This document shows, one piece after another, positions 1 to 61,789 of a DNA stretch of 61,789 nt. The stretch comes from Labrys wisconsinensis (GTDB lineage Bacteria; Pseudomonadota; Alphaproteobacteria; Rhizobiales; Labraceae), in assembly GCF_030814995.1 (NCBI RefSeq), contig NZ_JAUSVX010000031.1:1-61789 (forward strand), written 5' to 3'. The notes under the pieces are model-generated. The model saw only the letters and a program-made list of their open reading frames with translations. It had not been told where the DNA came from and made no database searches. Position numbers and translations under genes: made by a program. Within the stretch, counting starts at the first letter, position 1. Every line of letters starts with the position of its first letter.

Positions 1-333
1 GAAGCTCCCCCGAGCCCACGCCGGGATCTTCCGGCGAATCTGATCTGACGTTAGGTCAGCGACAGTATCGTGACAACCCCAAATTGTAGGCAGATGCCCG
101 GAGCGACCGAACACCTATTCATCGTGGGGGGGGGCGCCGAGCCTTCTGCCAGTCTCCGCCGCACACCAGGCGCTGAGGTCGCATCCCCGGTGATGGTGTA
201 GCTGGATGGTAGCGAAGCCGCCCCGGGGGGTGCGCCCTCAACAGCGCCATAGCGGATCGTGGCCTGACGGCGTCAGCCACCCGGCAGCAAGCGCTCTGGA
301 CACGGAGCCTTGCCGCCGCTATGGAATGCGCAG
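1..333. other. Intergenic region, no gene recognised
   Basis: No convincing coding frame, RNA gene or repeat was seen here. It holds a G run near 125-134 and several short C/G runs. It is the region upstream of the membrane-bound ferritin gene and probably carries that gene's promoter, but I could not pick out convincing -35/-10 elements. Confidence 0.5.
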
Positions 334-350
334 TTTAGATATATTCTAAA
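334..350 (+). promoter_or_regulatory. Irr-type iron control element (ICE) upstream of mbfA
   Basis: The 17 bases TTTAGATATATTCTAAA form a perfect inverted repeat (TTTAGA, five bases, TCTAAA). This matches the TTTAGAA...TTCTAAA layout of the ICE motif bound by the Fur-family regulator Irr in rhizobia. It ends 10 bases before the chosen ATG of the membrane-bound ferritin gene, a position where binding would block expression. Irr is known to repress mbfA in Bradyrhizobium and Agrobacterium under low iron; that it does so here is inference. Confidence 0.8.
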
Positions 351-360
351 GAATGCACCC

Positions 361-1317
361 ATGAAGCGGTTCACCGACCTGACCGAAGCGGAAATCCTGG
401 CGCTCGCCGTCTCCAACGAGGAGGAGGATGCGCGCATCTACCTCCAGTTCGCCCAGCGCCTGCGCACCGACTATCCCGCCTCCGCCGCGCTGTTCGAGCG
501 CATGGCCGAGGAGGAGCAGGGCCACCGCCACAGCCTGCTGGAGCTTCACACCCGCAAGTACGGCCCGGTCCTGCCCTACGTCACCCGCCAGGACGTCAAG
601 GGGTTCCTCAAGCGCAACCCGATCTGGCTGCTCGACACGCTGCGCATCGACGCAGTGCGCCACCAGGCGGAGATCATGGAGCTGGAGGCGGCGAGCTTCT
701 ATGCCAAGGCGGCCGAGCGGGCGCGCGACGTCGACATTCGCAAGCTGCTCTCCGACCTCGCCGAGACCGAGCGCAAGCACGAGAGCCTGGCCAGCGAGCT
801 CGAGGAGACGCTCGTCCCCGGCACGGTCCGCGCCGAGGAGCACGAGACCGCGCGGCGCCTCTTCGTGCTGCAGATCGTGCAGCCCGGGCTGGCCGGGCTG
901 ATCGACGGCTCGATCTCGACTCTCGCCCCGATCTTCGCCGCCGCCTTCGCCACGCAGAACTCCTGGGACGCCTTCCGGGTCGGCCTCGCCGCCTCGATCG
1001 GCGCCGGCATCAGCATGGGCCTGACCGAGGCGCTCTCCGACGATGGCGCCATCACCGGCCGCGGCAACCCTCTGACGCGCGGCATCGCCTGCGGGGTGAT
1101 GACGGCGCTCGGCGGCCTCGGGCATACCCTGCCCTATCTCATCAGCGACTTCTGGACCGCCACGGCGACGGCCGCGGTGATCGTGGCGCTGGAGCTCGCC
1201 GCCATCGCCTGGATCCGCTGGCGCTACATGGAGACGCCGTTCACCTCGGCCATCGTCCAGGTGGTGCTCGGCGGCATCCTGGTGCTGCTCACCGGCATCT
1301 TCATCGGCAATGCCTGA
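361..1317 (+). CDS. mbfA: Membrane-bound ferritin MbfA (ferritin-like domain fused to VIT1 domain)
   Basis: 318 aa. The N-terminal half (about residues 1-155) is a ferritin-like/rubrerythrin four-helix domain with acidic di-iron ligands: E20-E22, the E52-x-x-H55 pair in EEEQGH, and ETERKHE near residue 140. The C-terminal half (about 175-318) has hydrophobic segments of the VIT1/CCC1 iron-transporter type. MbfA proteins of rhizobia sit in the inner membrane, export iron and protect against iron and peroxide stress. ATG 361 is chosen because the reading frame then begins MKRFTDLTEAE, as in the family; an upstream TTG at 310 would read through the ICE box. It is a single gene with its own Irr box, so it is probably derepressed in high iron. 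Confidence 0.9.
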   Translation: MKRFTDLTEAEILALAVSNEEEDARIYLQFAQRLRTDYPASAALFERMAEEEQGHRHSLLELHTRKYGPVLPYVTRQDVKGFLKRNPIWLLDTLRIDAVRHQAEIMELEAASFYAKAAERARDVDIRKLLSDLAETERKHESLASELEETLVPGTVRAEEHETARRLFVLQIVQPGLAGLIDGSISTLAPIFAAAFATQNSWDAFRVGLAASIGAGISMGLTEALSDDGAITGRGNPLTRGIACGVMTALGGLGHTLPYLISDFWTATATAAVIVALELAAIAWIRWRYMETPFTSAIVQVVLGGILVLLTGIFIGNA

Positions 1318-1386
1318 GCCTTGCCCAGAAAAAAGCCGCCGGGGGCGAGCCCCGACGGCCGGACTTTCCTGAAGCGGACGGCGCGC

Positions 1387-1554
1387 TCAGCGCGAAGCGG
1401 CGCCGCGCGCGATTTCATCGATACGGCCACGGAAGATACCGAGGTCGTAGAGCTCGCGGTCATCAAGCGCCGACAGAGCCTTGTAGGTCTGGCGATAGGC
1501 GCGATAGGCCGAAATGCGAGCGAAGAGCGTGGAGAACAGAGCGGTGAGGGCCAT
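1387..1554 (-). CDS. DUF1127 family small protein
   Basis: 55 aa, too short for usual ORF cut-offs. It has the DUF1127 layout: a short hydrophobic N terminus (MALTALFSTLFARI), an Arg/Tyr-rich stretch (YRAYRQTYKALSAL), then the hallmark DDRELYDLGIFRG and IDEIAR. ATG 1554 is preferred over ATG 1563 because an AAGGA ribosome-binding site ends 9 bases upstream of it and would abut the other. Such small Arg-rich proteins are common in alphaproteobacteria; some bind RNA and affect phosphate, carbon or stress physiology. The role here is unknown. It is a stand-alone gene between mbfA and ridA. Confidence 0.85.
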   Translation of the reverse strand: MALTALFSTLFARISAYRAYRQTYKALSALDDRELYDLGIFRGRIDEIARGAASR

Positions 1555-1653
1555 GGCGGACATTCCTTGCTACGAAAACGTTTGGTTGCCCGTGTATATA
1601 GCTTGAAACGGCGCGTTTTTGTGCAAAATCGCACCGACGGGCCGGAATGTCCG

Positions 1654-1672
1654 CCATGCAGAGACTGCATGG
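1654..1672 (-). terminator. Short perfect hairpin downstream of ridA
   Basis: CCATGCAG-AGA-CTGCATGG is an 8-bp perfect stem with a 3-base loop, about 40 bases after the ridA stop codon and upstream of the DUF1127 gene. There is no clear T run, so it may be a weak terminator or a control element in the DUF1127 leader. Confidence 0.35.
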
Positions 1673-1712
1673 ATTTGCGGCAGGCCGCTTAAGGATTTTG
1701 CAGAGCTTTGCC

Positions 1713-2057
1713 TTACAGGCTGGCAGTGACCTGAATTTCGACCAGCAGCTCCGGCAGGGCGAGCCGGGCTTCCACCGTGGCCCGGACCGGCAGGTTGTCC
1801 GGGTCGACCCAGGCGTCCCACACCTCGTTCATGGCGCTGAAGGAGGCGATATCGCGCAGCCAGATGCTGGTGGTGATGAGCTTGGCCTTGGAGGTGCCGG
1901 CCTGGGCCAGCAGCGCGTCGATCTGGGCGAGGATGTCGCGGGTCTGCGCCTTGACGTGTCCGGACGTGTCGGCCGCGGTGATGCCGGCGGTGGTGACGAT
2001 GCCATTGGCGACCACGGCCTGCGCGAAGCGCTTGCCGGGGTTGAGACGCTTGATCAT
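1713..2057 (-). CDS. RidA/YjgF/YER057c family protein
   Basis: 114 aa, the normal length for the family. RidA-type proteins form trimers and hydrolyse reactive enamine/imine intermediates released by PLP enzymes; other members act in specific catabolic pathways. The frame contains the family pattern: GIVTTAG near residues 19-25, QTRDILAQIDALLAQAG in the middle, a WDAWVD segment and PVRATVEARLALPELLVEI at the end, where the arginine of the R-A-T-V-E motif is the usual carboxylate-binding residue. ATG 2057 was chosen because the frame then begins MIKRLNPGKR as in relatives. It looks monocistronic. The exact subfamily and substrate cannot be read from the sequence. Confidence 0.9.
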   Translation of the reverse strand: MIKRLNPGKRFAQAVVANGIVTTAGITAADTSGHVKAQTRDILAQIDALLAQAGTSKAKLITTSIWLRDIASFSAMNEVWDAWVDPDNLPVRATVEARLALPELLVEIQVTASL

Positions 2058-2132
2058 GAAGGAACCCTCGAAAGTTGAGACCGGCGCTGTCTGGGGGATG
2101 GGCGGCATGAAGTCAAACGCCGCCAAGCCCGG

Positions 2133-2152
2133 GCAGGTTCTCCCGAACCTGC
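2133..2152. repeat. Dispersed 20-bp palindrome, copy 1
   Basis: GCAGGTTCTCCCGAACCTGC has 8-bp perfect arms and a 4-base loop. It lies between msrA and ridA, past the msrA stop. An exact copy in the opposite orientation lies at 16005-16024, and a few flanking bases (CACG) also agree, so this is probably a dispersed genomic repeat that may double as a transcription terminator. Confidence 0.7.
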
Positions 2153-2254
2153 TTCCACGTGGCAGTCCGAGCAGCCTCGATTCTGCATGAAAATGCAAAA
2201 TCAAGTCGTGGCTAAAGCCACGAGAGGCCGCCCCGGCGCCGGCCCCTCCTTCGC

Positions 2255-2995
2255 TCAGCCTCCCGCCTTCGCCACCAGCACCGGCGCATCGCGATAGAGG
2301 CCCGGGAACGTCCCCTTCAGCGCCTCCACCTTCGGCAGGTCGTTGATCATGATATAGGGGTGGTCGGGATGCCGGGCCAGGAAGTCCTGGTGATAGGCCT
2401 CGGCGGCATAGAAGCCCTTCAAGGGCTCGATCCGGGTGACGATCGGCCCGGAGAAGACGCCGGCCTGGTTCAGCTGGGCGATGTAGCTCTCGGCCACGCG
2501 CCGCTGCTCGGCATTGGCGGGGAAGATCGCCGAGCGGTACTGGGTGCCGCTGTCGGGCCCCTGGCGGTTGAGCTCGGTGGGATCGTGCACCACGGAGAAA
2601 TAGACCTGCAGCAGCTTGCCATAGCTGACCTGGCCGGGATCGAAGGTGATCTTCACCGATTCGGCATGGCCGGTATCCCCGCCGCTCACCGTCTCGTACT
2701 GCGCCGTCTCCTTGGCTCCGCCGGCATAGCCCGATACGGCCGCGCTGACGCCGCGCACGTGCTGGAACACGCCCTGCACGCCCCAGAAGCAGCCGCCGGC
2801 AAGGACCGCAGTCTCGACATGGCCATGCGCGGCCTCGTCGACGGCCGGCGACGGGATGGTCACCGCGCTTTCCGCCGCAGCAGGGGCCGCGTGAAGCAGC
2901 AGGGCGGCGAGGGACGCGGCGCAAAGCGCCGCCCCTCCGGCAAGCATGGTCCGGCGGGCGGCTCCGGCACCCGGCAATCCGAGCATCAGCGACAT
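2255..2995 (-). CDS. msrA: Exported peptide-methionine (S)-S-oxide reductase MsrA
   Basis: 246 aa. MsrA reduces methionine-S-sulfoxide in proteins. The catalytic motif GGCFWG is present with Cys69 as nucleophile, followed by the family blocks SGYAGG, GHAESVKITFDP and the Tyr/Asp-containing core. Residues 1-41 look like a signal sequence (R14-R15, a long hydrophobic stretch, cleavage near AAPAAAES), which points to the periplasm. Apart from Cys25 in the signal sequence, Cys69 is the only cysteine, so the usual resolving cysteines are missing and regeneration would need an external partner. It follows a molybdopterin oxidoreductase and cytochrome b on the same strand and may be co-transcribed with them. 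Confidence 0.9.
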   Translation of the reverse strand: MSLMLGLPGAGAARRTMLAGGAALCAASLAALLLHAAPAAAESAVTIPSPAVDEAAHGHVETAVLAGGCFWGVQGVFQHVRGVSAAVSGYAGGAKETAQYETVSGGDTGHAESVKITFDPGQVSYGKLLQVYFSVVHDPTELNRQGPDSGTQYRSAIFPANAEQRRVAESYIAQLNQAGVFSGPIVTRIEPLKGFYAAEAYHQDFLARHPDHPYIMINDLPKVEALKGTFPGLYRDAPVLVAKAGG

Positions 2996-3082
2996 GGGAC
3001 GGCTCCTTTGGCCTCAGGGTAAAGATCGCCCGCACGAGCGGGCATGCGCGGCACGCAGGCGCGCCGGCGCAGGCTGGACGGA

Positions 3083-3859
3083 TCAGATGCCCGCGTACCA
3101 TTCATAGCCGCGGTCCTCCCAGAAGCCGCCCTTGCCGCCGGCGATCGCGGCGAAGCTGTCGACGATCTCGATCCGCATCACATATTTGGCCTGCTTGTAG
3201 CCGAGCTGCCGCTCGACCCTGAGGCGCAGCGGCGCGCCGTGATCGACCGGCAGCGGCTGGCCGTTCATCGCGTAGGCGAGGATGGTCTGGGGATGGAAGG
3301 CGTCGATGAGGTCGACGCTCTCGTAATAGCGGCCGCTGCCGTCGAGCGACTGCTCGAGATCGTCGGCGCAATGGAACACGGCATAGCGGGCCTGCGGCGC
3401 CAGGCCCGCGGCCTGCAGCACCAGGCCGAGCGGCACGCCCGTCCATTTGCCGATGGCGCTCCAACCCTCGACGCAGTCGTGCCGGGTGATCTGGGTGCGC
3501 GCAGGCAGCTTCTTGAGATCGTCGAGCGACAGGCTGAGCTTGCGGGCGACCAGCCCGTCGACCGTGAGGCGCCAATCGGCGAACTTCGTCTCCAGGAGCC
3601 GGGCATAGTCCTCGCTGTCGGGCTTGGCCGTGCCGTTGGAGCGGAACACCGGCGAGAGGTCGGCCTCGGTGAATTCCCGTGCCAGCGCGCCGTTCGAGAG
3701 CAGCAGCCGCTGCGCCCAAATGGTCAGCGTCTCCGCCCTGGCCAGCACGTCGGTGACGCCGGCGCCCTGGCCGAAGGGATCGCAGGCGGCGAGGCCGATG
3801 CCACCGGCGGCGAGCGCCGCGCCGGCGAGCAGGCGGCGGCGGGTGAGGATCGCGCTCAT
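3083..3859 (-). CDS. Molybdopterin-dependent oxidoreductase, sulfite-oxidase/MsrP superfamily, Tat-exported
   Basis: 258 aa. The start shows a twin-arginine motif (TRRRLLAG) and a possible lipobox (L-A-A-C26). The core has RHDCVEGW with Cys129, the expected molybdenum ligand of the SUOX fold, and a later basic pattern (APLRLRVERQLGYKQAKYV) that contacts the pterin. These enzymes oxidise or reduce small S- or N-oxides, or methionine sulfoxide in the case of MsrP. ATG 3859 is chosen because it overlaps the stop of the upstream cytochrome gene (ATGA) and gives the Tat signal directly. The substrate is not evident; the cytochrome b partner suggests electron exchange with the quinone pool. Confidence 0.85.
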   Translation of the reverse strand: MSAILTRRRLLAGAALAAGGIGLAACDPFGQGAGVTDVLARAETLTIWAQRLLLSNGALAREFTEADLSPVFRSNGTAKPDSEDYARLLETKFADWRLTVDGLVARKLSLSLDDLKKLPARTQITRHDCVEGWSAIGKWTGVPLGLVLQAAGLAPQARYAVFHCADDLEQSLDGSGRYYESVDLIDAFHPQTILAYAMNGQPLPVDHGAPLRLRVERQLGYKQAKYVMRIEIVDSFAAIAGGKGGFWEDRGYEWYAGI

Positions 3860-4761
3860 GGCCGGGCTCCCGGGCTGGCAGGCTCGTCGGTCGCGATGGC
3901 GTAGCGGCCGGTGATCATCGAGCGCAGGTTGTTCCACAGCCCCGAGGCCAGCACCATGGCGAGGTGGACGGCGACGAACAGGACCAGCGTCGAAGCGGTG
4001 AGGAAATGGATGGTGCGGGCCGACTGGCGCCCGCCGAAGACGTCGAGCAGCCAGGGCGCGGCCGCATCGATCCCCGGCGACATGGTGAGGCCGGTCGCCA
4101 CCATCAGCGGCAGCAGCCCGAAGATCACGGCGAGATAGGCGAGCTTCTGCAGCACGTTGTAGCGCCGCGCCGCCTCGCCCTTGGCAAAGCGCAGCCGCGC
4201 ATGGTCGGCGATCTCGTGCAGGATGTGGCGCGGCGCCAGCTGGTCGGCGCTCGGCGCGAGGTCACGGCGGAAATGCCCGCCCACCAGCCCGTAGACGAGA
4301 TAGGTGAGGCCGTTGAGCACGAACAGCCAGGCGAAGAAGAAGTGCCAGCGCCGTCCCGTCGCCAGGTCCTGATAGCTCGGGATGGTCAGCCAGGCGGGGA
4401 AGGCGCGCGCCGTCAGCTCTCCGTCGACATCCGAGGCGCCGAGGACGCCGGTCGTGGTCAGGCTGAAGCCGCCGATCCGCGTGACGCCCTTGATGTCGTC
4501 ACCGCTGTCATCGGCGCCGATGGCGATGAAGGGCGTGTCGGCGTCGGCGCCGTACTGGCCCCAGTAGAGCGCGGGGTGGGCGTTGAAGATCTGCAGGCCG
4601 CTGAGCAGCAGAAAGCCGAGGCAGATCACGTTGAGCCAGTGCGTCAGGCGCACCGGCAGGGAATGTCGATGGATCAGCAGCCTGCCCGGCCGGGCCGTCC
4701 CTGCGATGCTGCGCACGCCTGCCTCCTGCATTCGGTCCAGCGCGACGCGGTCGGGACGCAT
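3856..4761 (-). CDS. Membrane cytochrome b (b561/b6-type) partner of the molybdoenzyme
   Basis: 301 aa with four hydrophobic helices near residues 37-58, 143-163, 205-225 and 250-275, each with histidines placed to bind haem b (for example HSLPVRLTHW, RRWHFFFAW, HFLTASTL and VHLAM). A periplasmic-looking loop lies between helices 1 and 2. The family passes electrons between quinol and periplasmic oxidoreductases. The 4-base overlap with the molybdopterin gene argues for co-translation and a two-protein complex. The start is uncertain: no good ribosome-binding site precedes 4761, and Met11 is possible. Confidence 0.8.
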   Translation of the reverse strand: MRPDRVALDRMQEAGVRSIAGTARPGRLLIHRHSLPVRLTHWLNVICLGFLLLSGLQIFNAHPALYWGQYGADADTPFIAIGADDSGDDIKGVTRIGGFSLTTTGVLGASDVDGELTARAFPAWLTIPSYQDLATGRRWHFFFAWLFVLNGLTYLVYGLVGGHFRRDLAPSADQLAPRHILHEIADHARLRFAKGEAARRYNVLQKLAYLAVIFGLLPLMVATGLTMSPGIDAAAPWLLDVFGGRQSARTIHFLTASTLVLFVAVHLAMVLASGLWNNLRSMITGRYAIATDEPASPGARP

Positions 4762-4853
4762 CGTCGCTTGCAGGAGAGTTTCGCAGGAACAGGGGTGTCG
4801 GTTTCGCCTTCACCGCAATGTGATGCGCTCGTGCGGCGGGCGGTCGTCATGCG

Positions 4854-4887
4854 GAACGGGCGGGCCGTCGCGACGGCCCGCCCGTTC
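4854..4887 (-). terminator. 34-bp perfect G+C-rich palindrome, likely terminator
   Basis: GAACGGGCGGGCCGTCG is followed at once by its exact reverse complement, giving a 17-bp stem that begins 8 bases after the stop codon of the small secreted protein gene on the minus strand. There is no T tract. The position fits a transcription stop or a 3-prime RNA stabiliser. Confidence 0.6.
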
Positions 4888-4894
4888 GCGTCCG

Positions 4895-5224
4895 TCAGTA
4901 ATAGGGCCGGTAGCGATGATAGTGCCGATAGTGGCTGTAGCGGCCGTCCCACGGCGCATAGTGGCGGCGATAGGTGTCACGCAGATATTCCGGCGAATGC
5001 AGCCCGTGGCGCTCGCGATAGATATAGGACGGCGAGTGATAGGGCCGGCCGTAGCGCCGATGATGGTAATAATTGCCGTCGCCGTAATACCCGACCTTCT
5101 CGACGGAAATCGGCGCATCCGCGGTGATCGACGACTGGACGGGCATCGCGGAAGCCGGAGCAGCCACGAACAAGCCCGCGCCGACGGTGGCCGCGACAGC
5201 GAAGATCAACGATCTCAAACGCAT
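4895..5224 (-). CDS. Small secreted Tyr/His/Arg-rich protein
   Basis: 109 aa. A clear signal peptide (MRLRSLIFAVAATVGAGLFV to about ASA) is followed by a mature part of low complexity, very rich in Tyr, His and Arg (YYHHRRYGRPYH, RRHYAPWDGRYSHYRHYHR). Proteins like this occur widely in rhizobia without a known job; the composition could suit metal, polyanion or surface binding, but that is speculation. ATG 5224 is preferred to the upstream ATG 5236 because GGAG lies 6 bases before it. It is monocistronic, with a strong palindrome after the stop. Confidence 0.75.
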   Translation of the reverse strand: MRLRSLIFAVAATVGAGLFVAAPASAMPVQSSITADAPISVEKVGYYGDGNYYHHRRYGRPYHSPSYIYRERHGLHSPEYLRDTYRRHYAPWDGRYSHYRHYHRYRPYY

Positions 5225-5382
5225 AATCCACTCCATGCCTCACGACTTTCGATCGGATCGTGCAATGCACAACTCGAAAGTACTGATGGAAATCTATCGA
5301 GACTTGCCTGAACAACGCCTGAACGCGGCTTTTGTTTCACGTTCATCGACGGGCGGCGGACGGGGCGCCCGCCGCGCCGGCT

Positions 5383-6744
5383 TCAGTCCTGCTCGTAGCC
5401 GTAGATCTCCGGCAGGATGAAGATCGCCGCCAGGAGGCCGACGAGCGGGAAGATGGCGACGCTGAGCGTCGCATTGGCCTGGCCGATCGTCTCGAACACC
5501 TTCGGAAACAGGAAGATCGCCAGGAAGGACGGCAGCTTCACGAAGATATAGGCAAAGCCGCTGGCGGTGCCGCGATATTGCGGCCTGGCGACCACGGTCG
5601 GGATGGTCATGCAGTTCGAGGCATCCCAGTAGTGGCCCCAGAGCATGGCCGCCGCCGCGAAGGGCAGGAGCGCGGTGTGGCCGGTATGGAGCGCCCAGCC
5701 CGCGACCAGCAGCGACACGAGCACGATGGCGAAGCCCGCGATCGAGATGCCGCGCTGGCCGATCTTCGGCGTCAGCAACGGTCCGACCCAGCCGGAGATG
5801 GCGGCGATGACGTAGAGCGCCATGGTGACGAGATTGGTGCCCAGGACCGAGCTGACCCCGACCATGACGAACAGGACCGGCAGGTAGAAGGCGAAGGTGG
5901 AGAACTCGCTGCCTTGGCAGAAGCAGGCGATCCAGCCATAGATCGTGGCACGCCAGCGGATCGGATCCTTGCGGGTGTCGGCCAGGAACTCGGTCGCGCT
6001 CGGGTGCGGCACCTCCACGTCCTGGTCCGGCAGCATGTCGAGATTGTCGCCGAACATGCCCTTGGACACCTGCTTGGCCTCGCGGAACCGGCCGCGGCGG
6101 ATCAGCCAGACCGCCGTCTCCGGCAGGTCGTGGCGCATCACCAGGATGATCAGCGCCGGCAGGGCGCCGAGGCCGAGCGTCACGCGCCAGATCAGCTCGG
6201 GGTCGAGCTGGGTCACCAGGAAGATCGCCACCACCGCGAGCGTCAGCACCTGGCCGATGGCGAACATGAACTGCCAGCGGTTGCCCATGACCTCGCGCTC
6301 GCCCTTGGGCATGGATTCCATGATGTAGGTGTAGCCGTTGGAGATGTCGGAGCCGAGCGGCACCCCGAGCAGGAGGCGCACCACCACCAGCCACTCGACG
6401 CTCGGCACGAAGGCCTGGGTCAGGGCGAGCACGATGAACAGGATCATGGTGGCCAGGAACATGACGCGCCGGCCGATCCGGTCGGCCAGCCAGCCGCCGA
6501 TCAGCGCGCCGATCAGCGCACCGCCCTGGGTGCCGGCCGCGGCGAGGCCGAGGAGCAGCGGATCCGGATTGAACTGCTGCTTGATGAAGATCAGCACGAA
6601 AGCAATGGAATAGAGATCCCAGGCCTCGACCAGGATCGAGGCCATCATCAGCCAGCCGATCCGGTTGCCCTTGGGATTGTACTTGCTGACCAGATGGCGC
6701 ACGGCGCCGTCCATGGCCGCTTGGCTGCTCGCCGCGACAGGCAT
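5383..6744 (-). CDS. MFS transporter, metabolite:H+ symporter type
   Basis: 453 aa with about 12 hydrophobic helices. It carries the MFS loop signature after helix 2 (GGWLADRIGRRVMF) and a second related motif in the middle (MPKGEREVMGNR), so it is a secondary transporter of the sugar/carboxylate-porter type in the inner membrane. ATG 6744 is chosen because AAGGAAG lies about 6 bases upstream; an in-frame start 30 bases earlier has no such site. No enzyme gene is adjacent on the same strand except the remnant at 6813-7036, so the substrate cannot be inferred beyond a possible sugar acid or other small carboxylate. Confidence 0.85.
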   Translation of the reverse strand: MPVAASSQAAMDGAVRHLVSKYNPKGNRIGWLMMASILVEAWDLYSIAFVLIFIKQQFNPDPLLLGLAAAGTQGGALIGALIGGWLADRIGRRVMFLATMILFIVLALTQAFVPSVEWLVVVRLLLGVPLGSDISNGYTYIMESMPKGEREVMGNRWQFMFAIGQVLTLAVVAIFLVTQLDPELIWRVTLGLGALPALIILVMRHDLPETAVWLIRRGRFREAKQVSKGMFGDNLDMLPDQDVEVPHPSATEFLADTRKDPIRWRATIYGWIACFCQGSEFSTFAFYLPVLFVMVGVSSVLGTNLVTMALYVIAAISGWVGPLLTPKIGQRGISIAGFAIVLVSLLVAGWALHTGHTALLPFAAAAMLWGHYWDASNCMTIPTVVARPQYRGTASGFAYIFVKLPSFLAIFLFPKVFETIGQANATLSVAIFPLVGLLAAIFILPEIYGYEQD

Positions 6745-6812
6745 CTTGTTCTTCCTTGTCAAACCTCGAGACATTCAAACGCTTGCACCGGCGCCATCGG
6801 GCGGGGGGCCCG

Positions 6813-7032
6813 TCACGCGAAGACGGTGCCGCCTTCGAGCGCGGCGTTCCGGACAGGCAGGATCTCCGGGGCGAAGGAGGGCTTCGCACATTCGGCTTCG
6901 TCGACCTCGATGTCGAGGCCCGGCGCATCGGGATCGTGCGAGCGGCGTTCTAGCACCGGAATCGGGCCGGGCACCACAGCCGATTGCCGGTGCGCGGCTC
7001 GACCGCGCAGGCGACGTCGCCCCTCGTCTCCG

Positions 7033-7036
<4 letters not shown>
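6813..7036 (-). pseudogene. Decayed gene after the ABC fusion; C-terminal end resembles mandelate-racemase/dehydratase family
   Basis: An ATG at 7036 overlaps the TGA of the ABC fusion gene (ATGA), as for a translationally coupled gene, but its frame (MTETRGDVACAVEPRTG...) stops after 28 codons at 6950. In another frame, ending at 6813, the pieces PGLDIEVDEAECAK and FAPEILPVRNAALEGGTVFA look like the extreme C terminus of enolase-superfamily sugar-acid dehydratases. The simplest reading is a dehydratase gene reduced to its two ends by deletion and frameshift. The family call rests on a short segment read by eye. Confidence 0.4.
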
Positions 7037-9546
<2,510 letters not shown>

Positions 9547-9589
9547 GCAAGAGGGTCCTGATGATCGCGGGGCCCCGGCGGCGGGAGGC

Positions 9590-10672
9590 TCAGCCGAAGA
9601 GCTTCTTGAGCTGCTCGTCGGTGAGGAGGGTGTCGACGAAGACGCCGTCCGGCAGGTCCTTCTTGATGTATTTCTGGTAGTTGCTGCCGTCGATGACGGT
9701 GGGATCGATGATCTGGCGCTTGGGCACCGCCTCGCCGCCCAGCAGCTTCACCGCGGTCCTGAGCGCCACCACGCCCTCCCAGGACGGCTCGGACACCAGG
9801 CCGATCTTGAAGTTCGGCGCCTTGTCCTTATGGGCGTCGTAGAGCTTGAGCAGGCCGTTATAATCGTCGCCGGAGACCGGCACGAGCGGCCGGCCCGCCG
9901 CGATCAGCGCCTTGAGCGCGCCGGCCGCCATCTGCGCCCCGTCGGCCCAGATGCCGTCGATCTGGGGATAGGCGGCGATGAGGTCGGCCATCACCACCTT
10001 GGCGCGGTCCTCCTCCCAATAGGCATCCTTGAAGGCCAGCACCTCGATGCCGGCTCCCAGCATCGGCTTGGCGCCCTCCCAGCACTGGGCGGTGTAGGAA
10101 TTGCCGGGCAGGCCGCCGAGCGCGACGATCTTGCCCTTGCCGCCCAGCGCCTCGTTCAGGCGCTGGCCGAGGATGGCACCCTTCTTCTTCGGATCCGTGC
10201 CGATGAAGGCCGTCCAGTTCTCGCCCTCCACCGGCAGGTTGAAGGGCACGGTGACGATGCCGGCGCGGGTCGCCTTGCGCAGGGCCGGCACCACGGCGGT
10301 GCCGGAATTGGGGATGACCAGCAGGGCGTCGACGCTCTGGGTGATCAGGTCCTCGATGTCGTTGACCTGCTTGGTGATGTCGCCCTGGCCGTCGACGACG
10401 ATCAGCTCATATTTGTCGGCGTTGGCGGCAGCCTCGTTCTGCATCGAGGTCAGGCACTCCGTGCGCCAGGTGTTGCCGGAGAAGCCGTTGGAGAAGCCGA
10501 TGCGCAGCTTGCCGGACTTGGTCACCGGCTGGGCCATCTCCGATGACCCCTCGATCCTGGCCTCGCTGACCGCGTCGGCGAAAGCCGGGCGGGCCGTCGT
10601 CCCGAGCAGCCCGGCGAGGCCGGCCCCGAGCCCCAGCTGCAGCGCCCGGCGGCGGTCGATTGTCTGCGTCAT
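9590..10672 (-). CDS. Periplasmic sugar-binding protein (RbsB/Peripla_BP_4 type)
   Basis: 360 aa. The N terminus has a twin-arginine-like signal (TIDRRRALQLGLGAG, then hydrophobic, cleavage near ARPAFA). The mature part follows the ribose-binding-protein fold: IGFSNGFSGNTWR at the first strand, VDGQGD, an IPNSG ligand-loop segment and a late FVDTLLTDEQLKKLFG tail. It captures the ligand and delivers it to the two-permease ABC importer encoded around it. The start overlaps the stop of the upstream permease (ATGA). Ligand unknown; the divergent dehydratase and dehydrogenases suggest a sugar or sugar acid. Confidence 0.88.
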   Translation of the reverse strand: MTQTIDRRRALQLGLGAGLAGLLGTTARPAFADAVSEARIEGSSEMAQPVTKSGKLRIGFSNGFSGNTWRTECLTSMQNEAAANADKYELIVVDGQGDITKQVNDIEDLITQSVDALLVIPNSGTAVVPALRKATRAGIVTVPFNLPVEGENWTAFIGTDPKKKGAILGQRLNEALGGKGKIVALGGLPGNSYTAQCWEGAKPMLGAGIEVLAFKDAYWEEDRAKVVMADLIAAYPQIDGIWADGAQMAAGALKALIAAGRPLVPVSGDDYNGLLKLYDAHKDKAPNFKIGLVSEPSWEGVVALRTAVKLLGGEAVPKRQIIDPTVIDGSNYQKYIKKDLPDGVFVDTLLTDEQLKKLFG

Positions 10673-11658
10673 GCGTCCTTCCTCCCTCGTTGGCCTTGCG
10701 GCGGCTCCTGGCTGGCGGCCCGCTCGGCCAGCAGTCGGTAGACGACGACGCTGACGGCGATCAGGATGCCCTGGATGACGTATTGGGCTCCGGTCGAAGC
10801 CTGGGCGATGTTGGTGAAGCTGTTGAGCTCGGTGACGAACAGCGCGCCGGCGAGCGTGGTGACGACGCTGCCGATGCCGCCGGTGAGCGCGGTGCCGCCG
10901 ACGACCGCGGCGACCACCGAGGTCAGGAGGAACTGGTTGCCGATGCCCAGGCTCGGATTGCCGACATAGGCGGTGACGAGCAGGCCGGCCAGCACCGCCA
11001 GGACCGCGCTCAGGGTATAGGCGGCGACCAGCACGGCCCGGGTCGGCACGCCCATCAGCCGCGCCGCGGTCTCGTTGGCGCCGACGGCATAGAGCCAGCG
11101 CCCGAAGGTGGTGCGGCGCAGCACGAAGGCGACGGCGAGCGCGACCGCGATCCAGCACAGGGCGCTCGCCGGCAGGCCAAGGACGGAGCCCTGGCCGACG
11201 GCGTTGAAGCCGGGCGCCGAGGCGCCGCGCGGCGCCCCGCCGGTATAGACCAGCGCCGCCCCGAACAGGATCGAGTTTATCGCCAGGGTGGCGATGATCG
11301 GCGCGACGCGCAGCACCGCGACCAGGACGCCGTTGACGAGGCCGACGGCGATGCCGAGCGCCAGGCAGCAGGCGAGCGCGGCGGGAATGTTGCCGTTCTG
11401 GCCGAGCATGAGGCTGGTCGCCACGATGTTGGTCGTGGTGACCACGCCGGCGATCGACAGGTCGATGCCGCCGACCAGCAGCGCGATGGTCTGGCCCGTG
11501 GCGGCGAGGCCGAGGAAGGCGGTGACCTGCAGGATGTTCAGCACCTGGTCGGGCTTGAGCATGGCCGGCGAAACCGCCGCGGCAATGGCATAGAGCAGCA
11601 GCACCGCCGCCCAGACGGGATAGCGCACCATCGCAGCCGCCGGCTTCATGCCGATCAT
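10669..11658 (-). CDS. ABC importer permease (RbsC type)
   Basis: 329 aa with about 8-10 hydrophobic helices and the CUT2 permease motif GGIDLSIAG plus the later loop GANETAARLMGVP. ATG 11658 is chosen because GGAGGAGG lies about 8 bases upstream; the frame is open a further 48 bases but without a better start. It is the first gene of the three-gene importer operon. With the permease domain of the downstream fusion it would give a two-subunit membrane channel, one half free and one half tied to the ATPase. Confidence 0.88.
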   Translation of the reverse strand: MIGMKPAAAMVRYPVWAAVLLLYAIAAAVSPAMLKPDQVLNILQVTAFLGLAATGQTIALLVGGIDLSIAGVVTTTNIVATSLMLGQNGNIPAALACCLALGIAVGLVNGVLVAVLRVAPIIATLAINSILFGAALVYTGGAPRGASAPGFNAVGQGSVLGLPASALCWIAVALAVAFVLRRTTFGRWLYAVGANETAARLMGVPTRAVLVAAYTLSAVLAVLAGLLVTAYVGNPSLGIGNQFLLTSVVAAVVGGTALTGGIGSVVTTLAGALFVTELNSFTNIAQASTGAQYVIQGILIAVSVVVYRLLAERAASQEPPQGQRGRKDA

Positions 11659-11755
11659 CCCACGCCTCCTCCGGGCCTCGCGGGACCCCGGCGCCTGCCC
11701 GGACACCCGGCGAACCCGAGCGCCTCTCGTCAGCTGCTATACGACTATGTGCGGA

Positions 11756-11784
11756 TTGACAAATAGGCAATAGAGGAATTTAAC
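11756..11784 (+). promoter_or_regulatory. Candidate sigma-70 promoter for the FadR-type regulator
   Basis: TTGACA (11756-11761), a 17-base spacer, then TTTAAC (11779-11784). The -35 is perfect and the -10 is poor. It lies in the divergent gap between the importer and the regulator and immediately upstream of the palindrome at 11798-11814. Confidence 0.4.
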
Positions 11785-11797
11785 GATTTGAGCACGT

Positions 11798-11814
11798 AAC
11801 CTATCAGATAGGTT
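11798..11814. promoter_or_regulatory. 17-bp perfect palindrome, probable operator of the GntR/FadR regulator
   Basis: AACCTATC-A-GATAGGTT is perfectly symmetrical. It sits 16 bases before the regulator's GTG and just downstream of a TTGACA promoter, where binding would block transcription. Sites of this size are typical for dimeric FadR-subfamily proteins. That the adjacent regulator binds it, and that the divergent importer is controlled from it, is inference. Confidence 0.65.
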
Positions 11815-11830
11815 TGCCGGGAGATTTGAG

Positions 11831-12538
11831 GTGGACGAGAGCGCGACGCCGGCGGGCGGGCTGGTCGGACGGGTGATGGACGAGGTCAACGCCTTCATCC
11901 GCGACAACGAGCTCGGGCCCGGCGCGGTCATTCCGAGCGAGTCCAGCTTCGCCGAGCGCACCGGCGTCTCACGGGCCGTGGCACGCGAGGCCTTCCGCGC
12001 GATGTCGGCGCTGAAGCTCATCGACGTCGGCAATGGCCGCCGCGCCAAGGTCGCGCCGGCGGACGAGAGCGTGGTCAGCTTCATGATCGACCATGCCGTG
12101 CGCACCAGGCAGGTGACGGTCCAGCAGATCCTCGACGTGCGCCGCACCATCGAGCTCAGGACCGTGGCGCTGGCGGCGTTGCGACGGACCGACCGGGAAG
12201 CCCGGGAGATCGACGGGATCGCCGCCGAGATGCGCACGAGCTTCGCGCAGCCCGAGCGGGTGATGGAGCTCGACATCGCCTTCCATGAGGCGATCGCCCG
12301 CGCCTCGCGCAACCCGCTCTTCGTCCTGCTCGTCGGCGCCTTCCGCGTCGTGACGCGCCAGACCTGGTCGATCGGCTGGGCCAGCCGGCCCAGCGACGCG
12401 GGCCGCCACCAGAGCGTCGACGGCCATGCCCTGATCGCCGCCGCCATCGTCGCGCGCGACGTGCGCGGCGCCGAGACGGCGATGGCCGACCATTTCGACC
12501 TGACCGTCAAGGTCCTGCTCAACGCGGGCGTCAACTGA
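11831..12538 (+). CDS. GntR-family (FadR subfamily, FCD domain) transcriptional regulator
   Basis: 235 aa. Residues about 10-75 are a GntR winged helix (PGAVIPSESSFAERTGVSRA, VAREAFRAMSALKLI); the rest is an FCD ligand domain with the metal-binding Asp/His pattern (MELDIAFHEAIARASRN, SVDGHALIAAAI, ADHFD). Such regulators sense sugar acids or other carboxylates. It starts with GTG at 11831 after GGGAG, and sits between the importer operon and the dehydratase-SDR-dehydrogenase genes, so it most likely controls both, with the ligand or its product as inducer. Confidence 0.88.
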   Translation: MDESATPAGGLVGRVMDEVNAFIRDNELGPGAVIPSESSFAERTGVSRAVAREAFRAMSALKLIDVGNGRRAKVAPADESVVSFMIDHAVRTRQVTVQQILDVRRTIELRTVALAALRRTDREAREIDGIAAEMRTSFAQPERVMELDIAFHEAIARASRNPLFVLLVGAFRVVTRQTWSIGWASRPSDAGRHQSVDGHALIAAAIVARDVRGAETAMADHFDLTVKVLLNAGVN

Positions 12539-12571
12539 CGGGATGCCGATCAAGACCACCACACCGAGAGC

Positions 12572-13771
12572 ATGATGAAGATCACCGCCATCGAGACCCT
12601 CTGCGCCCGCGAGTTCGAGAACGTCCTGTGGGTCCGCGTCCACACCGATGCCGGGCTGATCGGGCTCGGCGAGACCTTCTACGGCGCCGGCGCCGTGGCC
12701 GCGCATATCCACGACACGCTGGCGGCCCGGCTCCTCGGGCGCGATCCCCTGCGCATCGAGGCCATCCACAAGGAGATGGTCGACCTGCCGCTGGCCCAGT
12801 CGAGCACCGGAGCCGAATACCGCGCCGCCTCGGCGATCGACATCGCCCTGTGGGACCTCTTCGGCAAGGCGATGGGCCAGCCGGTGCACCAGCTGCTCGG
12901 CGGCCAGTGCTTCGACAGGCTGCGCGTCTACAACACCTGCGCCGGCTATCAATATGTCCGCAACCGCGATATCCGCCCGGTCAACACCTGGAACATCGGC
13001 GCTGACGGGCCCTACGAGGACCTCAGGGCCTTCACCACCGATGCCGGCGCCCTGGCCGAGACCCTCCTGGAGAGCGGCATCGGCGCCATGAAGATCTGGC
13101 CCTTCGACCCCGCGGCGCGCGCCACCGGCGGCCTCGACATCTCGGCCGCCCAGCTGAAGGAGGCGCTGCGCCCCTTCGAGCTGATCCGCCAGCGCGTCGG
13201 CGACCGCATGGACATCATGGTCGAGTTCCACTCGCTGTGGAACCTGCCGACGGCCAGGCGCATCGCCAAGGCGCTCGAGCCCTATGCGCCGACCTGGTTC
13301 GAGGACCCCATCCGCATGAACTCCAGCCAGGCGCTGGCCGAATATGCCCGCTCGACCCCTGTCCCCGTCTGCGCCAGCGAGACGCTGGGCTCGCGCTGGG
13401 CTTACAAGGAGATGCTCGACCGCGATGCCATCGGCATCGTCATGGTCGACGTCGCCTGGACCGGCGGCCTCACCGAGGCCCGCAAGATCGCGGCGCTGGG
13501 CGAGACCCATCACAAGCCCTTCGCCCCGCACGACTGCACCGGCCCGGTCGCCTTCGCCGCGGCGGTCCACGCCTCGTTCAGCCAGCCCAACACCCTGATC
13601 CAGGAATCGGTGCGGGCCTTCTACACCGGCTGGTACAAGGAGCTCGTCACCGAAGTGCCCGACATCCGCGACGGCTACGTCTACCCCATGGAGGGGCCGG
13701 GCCTCGGCACCGACCTGCTCCCGGCGGTGTTCGAGCGCTCCGACCTGATCGTGCGGCGCAGCGAGGCCTGA
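12572..13771 (+). CDS. Enolase-superfamily sugar-acid dehydratase (mandelate racemase subgroup)
   Basis: 399 aa, full length. The capping N-terminal domain is followed by a barrel with three metal ligands in order: Glu in MVEFHSLW, Glu in WFEDPI and Glu in CASETLG. A catalytic His lies two residues after the first ligand, and another His is in FAPHDCTGP. That arrangement is seen in acid-sugar dehydratases such as galactonate and mannonate dehydratase, which remove water to give a 2-keto-3-deoxy sugar acid. It is followed 3 bases later by an SDR gene. The exact sugar acid cannot be told from the sequence. Confidence 0.88.
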   Translation: MMKITAIETLCAREFENVLWVRVHTDAGLIGLGETFYGAGAVAAHIHDTLAARLLGRDPLRIEAIHKEMVDLPLAQSSTGAEYRAASAIDIALWDLFGKAMGQPVHQLLGGQCFDRLRVYNTCAGYQYVRNRDIRPVNTWNIGADGPYEDLRAFTTDAGALAETLLESGIGAMKIWPFDPAARATGGLDISAAQLKEALRPFELIRQRVGDRMDIMVEFHSLWNLPTARRIAKALEPYAPTWFEDPIRMNSSQALAEYARSTPVPVCASETLGSRWAYKEMLDRDAIGIVMVDVAWTGGLTEARKIAALGETHHKPFAPHDCTGPVAFAAAVHASFSQPNTLIQESVRAFYTGWYKELVTEVPDIRDGYVYPMEGPGLGTDLLPAVFERSDLIVRRSEA

Positions 13772-13774
13772 GCC

Positions 13775-14542
13775 ATGCCGTCCCTGTTCGATCTCTCCGG
13801 CCGCACCGCCCTGGTGACCGGCTCGACCGCCGGGCTGGGCCTGGCCATCGCCCGCGGCCTCGCCGAGGCCGGTGCCCATGTCGTCCTCAACGGCCGCGAT
13901 CCCGGCCGCACCGAGGCCGCACGGGCCGGGTTCGCCGAAGCCGGGCTGCCGGCCTCGGCCAGCGCCTTCGACGTCACCGACGAGGCCGCGGTGGAGGCCG
14001 CCTTCGAAAGGCTGGATACAGCAGGCATCGCCGTCGACATCCTGGTCAACAATGCCGGCATCCAGCTCCGCAAGCCGCTGGTCGAGCTTACCGCGGCGGA
14101 CTGGCGGCGGGTCGTCGACACCAACCTCACCAGCGCCTTCCTGGTCGGGCGCGAGGCGGCGCGCCGCATGATCGCGCGCGGCCGCGGCGGCAAGGTGATC
14201 AATATCGGCTCGCTCACCAGCGAGGTCGCCCGCGCCACCGTAGCGCCCTACACCGCGGCCAAGGGCGGGCTCAAGCTGCTCACCCGCTCCATGGCGGCGG
14301 AATGGGCCGTGCACGACATCCAGGCCAACGCCATCGGCCCCGGCTACATGCTGACCGAGATGAACGGGGCGCTGATCGAGGACGAGGCCTTCGACGCCTG
14401 GGTGAAGCGGCGCACGCCCTCCGGGCGCTGGGGCACGCCGGAGGACCTGGTCGGCACGGCGGTCTATCTCGCCTCGCCGGCCTCGGCCTATGTCAACGGC
14501 CAGATCATCTATGTCGACGGCGGCATGCTCGCCGTCCTCTGA
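13775..14542 (+). CDS. SDR-family oxidoreductase (gluconate 5-dehydrogenase-like)
   Basis: 255 aa, a classical short-chain dehydrogenase. The NAD(P)-binding TGSTAGLG (about residues 15-22), the NNAG motif near residue 91, the catalytic Ser in INIGS, and YTAAKGG with catalytic Tyr and Lys are all present. The pattern GIQLRKPLVELTAADWRRVV and the ending VDGGMLAVL resemble gluconate 5-dehydrogenases. It probably oxidises or reduces a keto/hydroxy sugar acid in the same pathway as the preceding dehydratase. Operon spacing is 3 bases upstream and 25 downstream. Confidence 0.88.
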   Translation: MPSLFDLSGRTALVTGSTAGLGLAIARGLAEAGAHVVLNGRDPGRTEAARAGFAEAGLPASASAFDVTDEAAVEAAFERLDTAGIAVDILVNNAGIQLRKPLVELTAADWRRVVDTNLTSAFLVGREAARRMIARGRGGKVINIGSLTSEVARATVAPYTAAKGGLKLLTRSMAAEWAVHDIQANAIGPGYMLTEMNGALIEDEAFDAWVKRRTPSGRWGTPEDLVGTAVYLASPASAYVNGQIIYVDGGMLAVL

Positions 14543-14567
14543 CCAAGGCAGCTTCGGGAGACACATC

Positions 14568-15601
14568 ATGCGCGGCGTCGTCGTCCACGCGCCCAAGGAC
14601 CTTCGCATCGAGACGGTGGCCGATCAGCCGCTCGGCTCCACCGACGTCGAGGTGCGGATCGAGGCGGGCGGCATCTGCGGCTCGGACCTGCACTACTACA
14701 ACCACGGCGGCACGGGCACGATCCGGCTGCGCCAGCCGATGGTGCTCGGCCACGAGATCGCCGGCACCGTGACGCGCGTCGGCGCCGAGGTCTCGGCGGT
14801 TGCGGTCGGCACCCGCGTCGCCGTCAACCCGAGCCGGGCCTGCGGCCAATGCCGCGCCTGCCGGGAGGGCCTGCACAACCATTGCCGCGACATGCGCTTC
14901 CTCGGCAGCGCCATGTGCTTTCCCACGTCCAGGGCGGCTTTCGCGAGAGCCTGGTGGTCGGTGAGGCGCAGGCGGTGCCGATCGCCGCTTCGGTGTCGAT
15001 GGCCGAGGCGGCCATGGCCGAGCCGCTGGCGGTCTGCCTGCATGCCGTGCAGCGCGCCGGCCCGCTGACCGGCCGGCGCGTGCTGGTGACGGGATGCGGG
15101 CCGATCGGCGCGCTCGCCGTCGCTGCGGCCCGGCACGCCGGCGCCACGAGCGTGACCGCCACCGACGTGCAGGACTTCGCCCTGGAGGCGGCGCGCCGGG
15201 CCGGCGCCGACCAGGCGCTGAACGTCGGCGCCGATCCCGGCGCCCTCGCGGCCGACGCCGAGGCGGCCGGGCCGTTCGACGTGCTGTTCGAGGCCTCCGG
15301 CAATGCCGCGGCGCTGCGCGGCGCGCTCGATCTCATCCGCCCGCGCGGCATCGTCGTGCAGCTCGGCCTCGGGGGCGACGTCGCGCTGCCGATGAACCTC
15401 CTGGTGACCCGCGAGCTCGACATCCGCGGCACCTTCCGCTTCGACGGCGAGTTCGATCTCGCAGTGGAGCTGATGAACCGCGGCCGCATCGAGGTCCGGC
15501 CGCTCGTCACCGCCACCCTGCCCTTCGAGCAGGCCCGGAACGCCTTCGAGCTCGCTGCCGACCGTTCGCGGGCGGTGAAGGTGCAGCTGCGGTTCGGCTG
15601 A
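14568..15601 (+). pseudogene. Zinc-dependent polyol/L-idonate 5-dehydrogenase-like gene with a single-base frameshift
   Basis: Two overlapping frames together make one medium-chain dehydrogenase. The first part, from ATG 14568, has the catalytic zinc region GGICGSDLHYYNHGG, GHE, and the structural-zinc cysteines CGQCRACREGLHNHC. The second part has VLVTGCGPIGALAV (NAD site) and runs to 15601. The total of 1034 bases is one short of 345 codons. The break is at the CCC run 14922-14924: one more C would give FPHVQGGFRE as in relatives. Either a real, probably recent, inactivating mutation or a sequencing error. A GGGAG site precedes the ATG. Confidence 0.85.
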
Positions 15602-15630
15602 CCGGCCTGGTCCTGCTGCGTCACCGCAGC

Positions 15631-15897
15631 TCAGTCATCCGAACCGGACCCCTGCCACGACATCGCGAGATAAATGCCAAGGCTGTAAAGGAGGATGAAC
15701 GGTGTCGCGACGACCAGCACCGCGCTCATCGCAAGGAAGGACAGCAAGCTTTCCGGCGCTGGAGGACGGTTGACCCAGCTCCTCCGTGCCTCGATCTCGA
15801 CAATGGAAACGACGACGAGGCCGAGCGCGAGCCAGGCGATGGCGAGCCATTCCCACCAGGCTGCTTGACTGATCATCATGCTGGCTTGGCTGATCAT
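15631..15897 (-). CDS. Small two-helix membrane protein, unknown
   Basis: 88 aa. Two hydrophobic segments (about residues 15-33 and 52-78) flank a short charged loop (EIEARRSW) and a proline-rich turn, ending in a charged tail (SGSDD). I recognise no family. No convincing ribosome-binding site was found for ATG 15897 or for the internal ATG pair at 15879/15876, so both the start and the reality of the gene are uncertain. It lies alone between the broken dehydrogenase and a LysR gene. Confidence 0.45.
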   Translation of the reverse strand: MISQASMMISQAAWWEWLAIAWLALGLVVVSIVEIEARRSWVNRPPAPESLLSFLAMSAVLVVATPFILLYSLGIYLAMSWQGSGSDD

Positions 15898-16004
15898 GCA
15901 ACAATCGCAATCACGATCCGGCGACGCCTGGCAGACGGCCGACGCCTCTTGATGGCATTATCCCAACGAGCCCTTGCCTGGCAATCCCGGCGATCTCCGT
16001 GACA

Positions 16005-16024
16005 GCAGGTTCGGGAGAACCTGC
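16005..16024. repeat. Dispersed 20-bp palindrome, copy 2
   Basis: GCAGGTTCGGGAGAACCTGC is the exact reverse complement of the element at 2133-2152. Here it is directly adjacent to the stop codon (16025-16027) of the LysR gene, so on that strand it would form a hairpin right after translation ends. With one more base on each side (A16004, T16025) the arms are 9 bp. Confidence 0.7.
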
Positions 16025-16909
16025 TCAGCGCGCCGCGTGGATCTCGCGGACGATCGCCAGCCAGGCCTCGGCGGCGCGCGAGAGATAGGCGCCGCGGCGC
16101 CAGACCACCGCCATCGCCCAATCGGTGCGCGGCTCGGCCAGCAGGACGCGAGCGACGGCCGGGCCGGATCGCTGCTCGGCGATGACGCGCGGCAGGAAGG
16201 CGACGCCGAGACCGGCGGCGGCGAGCTCGACGAGGAAGTCGATCTGGCTGCTCTGGGCCGCCACCGTCGGCTCGAAGCCGTGGCGCCGGCAGGCCTCCAG
16301 GAGGATGCGGTTGAGGGCGAAGCCGGTCTCGAACAGGACGAAGGGCACGTCCTTGAGGTCGGGCAGCGCGATCTCGGCACGCCCGGCCAGGGCATGGCCC
16401 GCGGGCAGCAGCGCCACCAGCGGCTCGCGCCGCACCGCCTGCCAGGCGAACTCCTCCGAGACCGGCAGCAGCGAGGCGGCGAGATCGATCTCGCCGGCCC
16501 GCAGGATCTCCTCCAGCCGATCGCTGCCGTGCTCGACCAAGCGGATGTCGACGCGCGGATGGCGGCTGCGATAGGCCGCGAACACCGGCGCGAACAGGAG
16601 GCTGGAGCCGATCGGCGGCAGGCCGAGCCGCAGGGTCCCGCGCCTGAGGCCCTGCAGGTCCTCCAGCTCGGCCATCAGGTCGTCGCGCTGGGCCAGCATC
16701 CGCACCGCCCGCCGGAAGACCACCTCGCCGGCCACGGTCAGGCGGCTGCGATGGCCGATGCGGTCGAGCAGGGTGACGCCGAGCTCGTCCTCCAGCTGCC
16801 TGACCGCCTTGCTGACGGTGGATTGCGTGGCGAACACCACCTTGGCGGCCTGCGAGAAGCCGCCCTGGCGGACCACCTCGACGAAAGCGCGCAGGGTGCG
16901 GAACTCCAT
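16025..16909 (-). CDS. LysR-family transcriptional regulator, probably of lrgAB
   Basis: 294 aa. Residues 1-60 are the LysR winged helix (FVEVVRQGGFSQAAKVVFAT, QSTVSKAVRQLEDELGVTLL); the rest is a periplasmic-binding-like effector domain. It is transcribed away from lrgA across about 90 bases that hold a T-N11-A inverted repeat. The pairing of a LysR gene divergent from cidA/lrgA-type genes recalls CidR, which responds to acetate or pyruvate metabolism; that parallel is inference. Confidence 0.88.
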   Translation of the reverse strand: MEFRTLRAFVEVVRQGGFSQAAKVVFATQSTVSKAVRQLEDELGVTLLDRIGHRSRLTVAGEVVFRRAVRMLAQRDDLMAELEDLQGLRRGTLRLGLPPIGSSLLFAPVFAAYRSRHPRVDIRLVEHGSDRLEEILRAGEIDLAASLLPVSEEFAWQAVRREPLVALLPAGHALAGRAEIALPDLKDVPFVLFETGFALNRILLEACRRHGFEPTVAAQSSQIDFLVELAAAGLGVAFLPRVIAEQRSGPAVARVLLAEPRTDWAMAVVWRRGAYLSRAAEAWLAIVREIHAAR

Positions 16910-16913
16910 GACT

Positions 16914-16928
16914 ATTCCGTATCAGAAT
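16914..16928. promoter_or_regulatory. T-N11-A inverted repeat (candidate LysR box)
   Basis: ATTCCGTATCAGAAT has ATTC/GAAT arms and fits the T-N11-A rule for LysR-type operators. It is only 4 bases upstream of the LysR ATG and about 70 bases before lrgA, a layout suited to autoregulation and divergent activation. Confidence 0.5.
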
Positions 16929-16998
16929 GATCAACAGTCGAACAAGTCATTTTGAGCATGATGCGGTGCGGCATAGACTGGCCATCGGAAACACAGCC

Positions 16999-17385
16999 AT
17001 GACCGCATCCCAGCTCCTCCCACGCCTTCGCCGCAGCCGTTCGGCCCAGATCGGCCTGCTCGTCGTCCTCTGGCTGGCGGGCGAGGTCCTGGTCCGGCTG
17101 CTCGCCCTCCCCGTCCCCGGCGGCATCGCCGGCATGGCCATCGCTCTCGCGCTGCTGGCGAGCCGCCGGCTCGACCCCGGCAGCGTGCGCCGCGGCGCCG
17201 ATTGGTTCCTCGCCGAGATGCTGCTGTTCTTCGTGCCGGCGGTGCTGGCGGTGGCCGAGCACCGCGAGTTCCTCGGCCTGCTCGGCCTCAAGGTGCTGCT
17301 GGTCATAGCGGCCGGCACCGTGGCGGTGATGGGCGTGACCGCCCTCACCGTCGACCTCTGCATCCGCGCGAGGCCACGGCCGTGA
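16999..17385 (+). CDS. CidA/LrgA family holin-like protein
   Basis: 128 aa with four hydrophobic helices. It has the family pattern: a basic start, VLWLAGEVLVRLLALPVPGG (LPVPG motif near residues 36-42), then GADWFLAEMLLFFVPAVLAV. LrgA/CidA proteins are small inner-membrane proteins likened to holins; with LrgB they are linked to cell lysis control and, in several bacteria, to pyruvate or glycolate movement. The start of the downstream LrgB gene (GTG) overlaps this stop by 4 bases (GTGA), so the two are co-translated. Confidence 0.88.
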   Translation: MTASQLLPRLRRSRSAQIGLLVVLWLAGEVLVRLLALPVPGGIAGMAIALALLASRRLDPGSVRRGADWFLAEMLLFFVPAVLAVAEHREFLGLLGLKVLLVIAAGTVAVMGVTALTVDLCIRARPRP

Positions 17386-18092
17386 CCGCCCTCCTCGCCG
17401 CCTTCGGGTCCTCTGCGCAGGCGCTGTTCTGGTCGGCGGCGACGATCGGCCTCTATCTCCTGGCCAAGCGTCTCTACCGCCGCTGGCGGCGCTGGTGGCT
17501 GATGCCGCTGGCGCTGACGCCGGCGCTGCTCCTCGTCGCCGTGCTGGCCCTGCATGTCAGCTATCGCGACTATATCCGCGGCACCGGCTGGATGGTGGCC
17601 CTGCTCGGGCCGGCCATGGTCGCCTTCGCCGTGCCGATCTACGAGCAGCGCGCCCTGATCCGCCGGCACTGGCCGGTGCTGGCGGCCGGCATGGTCGCCG
17701 GCAGCGCCACGGCCATGCTGACCGGCTGGGCCCTCGCCACCCTGCTCGGCCTCGACGGCGCCCTGCGCCTCAGCCTCCTGCCGCGCTCGATCAGCACGCC
17801 CTTCGCCATGACCGTGTCGGGCGACATCGGCGGCATTCCCGACCTCACCGCCGTGTTCGTCGTCGTGACCGGCGTGCTCGGCGCCGTGCTCGGGGACGTG
17901 ATGCTGGGCTGGCTGCCGACCCGCTCGGCCCTGGCCCGCGGCGCGCTGTTCGGCATCGGTGCCCACGGCGCCGGCACCGCCCGGGCCCACGAGATCGGCC
18001 AGGAGGAAGGTTCCGTCGCGGGCCTCGTCATGGTGCTGGTCGGCCTCGCCAACGTGCTTGCCGCCCCGTTGCTGGCGCATTGGCTGCGCTGA
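17382..18092 (+). CDS. LrgB/CidB family membrane protein
   Basis: 236 aa with about six or seven hydrophobic helices. Family blocks include LLGPAMVAFAVPIYEQR, LPRSISTPFAMTVSGDIGG and ALFGIGAHGAGTARAHEIG, the last two being the best conserved part of LrgB and of plant plastidial glycolate/glycerate transporter PLGG1. GTG 17382 is chosen because it overlaps the lrgA stop and gives the normal length. With LrgA it probably forms a membrane system for a small organic acid or for control of lysis. Confidence 0.88.
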   Translation: MTALLAAFGSSAQALFWSAATIGLYLLAKRLYRRWRRWWLMPLALTPALLLVAVLALHVSYRDYIRGTGWMVALLGPAMVAFAVPIYEQRALIRRHWPVLAAGMVAGSATAMLTGWALATLLGLDGALRLSLLPRSISTPFAMTVSGDIGGIPDLTAVFVVVTGVLGAVLGDVMLGWLPTRSALARGALFGIGAHGAGTARAHEIGQEEGSVAGLVMVLVGLANVLAAPLLAHWLR

Positions 18093-18153
18093 GCGGGAGG
18101 AGGCACCGCCCGGGCGGCGTCTCGTCCATCGCGATGTTGGCGGCGATCATCGC

Positions 18154-18375
18154 TCACCACGGCGGCCGAGGATCCGAGATCGCCGCCGTGTACATGTAGA
18201 CGCCGTCCCGCCGTCGGCGGAGCTTGCTCGGATCCAGGCGCACAGTTGTCCCCGGCCTCTCTTCTTGCCAGTCCAGCACGACCACTGGTTGCGATCCGTC
18301 GAAAACCAGCGACAGCGTCTGAATCCAGGAATATCCGCCGCGCAAGACGATGAGCTGGACACGATCGACTTGCAT
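18154..18375 (-). CDS. Hypothetical small protein
   Basis: 73 aa of ordinary composition (MQVDRVQLIVLRGGYSWIQT..., VVVLDWQEERPGTTVRLDP), reading like two beta-rich stretches, with no recognised domain. The upstream 100 bases are unusually A+T-rich, which could hold its promoter. No good ribosome-binding site precedes the ATG. A frame-shifted alternative covers nearly the same bases. Treated as possible only. Confidence 0.35.
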   Translation of the reverse strand: MQVDRVQLIVLRGGYSWIQTLSLVFDGSQPVVVLDWQEERPGTTVRLDPSKLRRRRDGVYMYTAAISDPRPPW

Positions 18376-18806
18376 GGTTCTTTTCGTTAGGCTTCTTTGT
18401 TTAGATAAGAATATCTTCCGTTCGTGATTCGCATTTCCTTATACAATCGCGAGTAGCGAGCCTCAAGTCGGCATGCTATCGTTACGGCAGCTTCGGTCGT
18501 CCACCAACGGTCGGGGCTCGGGCCGTCGGTGTCACCAGCCCCCCCATACCCCTACCGGCGGCCCGTCTCCTCTCTCTCCGCCTTGACCGTGCCGATGGCG
18601 CAGGTCCAGCCCGACGCGTCGTGGTCCACGCCATGGGCGTCGGCGTCGAGCGCGCTCGTCCAGATCAAGGCCGGCAACTGGGACGCGGCGGCCTCGGCGC
18701 TGATGGCGCAGCCGGGGCGCCCACGCCGCCCGTGGTTGCGCCCGCCCGCCTCGGCGAGATAAGCCGAACCTGACTGGCCGGCGGCCGCGCACCCGACGAG
18801 GATGGC
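18376..18806. other. Non-coding stretch with an A+T-rich segment
   Basis: About 430 bases between the hypothetical gene and the DUF1810 gene. 18376-18450 is clearly lower in G+C than the surroundings. 18529-18792 is open on both strands but neither frame reads like a protein. No RNA gene was recognised. The segment may hold promoters for both flanking genes. Confidence 0.4.
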
Positions 18807-19235
18807 ATGACCGACGATCCCTTCGACCTCGAACGTTTCGTCACCGCGCAGGTGGGCTCCTACGACACGGCGCTGCAGGAGCTGCGCGCGGGGCGCAAGC
18901 GCAGCCACTGGATGTGGTTCGTCTTCCCGCAGCTGCGCGGCCTCGGCCTGTCGGCCACCGCCCGGTTCTACGGCATCGGCTCGCTCGCCGAGGCGCGGGC
19001 CTATCGCGAGCATCCGGTCCTCGGCCCGCGGCTGGTGGCGACGACACAGGCCATGCTGCAGCATCGGGGGTTCAGCGCCCACGCCATCCTCGGCTCGCCC
19101 GACGACCTGAAGTTCCGCTCCTCCATGACGCTGTTCGCGCGCCTCGATCCCGCAGGCCCGTTCCGCGCGGCGCTCGATGCCTTTTATGCCGGCGAGGAGG
19201 ACGGGGCGACGCTGCGACTGCTCGAAGGCTCGTAG
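18807..19235 (+). CDS. DUF1810 family protein
   Basis: 142 aa, normal length for the family. It shows the family signatures: DPFDLERFVTAQ at the start, KRSHWMWFVFPQLRGLG, the FYGIGSLAEARAYREHPVLG block, and DDLKFRSSMTLFA. DUF1810 proteins (E. coli YiiM-unrelated, calpastatin-like in old annotations) have no firmly known role. Stand-alone gene. The last codons and the stop lie inside the first unit of a 23-bp tandem duplication. Confidence 0.9.
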   Translation: MTDDPFDLERFVTAQVGSYDTALQELRAGRKRSHWMWFVFPQLRGLGLSATARFYGIGSLAEARAYREHPVLGPRLVATTQAMLQHRGFSAHAILGSPDDLKFRSSMTLFARLDPAGPFRAALDAFYAGEEDGATLRLLEGS

Positions 19236-19263
19236 CCGGGCTACTCGAAGGCTCGTAGCCGGA
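19218..19263. repeat. 23-bp tandem duplication over the DUF1810 stop
   Basis: CTGCTCGAAGGCTCGTAGCCGGG is followed directly by a near copy (19-base exact core CTCGAAGGCTCGTAGCCGG at 19221-19239 and 19244-19262). The first unit holds the end of the DUF1810 gene, so this looks like a local replication slip. It has no effect on the protein because the stop is in the first unit. Confidence 0.75.
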
Positions 19264-19269
19264 CCGGCC

Positions 19270-20109
19270 TCAACGCAAGTCCCGCGGCGTGATCCCCAGC
19301 TCGCGGCGCATCCAGCGCGCCATGTGCGACTGGTGGGCGAAGCCGGCGGCCAGCGCCGCTTCGCCGGCGCTGGTGCCGCCCTGCAGCAGGAGCCGCGCCC
19401 GTTCCACGCGTCGGCGCACCACGTAGCGGTGGACCGTCATGCCGGTCGCCTGCTTGAACCCCTGGCGCAGATGCGAGCTGCTGGCGCCGGCCTCCCGGGC
19501 GAGCCGCGCGAGCGTCAGCGGCCGGTCGAGATGCGCCTCGATGAAATCGAGCAATCGCCGCATCTGCGCGGCCGAAAGCCCTCCTCGCGGCGTCTCCACG
19601 CGCCGCGACAGGCCGACGAGCTGCGTCGCCAGGGCGATGCCGATCGTGTCGGCATAGAGGTCGCCGCCCGGGGCACCCGCCTGCCGCTCGCTCTCCAGCG
19701 CCAGCGCCAGATGCACGATCGGCTCGCTCCGCAGCATGTGCCGCATCGCCAGCGCCGAGCGCCCGCTGCCCCGGCCGAGGTCCAGCGCCGCGCGCTCGAT
19801 CACGGCGGGAGCGAGCCGGATCTCCAGGCTCTCGCAGGCGCTCGCCGCGTCGTAGCCGCCCGCCTCGCCCGCCGGCACCAGGTCGATGTCGCCGCTGCGC
19901 CGCAGGTGATGCGTGCCGCTCGCCCGGCATGTGGACCAGGTGGCGGGGCTGGCATGGACGAAGACGCGATGCGCGTCGATCGGGGCCAGCAGGATCGGCC
20001 CGGCCTCGCTGCGATGCCTGACGAGGCTGACGCCGGCCGGCATCCAGGGCGGAAGGAAGGAACTGCGCACGCCGCGCCTCCGGAGCTGAAGCGGAACGTG
20101 CTCAAACAT
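19270..20109 (-). CDS. AraC-family transcriptional regulator
   Basis: 279 aa. The C-terminal third (about residues 178-279) is the double helix-turn-helix: RLLDFIEAHLDRPLTLARLA, REAGASSSHLRQGFKQATGM and HQSHMARWMRRELGITPRDL. The N-terminal part is a beta-rich sensor without a recognised ligand motif. ATG 20109 was chosen as the first good start; the frame stays open further upstream only as a shadow of the divergent gene. It is transcribed away from the epimerase-like gene, with 72 bases between, and is likely to control it. Confidence 0.85.
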   Translation of the reverse strand: MFEHVPLQLRRRGVRSSFLPPWMPAGVSLVRHRSEAGPILLAPIDAHRVFVHASPATWSTCRASGTHHLRRSGDIDLVPAGEAGGYDAASACESLEIRLAPAVIERAALDLGRGSGRSALAMRHMLRSEPIVHLALALESERQAGAPGGDLYADTIGIALATQLVGLSRRVETPRGGLSAAQMRRLLDFIEAHLDRPLTLARLAREAGASSSHLRQGFKQATGMTVHRYVVRRRVERARLLLQGGTSAGEAALAAGFAHQSHMARWMRRELGITPRDLR

Positions 20110-20181
20110 CGGCGCTTCCTGCGCGACTTTCAACGCGCCCCGCCGGAGATTGCCGCCGTTCGAGAGCGACGGAGGCAACAG

Positions 20182-21081
20182 ATGGCATTGTACGTGGTGG
20201 TCGGAGCAGGCCCGGTCGGGCGCGAGACGGCGCGGCTGCTGGCCGCGGCGGGGCACGGGGTCAAGCTCGTCAGCCGCAGCGGCACGATGGTCGAAGGCGC
20301 CGACGGCGTCGCGCTCGATGCACGCGATGCGCCGGGCCTCGCCGCGGCGAGCGCCGGGGCCGAGGCGATTGTCATGTGCGCCATGGCGCCCTACCACCGC
20401 TGGCCGGCGGAGTTCCCGCCGATCATGGACGGGGTGGTGGTCGCCGCCGAGCGCGTCGGGGCGCGCCTGCTCGTGGCCGGGAATGTCTACGGCTATGGCG
20501 AGGGGGCTCCCTCCCCGCTGACCGCCGCCGCGCCGCTCGCCCCGACCACGGTCAAGGGCCGGGTGCGCGCCGCGATGTGGCAGCGGGCACGCGCCTCGGC
20601 GGTCCCCGCCATCGAAGTGCGGGCGAGCGACTATCTCGGCCAGGGCGCCGGTTCGCTGTTCACGCTGATGGCGCTGCCGCGCCTCATCGCGGGGGAACCG
20701 GCCCCCGTGGTCGGCGACCCCGATGCGATCCACGCCTGGACCTTCACCCGCGACGTCGCCCGCACCCTGGTCGCGGCTTCGCGCTTCGAGGGTGATTGGG
20801 CACGCGCGTTCCACGTTCCCTCGCAGCACGCCTCGATCCGCGAGCTCGCGATCCGCTTCGCCGAACGCGCCGGCGCCCCGCCGCCCGATCTGCGCGTCCT
20901 GAGCGACGCCGAGCTGGACGGGCTGGCGCGCCAGGACGAGATCATGCGCGAGGTGGCGGAGATGGCCTATCTCTACCGCCGGCCCTGCCTGCTCGATGCC
21001 GCGGAGACGGAGCGGCTGCTCGATGTGACGGCGAGCAGCCTCGACCAGGCGATCGACGACACGCTGGCACGGGAGGGTTAG
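20182..21081 (+). CDS. NAD-dependent epimerase/dehydratase-like (extended SDR) protein
   Basis: 299 aa. It starts with a Rossmann fold (MALYVVVGAGPVGRETARLL) and has the extended-SDR features AGNVYGYG and a C-terminal segment of the NAD(P)H-dependent sugar-epimerase type (FHVPSQHASIRELAIRFAE). The usual YxxxK active site is not obvious, so it may be an atypical reductase that binds NAD(P) without classical catalysis. ATG 20182 follows GGAGG closely. Divergent AraC gene next door. Function not known. Confidence 0.75.
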   Translation: MALYVVVGAGPVGRETARLLAAAGHGVKLVSRSGTMVEGADGVALDARDAPGLAAASAGAEAIVMCAMAPYHRWPAEFPPIMDGVVVAAERVGARLLVAGNVYGYGEGAPSPLTAAAPLAPTTVKGRVRAAMWQRARASAVPAIEVRASDYLGQGAGSLFTLMALPRLIAGEPAPVVGDPDAIHAWTFTRDVARTLVAASRFEGDWARAFHVPSQHASIRELAIRFAERAGAPPPDLRVLSDAELDGLARQDEIMREVAEMAYLYRRPCLLDAAETERLLDVTASSLDQAIDDTLAREG

Positions 21082-21191
21082 TGACTAGAATTGGAGTTTG
21101 GTACCACTAGGCCGGTCGGTTTGGCTAGAGAAGCAGAGTTGGCAAGTGCATCAAAATGAGATAGCCAAGCGAGTATCGGGGCTAGACGCGT

Positions 21192-22055
21192 ATGACAATC
21201 ACGATTGCATGGGAGCGACGCCTCTCCACATATTCAGAACTCGTGTTCTGCTCCGATAGTCGCTTGAACGGGGGTGGCAATATAGATGTCTGCCAAAAAA
21301 TATTTCCCCTCCCTCGCGAAGACGCCGCCATCGGCTTTTGTGGAAGCACGTTGATCGCGTATCCTATTATTCATCAATTTTCATCTTACATAAAACATTA
21401 TAAAAAGAACCTTGATCGCGCTTTAGATGGAACAGAATTACCGAAACGATTTTGTGATTTAGCTAATAATTTTCTAAAATCATATATTGATCCGGTAAAT
21501 CTTGTCGAAGAATTGCGCGAAACATCGTTTCTAATAGGGTGCTTTTCGTGGCGACTGAAGCGCCCGATTATAAGTCGTATAACTTATGACAACGGTCCGA
21601 AGATTTATGTCGCTGCCAGCGCACGCTTTCCGAAGTCGAAAAGTAAAAATCTCTCTAGTGGTGGTCAATTCTCTATAATTGGTGATCTTCGTAATCAGTT
21701 TTTTGATACGCTTGCCTCCTATATAAATTATACCGATTGCAAGAATTTCGATATGGAACCATTTAGCGCGTTATCAGAAATGCTTAGCAATTCAACATAT
21801 GTTGACAGACGAGGCCCCCACAGAGGAGTGATAGGTGGCGCACCACAAATTTTAAAGGTCTATCCATTTCTTAGAACGATTGAATTTGCAGTTTTTTGGC
21901 CAAGTAAAATTGGGGGAAAACTTTATTTAAATGGGCGGGAAACATTCGATTATGAGAAGATACACGTACCTCATTTGGATTCCAAAAGTCTCGACGTCCA
22001 TTATCCGTTGGGCGAAATCGGAAATTCCGCTCCGGATCCAGTCGTAACCTTTTAA
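21192..22055 (+). CDS. Predicted Ntn hydrolase with HslV/proteasome-beta layout, on A+T-rich DNA
   Basis: 287 aa. After removal of Met1 the protein would start with Thr. The following layout recalls HslV: a strand (ITIAW), CSDSRL with Asp22, CQKIFPLP with Lys36, then AAIGFCGSTLIAYPIIH, comparable with the nucleophile Thr1, Asp17, Lys33 and the glycine-rich helix start of HslV and 20S proteasome beta subunits. The rest (to 287) is longer than HslV (about 175 aa) and unrecognised. Codon use is A/T-rich at third positions, unlike every neighbour, so recent acquisition is likely. No HslU-like ATPase is adjacent. The fold call is inference from a short motif set. Confidence 0.6.
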   Translation: MTITIAWERRLSTYSELVFCSDSRLNGGGNIDVCQKIFPLPREDAAIGFCGSTLIAYPIIHQFSSYIKHYKKNLDRALDGTELPKRFCDLANNFLKSYIDPVNLVEELRETSFLIGCFSWRLKRPIISRITYDNGPKIYVAASARFPKSKSKNLSSGGQFSIIGDLRNQFFDTLASYINYTDCKNFDMEPFSALSEMLSNSTYVDRRGPHRGVIGGAPQILKVYPFLRTIEFAVFWPSKIGGKLYLNGRETFDYEKIHVPHLDSKSLDVHYPLGEIGNSAPDPVVTF

Positions 22056-22081
22056 TTAGCAGTCAGAATTGAGGCTGCTAA
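22056..22081 (+). terminator. Hairpin directly after the A+T-rich gene
   Basis: TTAGCAG (22056-22062) and CTGCTAA (22075-22081) form a 7-bp stem with a 12-base loop beginning at the base after the TAA stop. No T run follows. Possibly a weak terminator, or one end of an inserted segment. Confidence 0.35.
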
Positions 22082-22147
22082 GTGGGAAACGGCAAGGGCG
22101 GCGTCGGCAAAGAGGCAAGAGTAGCCGTGGGCGATAAGGTCAAGGTG

Positions 22148-22645
22148 TCAGAATCTGCGTGCTAACCCCCTCTCCATCAGCGCCGCGAGGTTCGCCAGCG
22201 TCGAGGCGAGGCCGACGGCGTGGTCCTCCGGCGAAATGCCGGCCGGCACGTCCTCGCAGGCGATGGTCACCTCGGTCCCGCCCGGAACGGGCGCCAGCGA
22301 CCAGGTCATGCGCATGGCTCCGGCGAAAGCCGGGTCGTCGGAGGGAAATTCCACCCGGTGGACGACGCGCATGTTCGGCACCAGCTCGAGGAAGCGCGCC
22401 TCGACCACATCGCTGTGCTCGGAGGCCTTGCCGGGCGTGTGCCCGGCGCCTTCATAGGTCAGCACCAGGCGATAGCGCCCGCCCTGCCAGGGCTCGAAGC
22501 GCTCGATCGCGGCCGTCATGCCCGCGGGCGGCAGCCAGACGAGCCAGGATTGCGGGTCGAGGAACGCCCGGTAGAGAGCTTCGGGCGTGGCCTTGATCAC
22601 CCGGGACGCCTGATCGATCCGCCGGGCCGTTTCCGCTCCCGCCAT
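22148..22645 (-). CDS. SRPBCC / AHSA1-like domain protein
   Basis: 165 aa. Start-type lipid/ligand-binding fold: ASRVIKATPEALYRAFLDPQ, then WLVWLPPAGM, EPWQGGRYRLVL, a GGTEVTIACEDVP strand and a long final helix (HAVGLASTLANLAALMERGL), all typical of the AHSA1 branch of the SRPBCC superfamily. These bind hydrophobic or aromatic ligands or modulate other proteins; the ligand is unknown. It lies 39 bases downstream of a LysR gene on the same strand and may be co-transcribed with it. Confidence 0.85.
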   Translation of the reverse strand: MAGAETARRIDQASRVIKATPEALYRAFLDPQSWLVWLPPAGMTAAIERFEPWQGGRYRLVLTYEGAGHTPGKASEHSDVVEARFLELVPNMRVVHRVEFPSDDPAFAGAMRMTWSLAPVPGGTEVTIACEDVPAGISPEDHAVGLASTLANLAALMERGLARRF

Positions 22646-22684
22646 GCCCGTTCCTCCTCTGCTGCCGGCAGTCCGCCGGCACGG

Positions 22685-23596
22685 TCAGTCCTGAGTTCCA
22701 CCCATGAAGGCCAGGCTCATGAAATCGTAGAACGCCCGCGTCGCCGGGCTGAAATCGGCGTCCCGCCGCCAGGCCAGGCCCACGTCCATGGTCGGGATGG
22801 GGTCCTCCACGACGCGCGTCTCGATGCGCTGGCCCTCCAGCGACCAGGGCCGGTAGACCATGTCGGACAGGAGCGTGATGCCCATGCCGGCGGCGACCAT
22901 GCTGCGCACCGCCTCGACCGAGGAGGTGCGGAAGATCACCTGCGGCCTGCAGCCGGCATGGGCCCAGTAGCGGCCGGCGGTCTTGGCCGCCTCGTCGACG
23001 GTCAGCATGATGTAGGGGTGGCGGGCGACGTCGGCGAGGCCGACGCGCTCCTGGCGCAGGAGAGCATGCTCGGGCGGCGTCCAGAGCCGCCGGCGCGAGC
23101 GCAGCAGCGTCTCCGAATCGAGCCGGTCGCGCGCCAGCAGGTTGGAGACCAGGATCACGGCGATGTCGAGGGCCCGGTCCAGCAGCGCCTGCTCGATCAC
23201 GTCGCGCGAGGCCTCGTAGAGCTCCAGCACGACGCCCGGCGAATGCGTCATGAACCGCCGGTGATGCCGCGGCAGGAAATAGCCGGCGACGGTGTAGGTG
23301 ACGCCGACCCGCACCGTGCCCGAGGCGGTCGCCCCCGAGAGGCGCGGCAGCCGGACGGCCTCGTCCACCGCGGCCAGGATGTTGCGTCCGTGCAGGAGGA
23401 AGCGGTTGCCTTCCGGCGTCAGCGCCACGCCGCCCGGGTTGCGCTCGAACAGGCGCGTGCCGAGCGTGGCCTCCAGCTGCTGCACCGCGGCGGTGACGGC
23501 GGACTGGGAGACGTTGAGATCGACCGCGGCCTGCGAGATCTGGCCCGATTCCGCCGCCGCGATGAAGTAGCGGATCTGCTTCAGCGAAACCGGCAT
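22685..23596 (-). CDS. LysR-family transcriptional regulator of the oxoprolinase operon
   Basis: 303 aa. N-terminal winged helix (QIRYFIAAAESGQISQAAVD, LNVSQSAVTAAVQQLEATLG) and an effector domain ending in VGLAWRRDADFSPATRAFYD. It is divergent from the pxpA-accBC-pxpBC operon with 127 bases between, so control of that operon is the natural guess. An ATTG...CAAT repeat lies in the gap. Confidence 0.88.
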   Translation of the reverse strand: MPVSLKQIRYFIAAAESGQISQAAVDLNVSQSAVTAAVQQLEATLGTRLFERNPGGVALTPEGNRFLLHGRNILAAVDEAVRLPRLSGATASGTVRVGVTYTVAGYFLPRHHRRFMTHSPGVVLELYEASRDVIEQALLDRALDIAVILVSNLLARDRLDSETLLRSRRRLWTPPEHALLRQERVGLADVARHPYIMLTVDEAAKTAGRYWAHAGCRPQVIFRTSSVEAVRSMVAAGMGITLLSDMVYRPWSLEGQRIETRVVEDPIPTMDVGLAWRRDADFSPATRAFYDFMSLAFMGGTQD

Positions 23597-23651
23597 GCCT
23601 CCTCCGTGTCTGCCGATGCAGTATCTGTTTTCTCGATATCCAATACCTCAA

Positions 23652-23667
23652 ATTGCGATTTTACAAT
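23652..23667. promoter_or_regulatory. Candidate LysR-type binding site in the pxpA/LysR gap
   Basis: ATTGCGATTTTACAAT has 4-base inverted arms (ATTG/CAAT) with an A+T-rich centre, midway in the divergent region, which is itself distinctly A+T-rich (23630-23690). It could serve as operator and promoter for one or both genes. Weak evidence. Confidence 0.35.
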
Positions 23668-23723
23668 ATGAAACACATTTGCAACGTTCCCGTCATGGAT
23701 GGACGACATGACGAGGAGGCCTC

Positions 23724-24464
23724 GTGGTCCTGATCAACTGCGACATGGGCGAAGGCTTCGGCATCTGGAAGCTCGGGGACGACCCGGGCATCATGCCCTC
23801 CATCCACATCGCCAATGTCGCCTGCGGCTTCCACGGCTCGGACTTCAACCACATGCGCGCCACGGTGCGCCTCGCCAAGGCGCACGGCGTCAAGGTCGGC
23901 GCCCATCCCTCCCTGCCCGACCTGCAGGGCTTCGGCCGGCGCGAGATGAAGATCGGCCGCGAGGAGCTGGCCAACTGCCTGATCTACCAGATCGGTGCCC
24001 TGAAAGGCTTCCTCGACGCCGAGGGCATGAGCCTCAACCATATCAAGCCGCACGGCTCGCTCTACGGCATGGCGGCGCGCCAGCCCGAGATCGCCGAGGC
24101 GATCTGCGACGCTGCCGACGTGTTCAGGGTGCCGATCCTCGGCATGGTCGGCACGCTGCACGCCAGCATCTATCCCGCCCGCGGCCACGGCTTCATCGCC
24201 GAGTTCTATGCCGACCTCGACTATTCCGACGAGGGCACGGTGATCATCACCCGCGAGCATCCGCCGCTCGACCCGCACGCGGCGGCCCGGCGCTGCGTCA
24301 GGGCCGTGCGCGAGGGGCTGGTCACCTCCGTCGGCGGCCACGAGATCGAGGTCGGCACCGACACGATCTGCGTCCATTCCGACACGCCGGGCGCCGAGGT
24401 CCTGGCACGCGTGCTCAGCGAGACCCTGCGCGCCGAGGGCATCGTGCCCCCTGCGTCCCATTGA
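23724..24464 (+). CDS. pxpA: 5-oxoprolinase subunit A (LamB/YcsF family)
   Basis: 246 aa. PxpA with PxpB and PxpC opens 5-oxoproline to glutamate using ATP. The family signature is present: LINCDMGEGFG at the start, IHIANVACGFHGSD, VGAHPSLPDLQGFGRR, and NHIKPHGSLYGMA. GTG 23724 is chosen with GAGGAGG just upstream and a frame that begins at the conserved N terminus. It heads an operon in which a biotin carrier and a biotin carboxylase come between subunits A and B. Confidence 0.92.
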   Translation: MVLINCDMGEGFGIWKLGDDPGIMPSIHIANVACGFHGSDFNHMRATVRLAKAHGVKVGAHPSLPDLQGFGRREMKIGREELANCLIYQIGALKGFLDAEGMSLNHIKPHGSLYGMAARQPEIAEAICDAADVFRVPILGMVGTLHASIYPARGHGFIAEFYADLDYSDEGTVIITREHPPLDPHAAARRCVRAVREGLVTSVGGHEIEVGTDTICVHSDTPGAEVLARVLSETLRAEGIVPPASH

Positions 24465-24496
24465 CCAGACCGCCCGACCGGGCAGGAGAACGATGC

Positions 24497-24739
24497 ATGG
24501 CCGTCAAGACCATCCAGGCGCCGATCCCCGGAACTTTCTACCGTTCCGCCTCGCCCGGCACGCCGGCCTTCAAGACGGAAGGCGACGCCGTGGCGGTGGG
24601 CGACACGGTCGGCCTGATCGAGGTGATGAAGACCTTCACGCCGGTCGTGGCCGAGGAGGCCGGCACGCTCGTCGCCTTCCATATCGAGAACGAGGATGCG
24701 GTCATGGCCGGCCAGCCGCTCTACGACCTGGAGGCCTGA
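24497..24739 (+). CDS. Biotin carboxyl carrier protein (short, AccB-like)
   Basis: 80 aa, only the biotinyl domain. The frame begins with a PIPGTFYRSASPG segment and carries GLIEVMKTFTPV, in which Lys45 is the predicted biotinylation site (canonical E-A/V-M-K). The usual Pro/Ala-rich N-terminal half of AccB is missing, so it is a stand-alone carrier domain. It is placed between pxpA and the biotin carboxylase gene, 3 bases before the latter. It would carry CO2 from the carboxylase to a transferase formed by the two downstream subunits. Confidence 0.9.
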   Translation: MAVKTIQAPIPGTFYRSASPGTPAFKTEGDAVAVGDTVGLIEVMKTFTPVVAEEAGTLVAFHIENEDAVMAGQPLYDLEA

Positions 24740-24742
24740 GGC

Positions 24743-26164
24743 ATGCGCATCCGCCGCATCTTCGTCGCCAACCGGGGTGAGATCGCGGTCCGCATCATCC
24801 GCGCGGCGAAGGAGCTCGGCATCGCCACGGTGCAGGCGGTGAGCGCCGCCGACCGCGACATGCTGGCGGCGCGCCTGGCGGATGCGGTGGCGCCGGTCGG
24901 TCCGGCCCATGCCAGCAAGTCCTATCTCAACAAGCCGGCGATGCTGCAGGCGGCGCTCGACGCCGGCTGCGATGCGGTGCATCCGGGCTATGGCTTCCTC
25001 TCCGAGAACACCGAGTTCGCGGCGATGGTCGAGGACGCCGGCCTCGTCTTCATCGGCCCGAGGCCTGAGACCATCCGCGCCATGGGCGACAAGGCCATGG
25101 CGCGCGCCATCGCCGCCAAGGCGGGCGTGCGCACCGTGCCGGGCAGCGAGGGGCGGGTCGAGGGCGTCGAGGCCGCGCGCCGCGTCGCCGAGGAGATCGG
25201 CTATCCCGTGATGATCAAGGCCTCGGCCGGGGGCGGCGGGCGCGGCATCCGCGTCGCGAGCACGCCGGCCGAGCTCGAAGCCCTGATCCCGCAGGCGAGC
25301 GCCGAGGCGCAGGCAGCCTTCGGCGACGGCGGCCTCTATCTCGAGCGTTTCATTGCCCGCGCCAGGCATGTCGAGGTGCAGGTGCTCGGCGACGGCGAGC
25401 GCGTCGTCCATCTCTTCGAGCGGGAATGCTCGCTGCAGCGCCGCCGCCAGAAGGTCTGGGAGGAGGCGCCGGCCGCCGCCCTGCCGGCCGATATCCGCGA
25501 GGAGCTCTGCGCCTCGGCCGTGCGCCTCGCCGCCTCGGTCGGCTATCGCGGCGCCGGCACGCTCGAATATCTCTACGACGACGACAGCCGCGAGGTCTTC
25601 TTCATCGAGATGAACACCCGCATCCAGGTCGAGCATCCCGTGACCGAGATGATCACCGGCATCGACCTCGTGCGCGCGATGATCCGCATCGCCGGCGGCG
25701 AGCCGCTCGCCCTCGCGCAGGGCGACATCCGGGCCACCGGCCATGCCATCGAGGTGCGCATCAATGCCGAGGACCCCTCGCGCGGCTTCCTGCCGGCGCC
25801 GGGCACGATCTCGACACTGACGGTGCCGGGCGGCATGGGCGTGCGCTTCGACACCATGCTCACCCAGGGCTATGCGGTGCCTCCCTTCTACGATTCCCTG
25901 CTCGGCAAGCTCGTGGTCTGGGACGACACGCGCGAAGCCGCGCTCGCGCGGCTCACCCGCGCGCTCGGCGAGCTCCGGGTCGAGGGCGTGCCGACCACCG
26001 CCCCCCTGCATGCCGCGCTCGCGGCCGATCCCGCCGTGCGGGCCGGCGCCGTGCACACCCGCTGGCTCGAGGCCTGGCTGGACGCGCATCCGCTGGCCCC
26101 GCCCGCACCACCCCAGCCCGCCGAGCCGGCCGTCCCGGCCCGGGAGACCCTGCAACGAGCCTGA
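24743..26164 (+). CDS. Biotin carboxylase (AccC-like)
   Basis: 473 aa, usual length. It starts RRIFVANRGEIAVRIIRAA, has the ATP-grasp loop KASAGGGGRGIR near residue 160-170 and the catalytic/metal block FIEMNTRIQVEHPVTE near 290-305. It carboxylates biotin on the small carrier protein encoded just upstream. Because it is inside a PxpA/B/C operon, the acceptor is more likely a lactam or amide-type compound than acetyl-CoA. The C terminus is Pro/Ala-rich. Confidence 0.92.
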   Translation: MRIRRIFVANRGEIAVRIIRAAKELGIATVQAVSAADRDMLAARLADAVAPVGPAHASKSYLNKPAMLQAALDAGCDAVHPGYGFLSENTEFAAMVEDAGLVFIGPRPETIRAMGDKAMARAIAAKAGVRTVPGSEGRVEGVEAARRVAEEIGYPVMIKASAGGGGRGIRVASTPAELEALIPQASAEAQAAFGDGGLYLERFIARARHVEVQVLGDGERVVHLFERECSLQRRRQKVWEEAPAAALPADIREELCASAVRLAASVGYRGAGTLEYLYDDDSREVFFIEMNTRIQVEHPVTEMITGIDLVRAMIRIAGGEPLALAQGDIRATGHAIEVRINAEDPSRGFLPAPGTISTLTVPGGMGVRFDTMLTQGYAVPPFYDSLLGKLVVWDDTREAALARLTRALGELRVEGVPTTAPLHAALAADPAVRAGAVHTRWLEAWLDAHPLAPPAPPQPAEPAVPARETLQRA

Positions 26165-26193
26165 TCCCGAACGCGTGAAGGAGACCGACGCCG

Positions 26194-27060
26194 ATGCGCT
26201 ATTCCTATGGGGGTGACGAGCACATCTTCGTCGAGGTCGGCGAGGAGATGTCGCTCGATGCCTTCTTCAAGAGCCTGTCGATCACTCATGCGGTGCGCGA
26301 GAGCCGCATTACCGGCGTCACCGAGATCTGCCCGGCGAACGCCTCCTTCCAGATCAAGTTCGACCCCGACCGGATCGCGCCCGACGACCTCCTGAGGGAG
26401 TTGAAGGCCCTGGAGGGCACGGGCGACAGCGCCGGCGGCGTCCTGAAGACGCGCATCGTCGAGATCCCGGTGTTCTACAACGATCCCTGGACGCACGAGA
26501 CGCTGATGCGCTTTCGCGAGCGCCACCAGGACCCGACCGGCACCGACCTCGACTACAGCGCTGGGATCAACGGCTATGACGGCATCGAGGCCTTCGTCGC
26601 CGCCCATTCCGGCTCGCCCTGGTTCGTCTCGATGGTCGGCTTCGTCGCCGGCCTGCCGTTCCTCTACCAGATGGTGGAGCGGCAAAAGCAGATCGAGGCG
26701 CCGAAATATCTGCGTCCCCGCACCGACACGCCCAAGCTCACCGTCGGCCACGGCGGCTGCTTCGGCTGCATCTATTCGGTGCGCGGCGCCGGCGGCTACC
26801 AGATGTTCGGCATCACGCCGATGCCGATCTACGACCCGAAGCAGGAGATCAGCTATCTCCGCGAGTTCATGATCTTCTTCCGCCCCGGCGACATCGTGAA
26901 GTTCAAGCCGGTCGACCGCGACGGCTATGACGCGGCGGTGGAGGCCGTCGACAAGGGGCGGTTCGACCCTGCCATCCGCCAGGTCGACTTCTCGCTGGCC
27001 GCGTTCAAGGCCGATCCGGCCGGCACCAATGCCCGGCTCCTGGAGGTGCTCCATGGTTGA
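26194..27060 (+). CDS. pxpB: 5-oxoprolinase subunit B (KipI / AHS1 domain)
   Basis: 288 aa, longer at the C terminus than E. coli PxpB (218 aa). It has the AHS1 pattern: RYSYGGDEHIFVEVGEEMSL, IVEIPVFYND, and SGSPWFVSMVGFVAGLPFLY (the conserved F-x-P-G-F-x-x-G-F-x-Y-like region). AHS1 and AHS2 are the two halves of the carboxyltransferase domain in urea carboxylase. It overlaps pxpC by 8 bases, so the two should be made in equal amounts. Confidence 0.9.
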   Translation: MRYSYGGDEHIFVEVGEEMSLDAFFKSLSITHAVRESRITGVTEICPANASFQIKFDPDRIAPDDLLRELKALEGTGDSAGGVLKTRIVEIPVFYNDPWTHETLMRFRERHQDPTGTDLDYSAGINGYDGIEAFVAAHSGSPWFVSMVGFVAGLPFLYQMVERQKQIEAPKYLRPRTDTPKLTVGHGGCFGCIYSVRGAGGYQMFGITPMPIYDPKQEISYLREFMIFFRPGDIVKFKPVDRDGYDAAVEAVDKGRFDPAIRQVDFSLAAFKADPAGTNARLLEVLHG

Positions 27061-28039
27061 TCAGGCGGTGCTGGACATCCTCAAGCCGGGCCTCTCCACC
27101 ACGGTGCAGGACCTCGGCCGGCCGGGCTACTATCATCTCGGCATCCCGCTCTCGGGCGCGATGGACCGCTATGCCCTGGTCGCCGCCAACCGGCTCGTCG
27201 GCAATGACGAGGGCGCGGCGGCGCTGGAGGCCGTGTTCATGGGCCCGGAGATCCGCTTCGGCGCCGACGCCCTGGTGGCGGTGACCGGCGGCGACCTGCC
27301 GCCGAAGGTCGACGGCGTCGAGCAGCCGGGCTGGACCGCCTTTCCGGTCAAGGCCGGGCAGGTCCTCAGCTTCGGCTTCCTGAAGGCCGGCGCGCGCGCC
27401 TATATCGCCGTGTCAGGCGGCATCGACGTGCCGCTCGTGCTCGGCTCGCGCTCCACCTACGCGCTCGGGGCGCTCGGCGGCCACGAGGGACGGGCGCTCA
27501 AGGCCGGCGACCGGCTCGCCCTCGGCGCGCCGGTCAGGCCCGGGCGGGAAGGAGCGAGCGTGCCGGCGGCGCTGCGGCCGACAGCCGGCTCGCCGGCCGA
27601 GCTGCGCGTGCTGACTGGGCTCTACTGGCACCGCGTCACCGATCAGGCCGGCATCGACTTCCTCGCCGATACCTGGAAGGTGGCGCCCGAGGCCGACCGC
27701 ATCGGCTACCGCTTCCGCGGAGGCCGGCCGCTGGCTTTCGTGCCGCGCGAGCAGCCCTTCGGCGCCGGCTCGGATCCCTCCAACATCGTCGACAGCTGCT
27801 ATCCCTACGGCTCCGTGCAGGTGCCGGGGGGAACCGAGCCGATCGTGCTGCATCGCGACGCGGTCTCGGGCGGCGGCTATTTCATGATCGGCACGGTCGT
27901 CTCCGCCGACATGGACCTGATCGGCCAGCTCCAGCCGCACCAGCCGGCGCGCTTCGTCGCGGTGACGATGGACGAGGCGATCACGGCCCGCCGGCAGCGG
28001 ACCGAACGGCTGCAAGAGCTGGCCGCGGCGCTGGACTGA
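27053..28039 (+). CDS. pxpC: 5-oxoprolinase subunit C (KipA / AHS2 domain)
   Basis: 328 aa. It carries the AHS2 signature: ILKPGLSTTVQDLGRPGY, GIPLSGAMDRYAL, and the later VAVSGGIDVPLVLGSRSTY region. PxpB-PxpC form one functional unit with PxpA in oxoproline hydrolysis, or the carboxyltransferase part of urea-carboxylase-like enzymes when a biotin carboxylase is present. ATG 27053 lies inside the end of pxpB. It is the last gene of the operon; a hairpin follows 135 bases later. Confidence 0.9.
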   Translation: MVDQAVLDILKPGLSTTVQDLGRPGYYHLGIPLSGAMDRYALVAANRLVGNDEGAAALEAVFMGPEIRFGADALVAVTGGDLPPKVDGVEQPGWTAFPVKAGQVLSFGFLKAGARAYIAVSGGIDVPLVLGSRSTYALGALGGHEGRALKAGDRLALGAPVRPGREGASVPAALRPTAGSPAELRVLTGLYWHRVTDQAGIDFLADTWKVAPEADRIGYRFRGGRPLAFVPREQPFGAGSDPSNIVDSCYPYGSVQVPGGTEPIVLHRDAVSGGGYFMIGTVVSADMDLIGQLQPHQPARFVAVTMDEAITARRQRTERLQELAAALD

Positions 28040-28173
28040 AGCCGGCACAGGCGAACCGGGTGGAGGCAAGGCCGGGGAAAGACGGGGCGACGCGTCCAGC
28101 CGCATCATCCTGCGCGCTGGGCGACAAGCCCACGCACCGAGAACACCGTTGAATGGGCGGGACGAAGGGCGCG

Positions 28174-28215
28174 AAGCCGCCCATCCTGCCCGCTGACGGG
28201 ATGATGGGGCGGCTT
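28174..28215 (+). terminator. Long stem-loop downstream of pxpC
   Basis: AAGCCGCCC (28174-28182) and GGGCGGCTT (28207-28215) pair with inner complementary bases (ATCC/GGAT), giving a long hairpin in the 250-base gap between pxpC and the AraC gene. It fits the end of the oxoprolinase operon. No clear T run. Confidence 0.45.
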
Positions 28216-28289
28216 GCGGCGCTGCACGACGGACGGGAACCCGCCGGGCAGCAGGATGCCGCAGAGCCGTGGAAAACGGGAGCATTGAA

Positions 28290-29264
28290 ATGCGAGTGCG
28301 ATACTCGACCGCGCAAGCGGCTCCGCATGCACGCAAGCGTTTTTGGGACGAAGCGATTTCGCGCACCTACTTTCCGCTGGACATGACCTTCCGCAACACG
28401 CCGACCTTCGCCGGAGACCTGCAGGCCTGGACGCTCGGCCATGTCTCCATCTCGCGCAATATCTCCGACGCGCTGCTCTATCGCCGCCACAAGCACCACC
28501 TGGTGCATGAGCGGGAGGAGAGCTACCTGATCACCGTCCCGGAGACGTCGGAGATCAGCTTCGTCCAGGACGGCAAGGACGTGAGCTGCAAGCCGGGCGC
28601 CTTCCTGGTGGAACGCAGCCACCTGCCCTACGAGTTCAGCCACGCCGAGGCCAACGCCCTGTGGGTGCTGAAGGTGCCGAGCGCCATCCTGCGCGCCCGC
28701 ATCGGCCAGCCCGAGCGCCTGGCGACGCTGCGCTTCGATTCCACGCAAGGCGTCGGCGCCCTCTTCGTCGACCTGATCCGCCTCACCGCGGCGCGCGTCG
28801 AGGAGATGGACGAGACCGCCCGCGACGTCACGGGCAAGCACCTGGTCGACCTGATGGCGCTCGCCATCGACGCCGACGAGCGCGTGCTCGGCGGCAACGC
28901 CTCTTCTGTGCAGAGCGCGCATCTGAGACGGGCGGAACGTTTCATCCGCCACAACCTCGCCGATCCCGACCTGTCGCCGCAGATGATCGCCGAGGGCTGC
29001 GGCATCTCGGTGCGCTATCTCCACCAGCTCTTCGGCACGCAGGAGACCACCGTCTGCGCCTGGATGCGGCGCCAGCGCATCCTGATGTGCGACGAGGCCC
29101 TGCGCGATCCCGCCTGCCGCAAGTCGGTGTCCGAGATCGCCTATGACTGGGGCTTCGGCGACCAGGCCCAGTTCAGCCGGCACTATCGCTCGCAGTTCGG
29201 CTGCACGCCGACCGATGCACGCCGCGCCGCCCGCGGCGAGGAGCGCGCGCCCTCGCCGGCCTGA
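28290..29264 (+). CDS. AraC-family transcriptional regulator
   Basis: 324 aa. N-terminal AraC_binding_2-type sensor (about 1-200), then the double helix-turn-helix at the C terminus (RRAERFIRHNLADPDLSPQM, IAEGCGISVRYLHQLF, EIAYDWGFGDQAQFSRHYRS). ATG 28290 is preferred to GTG 28269 because GGGAG lies 7 bases upstream. It lies just before and in the same direction as hyuA-hyuB and is the natural candidate to control them. Confidence 0.88.
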   Translation: MRVRYSTAQAAPHARKRFWDEAISRTYFPLDMTFRNTPTFAGDLQAWTLGHVSISRNISDALLYRRHKHHLVHEREESYLITVPETSEISFVQDGKDVSCKPGAFLVERSHLPYEFSHAEANALWVLKVPSAILRARIGQPERLATLRFDSTQGVGALFVDLIRLTAARVEEMDETARDVTGKHLVDLMALAIDADERVLGGNASSVQSAHLRRAERFIRHNLADPDLSPQMIAEGCGISVRYLHQLFGTQETTVCAWMRRQRILMCDEALRDPACRKSVSEIAYDWGFGDQAQFSRHYRSQFGCTPTDARRAARGEERAPSPA

Positions 29265-29369
29265 GGCCGGAGCCTCGACCATCCATCCGAGCAGACCATC
29301 GAACATGCCGTGCGCGCATGCAGGGCAGAGCCTTGCCCTGCGCACCGGCGCCTCAAGGGAGACCACCCC

Positions 29370-31394
<2,025 letters not shown>

Positions 31395-31399
31395 CGGCG

Positions 31400-33364
31400 A
31401 TGGTCGCCAAGCCCACCCTCGACCCCGTCACCTTCGAGGTGCTGAAGAACTCCTTCATCACCAGCGTCGACCAGATGGGCGAGCAGATCCTCCGGACCTG
31501 CTACTCCTTCGTGATCTACAACCACGACTTCTCCAACGCGGTGCACGATGCGCGCGGGGATTCGGTGGCGCAGGGCAATGCCGACATCGCCGTCCATGTC
31601 GGCACGCTGCACTTCACCTGCAAGGAGGTGATGCGGGTCTTCGACGGCGACATGCATCCGGGCGACGTCTACGCCATCAACGACCCCTATGCCGGCGGCA
31701 CGCATTTCTCCGACGTGCGGCTGGTCCGGCCGATCTTCGCCGAGGGACGGATCATCGCCTACAGCCAATCGAACGGGCATTGGTCCGATGTCGGCGGCAG
31801 CGTGCCGGGGTCGTTCGACGTGACGGCGCGCGACATGTTCCGCGAGGGGCTGCGCATCACGCCGGTGCGCCTGTTCGACAAGGGGCGCTTCTGCAAGGAC
31901 GTCGCCGGCATGATCGCGTCCAACACCCGCGATCCCGCCTCGATCATCGGCGACATCCATGCCCAGGCCCAGGCGACGCAGGTGTGCGAGCGCGAGATCC
32001 TGCGCCTCGTCTCCAAATATGGCCGCGACACCGTGGAGACCGGCTTCGCCGAGGTGCAGGACTATGTCGAGCGCGCCATGCGCCAGCGCATCGCGGCGCT
32101 GCCCGACGGGGTGTGGGAGACGCAGGACTTCATCGACCGCGACCCCACCGGCCCCGAGGGCATGATCCCGATCAAGGTCAAGCTCACCATCAAGGGCGAC
32201 AAGGCGATCTACGACTTCACCGGCAGCCACCCGACCATCGGCTCGATCTACAATTCCGCCTTCGGCACGACGTTCTCGGCCGTGGCTGCGGGCATGAAGA
32301 CCTTCTTCCCCGACCTGCCGCTCAATTCCGGCTTCTACCGCGTGTTCGAGATCATCGCGCCGGAGGGCTCGATCGTCGACGCGAAATGGCCGATCGGCGT
32401 CACCGGCTTCCTGATGCCGTTCGAGAAGATCATGAACGCCATCTACGAGATCTGGTCGAAGATCCTGCCGCACCGCGCCATCGCCTGCGCCTTCAACCTC
32501 GAATATCTCCTCACCGGCGGCCTCGACGCCCGGCGGCCGGAGAAGCCGATCTTCATGTTCTACGACTGGCTGCCGGGCGGCTGGGGCGGGCGCAACGGCC
32601 GCGACGGCTGCAACGTCACCACCGCCTGCTTCGGCACCGGCATGATGGCCCAGCCGGTGGAGGGCCAGGAGCGCGTCAACCCCGTCCTGACCACCGAGTT
32701 CGAGATCCTCACCGACTCGCCCGGGCCCGGCAAATGGCGCGGCGGCGCCGGCGTGCGCAAGACCTCAAGGCTGCTGGCGGCGGAGAAGACCGTCATCTCC
32801 TATATCTGCGACCGCGAGCGCGCCGTGGTCTGGGGCATCGAAGGCGGCCTGCCCTCGATCCCGCACGGCCTGACGCTGCACCGCGCCGGCAAGGAGCGGG
32901 AGGACTGGCTCGGCGCCACCTTCTCCGACGTGCCGATGGCCGAAGGCGACGTGTTCAGCCGCCCGACCGCCGGCGGCGGCGGCTTCGGCGATCCCCTGGA
33001 GCGCGACCCGGCCCTGGTGCGCGAGGATGTGATCGACGGCTATGTCTCGATCGAGCGCGCCGCCAGGGATTACGGCGTGGTGATCCGGGCCGTCGACCCG
33101 GAGATCTGCGACTACGCGATCGACGAGGCAGGGACCGAGAGCTTGCGCCGGGAGATCCGCGACATGCGGTCCGGCTGGCTCGCCGCCGACCCGGAGGAGG
33201 TCGCGGAAGACTACCGCGCCGGCAGGATCGACCAGCTCGACGCCGTGCGCCGTTACGCCGTGATCCTCGACTGGGACACCGGCGCGCTCCTGCCGACCTC
33301 GACCGAGCAGTTCCGCGAGATGTTCCACAAGCGCTCGGCCTCGAAATGGGGGGCGGCGAGCTGA
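31400..33364 (+). CDS. hyuB: Hydantoinase/oxoprolinase family protein, subunit B
   Basis: 654 aa. Family blocks include DPVTFEVLKNSFITSVDQMG at the start, the metal/active region DIAVHVGTLHFTCKEV, INDPYAGGTHFSDVRLVRPI, SNGHWSDVGGSVPGS and, late, the glycine-rich GGGGFGDPLERDP. It forms a heterodimer complex with HyuA. ATG 31400 follows the hyuA stop closely, without overlap. The C-terminal extension of about 80 residues (after 560) is acidic/basic and could be family-typical. Confidence 0.9.
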   Translation: MVAKPTLDPVTFEVLKNSFITSVDQMGEQILRTCYSFVIYNHDFSNAVHDARGDSVAQGNADIAVHVGTLHFTCKEVMRVFDGDMHPGDVYAINDPYAGGTHFSDVRLVRPIFAEGRIIAYSQSNGHWSDVGGSVPGSFDVTARDMFREGLRITPVRLFDKGRFCKDVAGMIASNTRDPASIIGDIHAQAQATQVCEREILRLVSKYGRDTVETGFAEVQDYVERAMRQRIAALPDGVWETQDFIDRDPTGPEGMIPIKVKLTIKGDKAIYDFTGSHPTIGSIYNSAFGTTFSAVAAGMKTFFPDLPLNSGFYRVFEIIAPEGSIVDAKWPIGVTGFLMPFEKIMNAIYEIWSKILPHRAIACAFNLEYLLTGGLDARRPEKPIFMFYDWLPGGWGGRNGRDGCNVTTACFGTGMMAQPVEGQERVNPVLTTEFEILTDSPGPGKWRGGAGVRKTSRLLAAEKTVISYICDRERAVVWGIEGGLPSIPHGLTLHRAGKEREDWLGATFSDVPMAEGDVFSRPTAGGGGFGDPLERDPALVREDVIDGYVSIERAARDYGVVIRAVDPEICDYAIDEAGTESLRREIRDMRSGWLAADPEEVAEDYRAGRIDQLDAVRRYAVILDWDTGALLPTSTEQFREMFHKRSASKWGAAS

Positions 33365-33510
33365 AAGCGCCGATCGCCGCCCGTCCCCGGGGGCCTTCCG
33401 CCAGGCTGGCGATGCGCGGGCCGCGCATCGCGGGGAAGACCGCCGTGCTCCGGGGGTCGACATCGCCGCCGTGCCGGAGCACAAGGGCTCATCCCTGCTC
33501 CGACATCGAC

Positions 33511-33915
33511 ATGACGAGCATCAGCCCCATGCCCAAAGCCGAGCTCTCCGATCTCTACAAGGCCTATATCGCCTGTTTGAACGGGCAGGACTGGCCGAAC
33601 CTGGGACGGTTCGTCCACGACGAGGTGCGCCACAACGGCCGGCTGCTCGGCGTATCGGGCTATCGCGCGATGCTGGAAAACGACTTCGACGCGATCCCGG
33701 ACCTGCATTTCGACATCCGGCTGCTGATCTCCGACCCGCCCCACATCGCAAGCCGGCTCCATTTCGACTGCACGCCGAGGGGAACCTTCCTGGGTCTTCC
33801 CGTCAACGGGAAGAGGGTCTCCTTTGCCGAGAACGTCTTCTATCGATTTCGAGACGGGAAAATCGCGGACGTATGGTCCATCCTCGATAAGGCGGCTATC
33901 GAATCGCAGCTTTAG
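33511..33915 (+). CDS. SnoaL-like / ester-cyclase family protein (NTF2-like fold)
   Basis: 134 aa. It reads LSDLYKAYIACLNGQDWPNL, then RFVHDEVRHNG, an FDAIPDLHFDIRLLISD strand and ENVFYRFRDGKIADVWSILD, the normal end of SnoaL-type proteins. Members are isomerases/cyclases or bind small ligands. Whether it belongs to the hyu operon is open: the gap is 146 bases. Stop codon region carries a small hairpin (CAGCTTTAGAAGCTG). Confidence 0.8.
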   Translation: MTSISPMPKAELSDLYKAYIACLNGQDWPNLGRFVHDEVRHNGRLLGVSGYRAMLENDFDAIPDLHFDIRLLISDPPHIASRLHFDCTPRGTFLGLPVNGKRVSFAENVFYRFRDGKIADVWSILDKAAIESQL

Positions 33916-34099
33916 AAGCTGTCCGCCAGCAACCACATCGGCCGGCGCGTCGCCGCCCGGCGACCAGACCGCCCGTCCGAAGCGCCATCGGAACGCCAAG
34001 ATGCGCCACGATGCTGCGGATCGGCGCTCGAGGGGCCATCCGTGCTGGACGCCTTCGATCGCGCTCCGGCCTCCCTGCGTCGTTCGGCGAGAGTGTCCC

Positions 34100-35143
34100 A
34101 TGCCTGGCTTGCAGTCGGCCGCGGCGCTGATCCGGAGAGGCGCCGGCGTGTGCGGCCTGATCCCGGCCTTCGCGCTCGTCGCCGCCCTCGCCGTGGCAGC
34201 GCCCGCCGAGACCCGGGGCGAGCCGAAGATCTGGTTCTCCATGGGCGCCATCTCGAGCGAGGCCGGCCACCAGAGCTGGGAGACCCTCTACGACCAGCCG
34301 AGCCCGCAATGGCCGCCGGCCCTGACCCGCATCACGGTCATGGGCATCCTGACCCAGGCCCTGGTCAAGATCCCCGACGCGGACCTCGCCAAGGTGGTCG
34401 CCGAGCTGAAGCGCCGGCACATCGCGCTCGGCGTCGAGATGCTGGCCCAGGCCTATACTCTGCCCGGCATGAGCGCGCCGGCGGGATGCGGCGGCGGCGT
34501 GGAGGGTTACTTCCCGCCCGAGCAGACCGCCGCGCTGGCCGCCAAGGTCGCGCGCGCCGGCGGCCGCATCGACTATGTCGCCATGGACGAGCCCCTGTGG
34601 TTCGGCCACTACTATGCCGGCCCGCACGCCTGCCGCTCGTCGGTCGAGGACGTGGCCGCGCGAGTCGCGGCCAATCTGCGCGAATATCAGAAGCTGTTCC
34701 CCGCGGTGGTGATCGGCGACACCGAGCCCTTTCCCTCGATCACCGACCAGCCGCAGTGGCGCGCCGACTATCAGCGCTGGCGCCAGGCGTTCGGACGCGC
34801 CGTCGGCCAGCCCCTCGCCTCCCTCACAGTCGATATCAACTGGGGCCAGCCGTCATGGCCGCGAAGCCTCGCCGCCGTGGCCGGCTTCGCCCGCGGCGCC
34901 GGCCTGCCGCTCGGGCTGATCGCCAATGCCGCGCCACCCACGGCGGCGACGACCAACCAGGCCTGGCTCGACGCCGCGGTCCGCAACGCCGCGCATATCG
35001 AGCGCGACCTCGGCGTCGAGCCCGCCTGGATCACCTTCACCTCCTGGGACCGCTATCCCGGCCACGCCCTGACCGACCGTTACGGGCCCGGCGAGGACTA
35101 TGTGCTGGAGCACTATCTCGAACGGCGCGACGCCGGGCGTTGA
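34100..35143 (+). CDS. Exported protein of unknown function, possible TIM-barrel
   Basis: 347 aa with a signal sequence (GLIPAFALVAALAVAAPAET, cleavage near residue 37). The mature part alternates beta and alpha stretches, with acidic residues at strand ends: KIWFSMGAISSE, GRIDYVAMDEPLWFGHYYAG, VVIGDTEPFPSI, SLTVDINWGQPSW, ITFTSWDRYPGHAL. That pattern resembles glycosidase-like barrels with paired Glu/Asp, but I cannot name a family. No neighbour makes its role clear. ATG 34100 is used because it gives the signal peptide; no strong ribosome-binding site was seen. Confidence 0.6.
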   Translation: MPGLQSAAALIRRGAGVCGLIPAFALVAALAVAAPAETRGEPKIWFSMGAISSEAGHQSWETLYDQPSPQWPPALTRITVMGILTQALVKIPDADLAKVVAELKRRHIALGVEMLAQAYTLPGMSAPAGCGGGVEGYFPPEQTAALAAKVARAGGRIDYVAMDEPLWFGHYYAGPHACRSSVEDVAARVAANLREYQKLFPAVVIGDTEPFPSITDQPQWRADYQRWRQAFGRAVGQPLASLTVDINWGQPSWPRSLAAVAGFARGAGLPLGLIANAAPPTAATTNQAWLDAAVRNAAHIERDLGVEPAWITFTSWDRYPGHALTDRYGPGEDYVLEHYLERRDAGR

Positions 35144-35225
35144 GGGGCGGGTGAGCGAGTGACGAATGCCTGGGCCTCGACGATCGGCTTTCCGGCCCCA
35201 CTGGAGAGATCCGAAGCCGCCGCAG

Positions 35226-35882
35226 CTATGCGGAGCCGCGTGTGGCGATCTCCGACACCCTGTCCCAGGTCATGTCCTGTTCACCGAGGAACCGGACCGC
35301 AGGGCTTCGTGTCTCCGCGAACAGGGCTTCGAGGGTGTTGGCGCCGGTGACCACGTTGTGGCCCAGCTCATGGACCCGGAGGCTGCTGCGCTGGACCACG
35401 CGCTGGAATGCGGCCGTCGGTTTGGGAGCCGTGCCCTCGTCGACGACCAATCTCTTGAGGTCGTTGTCGAGATAGCCGACCAGCGTCCTGGTCAGCTTTC
35501 CGAAATCGACATTGCAGACGGTCATCACGGCACGGGCATCCGCGTCGTCGATCAGCGCGAGCAGGAGATGCTCCAGCGTCGCATATTCGTGCCTTCGCTG
35601 CTGGGCGAAGACGAGAGCTTTCTGCAGTGCGGCCGCGAGCCCAGCCGAGAACAGAGGGACGACATCGCCGGCCTCGGCCACGGGTGGCGTCGGCGAGGCT
35701 GACCTGTCGATGACGAGAGGCTTCTCGCGCCGGATCAGGGCGGCCAGCGTGTTCCAGTCGGCAACGCCGAAGGTCCCGGCGATCAGTTCGAGGCTTTCAC
35801 CGACGGTGATCTTGAAGCCCTTGGCGGCGAGCGCGGCGCGCAGCGTCTGCGCCATGGCCTTGGCATCGCGGAAATCGCGCAT
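35226..35882 (-). CDS. Orphan ClpA/ClpB N-terminal-domain protein with glyoxalase-related N terminus
   Basis: 218 aa. Residues about 1-50 (MRDFRDAKAMAQTLRAALAA, KGFKITVGESLELIAGTFG, VADWNTLAALI) match the small domain often placed before Clp-type N domains and annotated glyoxalase-related. Residues 80-218 hold Clp_N repeats (EYATLEHLLLALIDDADARA; LGHNVVTGANTLEALFAE). There is no AAA+ module, so it cannot be a chaperone itself; it may be an adaptor or competitor for ClpA/ClpS binding. AAAGGA precedes ATG 35882. Confidence 0.75.
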   Translation of the reverse strand: MRDFRDAKAMAQTLRAALAAKGFKITVGESLELIAGTFGVADWNTLAALIRREKPLVIDRSASPTPPVAEAGDVVPLFSAGLAAALQKALVFAQQRRHEYATLEHLLLALIDDADARAVMTVCNVDFGKLTRTLVGYLDNDLKRLVVDEGTAPKPTAAFQRVVQRSSLRVHELGHNVVTGANTLEALFAETRSPAVRFLGEQDMTWDRVSEIATRGSA

Positions 35883-36066
35883 GTCTTCATCCTTTGCTGG
35901 AACGAGACAGATGTGCCAGGGGCTTGCGTTGCTGGCCCGCTCGTTCGGGCAAAGGGCTGCGAAGGCCGCGATACGTTCACCGTCCCCGGAGGGTGCAAGC
36001 GGCAGGTCGTATCCACCATGCGGAAAATGGGGCAACGCCGGACGGGTGTCAATCGCCGGCCGCCCC

Positions 36067-38415
36067 CTACCCCAGCACCTTCTCTCGCCAATCCTTGGCG
36101 ATATGCGCCAGTTCGAGCGGCCCCTCCCGCTCCCGCAGCAGCGCCAGCACGCGCGGCGGGGTGAGCGGCAATTCCTGCACGCGCCGGCCGGTGGCGTCGG
36201 CGACGGCGCAGGCGATCGCCGCGCCGACATTGAGGATCGGCACCTCGCCGGCGCCCTTGACGCCGAGCGGGCCGATCGAGGGGGCACCCTCGTGCAGATG
36301 GATCTCCACCGGCACGACATCCTCGGCCAGCGGCACGCGATAGGTCTCCAGGCCCGACTGCAGGATGCGCCCGTCCGGGCCGATGCTCATCTCTTCATGC
36401 AAAGCGTAGCCCAAACCTTGCACAACCCCGCCCTGGATCTGCCCGGCAATGGCGCGGCGGTTGAGCGCCCGCCCGACATCCTGCACCACGGTGTAGGCCA
36501 GCACCTCGACATGGCCGGTATCGGGGTCGACCGCAACCTCGCAGTCGTGCACGGCGAAGACCGGGATATCCAGCGCCTCGATGAAATGGCCGGCGGCGCA
36601 GCCCGGCATCGCCGCGACGCCCGGCCCGGTGAAGGCGCCGCTGCCCGAGATCGGCCCGGTGAGCGACTGGGCGCGGGCGGCGATCTCGGCGATGGTCACG
36701 CCCGATCCGGGAATGCCGACGATCTCGACGCGCCCCTTGGCGAGGACGAGGTCCTCGGGCGCCGTCTCCAGCATGTCGGCGGCGACCTTGAGCATCTTGC
36801 GGCGCACCTCGACGCAGGCCGCCGTGCTGGCGGCGCCGAGCGACACCGTGGTCCGACCGCCGCCGACGCCGACATCGTAGCCGGCGGCATCGGTGTCGGC
36901 GGTGCGGACGACGACGTCCTCGGGCTTGAGTCCCAGCTCGGCGGCGACGATCTGCGGCAGGGCCTGCACCATCGAGCCCGAGCCGATCTCGACGCCCGAG
37001 GTGACCAGCGTGGCGCTGCCGTCGGGGTTGAGGTTGACGGTGGCGGCCGAGGGCCCGACGAAGACGAACCAGGTGCCGACCACGCTGGCGCGGCCATGGA
37101 GCCGGCCCTCGGCGCGCGGCGCCCTCGACGGCTTCTCCGCCCGCAGCGCCACCATCTTATCGAGCATCGGGCCGAGGACATCGCCCTCGAACACCTGGCC
37201 CGTCGCCCCGAGATCGCCGTCGCCCAGCACGTTGCGCCGGCGGAAGGCCAGGCGATCCATGCCGATGGCGGCACAGATCTCGTCGGTGTGCCGCTCCAGC
37301 GCGAAGGTGTTGTAGACGCCGTTGCAGGCGCGGAAGGCGCCGTTCGGCGCGGTGTTGGTGTAGACGGCGCGGCTCGCCAGGCGCACCGCGCCGAGCCGGT
37401 AATTGCCGCCGAGCGTGTGCGCCGTCATCGTGGTCAGGAAGATCTGCTCGCCGCCATAGGCGCCGCAGTCCATCAGCACCACCGCCTCGCGGCCGACGAT
37501 CTCGCCCTCGGCCGTGACGGCCGAGCGGATGCGGATCTCGGCGTTCTCGCGGCAGAGGCAGGTCAGCATCTCCTCGCGCCGGGAATTGACCAGCTTCACC
37601 GGCCGCCCCGAGGCCCGGGCCAGCAAGGCGGCGAAGGGCTCGAGCGCGCAGTCGAACTTCAGGCCGAAGCCGCCGCCGACCGCCGGCACGGTGACGCGCA
37701 CCTGCGAGGGCGCGATGCCGAGGAGCTTCGCCGTCGTGGCACGCACCGACCAGGGCACCTGCGTCGAGGTCTCGATGTGGAAGCGCCCGTCCTCGTAGGA
37801 AGCCACGACGGCGCGCGGCTCGAAGGACAGGTGGTTCTGCCGCCCCACCCGGAAGACGCTGTCGACGATCGTCACATCCGCGCGGGCGAAGGCCGCATCG
37901 ACGTCGCCGCGCACCACCGTCGCCTCCCAGGCGACATTGCCGGCCCGGGCCGCCCCTGCCAGCAGCACCTCGTAATCCCGCCAGTCCGGGTGCACGAGCG
38001 GGGCATCGGGCGTGAGCGCTTGCGCCATCTCGATGACGGCGGGCAGCGGCTCGAGCTCGACGGCGATGGCCGCGGCGGCAGCTTCGGCCTGCTCCAGCGT
38101 CTCGGCGGCGACCGCGGCGAGCGGCTCGCCGTCATAGCGCACGCAGCCGGTGGCGAAGAGCGGGTGGTCGGCGATGCCGATGCCGTGGCGGCCCGGCGCA
38201 TCCTCGGCCGTGACGATGGCGCGCACGCCGGGCATGGAGCGAGCCTTGGCGGTATCGAGGCGCAGGATCCGGGCGGAGGCGACCTCGGCCCTGAGCAGCA
38301 CGGCCTGCAGCGTGCCGGCACCGCCGCGGTCGACGGTGTAGCGGGTGCGCCCCTGCAGCTTGTCGCGGGCATCGCGCCGGGGCAGGTCCATGGTGGCGGC
38401 GGCAGGGTCCGGCAT
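36067..38415 (-). CDS. Xanthine-dehydrogenase-family molybdopterin-binding subunit (large subunit)
   Basis: 782 aa. It starts with the a/b hammerhead domain (RRDARDKLQGRTRYTVDRGG) and goes on to the Mo-cofactor domain: VGGGFGLKFD, PNGAFRACNG, GSGSMVQ and, at the end, LGVKGAGEVPILNVGAA, where the Glu of the KGAGE motif is the predicted catalytic base. It has no CoxL-specific AYRCSFR motif, so it is an XDH-like hydroxylase of an N-heterocycle or aldehyde rather than a CO dehydrogenase. AAGGGA precedes ATG 38415. It is the last of seven genes reading from the importer. Confidence 0.88.
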   Translation of the reverse strand: MPDPAAATMDLPRRDARDKLQGRTRYTVDRGGAGTLQAVLLRAEVASARILRLDTAKARSMPGVRAIVTAEDAPGRHGIGIADHPLFATGCVRYDGEPLAAVAAETLEQAEAAAAAIAVELEPLPAVIEMAQALTPDAPLVHPDWRDYEVLLAGAARAGNVAWEATVVRGDVDAAFARADVTIVDSVFRVGRQNHLSFEPRAVVASYEDGRFHIETSTQVPWSVRATTAKLLGIAPSQVRVTVPAVGGGFGLKFDCALEPFAALLARASGRPVKLVNSRREEMLTCLCRENAEIRIRSAVTAEGEIVGREAVVLMDCGAYGGEQIFLTTMTAHTLGGNYRLGAVRLASRAVYTNTAPNGAFRACNGVYNTFALERHTDEICAAIGMDRLAFRRRNVLGDGDLGATGQVFEGDVLGPMLDKMVALRAEKPSRAPRAEGRLHGRASVVGTWFVFVGPSAATVNLNPDGSATLVTSGVEIGSGSMVQALPQIVAAELGLKPEDVVVRTADTDAAGYDVGVGGGRTTVSLGAASTAACVEVRRKMLKVAADMLETAPEDLVLAKGRVEIVGIPGSGVTIAEIAARAQSLTGPISGSGAFTGPGVAAMPGCAAGHFIEALDIPVFAVHDCEVAVDPDTGHVEVLAYTVVQDVGRALNRRAIAGQIQGGVVQGLGYALHEEMSIGPDGRILQSGLETYRVPLAEDVVPVEIHLHEGAPSIGPLGVKGAGEVPILNVGAAIACAVADATGRRVQELPLTPPRVLALLREREGPLELAHIAKDWREKVLG

Positions 38416-38426
38416 AGCGTTTCCCT

Positions 38427-38879
38427 TCAAGCCGAGCGAGCTGCATCGAGCGCCGCGTCGACGATGCGCTCATAGCCGGTGCAGCGGCAGATATTGCCGG
38501 CGAGGGCGGCCTTGACCTCGGCCCGCGTCGGCGCCGGCGTATGGCGGAGAAAGTCGGTCAGCGTCATCAGCATGCCGGGAAAGCACATGCCGCACTGGAC
38601 GGCGTCGTGGTCCTCCATCGCCTGCTGCAGCCGCGAGAGCCCTCCCGCCGCCAGCGCTTCGACGGTGCGGACCTCCCGGCCGGCGGCGGCGCCGAGCGGC
38701 ACCAGGCAGGATGCGACGGGCTCGCCGTCGAGATGCACGGTGCAGGCGCCGCAGAAGCCCTCGCGGCACACGGCCTTGGCGCCGGTGAGGAAGAACTCCT
38801 CGCGCAGCACGTCGAGCAGCGGCGTCATCGGCCCTGAGCGCGAGGCGCGCTCCTCGCCATTGACCGTCAGCGCCGTCAT
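38427..38879 (-). CDS. (2Fe-2S)-binding subunit of the molybdenum hydroxylase
   Basis: 150 aa. Two [2Fe-2S] clusters are indicated: CREGFCGACTVHLDGEPVAS near residues 38-57 (plant-ferredoxin type) and CGMCFPG with later ICRCTGYERIV (the XDH second cluster). Its start overlaps the end of the FAD subunit (ATGA) and its stop lies 11 bases before the large-subunit ATG. It passes electrons from the Mo site to FAD. Confidence 0.92.
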   Translation of the reverse strand: MTALTVNGEERASRSGPMTPLLDVLREEFFLTGAKAVCREGFCGACTVHLDGEPVASCLVPLGAAAGREVRTVEALAAGGLSRLQQAMEDHDAVQCGMCFPGMLMTLTDFLRHTPAPTRAEVKAALAGNICRCTGYERIVDAALDAARSA

Positions 38880-39715
38880 GCCGGCCTCCCCAGGGCTGCG
38901 ACCGCCCGCCCGACCAGGACCGGCAGGACCTCGACGCGGTACCAGCCCGGCGCCTCGATGCCTGCGCGGCCGTTGAAGCCGTCGAGATGGTCCGCGGCCC
39001 TGGCGGCGGCGCGGACGGGATCGAGCGCATCGCCCTTCAGCGCTGCCTCCAGCGCGGGCCAGCGCCGGGCGACCGGCTCGACCGAGCCGATGGCGACGCT
39101 GACGGCGCCCTCGTCCTCGACGGCGAGGCTGACGATGGCGACGGGATAGTCGCCCGCCCTGCGCAGCGGCAGGCGGACATGGGCGCTGCGCCGCGGGCGG
39201 CGGGGGACGATGACGCGGTTGAGGAGCCAGCCCGGCTCAAGGCTGGTGCGATGGGCCAGAAAGCGCTGCAGCGCCATGCGCTCGCCGGTCCCGCCGATCT
39301 GCAGCTCCACTTCGGCGTCGAGGCAGAGCAGCGCCGGGACGAGGTCCGCCGCGGCAAAGGCTGATGTGCTGAGGTTGCCGCCGACCGTCGCCATCCGCCG
39401 GATCGCCGGGTTGGCGGAATGGCCGGCGGCCTGCGCCAGCGCCCGGCACTCGGCATGGGGCGCCAGCGCCGCGGCGAGCTGGGCGTGGCTGACGCAGGCG
39501 CCGATCGCGACGGACCGGTCGTCGATGTCGATGCGCCGGAGCTCGGGGATCCGCGCGATGCCGACATAGGCGGACGCGGCGGGCTCGCGTCGCAGCGGCG
39601 CACGCATGATCCAGGTCGCGCCGGCGAGCGGTGCGCCCTCCCCGGCCCGCTCGGCCAGTGCCGCGACGGCGTCCGCCAGGGAGGCTGCCATGTGGAGACG
39701 ATGCCCGTTCACCAT
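38876..39715 (-). CDS. FAD-binding subunit of the molybdenum hydroxylase
   Basis: 279 aa. CoxM/XDH FAD-binding domain: LAGATWIMRAP at the start, then the flavin-phosphate loop ATVGGNLSTSAFAAADLVPA near residue 111-130 and a C-terminal CO-deh-flav domain (RLPLRRAGDYPVAIVSLAV). It lies 10 bases after the second permease gene, so the importer and hydroxylase are most likely one transcript. Confidence 0.9.
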   Translation of the reverse strand: MVNGHRLHMAASLADAVAALAERAGEGAPLAGATWIMRAPLRREPAASAYVGIARIPELRRIDIDDRSVAIGACVSHAQLAAALAPHAECRALAQAAGHSANPAIRRMATVGGNLSTSAFAAADLVPALLCLDAEVELQIGGTGERMALQRFLAHRTSLEPGWLLNRVIVPRRPRRSAHVRLPLRRAGDYPVAIVSLAVEDEGAVSVAIGSVEPVARRWPALEAALKGDALDPVRAAARAADHLDGFNGRAGIEAPGWYRVEVLPVLVGRAVAALGRPA

Positions 39716-39725
39716 CGCTGCGCCC

Positions 39726-40733
39726 TCAGGTCCGGATAGCGCGGATGCGGTCGAGGACGATGGCGGCGATGATGACGACGCCCAGGATGATCTGCTGGAT
39801 ATAGCCGTCGATGCGCAGGAGGTTCATGGCGTTCGACATCATGGTGATGAACAGCGAGCCGAGGATGACCGGCACCACGCCGCCGACGCCGCCCTGCAGG
39901 CTGACGCCGCCGATGACAGCGGCGGCGATGCTCTCCAGCATCAGGCTGCCGCCGAGATTGGGCTCGCCCGAGCCGGTGCGCGCCGTCAGCATCAGCGCGC
40001 CGAAGGCGGCCAGCACCCCAGCGAGGACATAAGCGAGCAGGAGGTAGCGCCGGCGGGGGATGCCCGCCACCGCGGCGGCGCGCGGATTGTTGCCGATGAG
40101 GTAGAGCGAGCGGCCGAACACGGTGTGGCCGAGCACGAAATGCAGGGCGAGGCACACCGCGATCGCCAGCATCACCGGGATCGGCAGCCAGGGGATCAGC
40201 TTGCCGTTGTAGAGCAGCGTGCTGAGGGCATCGGGCACGTCGAACACCGGCCGGCCGCCCGACATGGTGGTGGCGAGGCCGAGGCAGATGTTGAGGCTGC
40301 CGAGGGTGACGATGAACGGGTTGATGCCGAGCCCGGCGATGAAGCCGCCGTTGAACAGGCCGACCAACAGGCCGAAGCCGAGCCCGGTCACGAGGCCCGC
40401 CGCGACGACGACGGCGGGATCATAGCCCGCCGCCGCCAGGCTGGTCAGGACCATGGCGCTGGCGACGCTGACGGCCGAGACGCTGGCACCGAGCGACAGG
40501 TCGAAGCCGCGCGTCAGGATCACCACCATCTGCGCCGAGGCGAACAGCATGAGATAGCTCGACTGGATCAGGATGTTGCGCAGGTTGCCGGGCGAGAGCA
40601 CCCGCGGCACCACGAGGTAGACGCAAAGCTCGACCACGACGATCAGGATCGGCAGCAGCAGCGCCAGGAGGAGGCGCAGCGCCTTCGCCGCGACGGCGTC
40701 GCCGATGCGCGGGGCGATCTCGGCCTCAGACAC
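39726..40733 (-). CDS. ABC importer permease (RbsC type), second of the operon
   Basis: 335 aa with about ten hydrophobic helices. The CUT2 permease motif appears as TRGFDLSLGA, and the conserved loop GNNPRAAAVAGIPRRRY is present, as is GVSLQGGVGG towards the end. The start overlaps the first permease by 8 bases. Together the two separate permeases would form a heterodimer served by the RbsA-type ATPase at 41700-43325. Confidence 0.88.
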   Translation of the reverse strand: MSEAEIAPRIGDAVAAKALRLLLALLLPILIVVVELCVYLVVPRVLSPGNLRNILIQSSYLMLFASAQMVVILTRGFDLSLGASVSAVSVASAMVLTSLAAAGYDPAVVVAAGLVTGLGFGLLVGLFNGGFIAGLGINPFIVTLGSLNICLGLATTMSGGRPVFDVPDALSTLLYNGKLIPWLPIPVMLAIAVCLALHFVLGHTVFGRSLYLIGNNPRAAAVAGIPRRRYLLLAYVLAGVLAAFGALMLTARTGSGEPNLGGSLMLESIAAAVIGGVSLQGGVGGVVPVILGSLFITMMSNAMNLLRIDGYIQQIILGVVIIAAIVLDRIRAIRT

Positions 40734-41703
40734 GGACGCTCCTCCGCTTCGAGAGCTCGTCCAGGGCGCCGGCCAGCACCACGATCGCGCCGAGGAACAC
40801 CGTCTGGATGCGCGGGTCGATGGTGAGCAGGTCCATGGCGTTGGTGAGCAGCAGCAGGAACACCGCGCCGAGCGCCACCATCTCCACCCGCCCGACCCCG
40901 CCCTTCAGGCTGACGCCGGCGATGACGGCGGCGGCGATGCTCTCCAGGGTGAGCTGCGAATTGATCGCCGCCTGGCCCGAGCCGATCTGGGCCGTGAGGG
41001 CAAGGCCGCTCACCGCGGCGAAGAGCGAGCACAGCACATAGGCCGAGACGAGGTGGAACTGGGTGCGCACGCCCGAGACGATCGCCGCCTGCAGGTTGCC
41101 GCCGATCGCCACGATGTAGCGGCCGATGCGCGTGTGGTTCTGCAGGACGTAGAGCCCCGCCACGATCGCCACGGCGAGGTAGACGACGGCGGGCAGCTCC
41201 AGCCACAACGCCCGGCCGAAGCCGTCGACATAGCCTTCCGGCATGCCGTAGACTGGGATGCCGTTGGTGAGCGAAAGGGCGATGCCGGTGGCGATCGAGG
41301 CGGTTCCGAGCGTCACCATGAAGGGCGAGACGCGCAGGAAGGCGACGCAGAGCCCGTTGACCAGCCCGACCAGGGCGCCGCAGGCGAGGCCCGCCACGAC
41401 GCCTGCCAGGATGATCAGCCCGGGCGCCCCGGAGAGGTCGTCCTTGAGGGCCACCATGGTCAGGGCGCTGGAGACGCTGGTGAGCGCCACGACCGCGCCG
41501 ACCGAGAGGTCGAAGCCGCCGACCATCAGCACCAGCATCTGCCCGGCCGCCAGGATGACGAGGTAGGAGGAGCTGCGCAGCACGTTGAGGATGTTCGGCA
41601 GGGTCAGGAAATGCGGCACCACCAGCGCGAAGACGACGAGGAGGGCGACCAGCATGATCGGGACGAAGCCGACGCGGCCGTGGAGCATCTGCAGCCTGGT
41701 CAT
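40726..41703 (-). CDS. ABC importer permease (RbsC type), first of the operon
   Basis: 325 aa, about ten hydrophobic helices, with VGGFDLSVGA, GGNLQAAIVSGV and GVSLKGGVGR as its CUT2 family blocks. The ATG overlaps the ATPase stop (ATGA). It resembles the second permease but is clearly diverged from it, suggesting an old duplication inside the operon type. Confidence 0.88.
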   Translation of the reverse strand: MTRLQMLHGRVGFVPIMLVALLVVFALVVPHFLTLPNILNVLRSSSYLVILAAGQMLVLMVGGFDLSVGAVVALTSVSSALTMVALKDDLSGAPGLIILAGVVAGLACGALVGLVNGLCVAFLRVSPFMVTLGTASIATGIALSLTNGIPVYGMPEGYVDGFGRALWLELPAVVYLAVAIVAGLYVLQNHTRIGRYIVAIGGNLQAAIVSGVRTQFHLVSAYVLCSLFAAVSGLALTAQIGSGQAAINSQLTLESIAAAVIAGVSLKGGVGRVEMVALGAVFLLLLTNAMDLLTIDPRIQTVFLGAIVVLAGALDELSKRRSVRV

Positions 41704-43325
41704 GCCCGCCTCGACGATAGGGCCAGCTCGCGCGCTGGCGCGCCGTGCTGCGCCTCCTCGCGGAAGAAATGCGACAGGATCTCGGCCTCGTTGATGGCCT
41801 CGCCCGAGAGCTCGGCCACCATGCGGGCGCGGTGCATGACATAGACGCGGTTGGAGAGGTTCATCACTTCCGGCAGTTCGGAGGAGACTAGGACGATCGC
41901 CGCGCCCTCGGCGACCAGCGCCTTCATCAATTCGTAGATCTCGATCTTGGCGCCGACGTCGATGCCCACCGTCGGCTCGTCGAACAGGAACACCGAGACC
42001 TCGCGGGTCATGCCGCGGGCGAGCAGCACCTTCTGGCGGTTGCCGCCGGAGAGCTTGGCGACGGCGCGCTCGATCTGCGGCGGGCGCAGCTTGAGGCGCT
42101 CAAGGATGGCCTTGACAGTGCGCCGCTCGCTGGCGCGACGCAGGACGCTTCCGCGCGAGAAGGCCGGCAGGTCGAGCGCCGCCATCGAGGCGTTCTCGCG
42201 GATCGGCCGGCCGAGCGCCAGGCCTTCGGCGACGCGGTCCGAGGGGAAATAGCACACGCCCCGCCGCAGCATGGCGATCGGCGTGGCTGCGCCGGCAAGC
42301 GTCTCGCCGCCGACCCGGACCGTGCCGGCGGCGATCGGCTCGAGCCCGTAGATGGCGCGCACGATCTCCGACTTGCCGCAGCCGACCAGGCCGGCAATGC
42401 CGGTGATCTCGCCGGCCCGCGCATGGAAGCTGGCTTCCCGCACCGCCCCGTCGGCCAGGGTCAGGCCCTCGACCGCGAGCAGCGTCTCGGCCGGCCGGTG
42501 CACGACGCGCGGGAACAGCACGCCGACCTTGCGGCCGGTCATCAATTCGACCAGCGTCGTCTCCGAGACGCCGGCGAGCGGCATGGTGGCGATCTTGCGC
42601 CCGTCGCGCAGGATGGTGATGCGGTCGCCGATGCGCTGGAACTCGCGGATGCGGTGCGAGACGTAGATGATGCCGACGCCTGATGCCTTGAGCCGGCCGA
42701 CCAGCGCGAACAGCGTCTCCGCCTCGGCCTCGGTGAGAGAGGCGGTGGGCTCGTCGAGGATCAGGACGCGCAGGTCGGCGAGCAGGGCCTTGGCGATCTC
42801 CACCATCTGCTGGTGCGCCCGCGATAGGCGCGCGACCTTCTCATCCGGCTTCAGGTCGAAGCCGAGCTCGGCGATGACCTTGCGGGCCCGCTCGGCCATG
42901 CCCGCACGGTCGAGGAAGCCGCCGCTGGTCATCTCGCGCCCGAGGAAGAGGTTCTCCTCGATGGTCAGCTCCGGCACCAGGCTGAACTCCTGGAACACCG
43001 GGCTGATGCCGACGGCGCGGGCCGCATGCGGCTTGAGCCGCCCGAGCTCGCGGCCGCGGAAGCGGTAGACACCGGCATCGGGCGGGAAGGTGCCGGCGAT
43101 GATGTTGATCAGGGTCGACTTGCCGGCGCCGTTCTCGCCGAACAGCACGTGCACCTCGCCGGCATGCAGGTCGAAGTCGACGCCGTCGAGCGCGACGACG
43201 CCGGGAAAGCGCTTGGAGATGCCGGCCATCTCCAGGAGAAGGCCGGCATCGCTTGCTTGGGTTCGCTCGGGAAGGTCCACGTCCAAAACAGAGGCCTCCG
43301 CCCCGACCCGGTTCCGGCCCGTCAC
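41700..43325 (-). CDS. Sugar-type ABC importer ATPase (RbsA type), stand-alone
   Basis: 541 aa with two NBDs. NBD1: Walker A GENGAGKST, signature LSRAHQQ, Walker B LILDEPTASL. NBD2: GLVGCGKSE (Walker A partly kept), LSGGNRQKVLLARGM and FDEPTVGIDVGAK. Unlike the two other CUT2 clusters in the window, this ATPase is not fused to a permease. GTG 43325 overlaps the stop of the binding-protein gene (GTGA), so it is translationally coupled, although an N-terminal extension of about 30 residues before the ATPase core could be shortened by a later start. Confidence 0.9.
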   Translation of the reverse strand: MTGRNRVGAEASVLDVDLPERTQASDAGLLLEMAGISKRFPGVVALDGVDFDLHAGEVHVLFGENGAGKSTLINIIAGTFPPDAGVYRFRGRELGRLKPHAARAVGISPVFQEFSLVPELTIEENLFLGREMTSGGFLDRAGMAERARKVIAELGFDLKPDEKVARLSRAHQQMVEIAKALLADLRVLILDEPTASLTEAEAETLFALVGRLKASGVGIIYVSHRIREFQRIGDRITILRDGRKIATMPLAGVSETTLVELMTGRKVGVLFPRVVHRPAETLLAVEGLTLADGAVREASFHARAGEITGIAGLVGCGKSEIVRAIYGLEPIAAGTVRVGGETLAGAATPIAMLRRGVCYFPSDRVAEGLALGRPIRENASMAALDLPAFSRGSVLRRASERRTVKAILERLKLRPPQIERAVAKLSGGNRQKVLLARGMTREVSVFLFDEPTVGIDVGAKIEIYELMKALVAEGAAIVLVSSELPEVMNLSNRVYVMHRARMVAELSGEAINEAEILSHFFREEAQHGAPARELALSSRRA

Positions 43326-44383
43326 GGCGCCGCGACGGAGAAGACCGCCTTGAAGTCGGCCGGGGCCAGGACGAGACCGATGTTGATCTTGTCCAAGTTG
43401 TCCTTGCCGATCATGTCGGGGATGGCCTTGGCGCTCTTCACGTAGGGCTGCTTCTCGAGGACGCGCACGGCGGTGTCGATGGCGATGCGGCCCTGCAGCA
43501 CCGGATATTGCGTGGCGAAGCCGAGGATCTCGCCCTTCGTCACGGCGTCGAGCATGGCCTGGTTCTCGTAGGACGACATGATCAGCGTGTCCTTGCGCCC
43601 GGCCTGGGCCACGGCGCCGATCGCCGCCTCCGCCGCCGGCGCGCAGCCCCAGACGACGTTCATGTCGGGATAGGCCTGCAGCGCGTTCTGGATCAGGCCG
43701 AGCTGCACGGCGACGCCGGAATCGCCGAACTTGTCGCCGAGCATGGTGATGTTGCTCTTGCCGTCCACGGCTTTCTTGAAGCCCTTGAGGAAGTCCTCGG
43801 CCCAGCCCGAGCCTGCCGGCCCGGGGAAGGTGGCGACCTTGGCCGCCTTGTCCTTGAGGGTGTCGACGAGATAGGTGCCGCTCTGCTCGCCCATCGTGTC
43901 GAAGTCGACGGTCATCTTAGACGTGACGTCGGACTTGGAGACGGGGTTGATGGTGGAGATGATCGGCTTGCCGGCCGCCACCCCTTCCTTGATCTTCTTG
44001 TCGAGGCCGGCCTCGGAGATCGGGCCGACGATGATGGCGTCGAAGTCGCCGGCCAGGCAGTCGTCGAACTGCGAGAGCTGCTTGGGCAGGTTCTCGTAGC
44101 CGCCGGCCTCGTAGAGCGTCATGTTGACGCCCATGCGCTTGGCCTCCTCGACCACGCCATAGTCGACGGCCACCCAGAACGTGTCCTTCATGTGCGGGAA
44201 CAGCACGCAGATGTTCCAGGCCTTGGACGCCTTTTCCAGGGGCGAGTAGTCCTCGACCTTCGCGGTACCGGAATCGAGATTGTAGATCTTGGCCGGCCAC
44301 CATTTGTCGGCGGCCTCGGCCGTGCCGCAGACCGCCAGCCCCGCGGCAACGGCTGCCGCCAGCATCGAAACCGAGTTCTTCAT
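43322..44383 (-). CDS. TorT-like periplasmic binding protein
   Basis: 353 aa with a signal peptide (MLAAAVAAGLAVCGTAEA) from ATG 44383. The mature start (DKWWPAKIYN) and the blocks WNICVLFPHMKDTFWVAVDY, EAGGYENLPKQLSQFDDCLA and FDAIIVGPISEAG resemble TorT, the TMAO-sensing binding protein, more than sugar-binding proteins. Here it is the first gene of an ABC importer operon instead of a sensor partner, so it probably delivers an N-containing or otherwise non-sugar compound. Regulator unknown. Confidence 0.85.
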   Translation of the reverse strand: MKNSVSMLAAAVAAGLAVCGTAEAADKWWPAKIYNLDSGTAKVEDYSPLEKASKAWNICVLFPHMKDTFWVAVDYGVVEEAKRMGVNMTLYEAGGYENLPKQLSQFDDCLAGDFDAIIVGPISEAGLDKKIKEGVAAGKPIISTINPVSKSDVTSKMTVDFDTMGEQSGTYLVDTLKDKAAKVATFPGPAGSGWAEDFLKGFKKAVDGKSNITMLGDKFGDSGVAVQLGLIQNALQAYPDMNVVWGCAPAAEAAIGAVAQAGRKDTLIMSSYENQAMLDAVTKGEILGFATQYPVLQGRIAIDTAVRVLEKQPYVKSAKAIPDMIGKDNLDKINIGLVLAPADFKAVFSVAAP

Positions 44384-44850
44384 GCGACACCCTCTGTCGT
44401 CTGCGTGTTCTGTTCTGGAGCGGGCGTCGAGCACCGCATGCGCCGGCCGCAGGAACGGCACATTGCCGGTCACCTTAAGGGCCGACATCCCGCCTGGTCT
44501 TTGTGCTGAGGGCGCCATTGCTTGCATCCGCGTGCATTGCAGCAGGCGAAGGGCGGGTGGGACGATATACGCGATCGAAACCGATCACGCTGGAATGGCC
44601 GGGCCGAACCGGGCCACGACGGAACGGTCTCGGCGAGAACGACGACAGTTCCATCATCCTCGACGTCATGAGCGGACTTGATCCGCCTATCCACGCGCAC
44701 TCGACAATGGCTATGCTTGCCGCGCGCGGCCAACCAGCACTTTCTCGTCACCGCCGGCGTTCGCGTGGATGGCCGGATCAAGTCCGGCCATGACGGACCG
44801 CCTCACTCGTCCACGGACCACGCCCGAACGGACGCTGGCCCCCGGGGCCC
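44384..44850. other. Intergenic region between importer operon and SorC gene
   Basis: About 470 bases without a supported gene. Several frames are open but their translations (for example VDRRIKSAHD, PSWPGSARP) are those of a dispersed repeat, described separately at 44665-44794. The part next to 44383 must carry the promoter of the seven-gene operon, but I saw no clear -35/-10 pair. Confidence 0.5.
44665..44794. repeat. Large imperfect palindrome of the 'MAGLDPAIH' intergenic repeat type
   Basis: The 33 bases 44665-44697 and the reverse complement of 44762-44794 agree at 29 positions; both contain CGGACTTGATCCG and end ATCCACGCG. Between them are 64 bases. Read from the right-hand arm the sequence gives V-M-A-G-L-D-P-A-I-H, a peptide string well known as a spurious product of dispersed repeats in Hyphomicrobiales. 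It can fold into a very stable cruciform/hairpin. Confidence 0.75.
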
Positions 44851-45816
44851 TCAGTCCATCGACAGCACCAGCCGGGCGGTGTTCTCGTCGGTGATCAGCG
44901 AGTTCGCCAGGCGTCCCTTGAGGGCGGCACGGATCGCCGGCGCCCGGTAGACGCCGGAGGCGACGATGGCGGTCGGCCGGTCCGCCGGCTGCGTCCTGAC
45001 GAAGGAGGTCAGGCGGTCGTGATAGGCGGCGTCGACGATCTCGCCGTCGGCGGAGATGGCGCAGCCGAGCAGCTCGCCCACCCCGCCCGCCTCCATCGCC
45101 TGCGCCGTCTCCGCCGCCGTGATGAAGCCGTCGCGATAGAGCGTCGCCTCCGGGCCCCAGAAGCCGATGCCCATGATCAGCAGCGTCGCCTCCTCCACCA
45201 GCGAGCGCAGCACGCCGTAGCCCGGCTGCGCCTGCAGCACCTCGCGCTCCTCCACCGTGTTGGTGACGACCGGCACGGGCAGCGGATAGCACTGGGCGTT
45301 GAGCCGCTCGGCCAGGCGCGTGACCACGTCGTAATGGGTCGCCCGGCCGTCGCGCGTCAGGTTGCCCATCAGCGACACGCAATGGTGCTGCGGCCGGTCC
45401 ATCGGCGGCAGGCGCCGCGACACCTCGCGCATGGCCCCGCCGCTGCCCATGCCGATGGTGAGCGGCGCCTTCTGCTGGATGATGTTCTCCAGGTAGAACG
45501 TCGCCTGCGAGGCGACCGAGGGGATGTCCTCGGTGCTGCCGCTCTCGCTCAGGCACACGTCGCAATAGATCAGGCCGAACCGGTCCTTCAGCCGGTCGGC
45601 GAGCTGGATCGCCTCGGCCAGCGGATGGATCAGCTGGAAGCGGATCAGCCGCTCGGCATTGGCGAGCGCGATCAGGCGCTGCACGATCTGGCGCGAGATG
45701 TTGAGCTCGGCCGCGATCTGCTCCTGGGTCCGGCTCTTGAAATAGTAGAGCCAGGCCGCTCGTGCGGCGAGGTCCAGGCGGCGATCGCCGGCCGGATCCG
45801 GGCGCTCCATCGTCAC
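44851..45816 (-). CDS. SorC/DeoR-type sugar-binding transcriptional regulator
   Basis: 321 aa. N-terminal helix-turn-helix (AAWLYYFKSRTQEQIAAELN, ISRQIVQRLIALANAERL), then the SorC sugar-phosphate-binding domain (LTIGMGSGGAMREVSRRL, ESLMG-like SLMGNLT, GIGFWGPEATLYRDG, TAIVASGVYRAPAIRAAL). GTG 45816 is preferred because AAGGA lies 6 bases upstream. It is the last gene after the amidohydrolase (45 bases away) and probably controls the operon it ends, in response to a sugar or sugar phosphate. Confidence 0.9.
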   Translation of the reverse strand: MTMERPDPAGDRRLDLAARAAWLYYFKSRTQEQIAAELNISRQIVQRLIALANAERLIRFQLIHPLAEAIQLADRLKDRFGLIYCDVCLSESGSTEDIPSVASQATFYLENIIQQKAPLTIGMGSGGAMREVSRRLPPMDRPQHHCVSLMGNLTRDGRATHYDVVTRLAERLNAQCYPLPVPVVTNTVEEREVLQAQPGYGVLRSLVEEATLLIMGIGFWGPEATLYRDGFITAAETAQAMEAGGVGELLGCAISADGEIVDAAYHDRLTSFVRTQPADRPTAIVASGVYRAPAIRAALKGRLANSLITDENTARLVLSMD

Positions 45817-45861
45817 GGCAATTCCTTCCCAACCATGTCGGCGCCCGATCCCCTCGTCCGG

Positions 45862-46581
45862 CTAGAGCTTCAGCAGGCGCGCCATGGTGCCGCCGACGAT
45901 GGCCGCGTAGCCGTCCCGGTCGGGCGTCGCGCGCTCCATCTTCTGGAACTCGAACTCGTAGTCGACGAAGGGCGAATCCGTGCCCCAGATCACCTTGTGC
46001 GGCCCCAATTCCTTCACGGCGGTCTGAATCTCGAAGATCGGCGCTCGCGACGTCTCCAGATAGAGGTTGTCGAATTGGCCGGCAAAGGAAATGGCCTGCG
46101 CCACCGACCAGAAGAAGCCCATATGGGCCATCAGCAGCGGCACGCGCGGGAAGCGGGCCGCCATCAGCGCGAATTCCGGCGGCGCGTTGTAGAGGTCGCT
46201 GGCGCCGTGGACGATGATCGGGAAGCCCAGTTCGTCCGCCACCTCGAACAGGGGGTCGACCAGCTCGGGATCGGCGAGGTGATAGCCGTTGATCGTCGGG
46301 TGCAGCTTCAGCCCCTTGAAGCCCCATTGGGTGATGCAATGGCGCACGATGTCGGCCGCATCGCGCTCCCAGGGGTTGACGGCGCAATAGGGGATCAGCC
46401 GGTCCGGGAACTGGTCATGGGCGTCCTTGACGAAGTCGTTGGTGAAGTTGCCCTCGACGAAGGGGAACACCACGGCCTTGTCGACGCCGGCCGCGTCGAG
46501 CTTGGCCACCAGCTCGGTGCCGGTCTGGCGGGCTCCCGGCCGGTCGCCGAGATGGTTGTGGGCGTCGATGACGAGTCCCAT
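45862..46581 (-). CDS. Amidohydrolase 2 family metal-dependent hydrolase
   Basis: 239 aa, short for the family. Metal-site pattern: DAHNHLG (His8, His10), the IIVHGAS strand, PLLMAHMGFFW, and WGTDSPFVDYEF with the catalytic Asp. Members are lactonases, decarboxylases and other hydrolases. Sitting behind a sugar importer, a sugar lactonase-like role is the obvious guess but is inference. AGAGGAG precedes ATG 46581; the upstream permease stop lies 12 bases away. Confidence 0.85.
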   Translation of the reverse strand: MGLVIDAHNHLGDRPGARQTGTELVAKLDAAGVDKAVVFPFVEGNFTNDFVKDAHDQFPDRLIPYCAVNPWERDAADIVRHCITQWGFKGLKLHPTINGYHLADPELVDPLFEVADELGFPIIVHGASDLYNAPPEFALMAARFPRVPLLMAHMGFFWSVAQAISFAGQFDNLYLETSRAPIFEIQTAVKELGPHKVIWGTDSPFVDYEFEFQKMERATPDRDGYAAIVGGTMARLLKL

Positions 46582-46593
46582 GACTGTCTCCTC

Positions 46594-47577
46594 TCAGGTG
46601 TTGCGCTTCAGCGCGCCGATCGCCATGGCCATGAGGATGAAGCCGCCGTTCAGGGCGAAGCGGTAGGGCGCGCCCAGGCCGAGCAGGGTCAGGCCATTGC
46701 CGAGAAAGGTGATGAACAGGGCGCCGATCAGCGTGCCCCAGATGGTGATCTCCGCCCGCCGCGACAGCAGCGTCCCGAGATAGACGGCGGCGAAGGCGTC
46801 GAGCAGATAGGCCTCGGCGCCGCGCGGCACCGCGATCGAGGTGCGCGAGACCAGCGCCACCCCGGCGATGCTCGACAGCAGGCCGGCGAGGACGAAGCCG
46901 CCGGCGAACACGGCGCGCACGTCGATGCCGGCGAGATAGGCCGCGCGCGCATTGCCGCCGATCGCCCGCGCCCGCCGCGCGAAGCTGGTCATGGTGGTGA
47001 CCAGCATCATCGCGGCGAACACGACGAGGCCGAGCACGACCAGCGCCGAGACCGGGCCGATCGAGCCCTGGCCGATGAAGAAGAAGGCGCGCGTGAGGCC
47101 GCGGGGCAGCGTGAACAGGATCTGCGGCTCGGCGCCGTTGGTCATCAGCAGCTCGCCCGAGCGGATGACGAACATCATGCCCAGCGTGCCGATGATGGCG
47201 GGGATGCCGGCATAGGCGGCGAGCACGCCGTTGACGAGGCCGGCCAGCAGGCCGAAGGCGAGCGGCGCGGCCAGGACCAGCCAGAGCGGCTGGCCGTGCA
47301 GCACCAGCACCGCGGCGAGCAGGCCGGCGGCATCGGCGATCTGGGCGACGGAGAGGTCGACCCCGCGCATCGCCATCACCACGCCGAGCCCGAACGACAT
47401 CACCACCAGGATGACGCTCTGGTGCAGCACGTTGCCGATATTGGCGAGGCTGAAGAACGCCGGCTTCAGCACCGCGAAGATCATCAAGACCGCCAGCATG
47501 CCGACCGCCGGGCCATAGGCGCGCAGCTGCTCGACGAGGACGGGGGCGCGGGTGGGCCGGGCGGCAGCGGATGACAT
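46594..47577 (-). CDS. ABC importer permease (RbsC type)
   Basis: 327 aa, about ten hydrophobic helices; CUT2 blocks MRGVDLSVAQ, GGNARAAYLAGIDVRAVF and LGTLLSRRAEITIWGTLIGA are present. It starts 8 bases after the stop of the ATPase-permease fusion, with AAAGG upstream. With the permease half of that fusion it would complete the channel. Confidence 0.88.
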   Translation of the reverse strand: MSSAAARPTRAPVLVEQLRAYGPAVGMLAVLMIFAVLKPAFFSLANIGNVLHQSVILVVMSFGLGVVMAMRGVDLSVAQIADAAGLLAAVLVLHGQPLWLVLAAPLAFGLLAGLVNGVLAAYAGIPAIIGTLGMMFVIRSGELLMTNGAEPQILFTLPRGLTRAFFFIGQGSIGPVSALVVLGLVVFAAMMLVTTMTSFARRARAIGGNARAAYLAGIDVRAVFAGGFVLAGLLSSIAGVALVSRTSIAVPRGAEAYLLDAFAAVYLGTLLSRRAEITIWGTLIGALFITFLGNGLTLLGLGAPYRFALNGGFILMAMAIGALKRNT

Positions 47578-47585
47578 GGCGGCCT

Positions 47586-50114
47586 TTAGAAAATGAGCAC
47601 CTGGCCGATGGCGCGCTTGCGCAACAGGCCGAGCGAGACCGAGAGGACCAGCACCATGCCCTGGATCCCGGGCAGGGCCTGGTTCGAGATCCCGAGGAGG
47701 ATCAGGCCGTTGGAGAGCGAGGCCAGGAAGATCGCCGCCACCACGGTGCCGACGACGTTGAGCTCCCCGGCGCGCGACATGGTGCTGCCGAGGAAGGTGG
47801 CGGCCAGGGCGCTGATCAGGAAGTCGACCCCGGTGGCCAGCGCCGAGGCGCCGTAGCTGTAGGCGGCCAGCACCACTCCGGCGAGGCCGAGCACCAGCCC
47901 GCCGAGCGCGAAGGAGGCGAAGGCATAGCGCGTCCGCCCGACCCCGCGCAGCAGCGCCGCCGCCGCGTTCTGGCCCACGGCGTACATGCGCAGCCCGAGC
48001 CGCGTCTCCTTGAGCAGGACGTGAAGCGCGGCGGTGACGGCGACGAGCAGGATGAACACGAAGGGCACGGGCCCGACATAGCCCTGGCCGAGGAAGAAGA
48101 AGTCCGGCCGATTGGCGAGCGTCAGCGCCTGGCCGCCATTGTAGAGCAGCGTCGCGCCCATGACGACGAACATCATGCCGAGGGTGGCGACGAAGGCCGG
48201 GATGCGCAGCGCCAGCACCAGGCCGGCATTGACGGCGCCGACGGCGAGGCCGAGGACGCCGCCGAGCGCGATCGCCGCCGCCGAGCCGAAGCCCGCGAGC
48301 AGCGTGCCGGCCGCGACATTGGCGGCGAACTGGCTGGCGGCGCCCGCCGACATGTCGAAGCCGCCGGCGATCAGCACCACGGTGAGGCCGAGCGCGATGA
48401 AGGCGAGGACGCTGCCCTGCTTGAGCACGTCGAAGATATTGCCGATCGCCAGGAACTGCGGCGCCAGCGCGGCGATGACCGCGACCGTCAGCGCCATGCC
48501 GGCGACCGTGCCCCAGCGGGACAGGATGGTCGCGACGGGACCTTGCCGCGCGGCCTTCGCCGCCGCATCGCCCGCCCGGGCCGGAGCCTCGCCGGCGCTG
48601 CCCGAGGCCCAGTCGAGCAGCGCCTCGGGCGTCGCCGCCGCCTGGTCCTCGATCACCCCAGCGATCCGCCCGCGGCGCATCACCACCGTGCGGTCGCACA
48701 TGGCGGAGATCTCCTCGAAGTCCGAGGAGATGAAGATCACCGCGGCGCCGGACCGCGCCAGCTCGACCATCTGGCGATAGATCTCGATCTTGGAGCCGAC
48801 GTCGACGCCGGTGGTCGGCTCGTCGAACAGGAAGACCCGGGAGTCGCCGGTGAGCCAGCGCCCGACCACGACCTTCTGCTGGTTGCCGCCGGAGAGGTTG
48901 CGTGCCGGGGTCCGGATCGAGGGCGGCTGGATGCCGAGGCGGGCGACGAGCTCGCGCGCCGCCGCCGCTTCCCGGCCGAGGTCGAGCAGGCCGAATCGGG
49001 CCCAACGCGCCACGTTCGGCAGGGTCAGGTTCTCGCGCACCGGCAGGTCGATCACCAGCCCTTCCTGCCGCCGGTCCTCCGGGATCAGCGCGAAACCCTC
49101 GGCCATGGCCGCGCGCGGACCGGCGGGCGCGGACGGACGGCCGCCGATGCTGACCGTGCCGCCCTGGCGCGGCAGCGCGCCGACCAGGGTCAGCGCCAGC
49201 TCCGAGCGGCCGGCGCCGACCAGGCCGGCAATGCCGAGGATCTCGCCGCGGCGCACGGTGAGGTCGATGCCGTGCAGCGCCGGCCCCTCCAGGCCGCGCA
49301 CCTCCAGGAGCGCGTCGCCGATCGGCACGCTCTCCTTGGGGTAGAGCTGCGAGACCTCGCGGCCGACGATCATCCGCACGATGTCGGCGCGGGAAATCTC
49401 GCCGGCCGGCACCGTCGCCACCAGCCGGCCGTCCCGCAGCACCGAGATGCGGTCGACCAGGCTCAGCACCTCGTCGAGATAGTGGGAGATATAGATGATG
49501 GTGACGCCGTCGTCGCGCAGCGCGCGGACGATCTCGAACAGGCGCTCGGCCTCCTTGTCGCTGAGCGAGGCGGTCGGCTCGTCGAGGATGAGGGCGGTGG
49601 GCTGGCGCAGCAGGGCGGCGGCGATCGCCACCTGGGCGCGCTGCGCCACGGAGAGGTCGCGCACCAGCACGTCGGGCGAGAAGTCGGCCTGGACGCGGTC
49701 GAGCGCCGCCTGCACGCGCCGGCGCATCGCCGGGCGGTCGAGCAGGCCGCCGCGCACGATCTCGTTGCCGAGCAGGGCGTTGCCGGTCACGTCGAGCTGG
49801 GCGACGAGCTGCTGGTCCTGGTGGACGATGGCGATGCCCTTGGCTTCGGCGTCGCGGACGTCGCGCAGGCGGACCTCCGCGCCGTCGACGAGGATGCGGC
49901 CCGCATCCGGCTGGTAGACGCCGGTCAGGATCTTGACCAGGGTCGACTTGCCCGCGCCGTTCTGGCCGAGGAGCGCGTGGATCTCGCCCCGCGCCACCGC
50001 CACCGACACGTCGTCGAGGGCGGTCACGCCCGGAAAGACCTTCCGGATCGAGCGGCACTCGACGGCAGGGCGCGCGGGCGCCGCGGCGACGGGGTCCGGG
50101 CTGGCGATGGACAT
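47586..50114 (-). CDS. Sugar-type ABC importer: RbsA-like ATPase fused to RbsC-like permease (second fusion)
   Basis: 842 aa. NBD1: GQNGAGKST, LSVAQRAQ, LILDEPTASLS. NBD2: GLVGAGRSE, LSGGNQQKVVVGRW, FLFDEPTTGVD. A linker of about 35 residues (Ala/Gly/Asp-rich) leads to a complete RbsC-type permease (about 540-842) with AGGFDMSAG. The same unusual ATPase-permease order is found in the fusion at 7033-9546, but here the second Walker B is normal. It operates with the binding protein upstream and the free permease downstream. Confidence 0.9.
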   Translation of the reverse strand: MSIASPDPVAAAPARPAVECRSIRKVFPGVTALDDVSVAVARGEIHALLGQNGAGKSTLVKILTGVYQPDAGRILVDGAEVRLRDVRDAEAKGIAIVHQDQQLVAQLDVTGNALLGNEIVRGGLLDRPAMRRRVQAALDRVQADFSPDVLVRDLSVAQRAQVAIAAALLRQPTALILDEPTASLSDKEAERLFEIVRALRDDGVTIIYISHYLDEVLSLVDRISVLRDGRLVATVPAGEISRADIVRMIVGREVSQLYPKESVPIGDALLEVRGLEGPALHGIDLTVRRGEILGIAGLVGAGRSELALTLVGALPRQGGTVSIGGRPSAPAGPRAAMAEGFALIPEDRRQEGLVIDLPVRENLTLPNVARWARFGLLDLGREAAAARELVARLGIQPPSIRTPARNLSGGNQQKVVVGRWLTGDSRVFLFDEPTTGVDVGSKIEIYRQMVELARSGAAVIFISSDFEEISAMCDRTVVMRRGRIAGVIEDQAAATPEALLDWASGSAGEAPARAGDAAAKAARQGPVATILSRWGTVAGMALTVAVIAALAPQFLAIGNIFDVLKQGSVLAFIALGLTVVLIAGGFDMSAGAASQFAANVAAGTLLAGFGSAAAIALGGVLGLAVGAVNAGLVLALRIPAFVATLGMMFVVMGATLLYNGGQALTLANRPDFFFLGQGYVGPVPFVFILLVAVTAALHVLLKETRLGLRMYAVGQNAAAALLRGVGRTRYAFASFALGGLVLGLAGVVLAAYSYGASALATGVDFLISALAATFLGSTMSRAGELNVVGTVVAAIFLASLSNGLILLGISNQALPGIQGMVLVLSVSLGLLRKRAIGQVLIF

Positions 50115-50174
50115 GCGACGAACCTTCGAACCGGGGAGGCTGCCGGAGCGTGGATCCCGCTCCGGCAGGACGCG

Positions 50175-51221
50175 TCAGGGCAGGACGGGCCGCACGACCA
50201 CGAGCTGGCCGTCCTGGGGCCAGCGGCCCTCCACGTCGGCCTTGGCGATGCCGAGCGCGTCCCACACGCCGGGGCCCCAGCGCTTCTCCGCCGCGGCGGC
50301 GCCGTTGGCATGGGTGGCGACATAGACCTCGGTGAAGATGGCGCTCGGGAACTCCTTCTTGCCGCCGATGGCGGAGACCAGGGCGTCCGCCGCCAGCCGG
50401 CCGATCGCCGGCACGTCCTGCACCACGGTCGCCACGAACGGGCTCTTCTCGTCGAGCAGCATCTGGAAGCCGATGCGGTCGCCGTCGATCGAGGCGATCT
50501 TGATCTCGTCACGCCCGGCGCGCCGCACCGCCTCGACCGCGCCGGAGACCAGGAGGTCGTAGGCGCCCCAGACGCCGGCGATGCTGCCCTTCTCGGGATT
50601 GGCGGTCAGCAGGTCCTCCATCTGGGTCTGCACCTTGGCGGCGCTGTGCTCGGTGGGCACCCACTGCACCTTGACGTTGGGATAGTCGGCGACGACCGCC
50701 TCGAACACGCGCTTGCGCGTCTCGAGCAGCGGCGCACCCGGCACCCAGAAGGCGACGACATTGCCCTTGTAGTCGATGCTGGAGAGCAGCGAGCGCGCCA
50801 GCATGGCGGCCATCAGGGCCTCGTCGCCGCCGACATCGGCGATGGCGCCGGCCGTCTTGGAGCCGATCGAGGTGGTGATCACCGGGATGCCTGCGGCATT
50901 GGCCTTGGCCACGACCGGCGCGAGCTGCTGGGGATCGCCGAGCTGGACGATGATGCCGGCGACGCCGGAATTGATCAGGCTCTCGATGTTCTCGTTGTGC
51001 TTGCGCGGGTCGGTGCCGCCGTCGGTGACCACGACCTCGGCGCCCGCGGCCTTCAGCACGGCGGTGGCGCCGGAGATGATGTCCCTGTTGTAGTCGTTGG
51101 TGATCTCGCGGGAGGCAAGACCGATCTTCTTGCCGGCCAGCGCCTGGGCATGGGCCGATCCGGCCGCAAGCGCCACCGTCGCCAGCAGCGCCGCCGCTGC
51201 CAGCCCCCTCAGCATGTTCAT
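50175..51221 (-). CDS. Periplasmic sugar-binding protein (RbsB/Peripla_BP_4 type)
   Basis: 348 aa. Signal peptide MNMLRGLAAAALLATVALAA to about AHAQA. The mature part follows the type-I fold: KIGLASREITNDYNRDIISG, VTDGGTDPRKHNENIESLIN, IIVQLGDPQQ, ITTSIGSKTAGAIADVGGDE and, late, SIDGDRIGFQMLL. It is the first gene of a five-gene operon (binding protein, fusion, permease, amidohydrolase, SorC). GGAGGA lies 6 bases before ATG 51221. A promoter and a palindrome lie upstream. Confidence 0.9.
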   Translation of the reverse strand: MNMLRGLAAAALLATVALAAGSAHAQALAGKKIGLASREITNDYNRDIISGATAVLKAAGAEVVVTDGGTDPRKHNENIESLINSGVAGIIVQLGDPQQLAPVVAKANAAGIPVITTSIGSKTAGAIADVGGDEALMAAMLARSLLSSIDYKGNVVAFWVPGAPLLETRKRVFEAVVADYPNVKVQWVPTEHSAAKVQTQMEDLLTANPEKGSIAGVWGAYDLLVSGAVEAVRRAGRDEIKIASIDGDRIGFQMLLDEKSPFVATVVQDVPAIGRLAADALVSAIGGKKEFPSAIFTEVYVATHANGAAAAEKRWGPGVWDALGIAKADVEGRWPQDGQLVVVRPVLP

Positions 51222-51264
51222 GGCAGTCCTCCGTCGTTTCCTCGGCGCTTGGCGCGCGCTTATG

Positions 51265-51278
51265 CGAGCAATTGCTCG
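51265..51278. promoter_or_regulatory. Perfect 14-bp palindrome, candidate operator
   Basis: CGAGCAATTGCTCG lies 44 bases before the start of the sugar-binding-protein gene and just downstream of the promoter at 51287-51315, where binding would stop transcription. The SorC protein ending the operon or the UTRA-GntR protein upstream are candidates to bind it; the sequence does not decide. Confidence 0.6.
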
Positions 51279-51286
51279 ACACTCAA

Positions 51287-51315
51287 ATAATTGCGCGATT
51301 GCAAACCGAAGTCAA
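51287..51315 (-). promoter_or_regulatory. Sigma-70-like promoter of the third CUT2 operon
   Basis: On the minus strand TTGACT (51310-51315), a 17-base spacer, then AATTAT (51287-51292). This is the best promoter-like element in the window and lies 66 bases before the binding-protein start. The stretch from 51316 to 51563 holds no supported gene. Confidence 0.55.
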
Positions 51316-51563
51316 CGATCAGATGGCAGATAAAGGCCACGCATTTTGATCGACCATCAGGCAAATATTCGATCTGCTGAAGTGGCGACCCCGCCTCCTC
51401 GGATGACGCCGCGCCTCTCCGGCGGATTTCGCATCGGGGGCGACGGCGCAGCGAGGAGCGGTTGTCGAAGAGCATGGGGTCACCCGGCTCGATGCCGTCG
51501 CCCCGATGGCTCCCATGTCGCTCGACGACGCCTTGATAAAATGCGCGGGCTCGTCGCCGCGGC

Positions 51564-52283
51564 TCAATAGTCGAGGATGAAGTCGACGCGGCTGCCGCAG
51601 TAGGCCGTCGTGCCGAAGAACACCGGCACGTCGGCGTCGTCGACGTTGAGAATATCCAATTGAAAGACCGGGTCCTGCGCCGACATCTTGAGATGGCGGG
51701 CTTCCTCCGCCTCGGGCAGGCGGCATCGGATGCGCGCGGTCTTGCGCCGGAAGGTCTTCACGCCCAGCTCCGCCACAAGCTCCGACAAGGAGAGTGGCAA
51801 GCTCTGCCCGAGGGGTATCCGGGAGAGGACCTGCCCGACATCCGGGAACCGCTCCACCGGAAAGTGGATCAGGGCCTGATGCACCGGTACGCCGTTGGCC
51901 TCGCCGAGCAGCGTGACCGTCTGGATCGGCGAGCCTGCCTTGATCTGCAACTGATGTGCGATCGCCGTCGGTGCGGGATAGGTGATCACCGACAGGACCT
52001 GCCGGGTCGGCACGCGCATGTTTTCGAGCAGGTTCTGCTCGAAGCGGGCCTGGGTCCCGATACGATAGGCGATGGCATCATCAACCACGAAGGTGCCGCG
52101 CCCACGCTCGGAGCGAACGAGTCCCAGGGCCTGGAGATGTGATAGCGCGCGCCGCACCGTATGGCGGTTGACCCCGAAACGCGTGGCAAGCTCGACGTCG
52201 CCCGGCAGCCGTCCGCCGGACTCCAGCACGCCACCTTCGATTTCCTTGACGAGCGTGTCGCTGATGCCTTGCCAGATCGCCAT
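51564..52283 (-). CDS. GntR-family regulator, HutC/PhnF subfamily (UTRA domain)
   Basis: 239 aa from ATG 52283, chosen because GAGGGG lies about 5 bases upstream while the earlier ATG at 52349 has no site. Residues 1-70: winged helix (WQGISDTLVKEIEGG, LPGDVELATRFGVNRHTVRR, RGRGTFVVDD). Residues about 95-239: UTRA ligand domain (QTVTLLGEANGVPVHQALIH, FPVERFPDVG; ending in FGTTAYCGSRVDFILDY). The UTRA pattern resembles PhnF-type regulators but many UTRA proteins sense sugars or amines. It is upstream of the sugar operon on the same strand. Confidence 0.88.
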   Translation of the reverse strand: MAIWQGISDTLVKEIEGGVLESGGRLPGDVELATRFGVNRHTVRRALSHLQALGLVRSERGRGTFVVDDAIAYRIGTQARFEQNLLENMRVPTRQVLSVITYPAPTAIAHQLQIKAGSPIQTVTLLGEANGVPVHQALIHFPVERFPDVGQVLSRIPLGQSLPLSLSELVAELGVKTFRRKTARIRCRLPEAEEARHLKMSAQDPVFQLDILNVDDADVPVFFGTTAYCGSRVDFILDY

Positions 52284-52484
52284 TCCACCCCTCTGCCTCT
52301 CGCCCCCGAGATCGTCGTCAGACGTGGACGGCGTCGCCGTTTGCATCATCCGGTCGTCACAGGGTATCGGCAGAAGTATAGTTGTCTATGTTTGAACTGC
52401 AAGCTCGTGCCGCTGCGACGTCCGCTGCCGGTGATGCGCTGAAGCCGGCCCCATGGCTGGCGAGGCGCGCCGACGGAGAAAGAG

Positions 52485-52514
52485 AATCCCCTACTCCCGT
52501 CTGGGAGAGGGGTT
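52485..52514 (-). terminator. Probable rho-independent terminator of the SsuABC-like operon
   Basis: A 9- to 10-pair stem with one bulge (CCCCTACTCCC / GGGAGAGGGG) lies about 40 bases after the permease stop on the minus strand and is followed there by a T-rich stretch (ATTCTCTTTCTCC). It sits between the permease and the UTRA-GntR gene, separating two transcription units. Confidence 0.6.
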
Positions 52515-52550
52515 CCCCGTCACTTCGATTCGACTGTTCGTCGATGCTTC

Positions 52551-53432
52551 CTAGTCCCCCGCGGTCTTCTCCGGCCGCCAGGACATGAGCCGCTCCTCGA
52601 TCAGGGTCAGGACCCCCTCGGCGATCAGCGCGACGACGGCGATCACGATCATGGCCGTGAAGACGCCGTTGGCGTCGAAGGAGCCCTGCGCGGTCGCGAT
52701 CAGCATGCCCATGCCCTGCCGGGCACCGAGGAATTCGCCGACGATCGCGCCGACGAGGGCAAAGCCGAAGGAGACGTGCAGGCTGGCCAGGATCCACGAG
52801 AGGGCAGACGGCATGACGACCGATCGGGTGATCGCCCACCGCGACGCACCGAGGATGCGGGCGTTGGCGATGAGGTTCTTGTCGGCCTCGCGGACGCCCT
52901 GGAAAGCGTTGGCGAAGACGACGAAGAAGACCATCACGACGGCGAGCGCGATCTTGGATGCCGCGCCGAGCCCGAGCGCCACGATGAAGATGGAGCCGAG
53001 CACGACGCGCGGAATCGAGTTGGCGATCTTGATGTAGATCGAGAACACATCGGCCAGAAGCGCGTTCCGGCCGAGCACGACGCCGCAGAGGATGCCCAGC
53101 ACCGACCCGATCAGGAAGCCGGCTCCCGCCTCGTAGATCGTCACCCAGACCTGGAACCAGAGCGGCCCGATCGAGGTCCCGTCCCGGATCCACTCGACGA
53201 GCTTCGCCGCGATGCCGGAGGGCTGCCCGAAGAAGAAGGGGTCGATGGCGCCGGCACGCACGCCGAGCTCCCAGCCTCCCAGCATGACGATCAGCACCGC
53301 CAGGCGAAGGGCGAGGACGAGCCGCTGGCGACGGCGCTGCCGTTCGGCGAGCGAATGCAGCTTGAGCGTCCCGCCCTGCGCCTTGGGCGGCGCAGGCGAC
53401 TGGACGGAAAGGCTCGCAACAGGGGTCGACAT
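52551..53432 (-). CDS. ABC importer permease (SsuC/TauC type)
   Basis: 293 aa with about six hydrophobic helices; the cytoplasmic EAA loop that docks the ATPase is seen as FQGVREADKNLIANARILGA (about residues 175-195). It has the LGILCGVVLGRN segment typical of SsuC/TauC permeases. Start 10 bases after the ATPase stop. Fourth and last gene of the minus-strand arm. Confidence 0.88.
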   Translation of the reverse strand: MSTPVASLSVQSPAPPKAQGGTLKLHSLAERQRRRQRLVLALRLAVLIVMLGGWELGVRAGAIDPFFFGQPSGIAAKLVEWIRDGTSIGPLWFQVWVTIYEAGAGFLIGSVLGILCGVVLGRNALLADVFSIYIKIANSIPRVVLGSIFIVALGLGAASKIALAVVMVFFVVFANAFQGVREADKNLIANARILGASRWAITRSVVMPSALSWILASLHVSFGFALVGAIVGEFLGARQGMGMLIATAQGSFDANGVFTAMIVIAVVALIAEGVLTLIEERLMSWRPEKTAGD

Positions 53433-53441
53433 CGGCGGCTC

Positions 53442-54245
53442 CTAGTGGCCTGCCCGCGCCTTCAGGACTTCTTCCCGAAGGTCGTCGGCGACGTGGCGGG
53501 CAATGTCGATGAAGCGCTCGTCGTAGCGCAGGGACGCGATGTTGCGCGGCCGCGGCAGATCGATCCGATGCACCGACTTGATCCGTGCGGGACGCGACGT
53601 CAGCACGGCGACACGGTCGGCGAGCAGGATCGCCTCATCGAGGTCATGGGTGACGAACAGGACCGCGCCGCTGTTCTGCGCCCACAGGCCCAGCAGCTCC
53701 TCCTGCATCAGCTCGCGCGTCTGCACGTCGAGGGCCGAGAAGGGCTCGTCCATCAGCAGCACCTCCGGCTTGTTGATGAAGGTCTGCGCCAGCGCGACGC
53801 GCTTGCGCATGCCGCCCGAGAGCTGGTGCGGGTGGCTCCTCTCGAAGCCGTCGAGATGGACCCGCCCGATCCAGTCCCGCGCCTGGCGCTCGGCTTCGGC
53901 CCTGGAGGTTCCGCGAAACAGCGGCCCAGCCGCGACGTTCGAGAGCACGTCGCGCCAGGGAAACACCGCGTCCTGCTGGAACACGAAGCCGACCCGCCGG
54001 TCGACGTCGACCACCGGCCGGCCGAAGAGCTTCACGCTGCCCTCCTGCGGCCGGGCGAGCCCGGCAATCAGCCCGAGCGTGGTGGACTTGCCGCAGCCGG
54101 TCGGCCCGACGATGGCGCAGAACTCGCCGGGCTCGATATCGAGGCTGAAGTCCTCGAGCGCCGACACGATGCTGCCGGCCGGCGACACGAAGCGCCGGGC
54201 GACACCAGACAAACTGACAGCCGGATCCATCGCGCAGCGCCTCAA
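53442..54245 (-). CDS. ABC importer ATPase (SsuB/TauB type)
   Basis: 267 aa, single NBD. Walker A GPTGCGKST, Q-loop VFQQDAVFPW, signature LSGGMRKRVAL, Walker B VLLMDEPFSALD and switch His in FVTHDLDEA are all intact. The start overlaps the end of the binding-protein gene (ATGA). Drives import by the SsuC-like permease. Confidence 0.92.
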   Translation of the reverse strand: MRRCAMDPAVSLSGVARRFVSPAGSIVSALEDFSLDIEPGEFCAIVGPTGCGKSTTLGLIAGLARPQEGSVKLFGRPVVDVDRRVGFVFQQDAVFPWRDVLSNVAAGPLFRGTSRAEAERQARDWIGRVHLDGFERSHPHQLSGGMRKRVALAQTFINKPEVLLMDEPFSALDVQTRELMQEELLGLWAQNSGAVLFVTHDLDEAILLADRVAVLTSRPARIKSVHRIDLPRPRNIASLRYDERFIDIARHVADDLREEVLKARAGH

Positions 54246-55237
54246 GACCCGTTGGCGCGCGACACGAACTCGGCCGTGTAGGTCCTGGAGAGGTCGATCT
54301 CCTTGCCTTGGACAGCCGGATTCACCGCCTTGAGCACGCGCAGCACGTTCTCGGCGGCGCTCGCGCTCAGCACGCCGTCCTTGGAGTATTGCGACTTGCC
54401 GTCCCGAAGACCTTGCACATAGAGGTCACGGTCACCGGCGTAGTAATCCTTCGGCATCTTGTCGGCGATGTCTTCCGGCGAATGGGCGTCGATCCACTTC
54501 AGCGTCCCGATGAAGGCATTGACGACCTTCTGGACCGTCTCGCGGTTCCCGTCCAACCAGCCTGCATCGACATAGACGCAAGCGCTGGGATAGTCGCCGC
54601 CGAGGGCCGCCCGCGTGGTGTCCGGATTGCGCAGGTCGATCCCGACCTTCGCGATCCCCATCTTGAGGGCCCGCGAAACGGTCGGTTCCGTCGTCATTCC
54701 GGCCACGATGCGGTTCTGCTGGAGGGCGGCGATCATGGTGTCGCCGGCGCCGACGGGGATCGTCGAAATTTCACTCGGCTTCAGGCCTGCCTTGGTCGCG
54801 AGATAGCGGGTGAGGAAATCCGTCGCCGAGCCGAGCCCGGTCACGCCGAGCGCGTGGCCCTTCCAGTTCGCCGGATTCGAAAAGGTGTCGGCGTCCTTGG
54901 CGACCACCAGCTCGACTTCGCCGGGCGAGATGGAGAGCTGGGCGACATTGACGATATGCTTGCCCTTGGCTTGCAGATCGATGGTGTGATCATAGAAGCC
55001 GACGACCACCTGCACTTCCCCGGCAAGAAGCGCGGTCGCCGCCTGGGACCCGGAATTCGAGTTGTAGAGCTCGACGTCGAGGCCCTGCTCCTTGAAGTGG
55101 CCGAGCTGATCGGTGAGCTTGACGGGCAGGTAGGCCTGCTTGTCGATTCCGCCGACCATCAGCTTGATCTTGGTCTGAGCGGCAGCCGGCGCCATCGCGG
55201 CCGCCAACAGCATTGCGGCTATCAGAATTCTTCTCAT
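54242..55237 (-). CDS. Periplasmic substrate-binding protein (NMT1/SsuA type)
   Basis: 331 aa. Signal peptide MRRILIAAMLLAAAMAPAAA. Mature region: KIKLMVGGIDKQAYLPVKLT, then LGHFKEQGLDVELYNSNSGS, QAATALLAGEVQVVVGFYDH and TIPVGAGDTMIAALQQNRI, the NMT1/SsuA/TauA pattern. This fold binds small sulfonates, nitriles, thiamine precursors or carboxylates. Next to the PrpB-like lyase and the aconitase/PrpF genes, a carboxylate is the most likely ligand. GGGAG precedes the ATG. Confidence 0.88.
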   Translation of the reverse strand: MRRILIAAMLLAAAMAPAAAQTKIKLMVGGIDKQAYLPVKLTDQLGHFKEQGLDVELYNSNSGSQAATALLAGEVQVVVGFYDHTIDLQAKGKHIVNVAQLSISPGEVELVVAKDADTFSNPANWKGHALGVTGLGSATDFLTRYLATKAGLKPSEISTIPVGAGDTMIAALQQNRIVAGMTTEPTVSRALKMGIAKVGIDLRNPDTTRAALGGDYPSACVYVDAGWLDGNRETVQKVVNAFIGTLKWIDAHSPEDIADKMPKDYYAGDRDLYVQGLRDGKSQYSKDGVLSASAAENVLRVLKAVNPAVQGKEIDLSRTYTAEFVSRANGS

Positions 55238-55272
55238 GGATGATCTCCCTATCGATATGATTATTGTCGCGA

Positions 55273-56199
55273 TCAGGTCTTTGCGGAGTAACGCCGCTCC
55301 AACTGATCGTAAAAGTCCCGTCGCACCAGGTCCTGGCGACGCCGGAAGCTCGTGACGGGACCGGATTCGTCGAGCGCGCCGGTATCCCGCAGGTGCGTGA
55401 GCGCCAGCTCCATGCCCGCCACCGCCCCCTGGAGCGCGGCATTGGCATAGAGAATGAGGCTGAAGCCTGCCTTGCGGAGTTTTTCGCGGCCGAGGATCGG
55501 CGTGCGCCCGCCCACGACCATGTTGACGAGCTGAGGCGCGCCGACGAGCCGCGCCATGGACAGGATCTCGTCTTCACTCTGCGGCGCCTCGATGAACAGG
55601 ACGTCGGCGCCGGCTTCGCAATAGCGGTTCGCTCGCTCGATCGCCCGGCCGAAGCCGTGCACGGCCCGGGCGTCCGTCCGGGCGATGACCAGCAGGTTCT
55701 CGTCGTGCCTGGCATCGACGGCCGCCTTGAGCTTGTCGACCATCTCGTCCGTCGACACGACATCTTTGCCGGCAAAGTGACCGCAGCGCTTGGGCGAGAC
55801 CTGGTCCTCGAGCTGGATCGCGCTCGCCCCGGCTCGTTCGAGGGTTCTCACGGTGTGGCGCACGTTGAGCGCATTGCCGAAGCCGGTGTCGGCGTCGACG
55901 ACCAGCGGCAGGTCCGTTGCATTCCGCAGGGCGCTGGTGTGCTGGGCGAGCTCGGGCAAGGACACGAAGCCGAGATCGGGCAGCCCGAGATAGGTGTTGG
56001 TCAGGCCGGCGCCGGACAGATAGAGCGCCTCGAAGCCGAGATCCGCGATGACGAGCGCGGCCAGCGCATTGGCGGCTCCCGGCAGCAGGATCCCCTCGCG
56101 TGCTTCGACGCGGCTCCTGAAGCGCTGTCTGATCCCCTGATCCAATTCGCCCCCCTGCGAAGGCTCGCCCACGCCGAAGAAACCTGCACAGGGGCCCAT
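55273..56199 (-). CDS. Isocitrate lyase/PEP mutase superfamily (2-methylisocitrate lyase-like, PrpB family)
   Basis: 308 aa. Family blocks: GFEALYLSGAG, DADTGFGNALNV with metal-binding Asp, and QLEDQVSPKRCGHFAGK, in which KRCGH holds the catalytic Cys of PrpB-type methylisocitrate lyases (isocitrate lyase proper has KKCGH). Reaction expected: cleavage of a 2-hydroxy-tricarboxylate to pyruvate (or glyoxylate) and a dicarboxylate. The start is unsure: ATG 56199 has no good site and would put an operator-like repeat at 56204, whereas TTG 56145 follows GGGGGG and begins near the usual family N terminus. First gene of the minus arm. Confidence 0.85.
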   Translation of the reverse strand: MGPCAGFFGVGEPSQGGELDQGIRQRFRSRVEAREGILLPGAANALAALVIADLGFEALYLSGAGLTNTYLGLPDLGFVSLPELAQHTSALRNATDLPLVVDADTGFGNALNVRHTVRTLERAGASAIQLEDQVSPKRCGHFAGKDVVSTDEMVDKLKAAVDARHDENLLVIARTDARAVHGFGRAIERANRYCEAGADVLFIEAPQSEDEILSMARLVGAPQLVNMVVGGRTPILGREKLRKAGFSLILYANAALQGAVAGMELALTHLRDTGALDESGPVTSFRRRQDLVRRDFYDQLERRYSAKT

Positions 56200-56203
56200 C
56201 AAT

Positions 56204-56213
56204 CTGTCAACAG
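56204..56213. promoter_or_regulatory. Operator-like half palindrome at the PrpB-like gene
   Basis: CTGTCAACAG has CTGT/ACAG arms, matching the core of the 18-bp palindrome at 56274-56291 (CTGTCGACAG) except for the centre. Its complement reads CTGTTGACAG and includes a TTGACA. It could be a second binding site for the same regulator. Confidence 0.45.
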
Positions 56214-56273
56214 TTTTTGAGAAAAATTCCGAGAAGTACGGCTATCGTCCGTATACAGCGAGGTCATTCACCA

Positions 56274-56291
56274 AATTCTGTCGACAGAATT
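56274..56291. promoter_or_regulatory. Perfect 18-bp palindrome, probable operator between the divergent arms
   Basis: AATTCTGTCGACAGAATT is completely symmetrical, 70 bases before the aconitase ATG and 75 from the PrpB-like ATG. The GntR-FCD gene at the end of the plus arm is the natural candidate to bind it and so to control importer, lyase, aconitase and isomerase together. Confidence 0.7.
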
Positions 56292-56361
56292 GGCGTTCCG
56301 CCCTTGTCCGCATTGGTCGCCCCGATATAGAAAGGGCGCACCTCGCGGAGAAACGCCCCCC

Positions 56362-59052
56362 ATGCCGCCCGCCCTCTCGAAGGACCGTGAGCTCACGGTC
56401 GAAGGCCGCCGTCACCGCATCTGCCCATTCTCGGACCTGCCGGGGGACCTGGCGGCGCGGGCGGAGCGGCTGCCTTTCGTGGTCCGGATTCTCCTGGAGA
56501 ACGTCTTGCGCCATGTCGGCCGCAACGACGTCACGATGGACGATGCCGTCCGGCTCGCCGGCTGGGACCCGGCCGCCGAAGCCGTCACGGAGGTGCCGTT
56601 CCATCCCGCCCGCGTGCTGATGCAGGACTATACCGGCATCCCCACCCTGGTGGACCTCGCCGCCATGCGCGACGCGATGGCGGCGCTGGGCCATGACGCG
56701 CGCATCGTCAACCCGCAGATCCCGGTCGATCTCGTCATCGATCATTCGCTGATCGTGGACGAGGCCGGGCATGCCGGCGCGGCCGCCATCAACCTCGAGC
56801 ACGAGTACCGCCGCAACCGCGAACGCTATCACCTGGCCAAATGGGCGGAGCGCAATTTCAGCGGCATGCGCGTCGTGCCGCCCGGCCGCGGCATCCTCCA
56901 CCAGATCAACATCGAAGCGATTGCGAAAGTCGTGCGCAGCGAGCCGGGCTCCGACGGAGCGGCTTTCGCCTTTCCCGACACGATGGTGGGCACGGACAGC
57001 CACAGCACCATGGTCAACGGCATCGGCGTCCTGGGCTGGGGGGTCGGCGGGATCGAGGCGGAAGCCGCGATGCTGGGACTGCCGCTCGTCGTGCCGCTGC
57101 GCCGCGTGCACGGCGTGCGGCTCGAGGGCGAGCTGCGCGAGGGCGTGACGGCGACCGACCTGGTCCTGACGCTCACCGAGCGGCTGCGCGCCGTCGGCGT
57201 CGTCGACGCCTTTGTCGAATTCTTCGGACCGGGCCTTGCCGGACTTGCCGTCGTCGATCGGGTCACGATCGCCAACATGGCGCCGGAATACGGATCGTCC
57301 TGCGCCTTCTTCCCCGTGGACCAGCAGACGCTCGCCTATCTCGGAGGGACGGGGCGGCCGCCCGAGGCCGTGGCCCTGGTCGAGGCCTATGCGCGAGCCC
57401 AGGGCCTGTGGCGGGACGCCTCGGACCCGGAGCGGCTGTACAGCGGCGTGACGGCCTTCGACCTCTGCGCCGTCGAGCCCTGCGCGGCAGGTCCGCGCCG
57501 GCCGCAGGACCGTGTCCCTCTCGCGGCCATCGCGGACAGCTTCCGCGCCGCGATGAATGTCGAGGCCCCAGGCGATCGGCTGCCAGCGGACGGGATGCGG
57601 GACGGCGCGGTGGTGATCGCCGCCGTCACGAGCTGCACCAACACCTCCAATCCGCATGTGATGGTGGCTGCGGGGCTCCTGGCCCGCAAGGCGGTTGCAG
57701 CCGGCCTGCGGACGAAGCCATGGGTCAAGACCTCCCTCACGCCGGGCTCGCGTGTCGTCGGCGCCTACCTTCGGGACAGCGGGCTGCAGGCCGATCTGGA
57801 TCGTCTCGGCTTCCAGATCGCCGGTTACGGCTGCGCCACCTGCGGCGGCAATTCCGGCCGGCTCGCCGAAGCGATCGAGGCGGACATCGAAGCGCGCGGC
57901 ATCGTCGCGGCCGCCGTCCTCTCCGGGAACCGCAACTTCGAGGCGCGCATCCACCCGCTCGCCCGGGCCAACTACCTCATGTCGCCGCCGCTCGTGGTCG
58001 CCTATGCGCTCGCCGGCAACGTCACGGTCGACCTCACGACCGAGCCTCTCGGCTGCGGGGCGGACGGACGGCCCTTGTTCCTGCGCGACATCTGGCCCAG
58101 CTCGGCCGAGATCGAGGCGGTCCTCGCCGCCACGGTCTCGCCCGGCCTGTTCCGATCGAAATACGAAAGATTGTTCGAAGGCGACCCGAAATGGCAGGCG
58201 CTCGAGGCGCCGCCAGGCTCCCGCTTTCCCTGGGATGCGGCCAGCACCTATATTCGCCGGCCGCCCTACTTCGACGGGCACGAGCCGGAGGCATCCGCGC
58301 CGCAGGATGTCCGGGGCGCGCGCTGCCTCGTCATGCTGGCGGACTCGATCACGACCGATCACATCTCCCCGGTCGGCGACATATCGCCCACCTCCCCCGC
58401 CGGCCGCTTCCTCCAGGACAGGCAGGTCGGCCCGCGCGATTTCAACGCCTACGGGTCGCGGCGCTCGAACCACGAGGTGATGGTGCGCGGCACCTTCGCG
58501 AATATCCGCCTGCGCAACGAGCTCGTTCCCGGACACGAAGGCGGCGTCACCCGCGACCTCGAGACCGGCGAGATCCTGCCGATCTACGACGCGGCCATGG
58601 CCTATGCCGCCCGCGGGGTGCCGTTCGTCATCGTGGCGGGTCGCGACTACGGCGCCGGCTCCTCGCGCGACTGGGCCGCCAAGGGAACGCGGCTGCTCGG
58701 CGTGCGCGCCGTCCTGGCCGAGAGCTTCGAGCGGATCCACCGGGCGAACCTCATCAGCATGGGCGTGCTGCCGCTCCAGTTCCCGCCGGGCACCGATCGC
58801 CGGAGCCTCGCGCTGACGGGCAGCGAATGGTTCGACATACCGGATCTGGCGGCTCGCCTGGCTCCGGGTGCCGAGGTCCCGGTCTTCATCCGCCGGACGG
58901 ACGGAACCGTCGAGACGGTGGTCATGCGCTCGCGCATCGACACGGCCAACGAGAGCAAGGTGCTCGCCGGCGGGGGCATCCTGCCCTTCGTGCTGCGCCG
59001 CCTCTCGGCCAGGGCCGGCGCGGCGCCCGACATCGAGAAGGACGTCGCGTGA
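56362..59052 (+). CDS. Aconitase-family hydratase (AcnA type)
   Basis: 896 aa, the length of AcnA. The three cluster cysteines are present: one in TSCTNTSNPH and two in GYGCATCGGNSG. Other blocks: VGTDSHSTMVNGIGVLGWGV, FPVDQQTLAYL, NRNFEARIHP, and the C-terminal swivel domain DYGAGSSRDWAAKG. It is closer in these blocks to AcnA than to the AcnD group, although it is followed by a PrpF-like gene, as acnD is. It hydrates/dehydrates cis-aconitate or an alkyl derivative. GGAG lies upstream of ATG 56362; TGA overlaps the next ATG. Confidence 0.9.
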   Translation: MPPALSKDRELTVEGRRHRICPFSDLPGDLAARAERLPFVVRILLENVLRHVGRNDVTMDDAVRLAGWDPAAEAVTEVPFHPARVLMQDYTGIPTLVDLAAMRDAMAALGHDARIVNPQIPVDLVIDHSLIVDEAGHAGAAAINLEHEYRRNRERYHLAKWAERNFSGMRVVPPGRGILHQINIEAIAKVVRSEPGSDGAAFAFPDTMVGTDSHSTMVNGIGVLGWGVGGIEAEAAMLGLPLVVPLRRVHGVRLEGELREGVTATDLVLTLTERLRAVGVVDAFVEFFGPGLAGLAVVDRVTIANMAPEYGSSCAFFPVDQQTLAYLGGTGRPPEAVALVEAYARAQGLWRDASDPERLYSGVTAFDLCAVEPCAAGPRRPQDRVPLAAIADSFRAAMNVEAPGDRLPADGMRDGAVVIAAVTSCTNTSNPHVMVAAGLLARKAVAAGLRTKPWVKTSLTPGSRVVGAYLRDSGLQADLDRLGFQIAGYGCATCGGNSGRLAEAIEADIEARGIVAAAVLSGNRNFEARIHPLARANYLMSPPLVVAYALAGNVTVDLTTEPLGCGADGRPLFLRDIWPSSAEIEAVLAATVSPGLFRSKYERLFEGDPKWQALEAPPGSRFPWDAASTYIRRPPYFDGHEPEASAPQDVRGARCLVMLADSITTDHISPVGDISPTSPAGRFLQDRQVGPRDFNAYGSRRSNHEVMVRGTFANIRLRNELVPGHEGGVTRDLETGEILPIYDAAMAYAARGVPFVIVAGRDYGAGSSRDWAAKGTRLLGVRAVLAESFERIHRANLISMGVLPLQFPPGTDRRSLALTGSEWFDIPDLAARLAPGAEVPVFIRRTDGTVETVVMRSRIDTANESKVLAGGGILPFVLRRLSARAGAAPDIEKDVA

Positions 59053-60218
59053 TGCCGCAGCTTTCGGTCCCGGCAGTCTACGTGCGCGGCGGAACCAGCC
59101 GCGCGCTGGTGTTCCGGGCGCAGGACCTTCCGGAGGACGCGCGGCTGCGCGACGCGATCATTCTCGCCGCGCTGGGCAGCCCCGATCCGAACAAGCGTCA
59201 GCTCGACGGGCTCGGAGGCGCGATATCGTCCTTGTCGAAGGTCGCGATCGTCGCGCCCGCATCACGCCCCGACGCCGATGTCGACTACACCTTCGGTCAG
59301 GTCGCCATCGACGCCCCCATCGTCGGCTATCGCGGCAATTGCGGCAACATCTCCGCGGCGATCGGCCCCTTCGCGGTCGACGAAGGCATGGTCGCGACGA
59401 CGGGCGATACGGCGCGCGTGCGCATTCACAACACCAATACCGGCAAGATCATCGTGTCGGACTTCCCGCTGCAGGACGGGCGCGCCGCCGTGGACGGCGA
59501 CTTCGAGCTGCCGGGCGTGGCCGGAACCGGCGCACCGGTGCGCCTGTCCTTCCTCGACCCCGGCGGCGCGGTCACCGGCCGCCTCCTGCCGACCGGCGCT
59601 CCGGTCGAGCGGCTCGATCTGCCGGGATTCGGCGCTATTGCGGTGTCGCTGGTGGACGCCGCCAATCCCGTCGTGTTCGTGGCCGCCGACACGCTGGGGC
59701 TCGACGGCACCGAGAGGCCGTCGGATCTCGAGCAGGACGCGGGCTTGATGAAGGCGTTCGAGGACCTGCGGGTTGCGGCCGCGCTGCGCATGGGCATCGC
59801 GGCTGACGAGGACGAGGCCCGTCGACGGGTCCGCAACCTGCCCCAGGTCGGCATCGTTTCGCGCCCTGCCACGGCGCGGACGGCGAGCGGCGGGACGATA
59901 TGCGCCGACGACGTTCACATCACGACGCGGATGATCTCGGCCGGACAGCCCCACCGAGCCTCGCCGCTGACGGGGGCGATGTGCCTTGCGGTTGCGATGC
60001 GCATCGCAGGAACGCTGCCGCACGGGCTCGCGCGCCCGTCCGACGAGGGCCGGGACATGATCATCGGCCATCCCTCCGGCACGCTGCCGGTCGCGGCCCG
60101 CGTCACGAACGGGCCGGAGCCGCACGCCCGCGAAGCGGTGGTATACCGAACGTCGCGGCGGTTGATGGAGGGGCGCGTGCTGGTGCCGCGCAGCGCGCTC
60201 GGACGAGCGGATACATGA
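59052..60218 (+). CDS. prpF: PrpF-family isomerase (methylaconitate / methylitaconate isomerase-like)
   Basis: 388 aa. PrpF pattern: VPAVYVRGGTSRALVF at the start, RQLDGLGGAISSLSKVAIVA (conserved Gly/Lys region), YRGNCGNISAAIGPFAVDEG, and HTN-like IHNTNTGKIIV; the C-terminal half ends in VRVTNGPEP-type AARVTNGPEPHAREAVV. Members shift the double bond of unsaturated tri- or dicarboxylates (2-methyl-trans-aconitate, methylitaconate, oxalomesaconate). ATG 59052 overlaps the aconitase stop, and its own stop overlaps the GntR start (ATGA). Confidence 0.88.
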   Translation: MPQLSVPAVYVRGGTSRALVFRAQDLPEDARLRDAIILAALGSPDPNKRQLDGLGGAISSLSKVAIVAPASRPDADVDYTFGQVAIDAPIVGYRGNCGNISAAIGPFAVDEGMVATTGDTARVRIHNTNTGKIIVSDFPLQDGRAAVDGDFELPGVAGTGAPVRLSFLDPGGAVTGRLLPTGAPVERLDLPGFGAIAVSLVDAANPVVFVAADTLGLDGTERPSDLEQDAGLMKAFEDLRVAAALRMGIAADEDEARRRVRNLPQVGIVSRPATARTASGGTICADDVHITTRMISAGQPHRASPLTGAMCLAVAMRIAGTLPHGLARPSDEGRDMIIGHPSGTLPVAARVTNGPEPHAREAVVYRTSRRLMEGRVLVPRSALGRADT

Positions 60219-61000
60219 GCACCCATCGGTCCATCGAGATTTCCGACGAAGCCGGCGAAGACGAAGCGTGGGAGCCGGCGGCGGCGAGCATCTACGCCCA
60301 ATTGCAGGAAGAGATCCTCGACGGGCTCCTTCCGCCCGGGACCGTGATCAGCGAAGTCATGCTGTCGCGCCGCTTCGGCGTCAGCCGCGCGCCGCTGCGC
60401 GAGGCGGTCTGGCGGCTGGAGAAGCGAGGCCTGCTGGTGCGCCCGCCGCGCCAGAGGGCGCGAGTCGTCACCGTCTCGACGTCCCAGGTCGAGCAGATAT
60501 TCCTTCTCCGCGAGGTGGTCGAAGGACTGGCCGCCCGCGAGGCCGCGAGACACATCACCGCCGATGAGATCGCCTCGATGCGGGCAGCCCTGCGCCGGCA
60601 GGCGGAGCAGTCCGCGGCCGGCGGCACCGGCTCCGACCTTCGCAGCGAGCCCGACAACGACTTCCACTTCGCGATCGCGATCGCGAGCCGGAACGAGTTC
60701 GTGATCAAGTTCCTGCGCGACGACTATCACGCCCTCATCGAGCTCTGCCGCCGGCGCCAGCGGCGCGACCCGCACCGGTCCGCGCGCTCATTCGTCGAGC
60801 ACTCGCGCATCGTCGATGCGCTCGAGGACCGCGATGCCGACCTGGCCGAGCTCCAGATGCGGCGCCATATCGAAAATGCCCGCCGGGTCCTGGTCGAACG
60901 CGCGGTGGACCTGCCGGCACCCGATGCGGGCGCCACCGGCGCGCGTCGCAAAAGCCGATCCATCGGCCTGGCGGACCCTGAGGACGGCAGTCGGATATGA
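60215..61000 (+). CDS. GntR-family (FCD domain) transcriptional regulator
   Basis: 261 aa. Winged helix at about 25-90 (IYAQLQEEILDGLLPPGTVI, MLSRRFGVSRAPLREAVWRL), FCD domain after that (FLLREVVEGLAAREAARHIT, DNDFHFAIAIASRNE, HSRIVDALEDRD). The last 30 residues are basic and disordered in look. ATG 60215 overlaps the PrpF stop. Being the last gene of the plus arm, it is very likely the repressor of the divergent cluster, with an organic acid as inducer. Confidence 0.9.
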   Translation: MSTHRSIEISDEAGEDEAWEPAAASIYAQLQEEILDGLLPPGTVISEVMLSRRFGVSRAPLREAVWRLEKRGLLVRPPRQRARVVTVSTSQVEQIFLLREVVEGLAAREAARHITADEIASMRAALRRQAEQSAAGGTGSDLRSEPDNDFHFAIAIASRNEFVIKFLRDDYHALIELCRRRQRRDPHRSARSFVEHSRIVDALEDRDADLAELQMRRHIENARRVLVERAVDLPAPDAGATGARRKSRSIGLADPEDGSRI

Positions 61001-61240
61001 CCGCCAGCGCCTTGCCGCCGATGGCGAATGCCTTCGTCGCCGCCATGACCGGGCGGGCGGCTGCGCAATAGGGAAATTGGGGGACCATCGGCGAGGTCCG
61101 CGATTGCTGTCTCAACGAGGCGGAAGCCGGTCGTATCCTCCGCCGCAGAGGCGTCGACGCTCTGCATGGGGCGGGGCCGGCATCATCGCGGCGATTCCGG
61201 CCGGCATGGGCTGACTCTACGCGGAAACGTCTTTTCACGC

Positions 61241-61789
61241 TCATACCGCGAGGGGATTTCTTTGCAGGGCAGGCAGCGCGGTGCCGTCCTGTCCGAACAG
61301 ATGCGCGGCTGAAGCGGTGACGCCGACGCCGACGCGGTCATGGACCCTGGAGCGGTCGTCGCCGTCGGCCTGGACGATGAAGAGGCTGGAGGCGGTGATC
61401 TGGACATAGAGGAAGGTCTGGCCGCCGAGGCGTTCGACCACCATGACCTCGCCGGCGAGCTCGCCGGTGTCCGAGCGCCTGAGATGCTCGGGGCGGATGC
61501 CGAGCGTCAGGGTGTCGCCGGGGGCGATGCCGTCGGCGCAGACCGGCACGGTGAGGGCGGCCCCGCCGGGCAGGTCGACGGTGAGGCCGGCCGCGCCGGC
61601 GGCCCGGGCGGTCACCGCGATGAAGTTCATGGTGGGCGAGCCGATGAAGCCGGCGACGAAGCGGTTGCGGGGATGGTGGTAGAGCTGGAGGGGGGAGCCG
61701 ACCTGCTCGACGCGGCCGTCGCGCAGCACGACGATCTTGTCGGCGAGCGTCATCGCCTCGACCTGGTCGTGGGTGACGTAGATCATGGT
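61241..61789 (-). CDS. ABC importer ATPase, UgpC/MalK type, C-terminal part (cut by window end)
   Basis: 182 residues visible, running off the window at 61789. It begins in the switch-His region ([20 protein letters not shown]), followed by [20 protein letters not shown] and the TOBE regulatory domain ([22 protein letters not shown]), as in UgpC/MalK ATPases for CUT1 sugars or glycerol phosphate. The Walker A/B part is outside the window. No clear gene lies between it and the GntR stop at 61000; the 240-base gap has no recognised feature. Confidence 0.85.

Follow-up and report, generated by a model that had tools for sequence, protein, structure and literature searches.

A divergent gene cluster of Labrys wisconsinensis predicted to import and break down a tricarboxylate

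The described systems closest to the cluster considered here are the 2-methylcitrate cycle, the trans-aconitate (tar) system of Bacillus velezensis, tricarballylate utilisation (TcuABC) and the end of nicotinate fermentation. The last runs through Mii, DmdAB and Dml, with DmdAB a two-subunit hydratase. In the methylcitrate cycle, exchange between PrpD and the pair Acn plus PrpF is known, and the Shewanella PrpF is described as active on aconitate (PMC5690661). Within the same superfamily, the aconitate isomerases TarA and TbrA are described from Bacillus (PMC11495376). A literature search on the gene set discussed below and on the utilisation of external methylcitrate by bacteria found no description of either within that search.

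The window (the whole stretch of 61,789 nucleotides that was analysed) contains, at positions 52551-61000, seven genes in a divergent unit of about 8 kb. The initial annotation had read them as an isomerase, hydratase, lyase, importer and regulator forming one unit, and all seven are present. The minus arm encodes an ABC importer of the NitT/TauT class together with a lyase of the ICL/PEPM family; the plus arm encodes an AcnA-type hydratase, a PrpF-family isomerase and a GntR-FCD regulator. The features are as follows.

52551 to 53432, minus strand: ABC importer permease (BPD_transp_1, NitT/TauT/Ssu class; PF00528, 93.9 bits)
53442 to 54230, minus strand: ABC importer ATPase (PF00005, 116.6 bits; ATG at 54230 chosen from sequence, the frame being open up to TTG 54245)
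54242 to 55237, minus strand: periplasmic binding protein, NMT1/SsuA superfamily (PF13379/PF09084)
55273 to 56145, minus strand: ICL/PEP-mutase superfamily lyase (P0004), distinct subfamily (PF13714; subfamily alignment and tree)
56204 to 56213, no strand: operator-like site CTGTCAACAG in the divergent promoter (sequence pattern)
56274 to 56291, no strand: operator-like 18-bp perfect palindrome AATTCTGTCGACAGAATT (sequence pattern)
56362 to 59052, plus strand: AcnA-type Fe/S hydratase (P0005; TIGR01341, 1174.5 bits)
59052 to 60218, plus strand: PrpF-family isomerase (P0006; PF04303, 385.6 bits)
60215 to 61000, plus strand: GntR-FCD transcriptional regulator (PF00392 and PF07729)

The acnA stop overlaps the prpF start, and the prpF stop overlaps the gntR start. 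Because the seven genes account for the whole interval, prpC and prpD must lie outside the cluster, as first proposed; with prpC not among the seven, the cluster lacks a mark of 2-methylcitrate cycle operons, and PrpD is not among them either. Both genes were found elsewhere in the genome, on contig C19, in a complete operon of prpD (C19:94250), prpC (C19:95853; 494 bits, cut-off 421) and prpB (C19:97041; 424 bits, cut-off 354). Since this operon is on another contig, the cluster is not the housekeeping propionate route, in line with the earlier view that it does not resemble propionate detoxification. The host also has a second, housekeeping AcnA (C1:1034826), and the cluster's PrpF is the only PF04303 match in its genome.

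The isomerase belongs to the PrpF/DUF453 family by its PF04303 match and its catalytic Lys and Cys: K64 and C98 correspond to K73 and C107 of Shewanella PrpF and are invariant in a 12-row alignment. It falls below the cut-offs of the PrpF equivalog (TIGR02334, 326.9 bits against 440.55) and the OMA tautomerase model (318 against 440), and its best solved relative is a methylitaconate isomerase (3g7k). Homologues of a TcuA-like tricarballylate dehydrogenase lie at most 8 kb from PrpF relatives in 19 of 80 loci. The hydratase, a single chain of 896 residues, is an AcnA by score (cut-off 945) and by its SCTNTSNP and GCATCGG motifs, which hold the Fe/S cysteines; against the AcnD equivalog (TIGR02333) it reaches 820.9 bits, with a cut-off of 1419.85. 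It lacks the AcnD residues CHDILG and retains MQDYTG, and dehydration of 2-methylcitrate by this enzyme is therefore doubtful. After the third cluster cysteine it has Gly495 instead of Ile. All 7 module AcnAs have Gly at this position, all 30 housekeeping AcnAs sampled have Ile, and both AcnDs compared have Asn; the glycine suggests a substituted substrate. An acnA at locus L233 was considered as a close parallel and rejected, having MPDSSG for MQDYTG and only 52-53% identity; it nonetheless has Gly at 495.

The lyase likely starts at TTG 56145, behind AGGGGGG, to judge from orthologue N-termini and the sequence; its frame is open to 56202. Its subfamily scores best against PrpB and carboxyphosphonate-mutase models, under the PrpB cut-off; the window lyase itself reaches 290.9 bits with TIGR02317, against a cut-off of 354.4. 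The PrpB residues NMTEFGxTP and WPVSSLR are missing from it, and there it is nearer the petal death protein (NMIEGGKTP), whose substrates, malates, are smaller. Its subfamily is marked by SGAGxTN, NxVxGGxTP and YANAALQ, in that order. The KRCGH motif, initially taken as a PrpB-like sign, is not diagnostic, because the host's canonical PrpB reads KKCGH; the subfamily has both forms. In a tree, the lyase groups apart from PrpB-type lyases, the host's own PrpB included, and falls in one clade with lyases from prpC-acnD-prpF operons of genomes G570 and G660 (support 100/99); L012 and L104 have long branches, L237 and L012 have unusual composition, and the 34-row fork is slightly below the star threshold. 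A predicted structure (pLDDT 72) only repeated the family assignment. The subfamily gene stands at the end of both operons (models run for G570, layout read from sequence for G660). G570 has an additional TIGR02317 match at 262 bits; the only other match in G660 is at 60 bits, and from this context the subfamily lyase is predicted to be the sole strong candidate there for 2-methylisocitrate lyase. The loss of the PrpB T-E-F residues, considered as a disproof of methylisocitrate, is weakened as an argument by the same lyase type in these operons. PrpF was present in the stretch at only 6 of 28 subfamily loci found independently of it, and the subfamily is therefore not confined to the route proposed below.

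Two Ancylobacter genomes have orthologous acnA-prpF-gntR-TctC-TctB-TctA-lyase units (identities of 69/68% for acnA, 67/66% for prpF and 67/68% for the lyase), in which the tripartite tricarboxylate transporter TctABC takes the place of the ABC importer. Modules of acnA-prpF-gntR also occur in the betaproteobacterium GR16-43, 3.3 kb behind prpB-prpC-prpD/mmgE-like-acnA genes (assigned by similarity), and in three Pseudoroseomonas; in two of these three, prpF is followed by a gene for a TctC-type protein. Among 12 order relatives fetched (L055-L066), 8 have one or the other type of lyase near PrpF: L057 pairs acnA-prpF with a PrpB-type lyase, and L059 and L062 have PrpF, a PrpB-type lyase and aconitase-family pieces split over two frames. 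The isomerase-hydratase-lyase trio that had been proposed as a complete route thus does recur with other transporters, but the window-type lyase subfamily is absent from 4 of the 6 genomes with an acnA-prpF module. AcnA and PrpF are also swapped for PrpD: the nearest relatives of the window lyase mostly stand with either acnA and prpF or PrpD. Four loci (L211, L212, L213 and L219), whose lyases are among the closest outside Ancylobacter, combine TctC or TctCBA, a PrpD-like gene, the lyase and gntR with no PrpF in the stretch, and the PrpD of L211 shares 60% identity with the one encoded in the host prpDCB operon. L221, in the window lyase's clade, has TctABC in its stretch but lacks both PrpF and PrpD there.

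The importer had been called SsuABC-like, which holds at the superfamily level; its proteins score far below the Ssu cut-offs (54.9 of 163.5, 162.3 of 395 and 72.6 of 347), and the permease is far below every NCBIfam equivalog. In G235, a permease gene 78% identical adjoins a binding protein 69% identical. The binding protein model (pLDDT 91) has 3qsl as its closest solved chain (TM 0.86) and was considered as a ligand clue; the title of 3qsl, an accession only, names no ligand, and we know of none for it. Use of this class of ABC importer, noted earlier as unusual, becomes less odd because, of 10 cassette relatives fetched, 8 have a two-component system nearby, the single tested regulator matching TctD best, below cut-off; the kinases there match QseC and metal-sensor models best, also below cut-off. 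Sites of the TGTC(G/A)ACA type occur upstream in all 17 chosen loci, the window included, with 26 in 6,242 bp upstream against 18 in 369,689 bp elsewhere. The GntR-FCD protein is probably an autoregulated repressor of both arms.

Comparison with relatives, made on sequence, favours a unit that imports and degrades a tricarboxylate. Very probably the cluster takes up an aconitate- or methylcitrate-like acid of plant or microbial origin and splits it into two central metabolites, by way of a lyase subfamily so far overlooked and not of the usual propionate enzymes. At a probability of roughly 55%, the cluster is a substrate-inducible catabolic module that converts an external aconitate- or citrate-type tricarboxylate, most probably methyl-substituted (2-methylcitrate or a methylaconitate isomer), to pyruvate and succinate. 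Gene content, protein families, the recurring module and sites and the special residues are observed; substrate, products, step order and regulation we infer as follows. The ABC importer would take up the tricarboxylate, and the PrpF-family enzyme would shift its double bond, from the 4-methyl- to the 2-methyl-cis-aconitate type. The specialised AcnA would hydrate this product to a 2-methylisocitrate-type hydroxy acid (it may also dehydrate the citrate form), which the lyase would split into pyruvate and succinate. The GntR-FCD protein would sit on the TGTC(G/A)ACA sites between the arms until released by substrate or intermediate. Of the initial proposal the imported tricarboxylate is supported; trans-aconitate, methylaconitate and methylcitrate are all candidates for it, and pyruvate is more probable as a product than glyoxylate.

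The main rival, unlikely though to be taken seriously, is trans-aconitate assimilation, in which the PrpF enzyme would make cis-aconitate, the extra AcnA would make isocitrate, and the lyase would either play a side role or act as an isocitrate lyase that yields glyoxylate and succinate; the extra AcnA could be resistant to trans-aconitate. TarA and TbrA, the action of Shewanella PrpF on aconitate, the four genomes whose module lacks the window-type lyase and the TcuA-like neighbours of PrpF relatives all fit. However, a PrpD-like gene replaces acnA and prpF beside close lyase relatives, and trans-aconitate isomerisation is not expected of PrpD; Gly495 points to a substituted substrate, and lyase relatives sit inside prpC-acnD-prpF operons. 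P. aeruginosa PrpB is reported to have shown no cleavage of isocitrate (PMC11982470).

A CoA-free dicarboxylate route resembling the last steps of nicotinate fermentation (methylitaconate or alkylitaconate to dialkylmaleate, 2,3-dialkylmalate, and then pyruvate and a short or fatty acid) would suit the resemblance of P0006 to methylitaconate isomerase, the petal-death-like lyase motif and the split aconitase pieces of L059 and L062. It is improbable given a single-chain AcnA that retains aconitase motifs, and given that relatives carry Tct transporters and genes of the PrpD type. Slightly less probable still is a second, redundant propionate detoxification set supplied with PrpC from C19: a canonical prpC is indeed there and the lyase subfamily does occur in prpC-acnD-prpF operons, yet C19 already has a complete prpDCB, and the cluster has its own importer and regulator and no AcnD. 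That a sulfonate or phosphonate importer lies by chance beside a tricarboxylate operon is the least probable reading; NMT1/SsuA membership and the divergent arrangement would allow it, but the lyase gene lies in line with the importer genes behind a common operator region, Ssu/Tau models score far below cut-off, and TctD-like regulators adjoin cassette relatives.

If the module does feed on an external, probably methylated tricarboxylate, methylcitrate-cycle chemistry would also be a feeding pathway, uncoupled from propionate and PrpC, and the ABC importer family would gain a concrete candidate substrate class. The most interesting part of the cluster is the lyase subfamily now separated, whose residues allow a testable prediction of its specificity. 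More tentatively, the cluster may belong to a widespread, unnamed Pseudomonadota regulon that feeds on branched tricarboxylates of plants, fungi or other bacteria, compounds that no described pathway uses as a carbon source. Such a regulon would have its own lyase subfamily, swappable transporters and swappable hydratases (the AcnA Gly495 variant, PrpD, MmgE type, perhaps AtuA/DUF4387), many behind TGTC(G/A)ACA sites.

Against the described systems, the cluster resembles the 2-methylcitrate cycle (Shewanella AcnD-PrpF type and PrpD type) in having an isomerase, an aconitase-family enzyme and a C-C lyase in series, in the PrpD exchange and in a lyase subfamily shared with prpC-acnD-prpF operons. 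It differs in lacking prpC, in its own importer and GntR-FCD regulator, in having AcnA rather than AcnD, and in scoring below the PrpF and PrpB equivalog cut-offs. The tar system (TarA/TarB/TarR) likewise joins a PrpF-superfamily isomerase to a dedicated importer and regulator, but these are the MFS protein TarB and the LysR protein TarR rather than an ABC importer and a GntR-FCD protein, and the window adds a dedicated hydratase and lyase. TcuA-like dehydrogenases near some relatives of the window PrpF recall TcuABC, although none of the seven genes is TcuA-like. Mii-DmdAB-Dml offers the same series of isomerase, aconitase-family hydratase and ICL-family lyase, with Mii closest to P0006 in the PDB; unlike it, the window has a one-chain hydratase and its relatives carry tricarboxylate transporters. 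In Ancylobacter and further relatives, finally, TctABC serves as the importer, whereas the window has a NitT/TauT-class ABC importer in its place.

The divergent cluster described in the initial annotation is real, with the lyase and importer genes on the minus strand and the hydratase, isomerase and regulator genes on the plus strand:

56145 down to 52551, minus strand: lyase, binding protein, ABC ATPase and ABC permease, in order of transcription
56204, divergent region: operator-like site CTGTCAACAG
56274-56291, divergent region: operator-like site AATTCTGTCGACAGAATT
56362 to 61000, plus strand: AcnA-type hydratase, PrpF-family isomerase and GntR-FCD regulator

Because acnA and prpF overlap by one base and prpF and gntR by four, the three genes are probably translationally coupled. 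The open frame of the lyase reaches 56202; its orthologues start near residue 20 and a candidate start, TTG at 56145, is preceded by AGGGGGG, so the divergent promoter probably spans 56146-56361. CTGTNNACAG occurs twice in the window against 0.25 expected (two copies were reached in 3 of 100 shuffles). A scan limited to 17 chosen loci, the window included, counted TGTC(G/A)ACA or TGTTGACA 26 times within 6,242 upstream bp against 18 times across the other 369,689 bp, with at least one upstream site in 17/17; the pattern was derived from the window and the upstream stretches were set by hand. The upstream site of L224 falls inside an open frame, and some of the 18 others precede further genes in their own clusters (L072, L073) or fall just beyond the stretch (L076).

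The genome itself (8.93 Mb, 55 contigs) carries prpC and prpD, noted earlier as absent from the cluster, in a canonical prpD-prpC-prpB locus on contig C19; its housekeeping AcnA is on C1, and the window's PrpF-family gene is its only one. Searches of four further genomes from the genus turned up no relative of this PrpF and no lyase scoring within the range of the subfamily, which suggests that the cluster is an accessory acquisition. The KRCGH motif that had been taken as a mark of PrpB did not hold up: the genome's canonical PrpB (G000:C19:97041-97886) reads KKCGH, and the two motifs therefore cannot separate PrpB from other lyases here.

A scan with one genome per species confirmed at least 592 PrpF relatives; the best 80 of these were kept as loci and their companion genes found by tblastn with the window's proteins. 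Among these best 80, acnA, prpF and gntR occur together in six:

L071: Betaproteobacterium GR16-43
L072 and L073: Ancylobacter, with gntR following prpF, like the window
L076, L077 and L079: Pseudoroseomonas, gntR ahead of acnA

The Ancylobacter loci read acnA-prpF-gntR-TctC-TctB-TctA-lyase, where TctC and TctA were identified by Pfam and TctB by its position; here a tripartite tricarboxylate transporter takes the transporter slot. Next after prpF, L077 encodes a TctC protein, and a member of that protein cluster occupies the corresponding place in L079. The GR16-43 module is found 3.3 kb behind a prpB-prpC-prpD/mmgE-like-acnA series, whose genes were called by similarity to those of Labrys (45%, 71%, 27% and 54%, respectively). 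Within the same best 80, an aconitase-family cluster (cluster 32) lies near PrpF relatives in four loci, its L122 member exceeding an aconitate hydratase cut-off, and a homologue of the TcuA-like protein of L132 lies within 8 kb of the PrpF relative in 19; the L132 protein, the one among these tested against a model, scored 562 bits (cut-off 369). L146 has an AcnA-like gene near its PrpF relative by tblastn. Twelve PrpF loci from the order were fetched (L055-L066), and eight of them have a lyase nearby, of the window's type in L058 and PrpB-type in the others; in L057 acnA, prpF and lyase stand in a row. At L059:7565-11047 and L062:8740-12222, a PrpF relative and a PrpB-type lyase accompany aconitase-family pieces split between two frames, the arrangement of a hydratase with two subunits.

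The hydratase of the window, P0005, scores above the AcnA cut-off and below that of AcnD, and retains aconitase motifs including MQDYTG, where two AcnDs read CHDILG. Its Gly495 directly follows the third cluster cysteine. This residue is Gly in 7/7 module enzymes, Ile in 30/30 housekeeping AcnAs (the genome's own and 29 among the best-scoring, chosen by score) and Asn in 2/2 AcnDs; beyond that set it is Ile in the second AcnA of L071, Val in the AcnA-like protein of L212, Asn in L146 and Gly in L233. We infer that Gly495 widens the pocket for a substituted substrate.

In the isomerase, P0006, K64 and C98 align with the Shewanella PrpF residues K73 and C107, and variants at those two residues did not support growth on propionate (PMC5690661). 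Among solved structures, methylitaconate isomerase is the best relative of P0006 (311 bits), with PrpF behind it at 287. Aconitate isomerases are known within the PrpF superfamily (PMC11495376), and trans-aconitate is therefore a live rival substrate. At L069:6673-10431, from another genome, a different PrpF relative (40%) directly precedes a binding protein, ATPase and permease like those of the window (35-49%).

Relatives of the importer at E 1e-50 or better occur in 72 of 397 genomes. Ten were fetched, one being a second copy in the Labrys genome (C11), and nine of them have binding protein, ATPase and permease together. A response regulator and histidine kinase lie near eight of the ten cassettes (L269-L275, L277), adjoining the permease in seven and at a distance of 3.4 kb in L269. 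The one response regulator tested best matched TctD (270 bits, cut-off 337); the three kinases tested have a 2CSK_N domain, with QseC and metal-sensor models as best NCBIfam matches, below cut-off. These systems fit a tricarboxylate-sensing context for a candidate tricarboxylate importer. The neighbouring minus-strand unit (46594-52349) encodes a sugar-type binding protein (PF13407), an 842-aa frame that, by eye, fuses RbsA-like ATPase and RbsC-like permease parts into a single chain, a further permease and a GntR-UTRA regulator above the PhnF cut-off (188.6 of 156.8).

The lyase belongs to a distinct subfamily. A six-member alignment was searched against 397 genomes from the order and 385 from the class (the window's genome counted in both), and each set showed a gap in the scores: 11 of the former scored at least 398.7 bits with the next at 330.2, and 18 of the latter at least 382.3 with the next at 342.0. 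Fetching 28 further loci above this gap gave 34 sequences, all of which carry N-x-x-x-GG-x-TP and (Y/F)AN; at these places the aligned PrpB-type lyases read NMTEFGxTP and WPVS, and the outlier L104 has GG-x-TP and lacks YAN. In the tree the 34 form one group (94/98) and nine PrpB-type lyases, the genome's own PrpB included, another (100/100). The window lyase pairs with Ancylobacter (100/97), followed by L211-L213 and L221 (99/93).

L211, L212, L213 and L219 combine TctC or TctCBA, a PrpD-like gene, lyase and gntR, with no PrpF in the fetched stretches; that of L221 has TctABC and neither PrpD nor PrpF. The PrpD-like proteins from three of those four loci scored 707-730 bits against a PrpD model (cut-off 950), and that of L211 is 60% identical to the Labrys PrpD. 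Set beside the acnA-prpF loci, these show close relatives of the window lyase working with PrpD or with Acn and PrpF. By curated cut-offs, L225 (genome G570) qualifies as a prpC-acnD-prpF operon (718/550, 1677/1420 and 711/441), and it ends in a subfamily lyase (281 bits, PrpB cut-off 354), a layout that L224 (G660) shares as read from sequence; the other PrpB-model matches are one at 262 bits in G570 and one at 60 bits in G660. Of the 28 stretches that were found independently, 6 contain PrpF; counting in the six starting members, most of which were reached via PrpF, makes it 12 of 34. Several others have quite different neighbours by eye, and both points disfavour a single function for the subfamily. 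An AtuA (PF07287) and DUF4387 pair (Pfam run on L058) recurs beside subfamily lyases, with or without PrpF (L210:924-2617, L222:7183-8828, L058:6634-8327), and may encode an enzyme of these routes that has gone unrecognised. At L233:6714-11983 a lyase diverges from an AcnA-like gene whose substrate motif is altered (MPDSSG) and which has ABC ATPase and permease genes behind it, a layout resembling that of the window with a variant hydratase.

The initial annotation had left the product as pyruvate or glyoxylate. The PrpB of P. aeruginosa cleaves 2-methylisocitrate but leaves isocitrate intact, a choice for which L521 and S523 of A. fumigatus PrpB (F and T in ICL) matter (PMC11982470). The window lyase has L-Y-A at the site of PrpB L-Y-P, its Leu251 presumably equalling L521. 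This comparison and the operon evidence favour pyruvate and succinate from a 2-methylisocitrate-type substrate over glyoxylate and succinate from isocitrate. We read the cluster as a module for import and breakdown of a tricarboxylate, most likely a methyl-substituted aconitate or citrate. Literature searches found no description of the PrpC-less assembly, the lyase subfamily or the AcnA variant; the chemistry of the module is already known. Exchange of PrpD for Acn and PrpF has been described for the methylcitrate cycle (PMC5690661), and the same exchange recurs around the close relatives of the window lyase.
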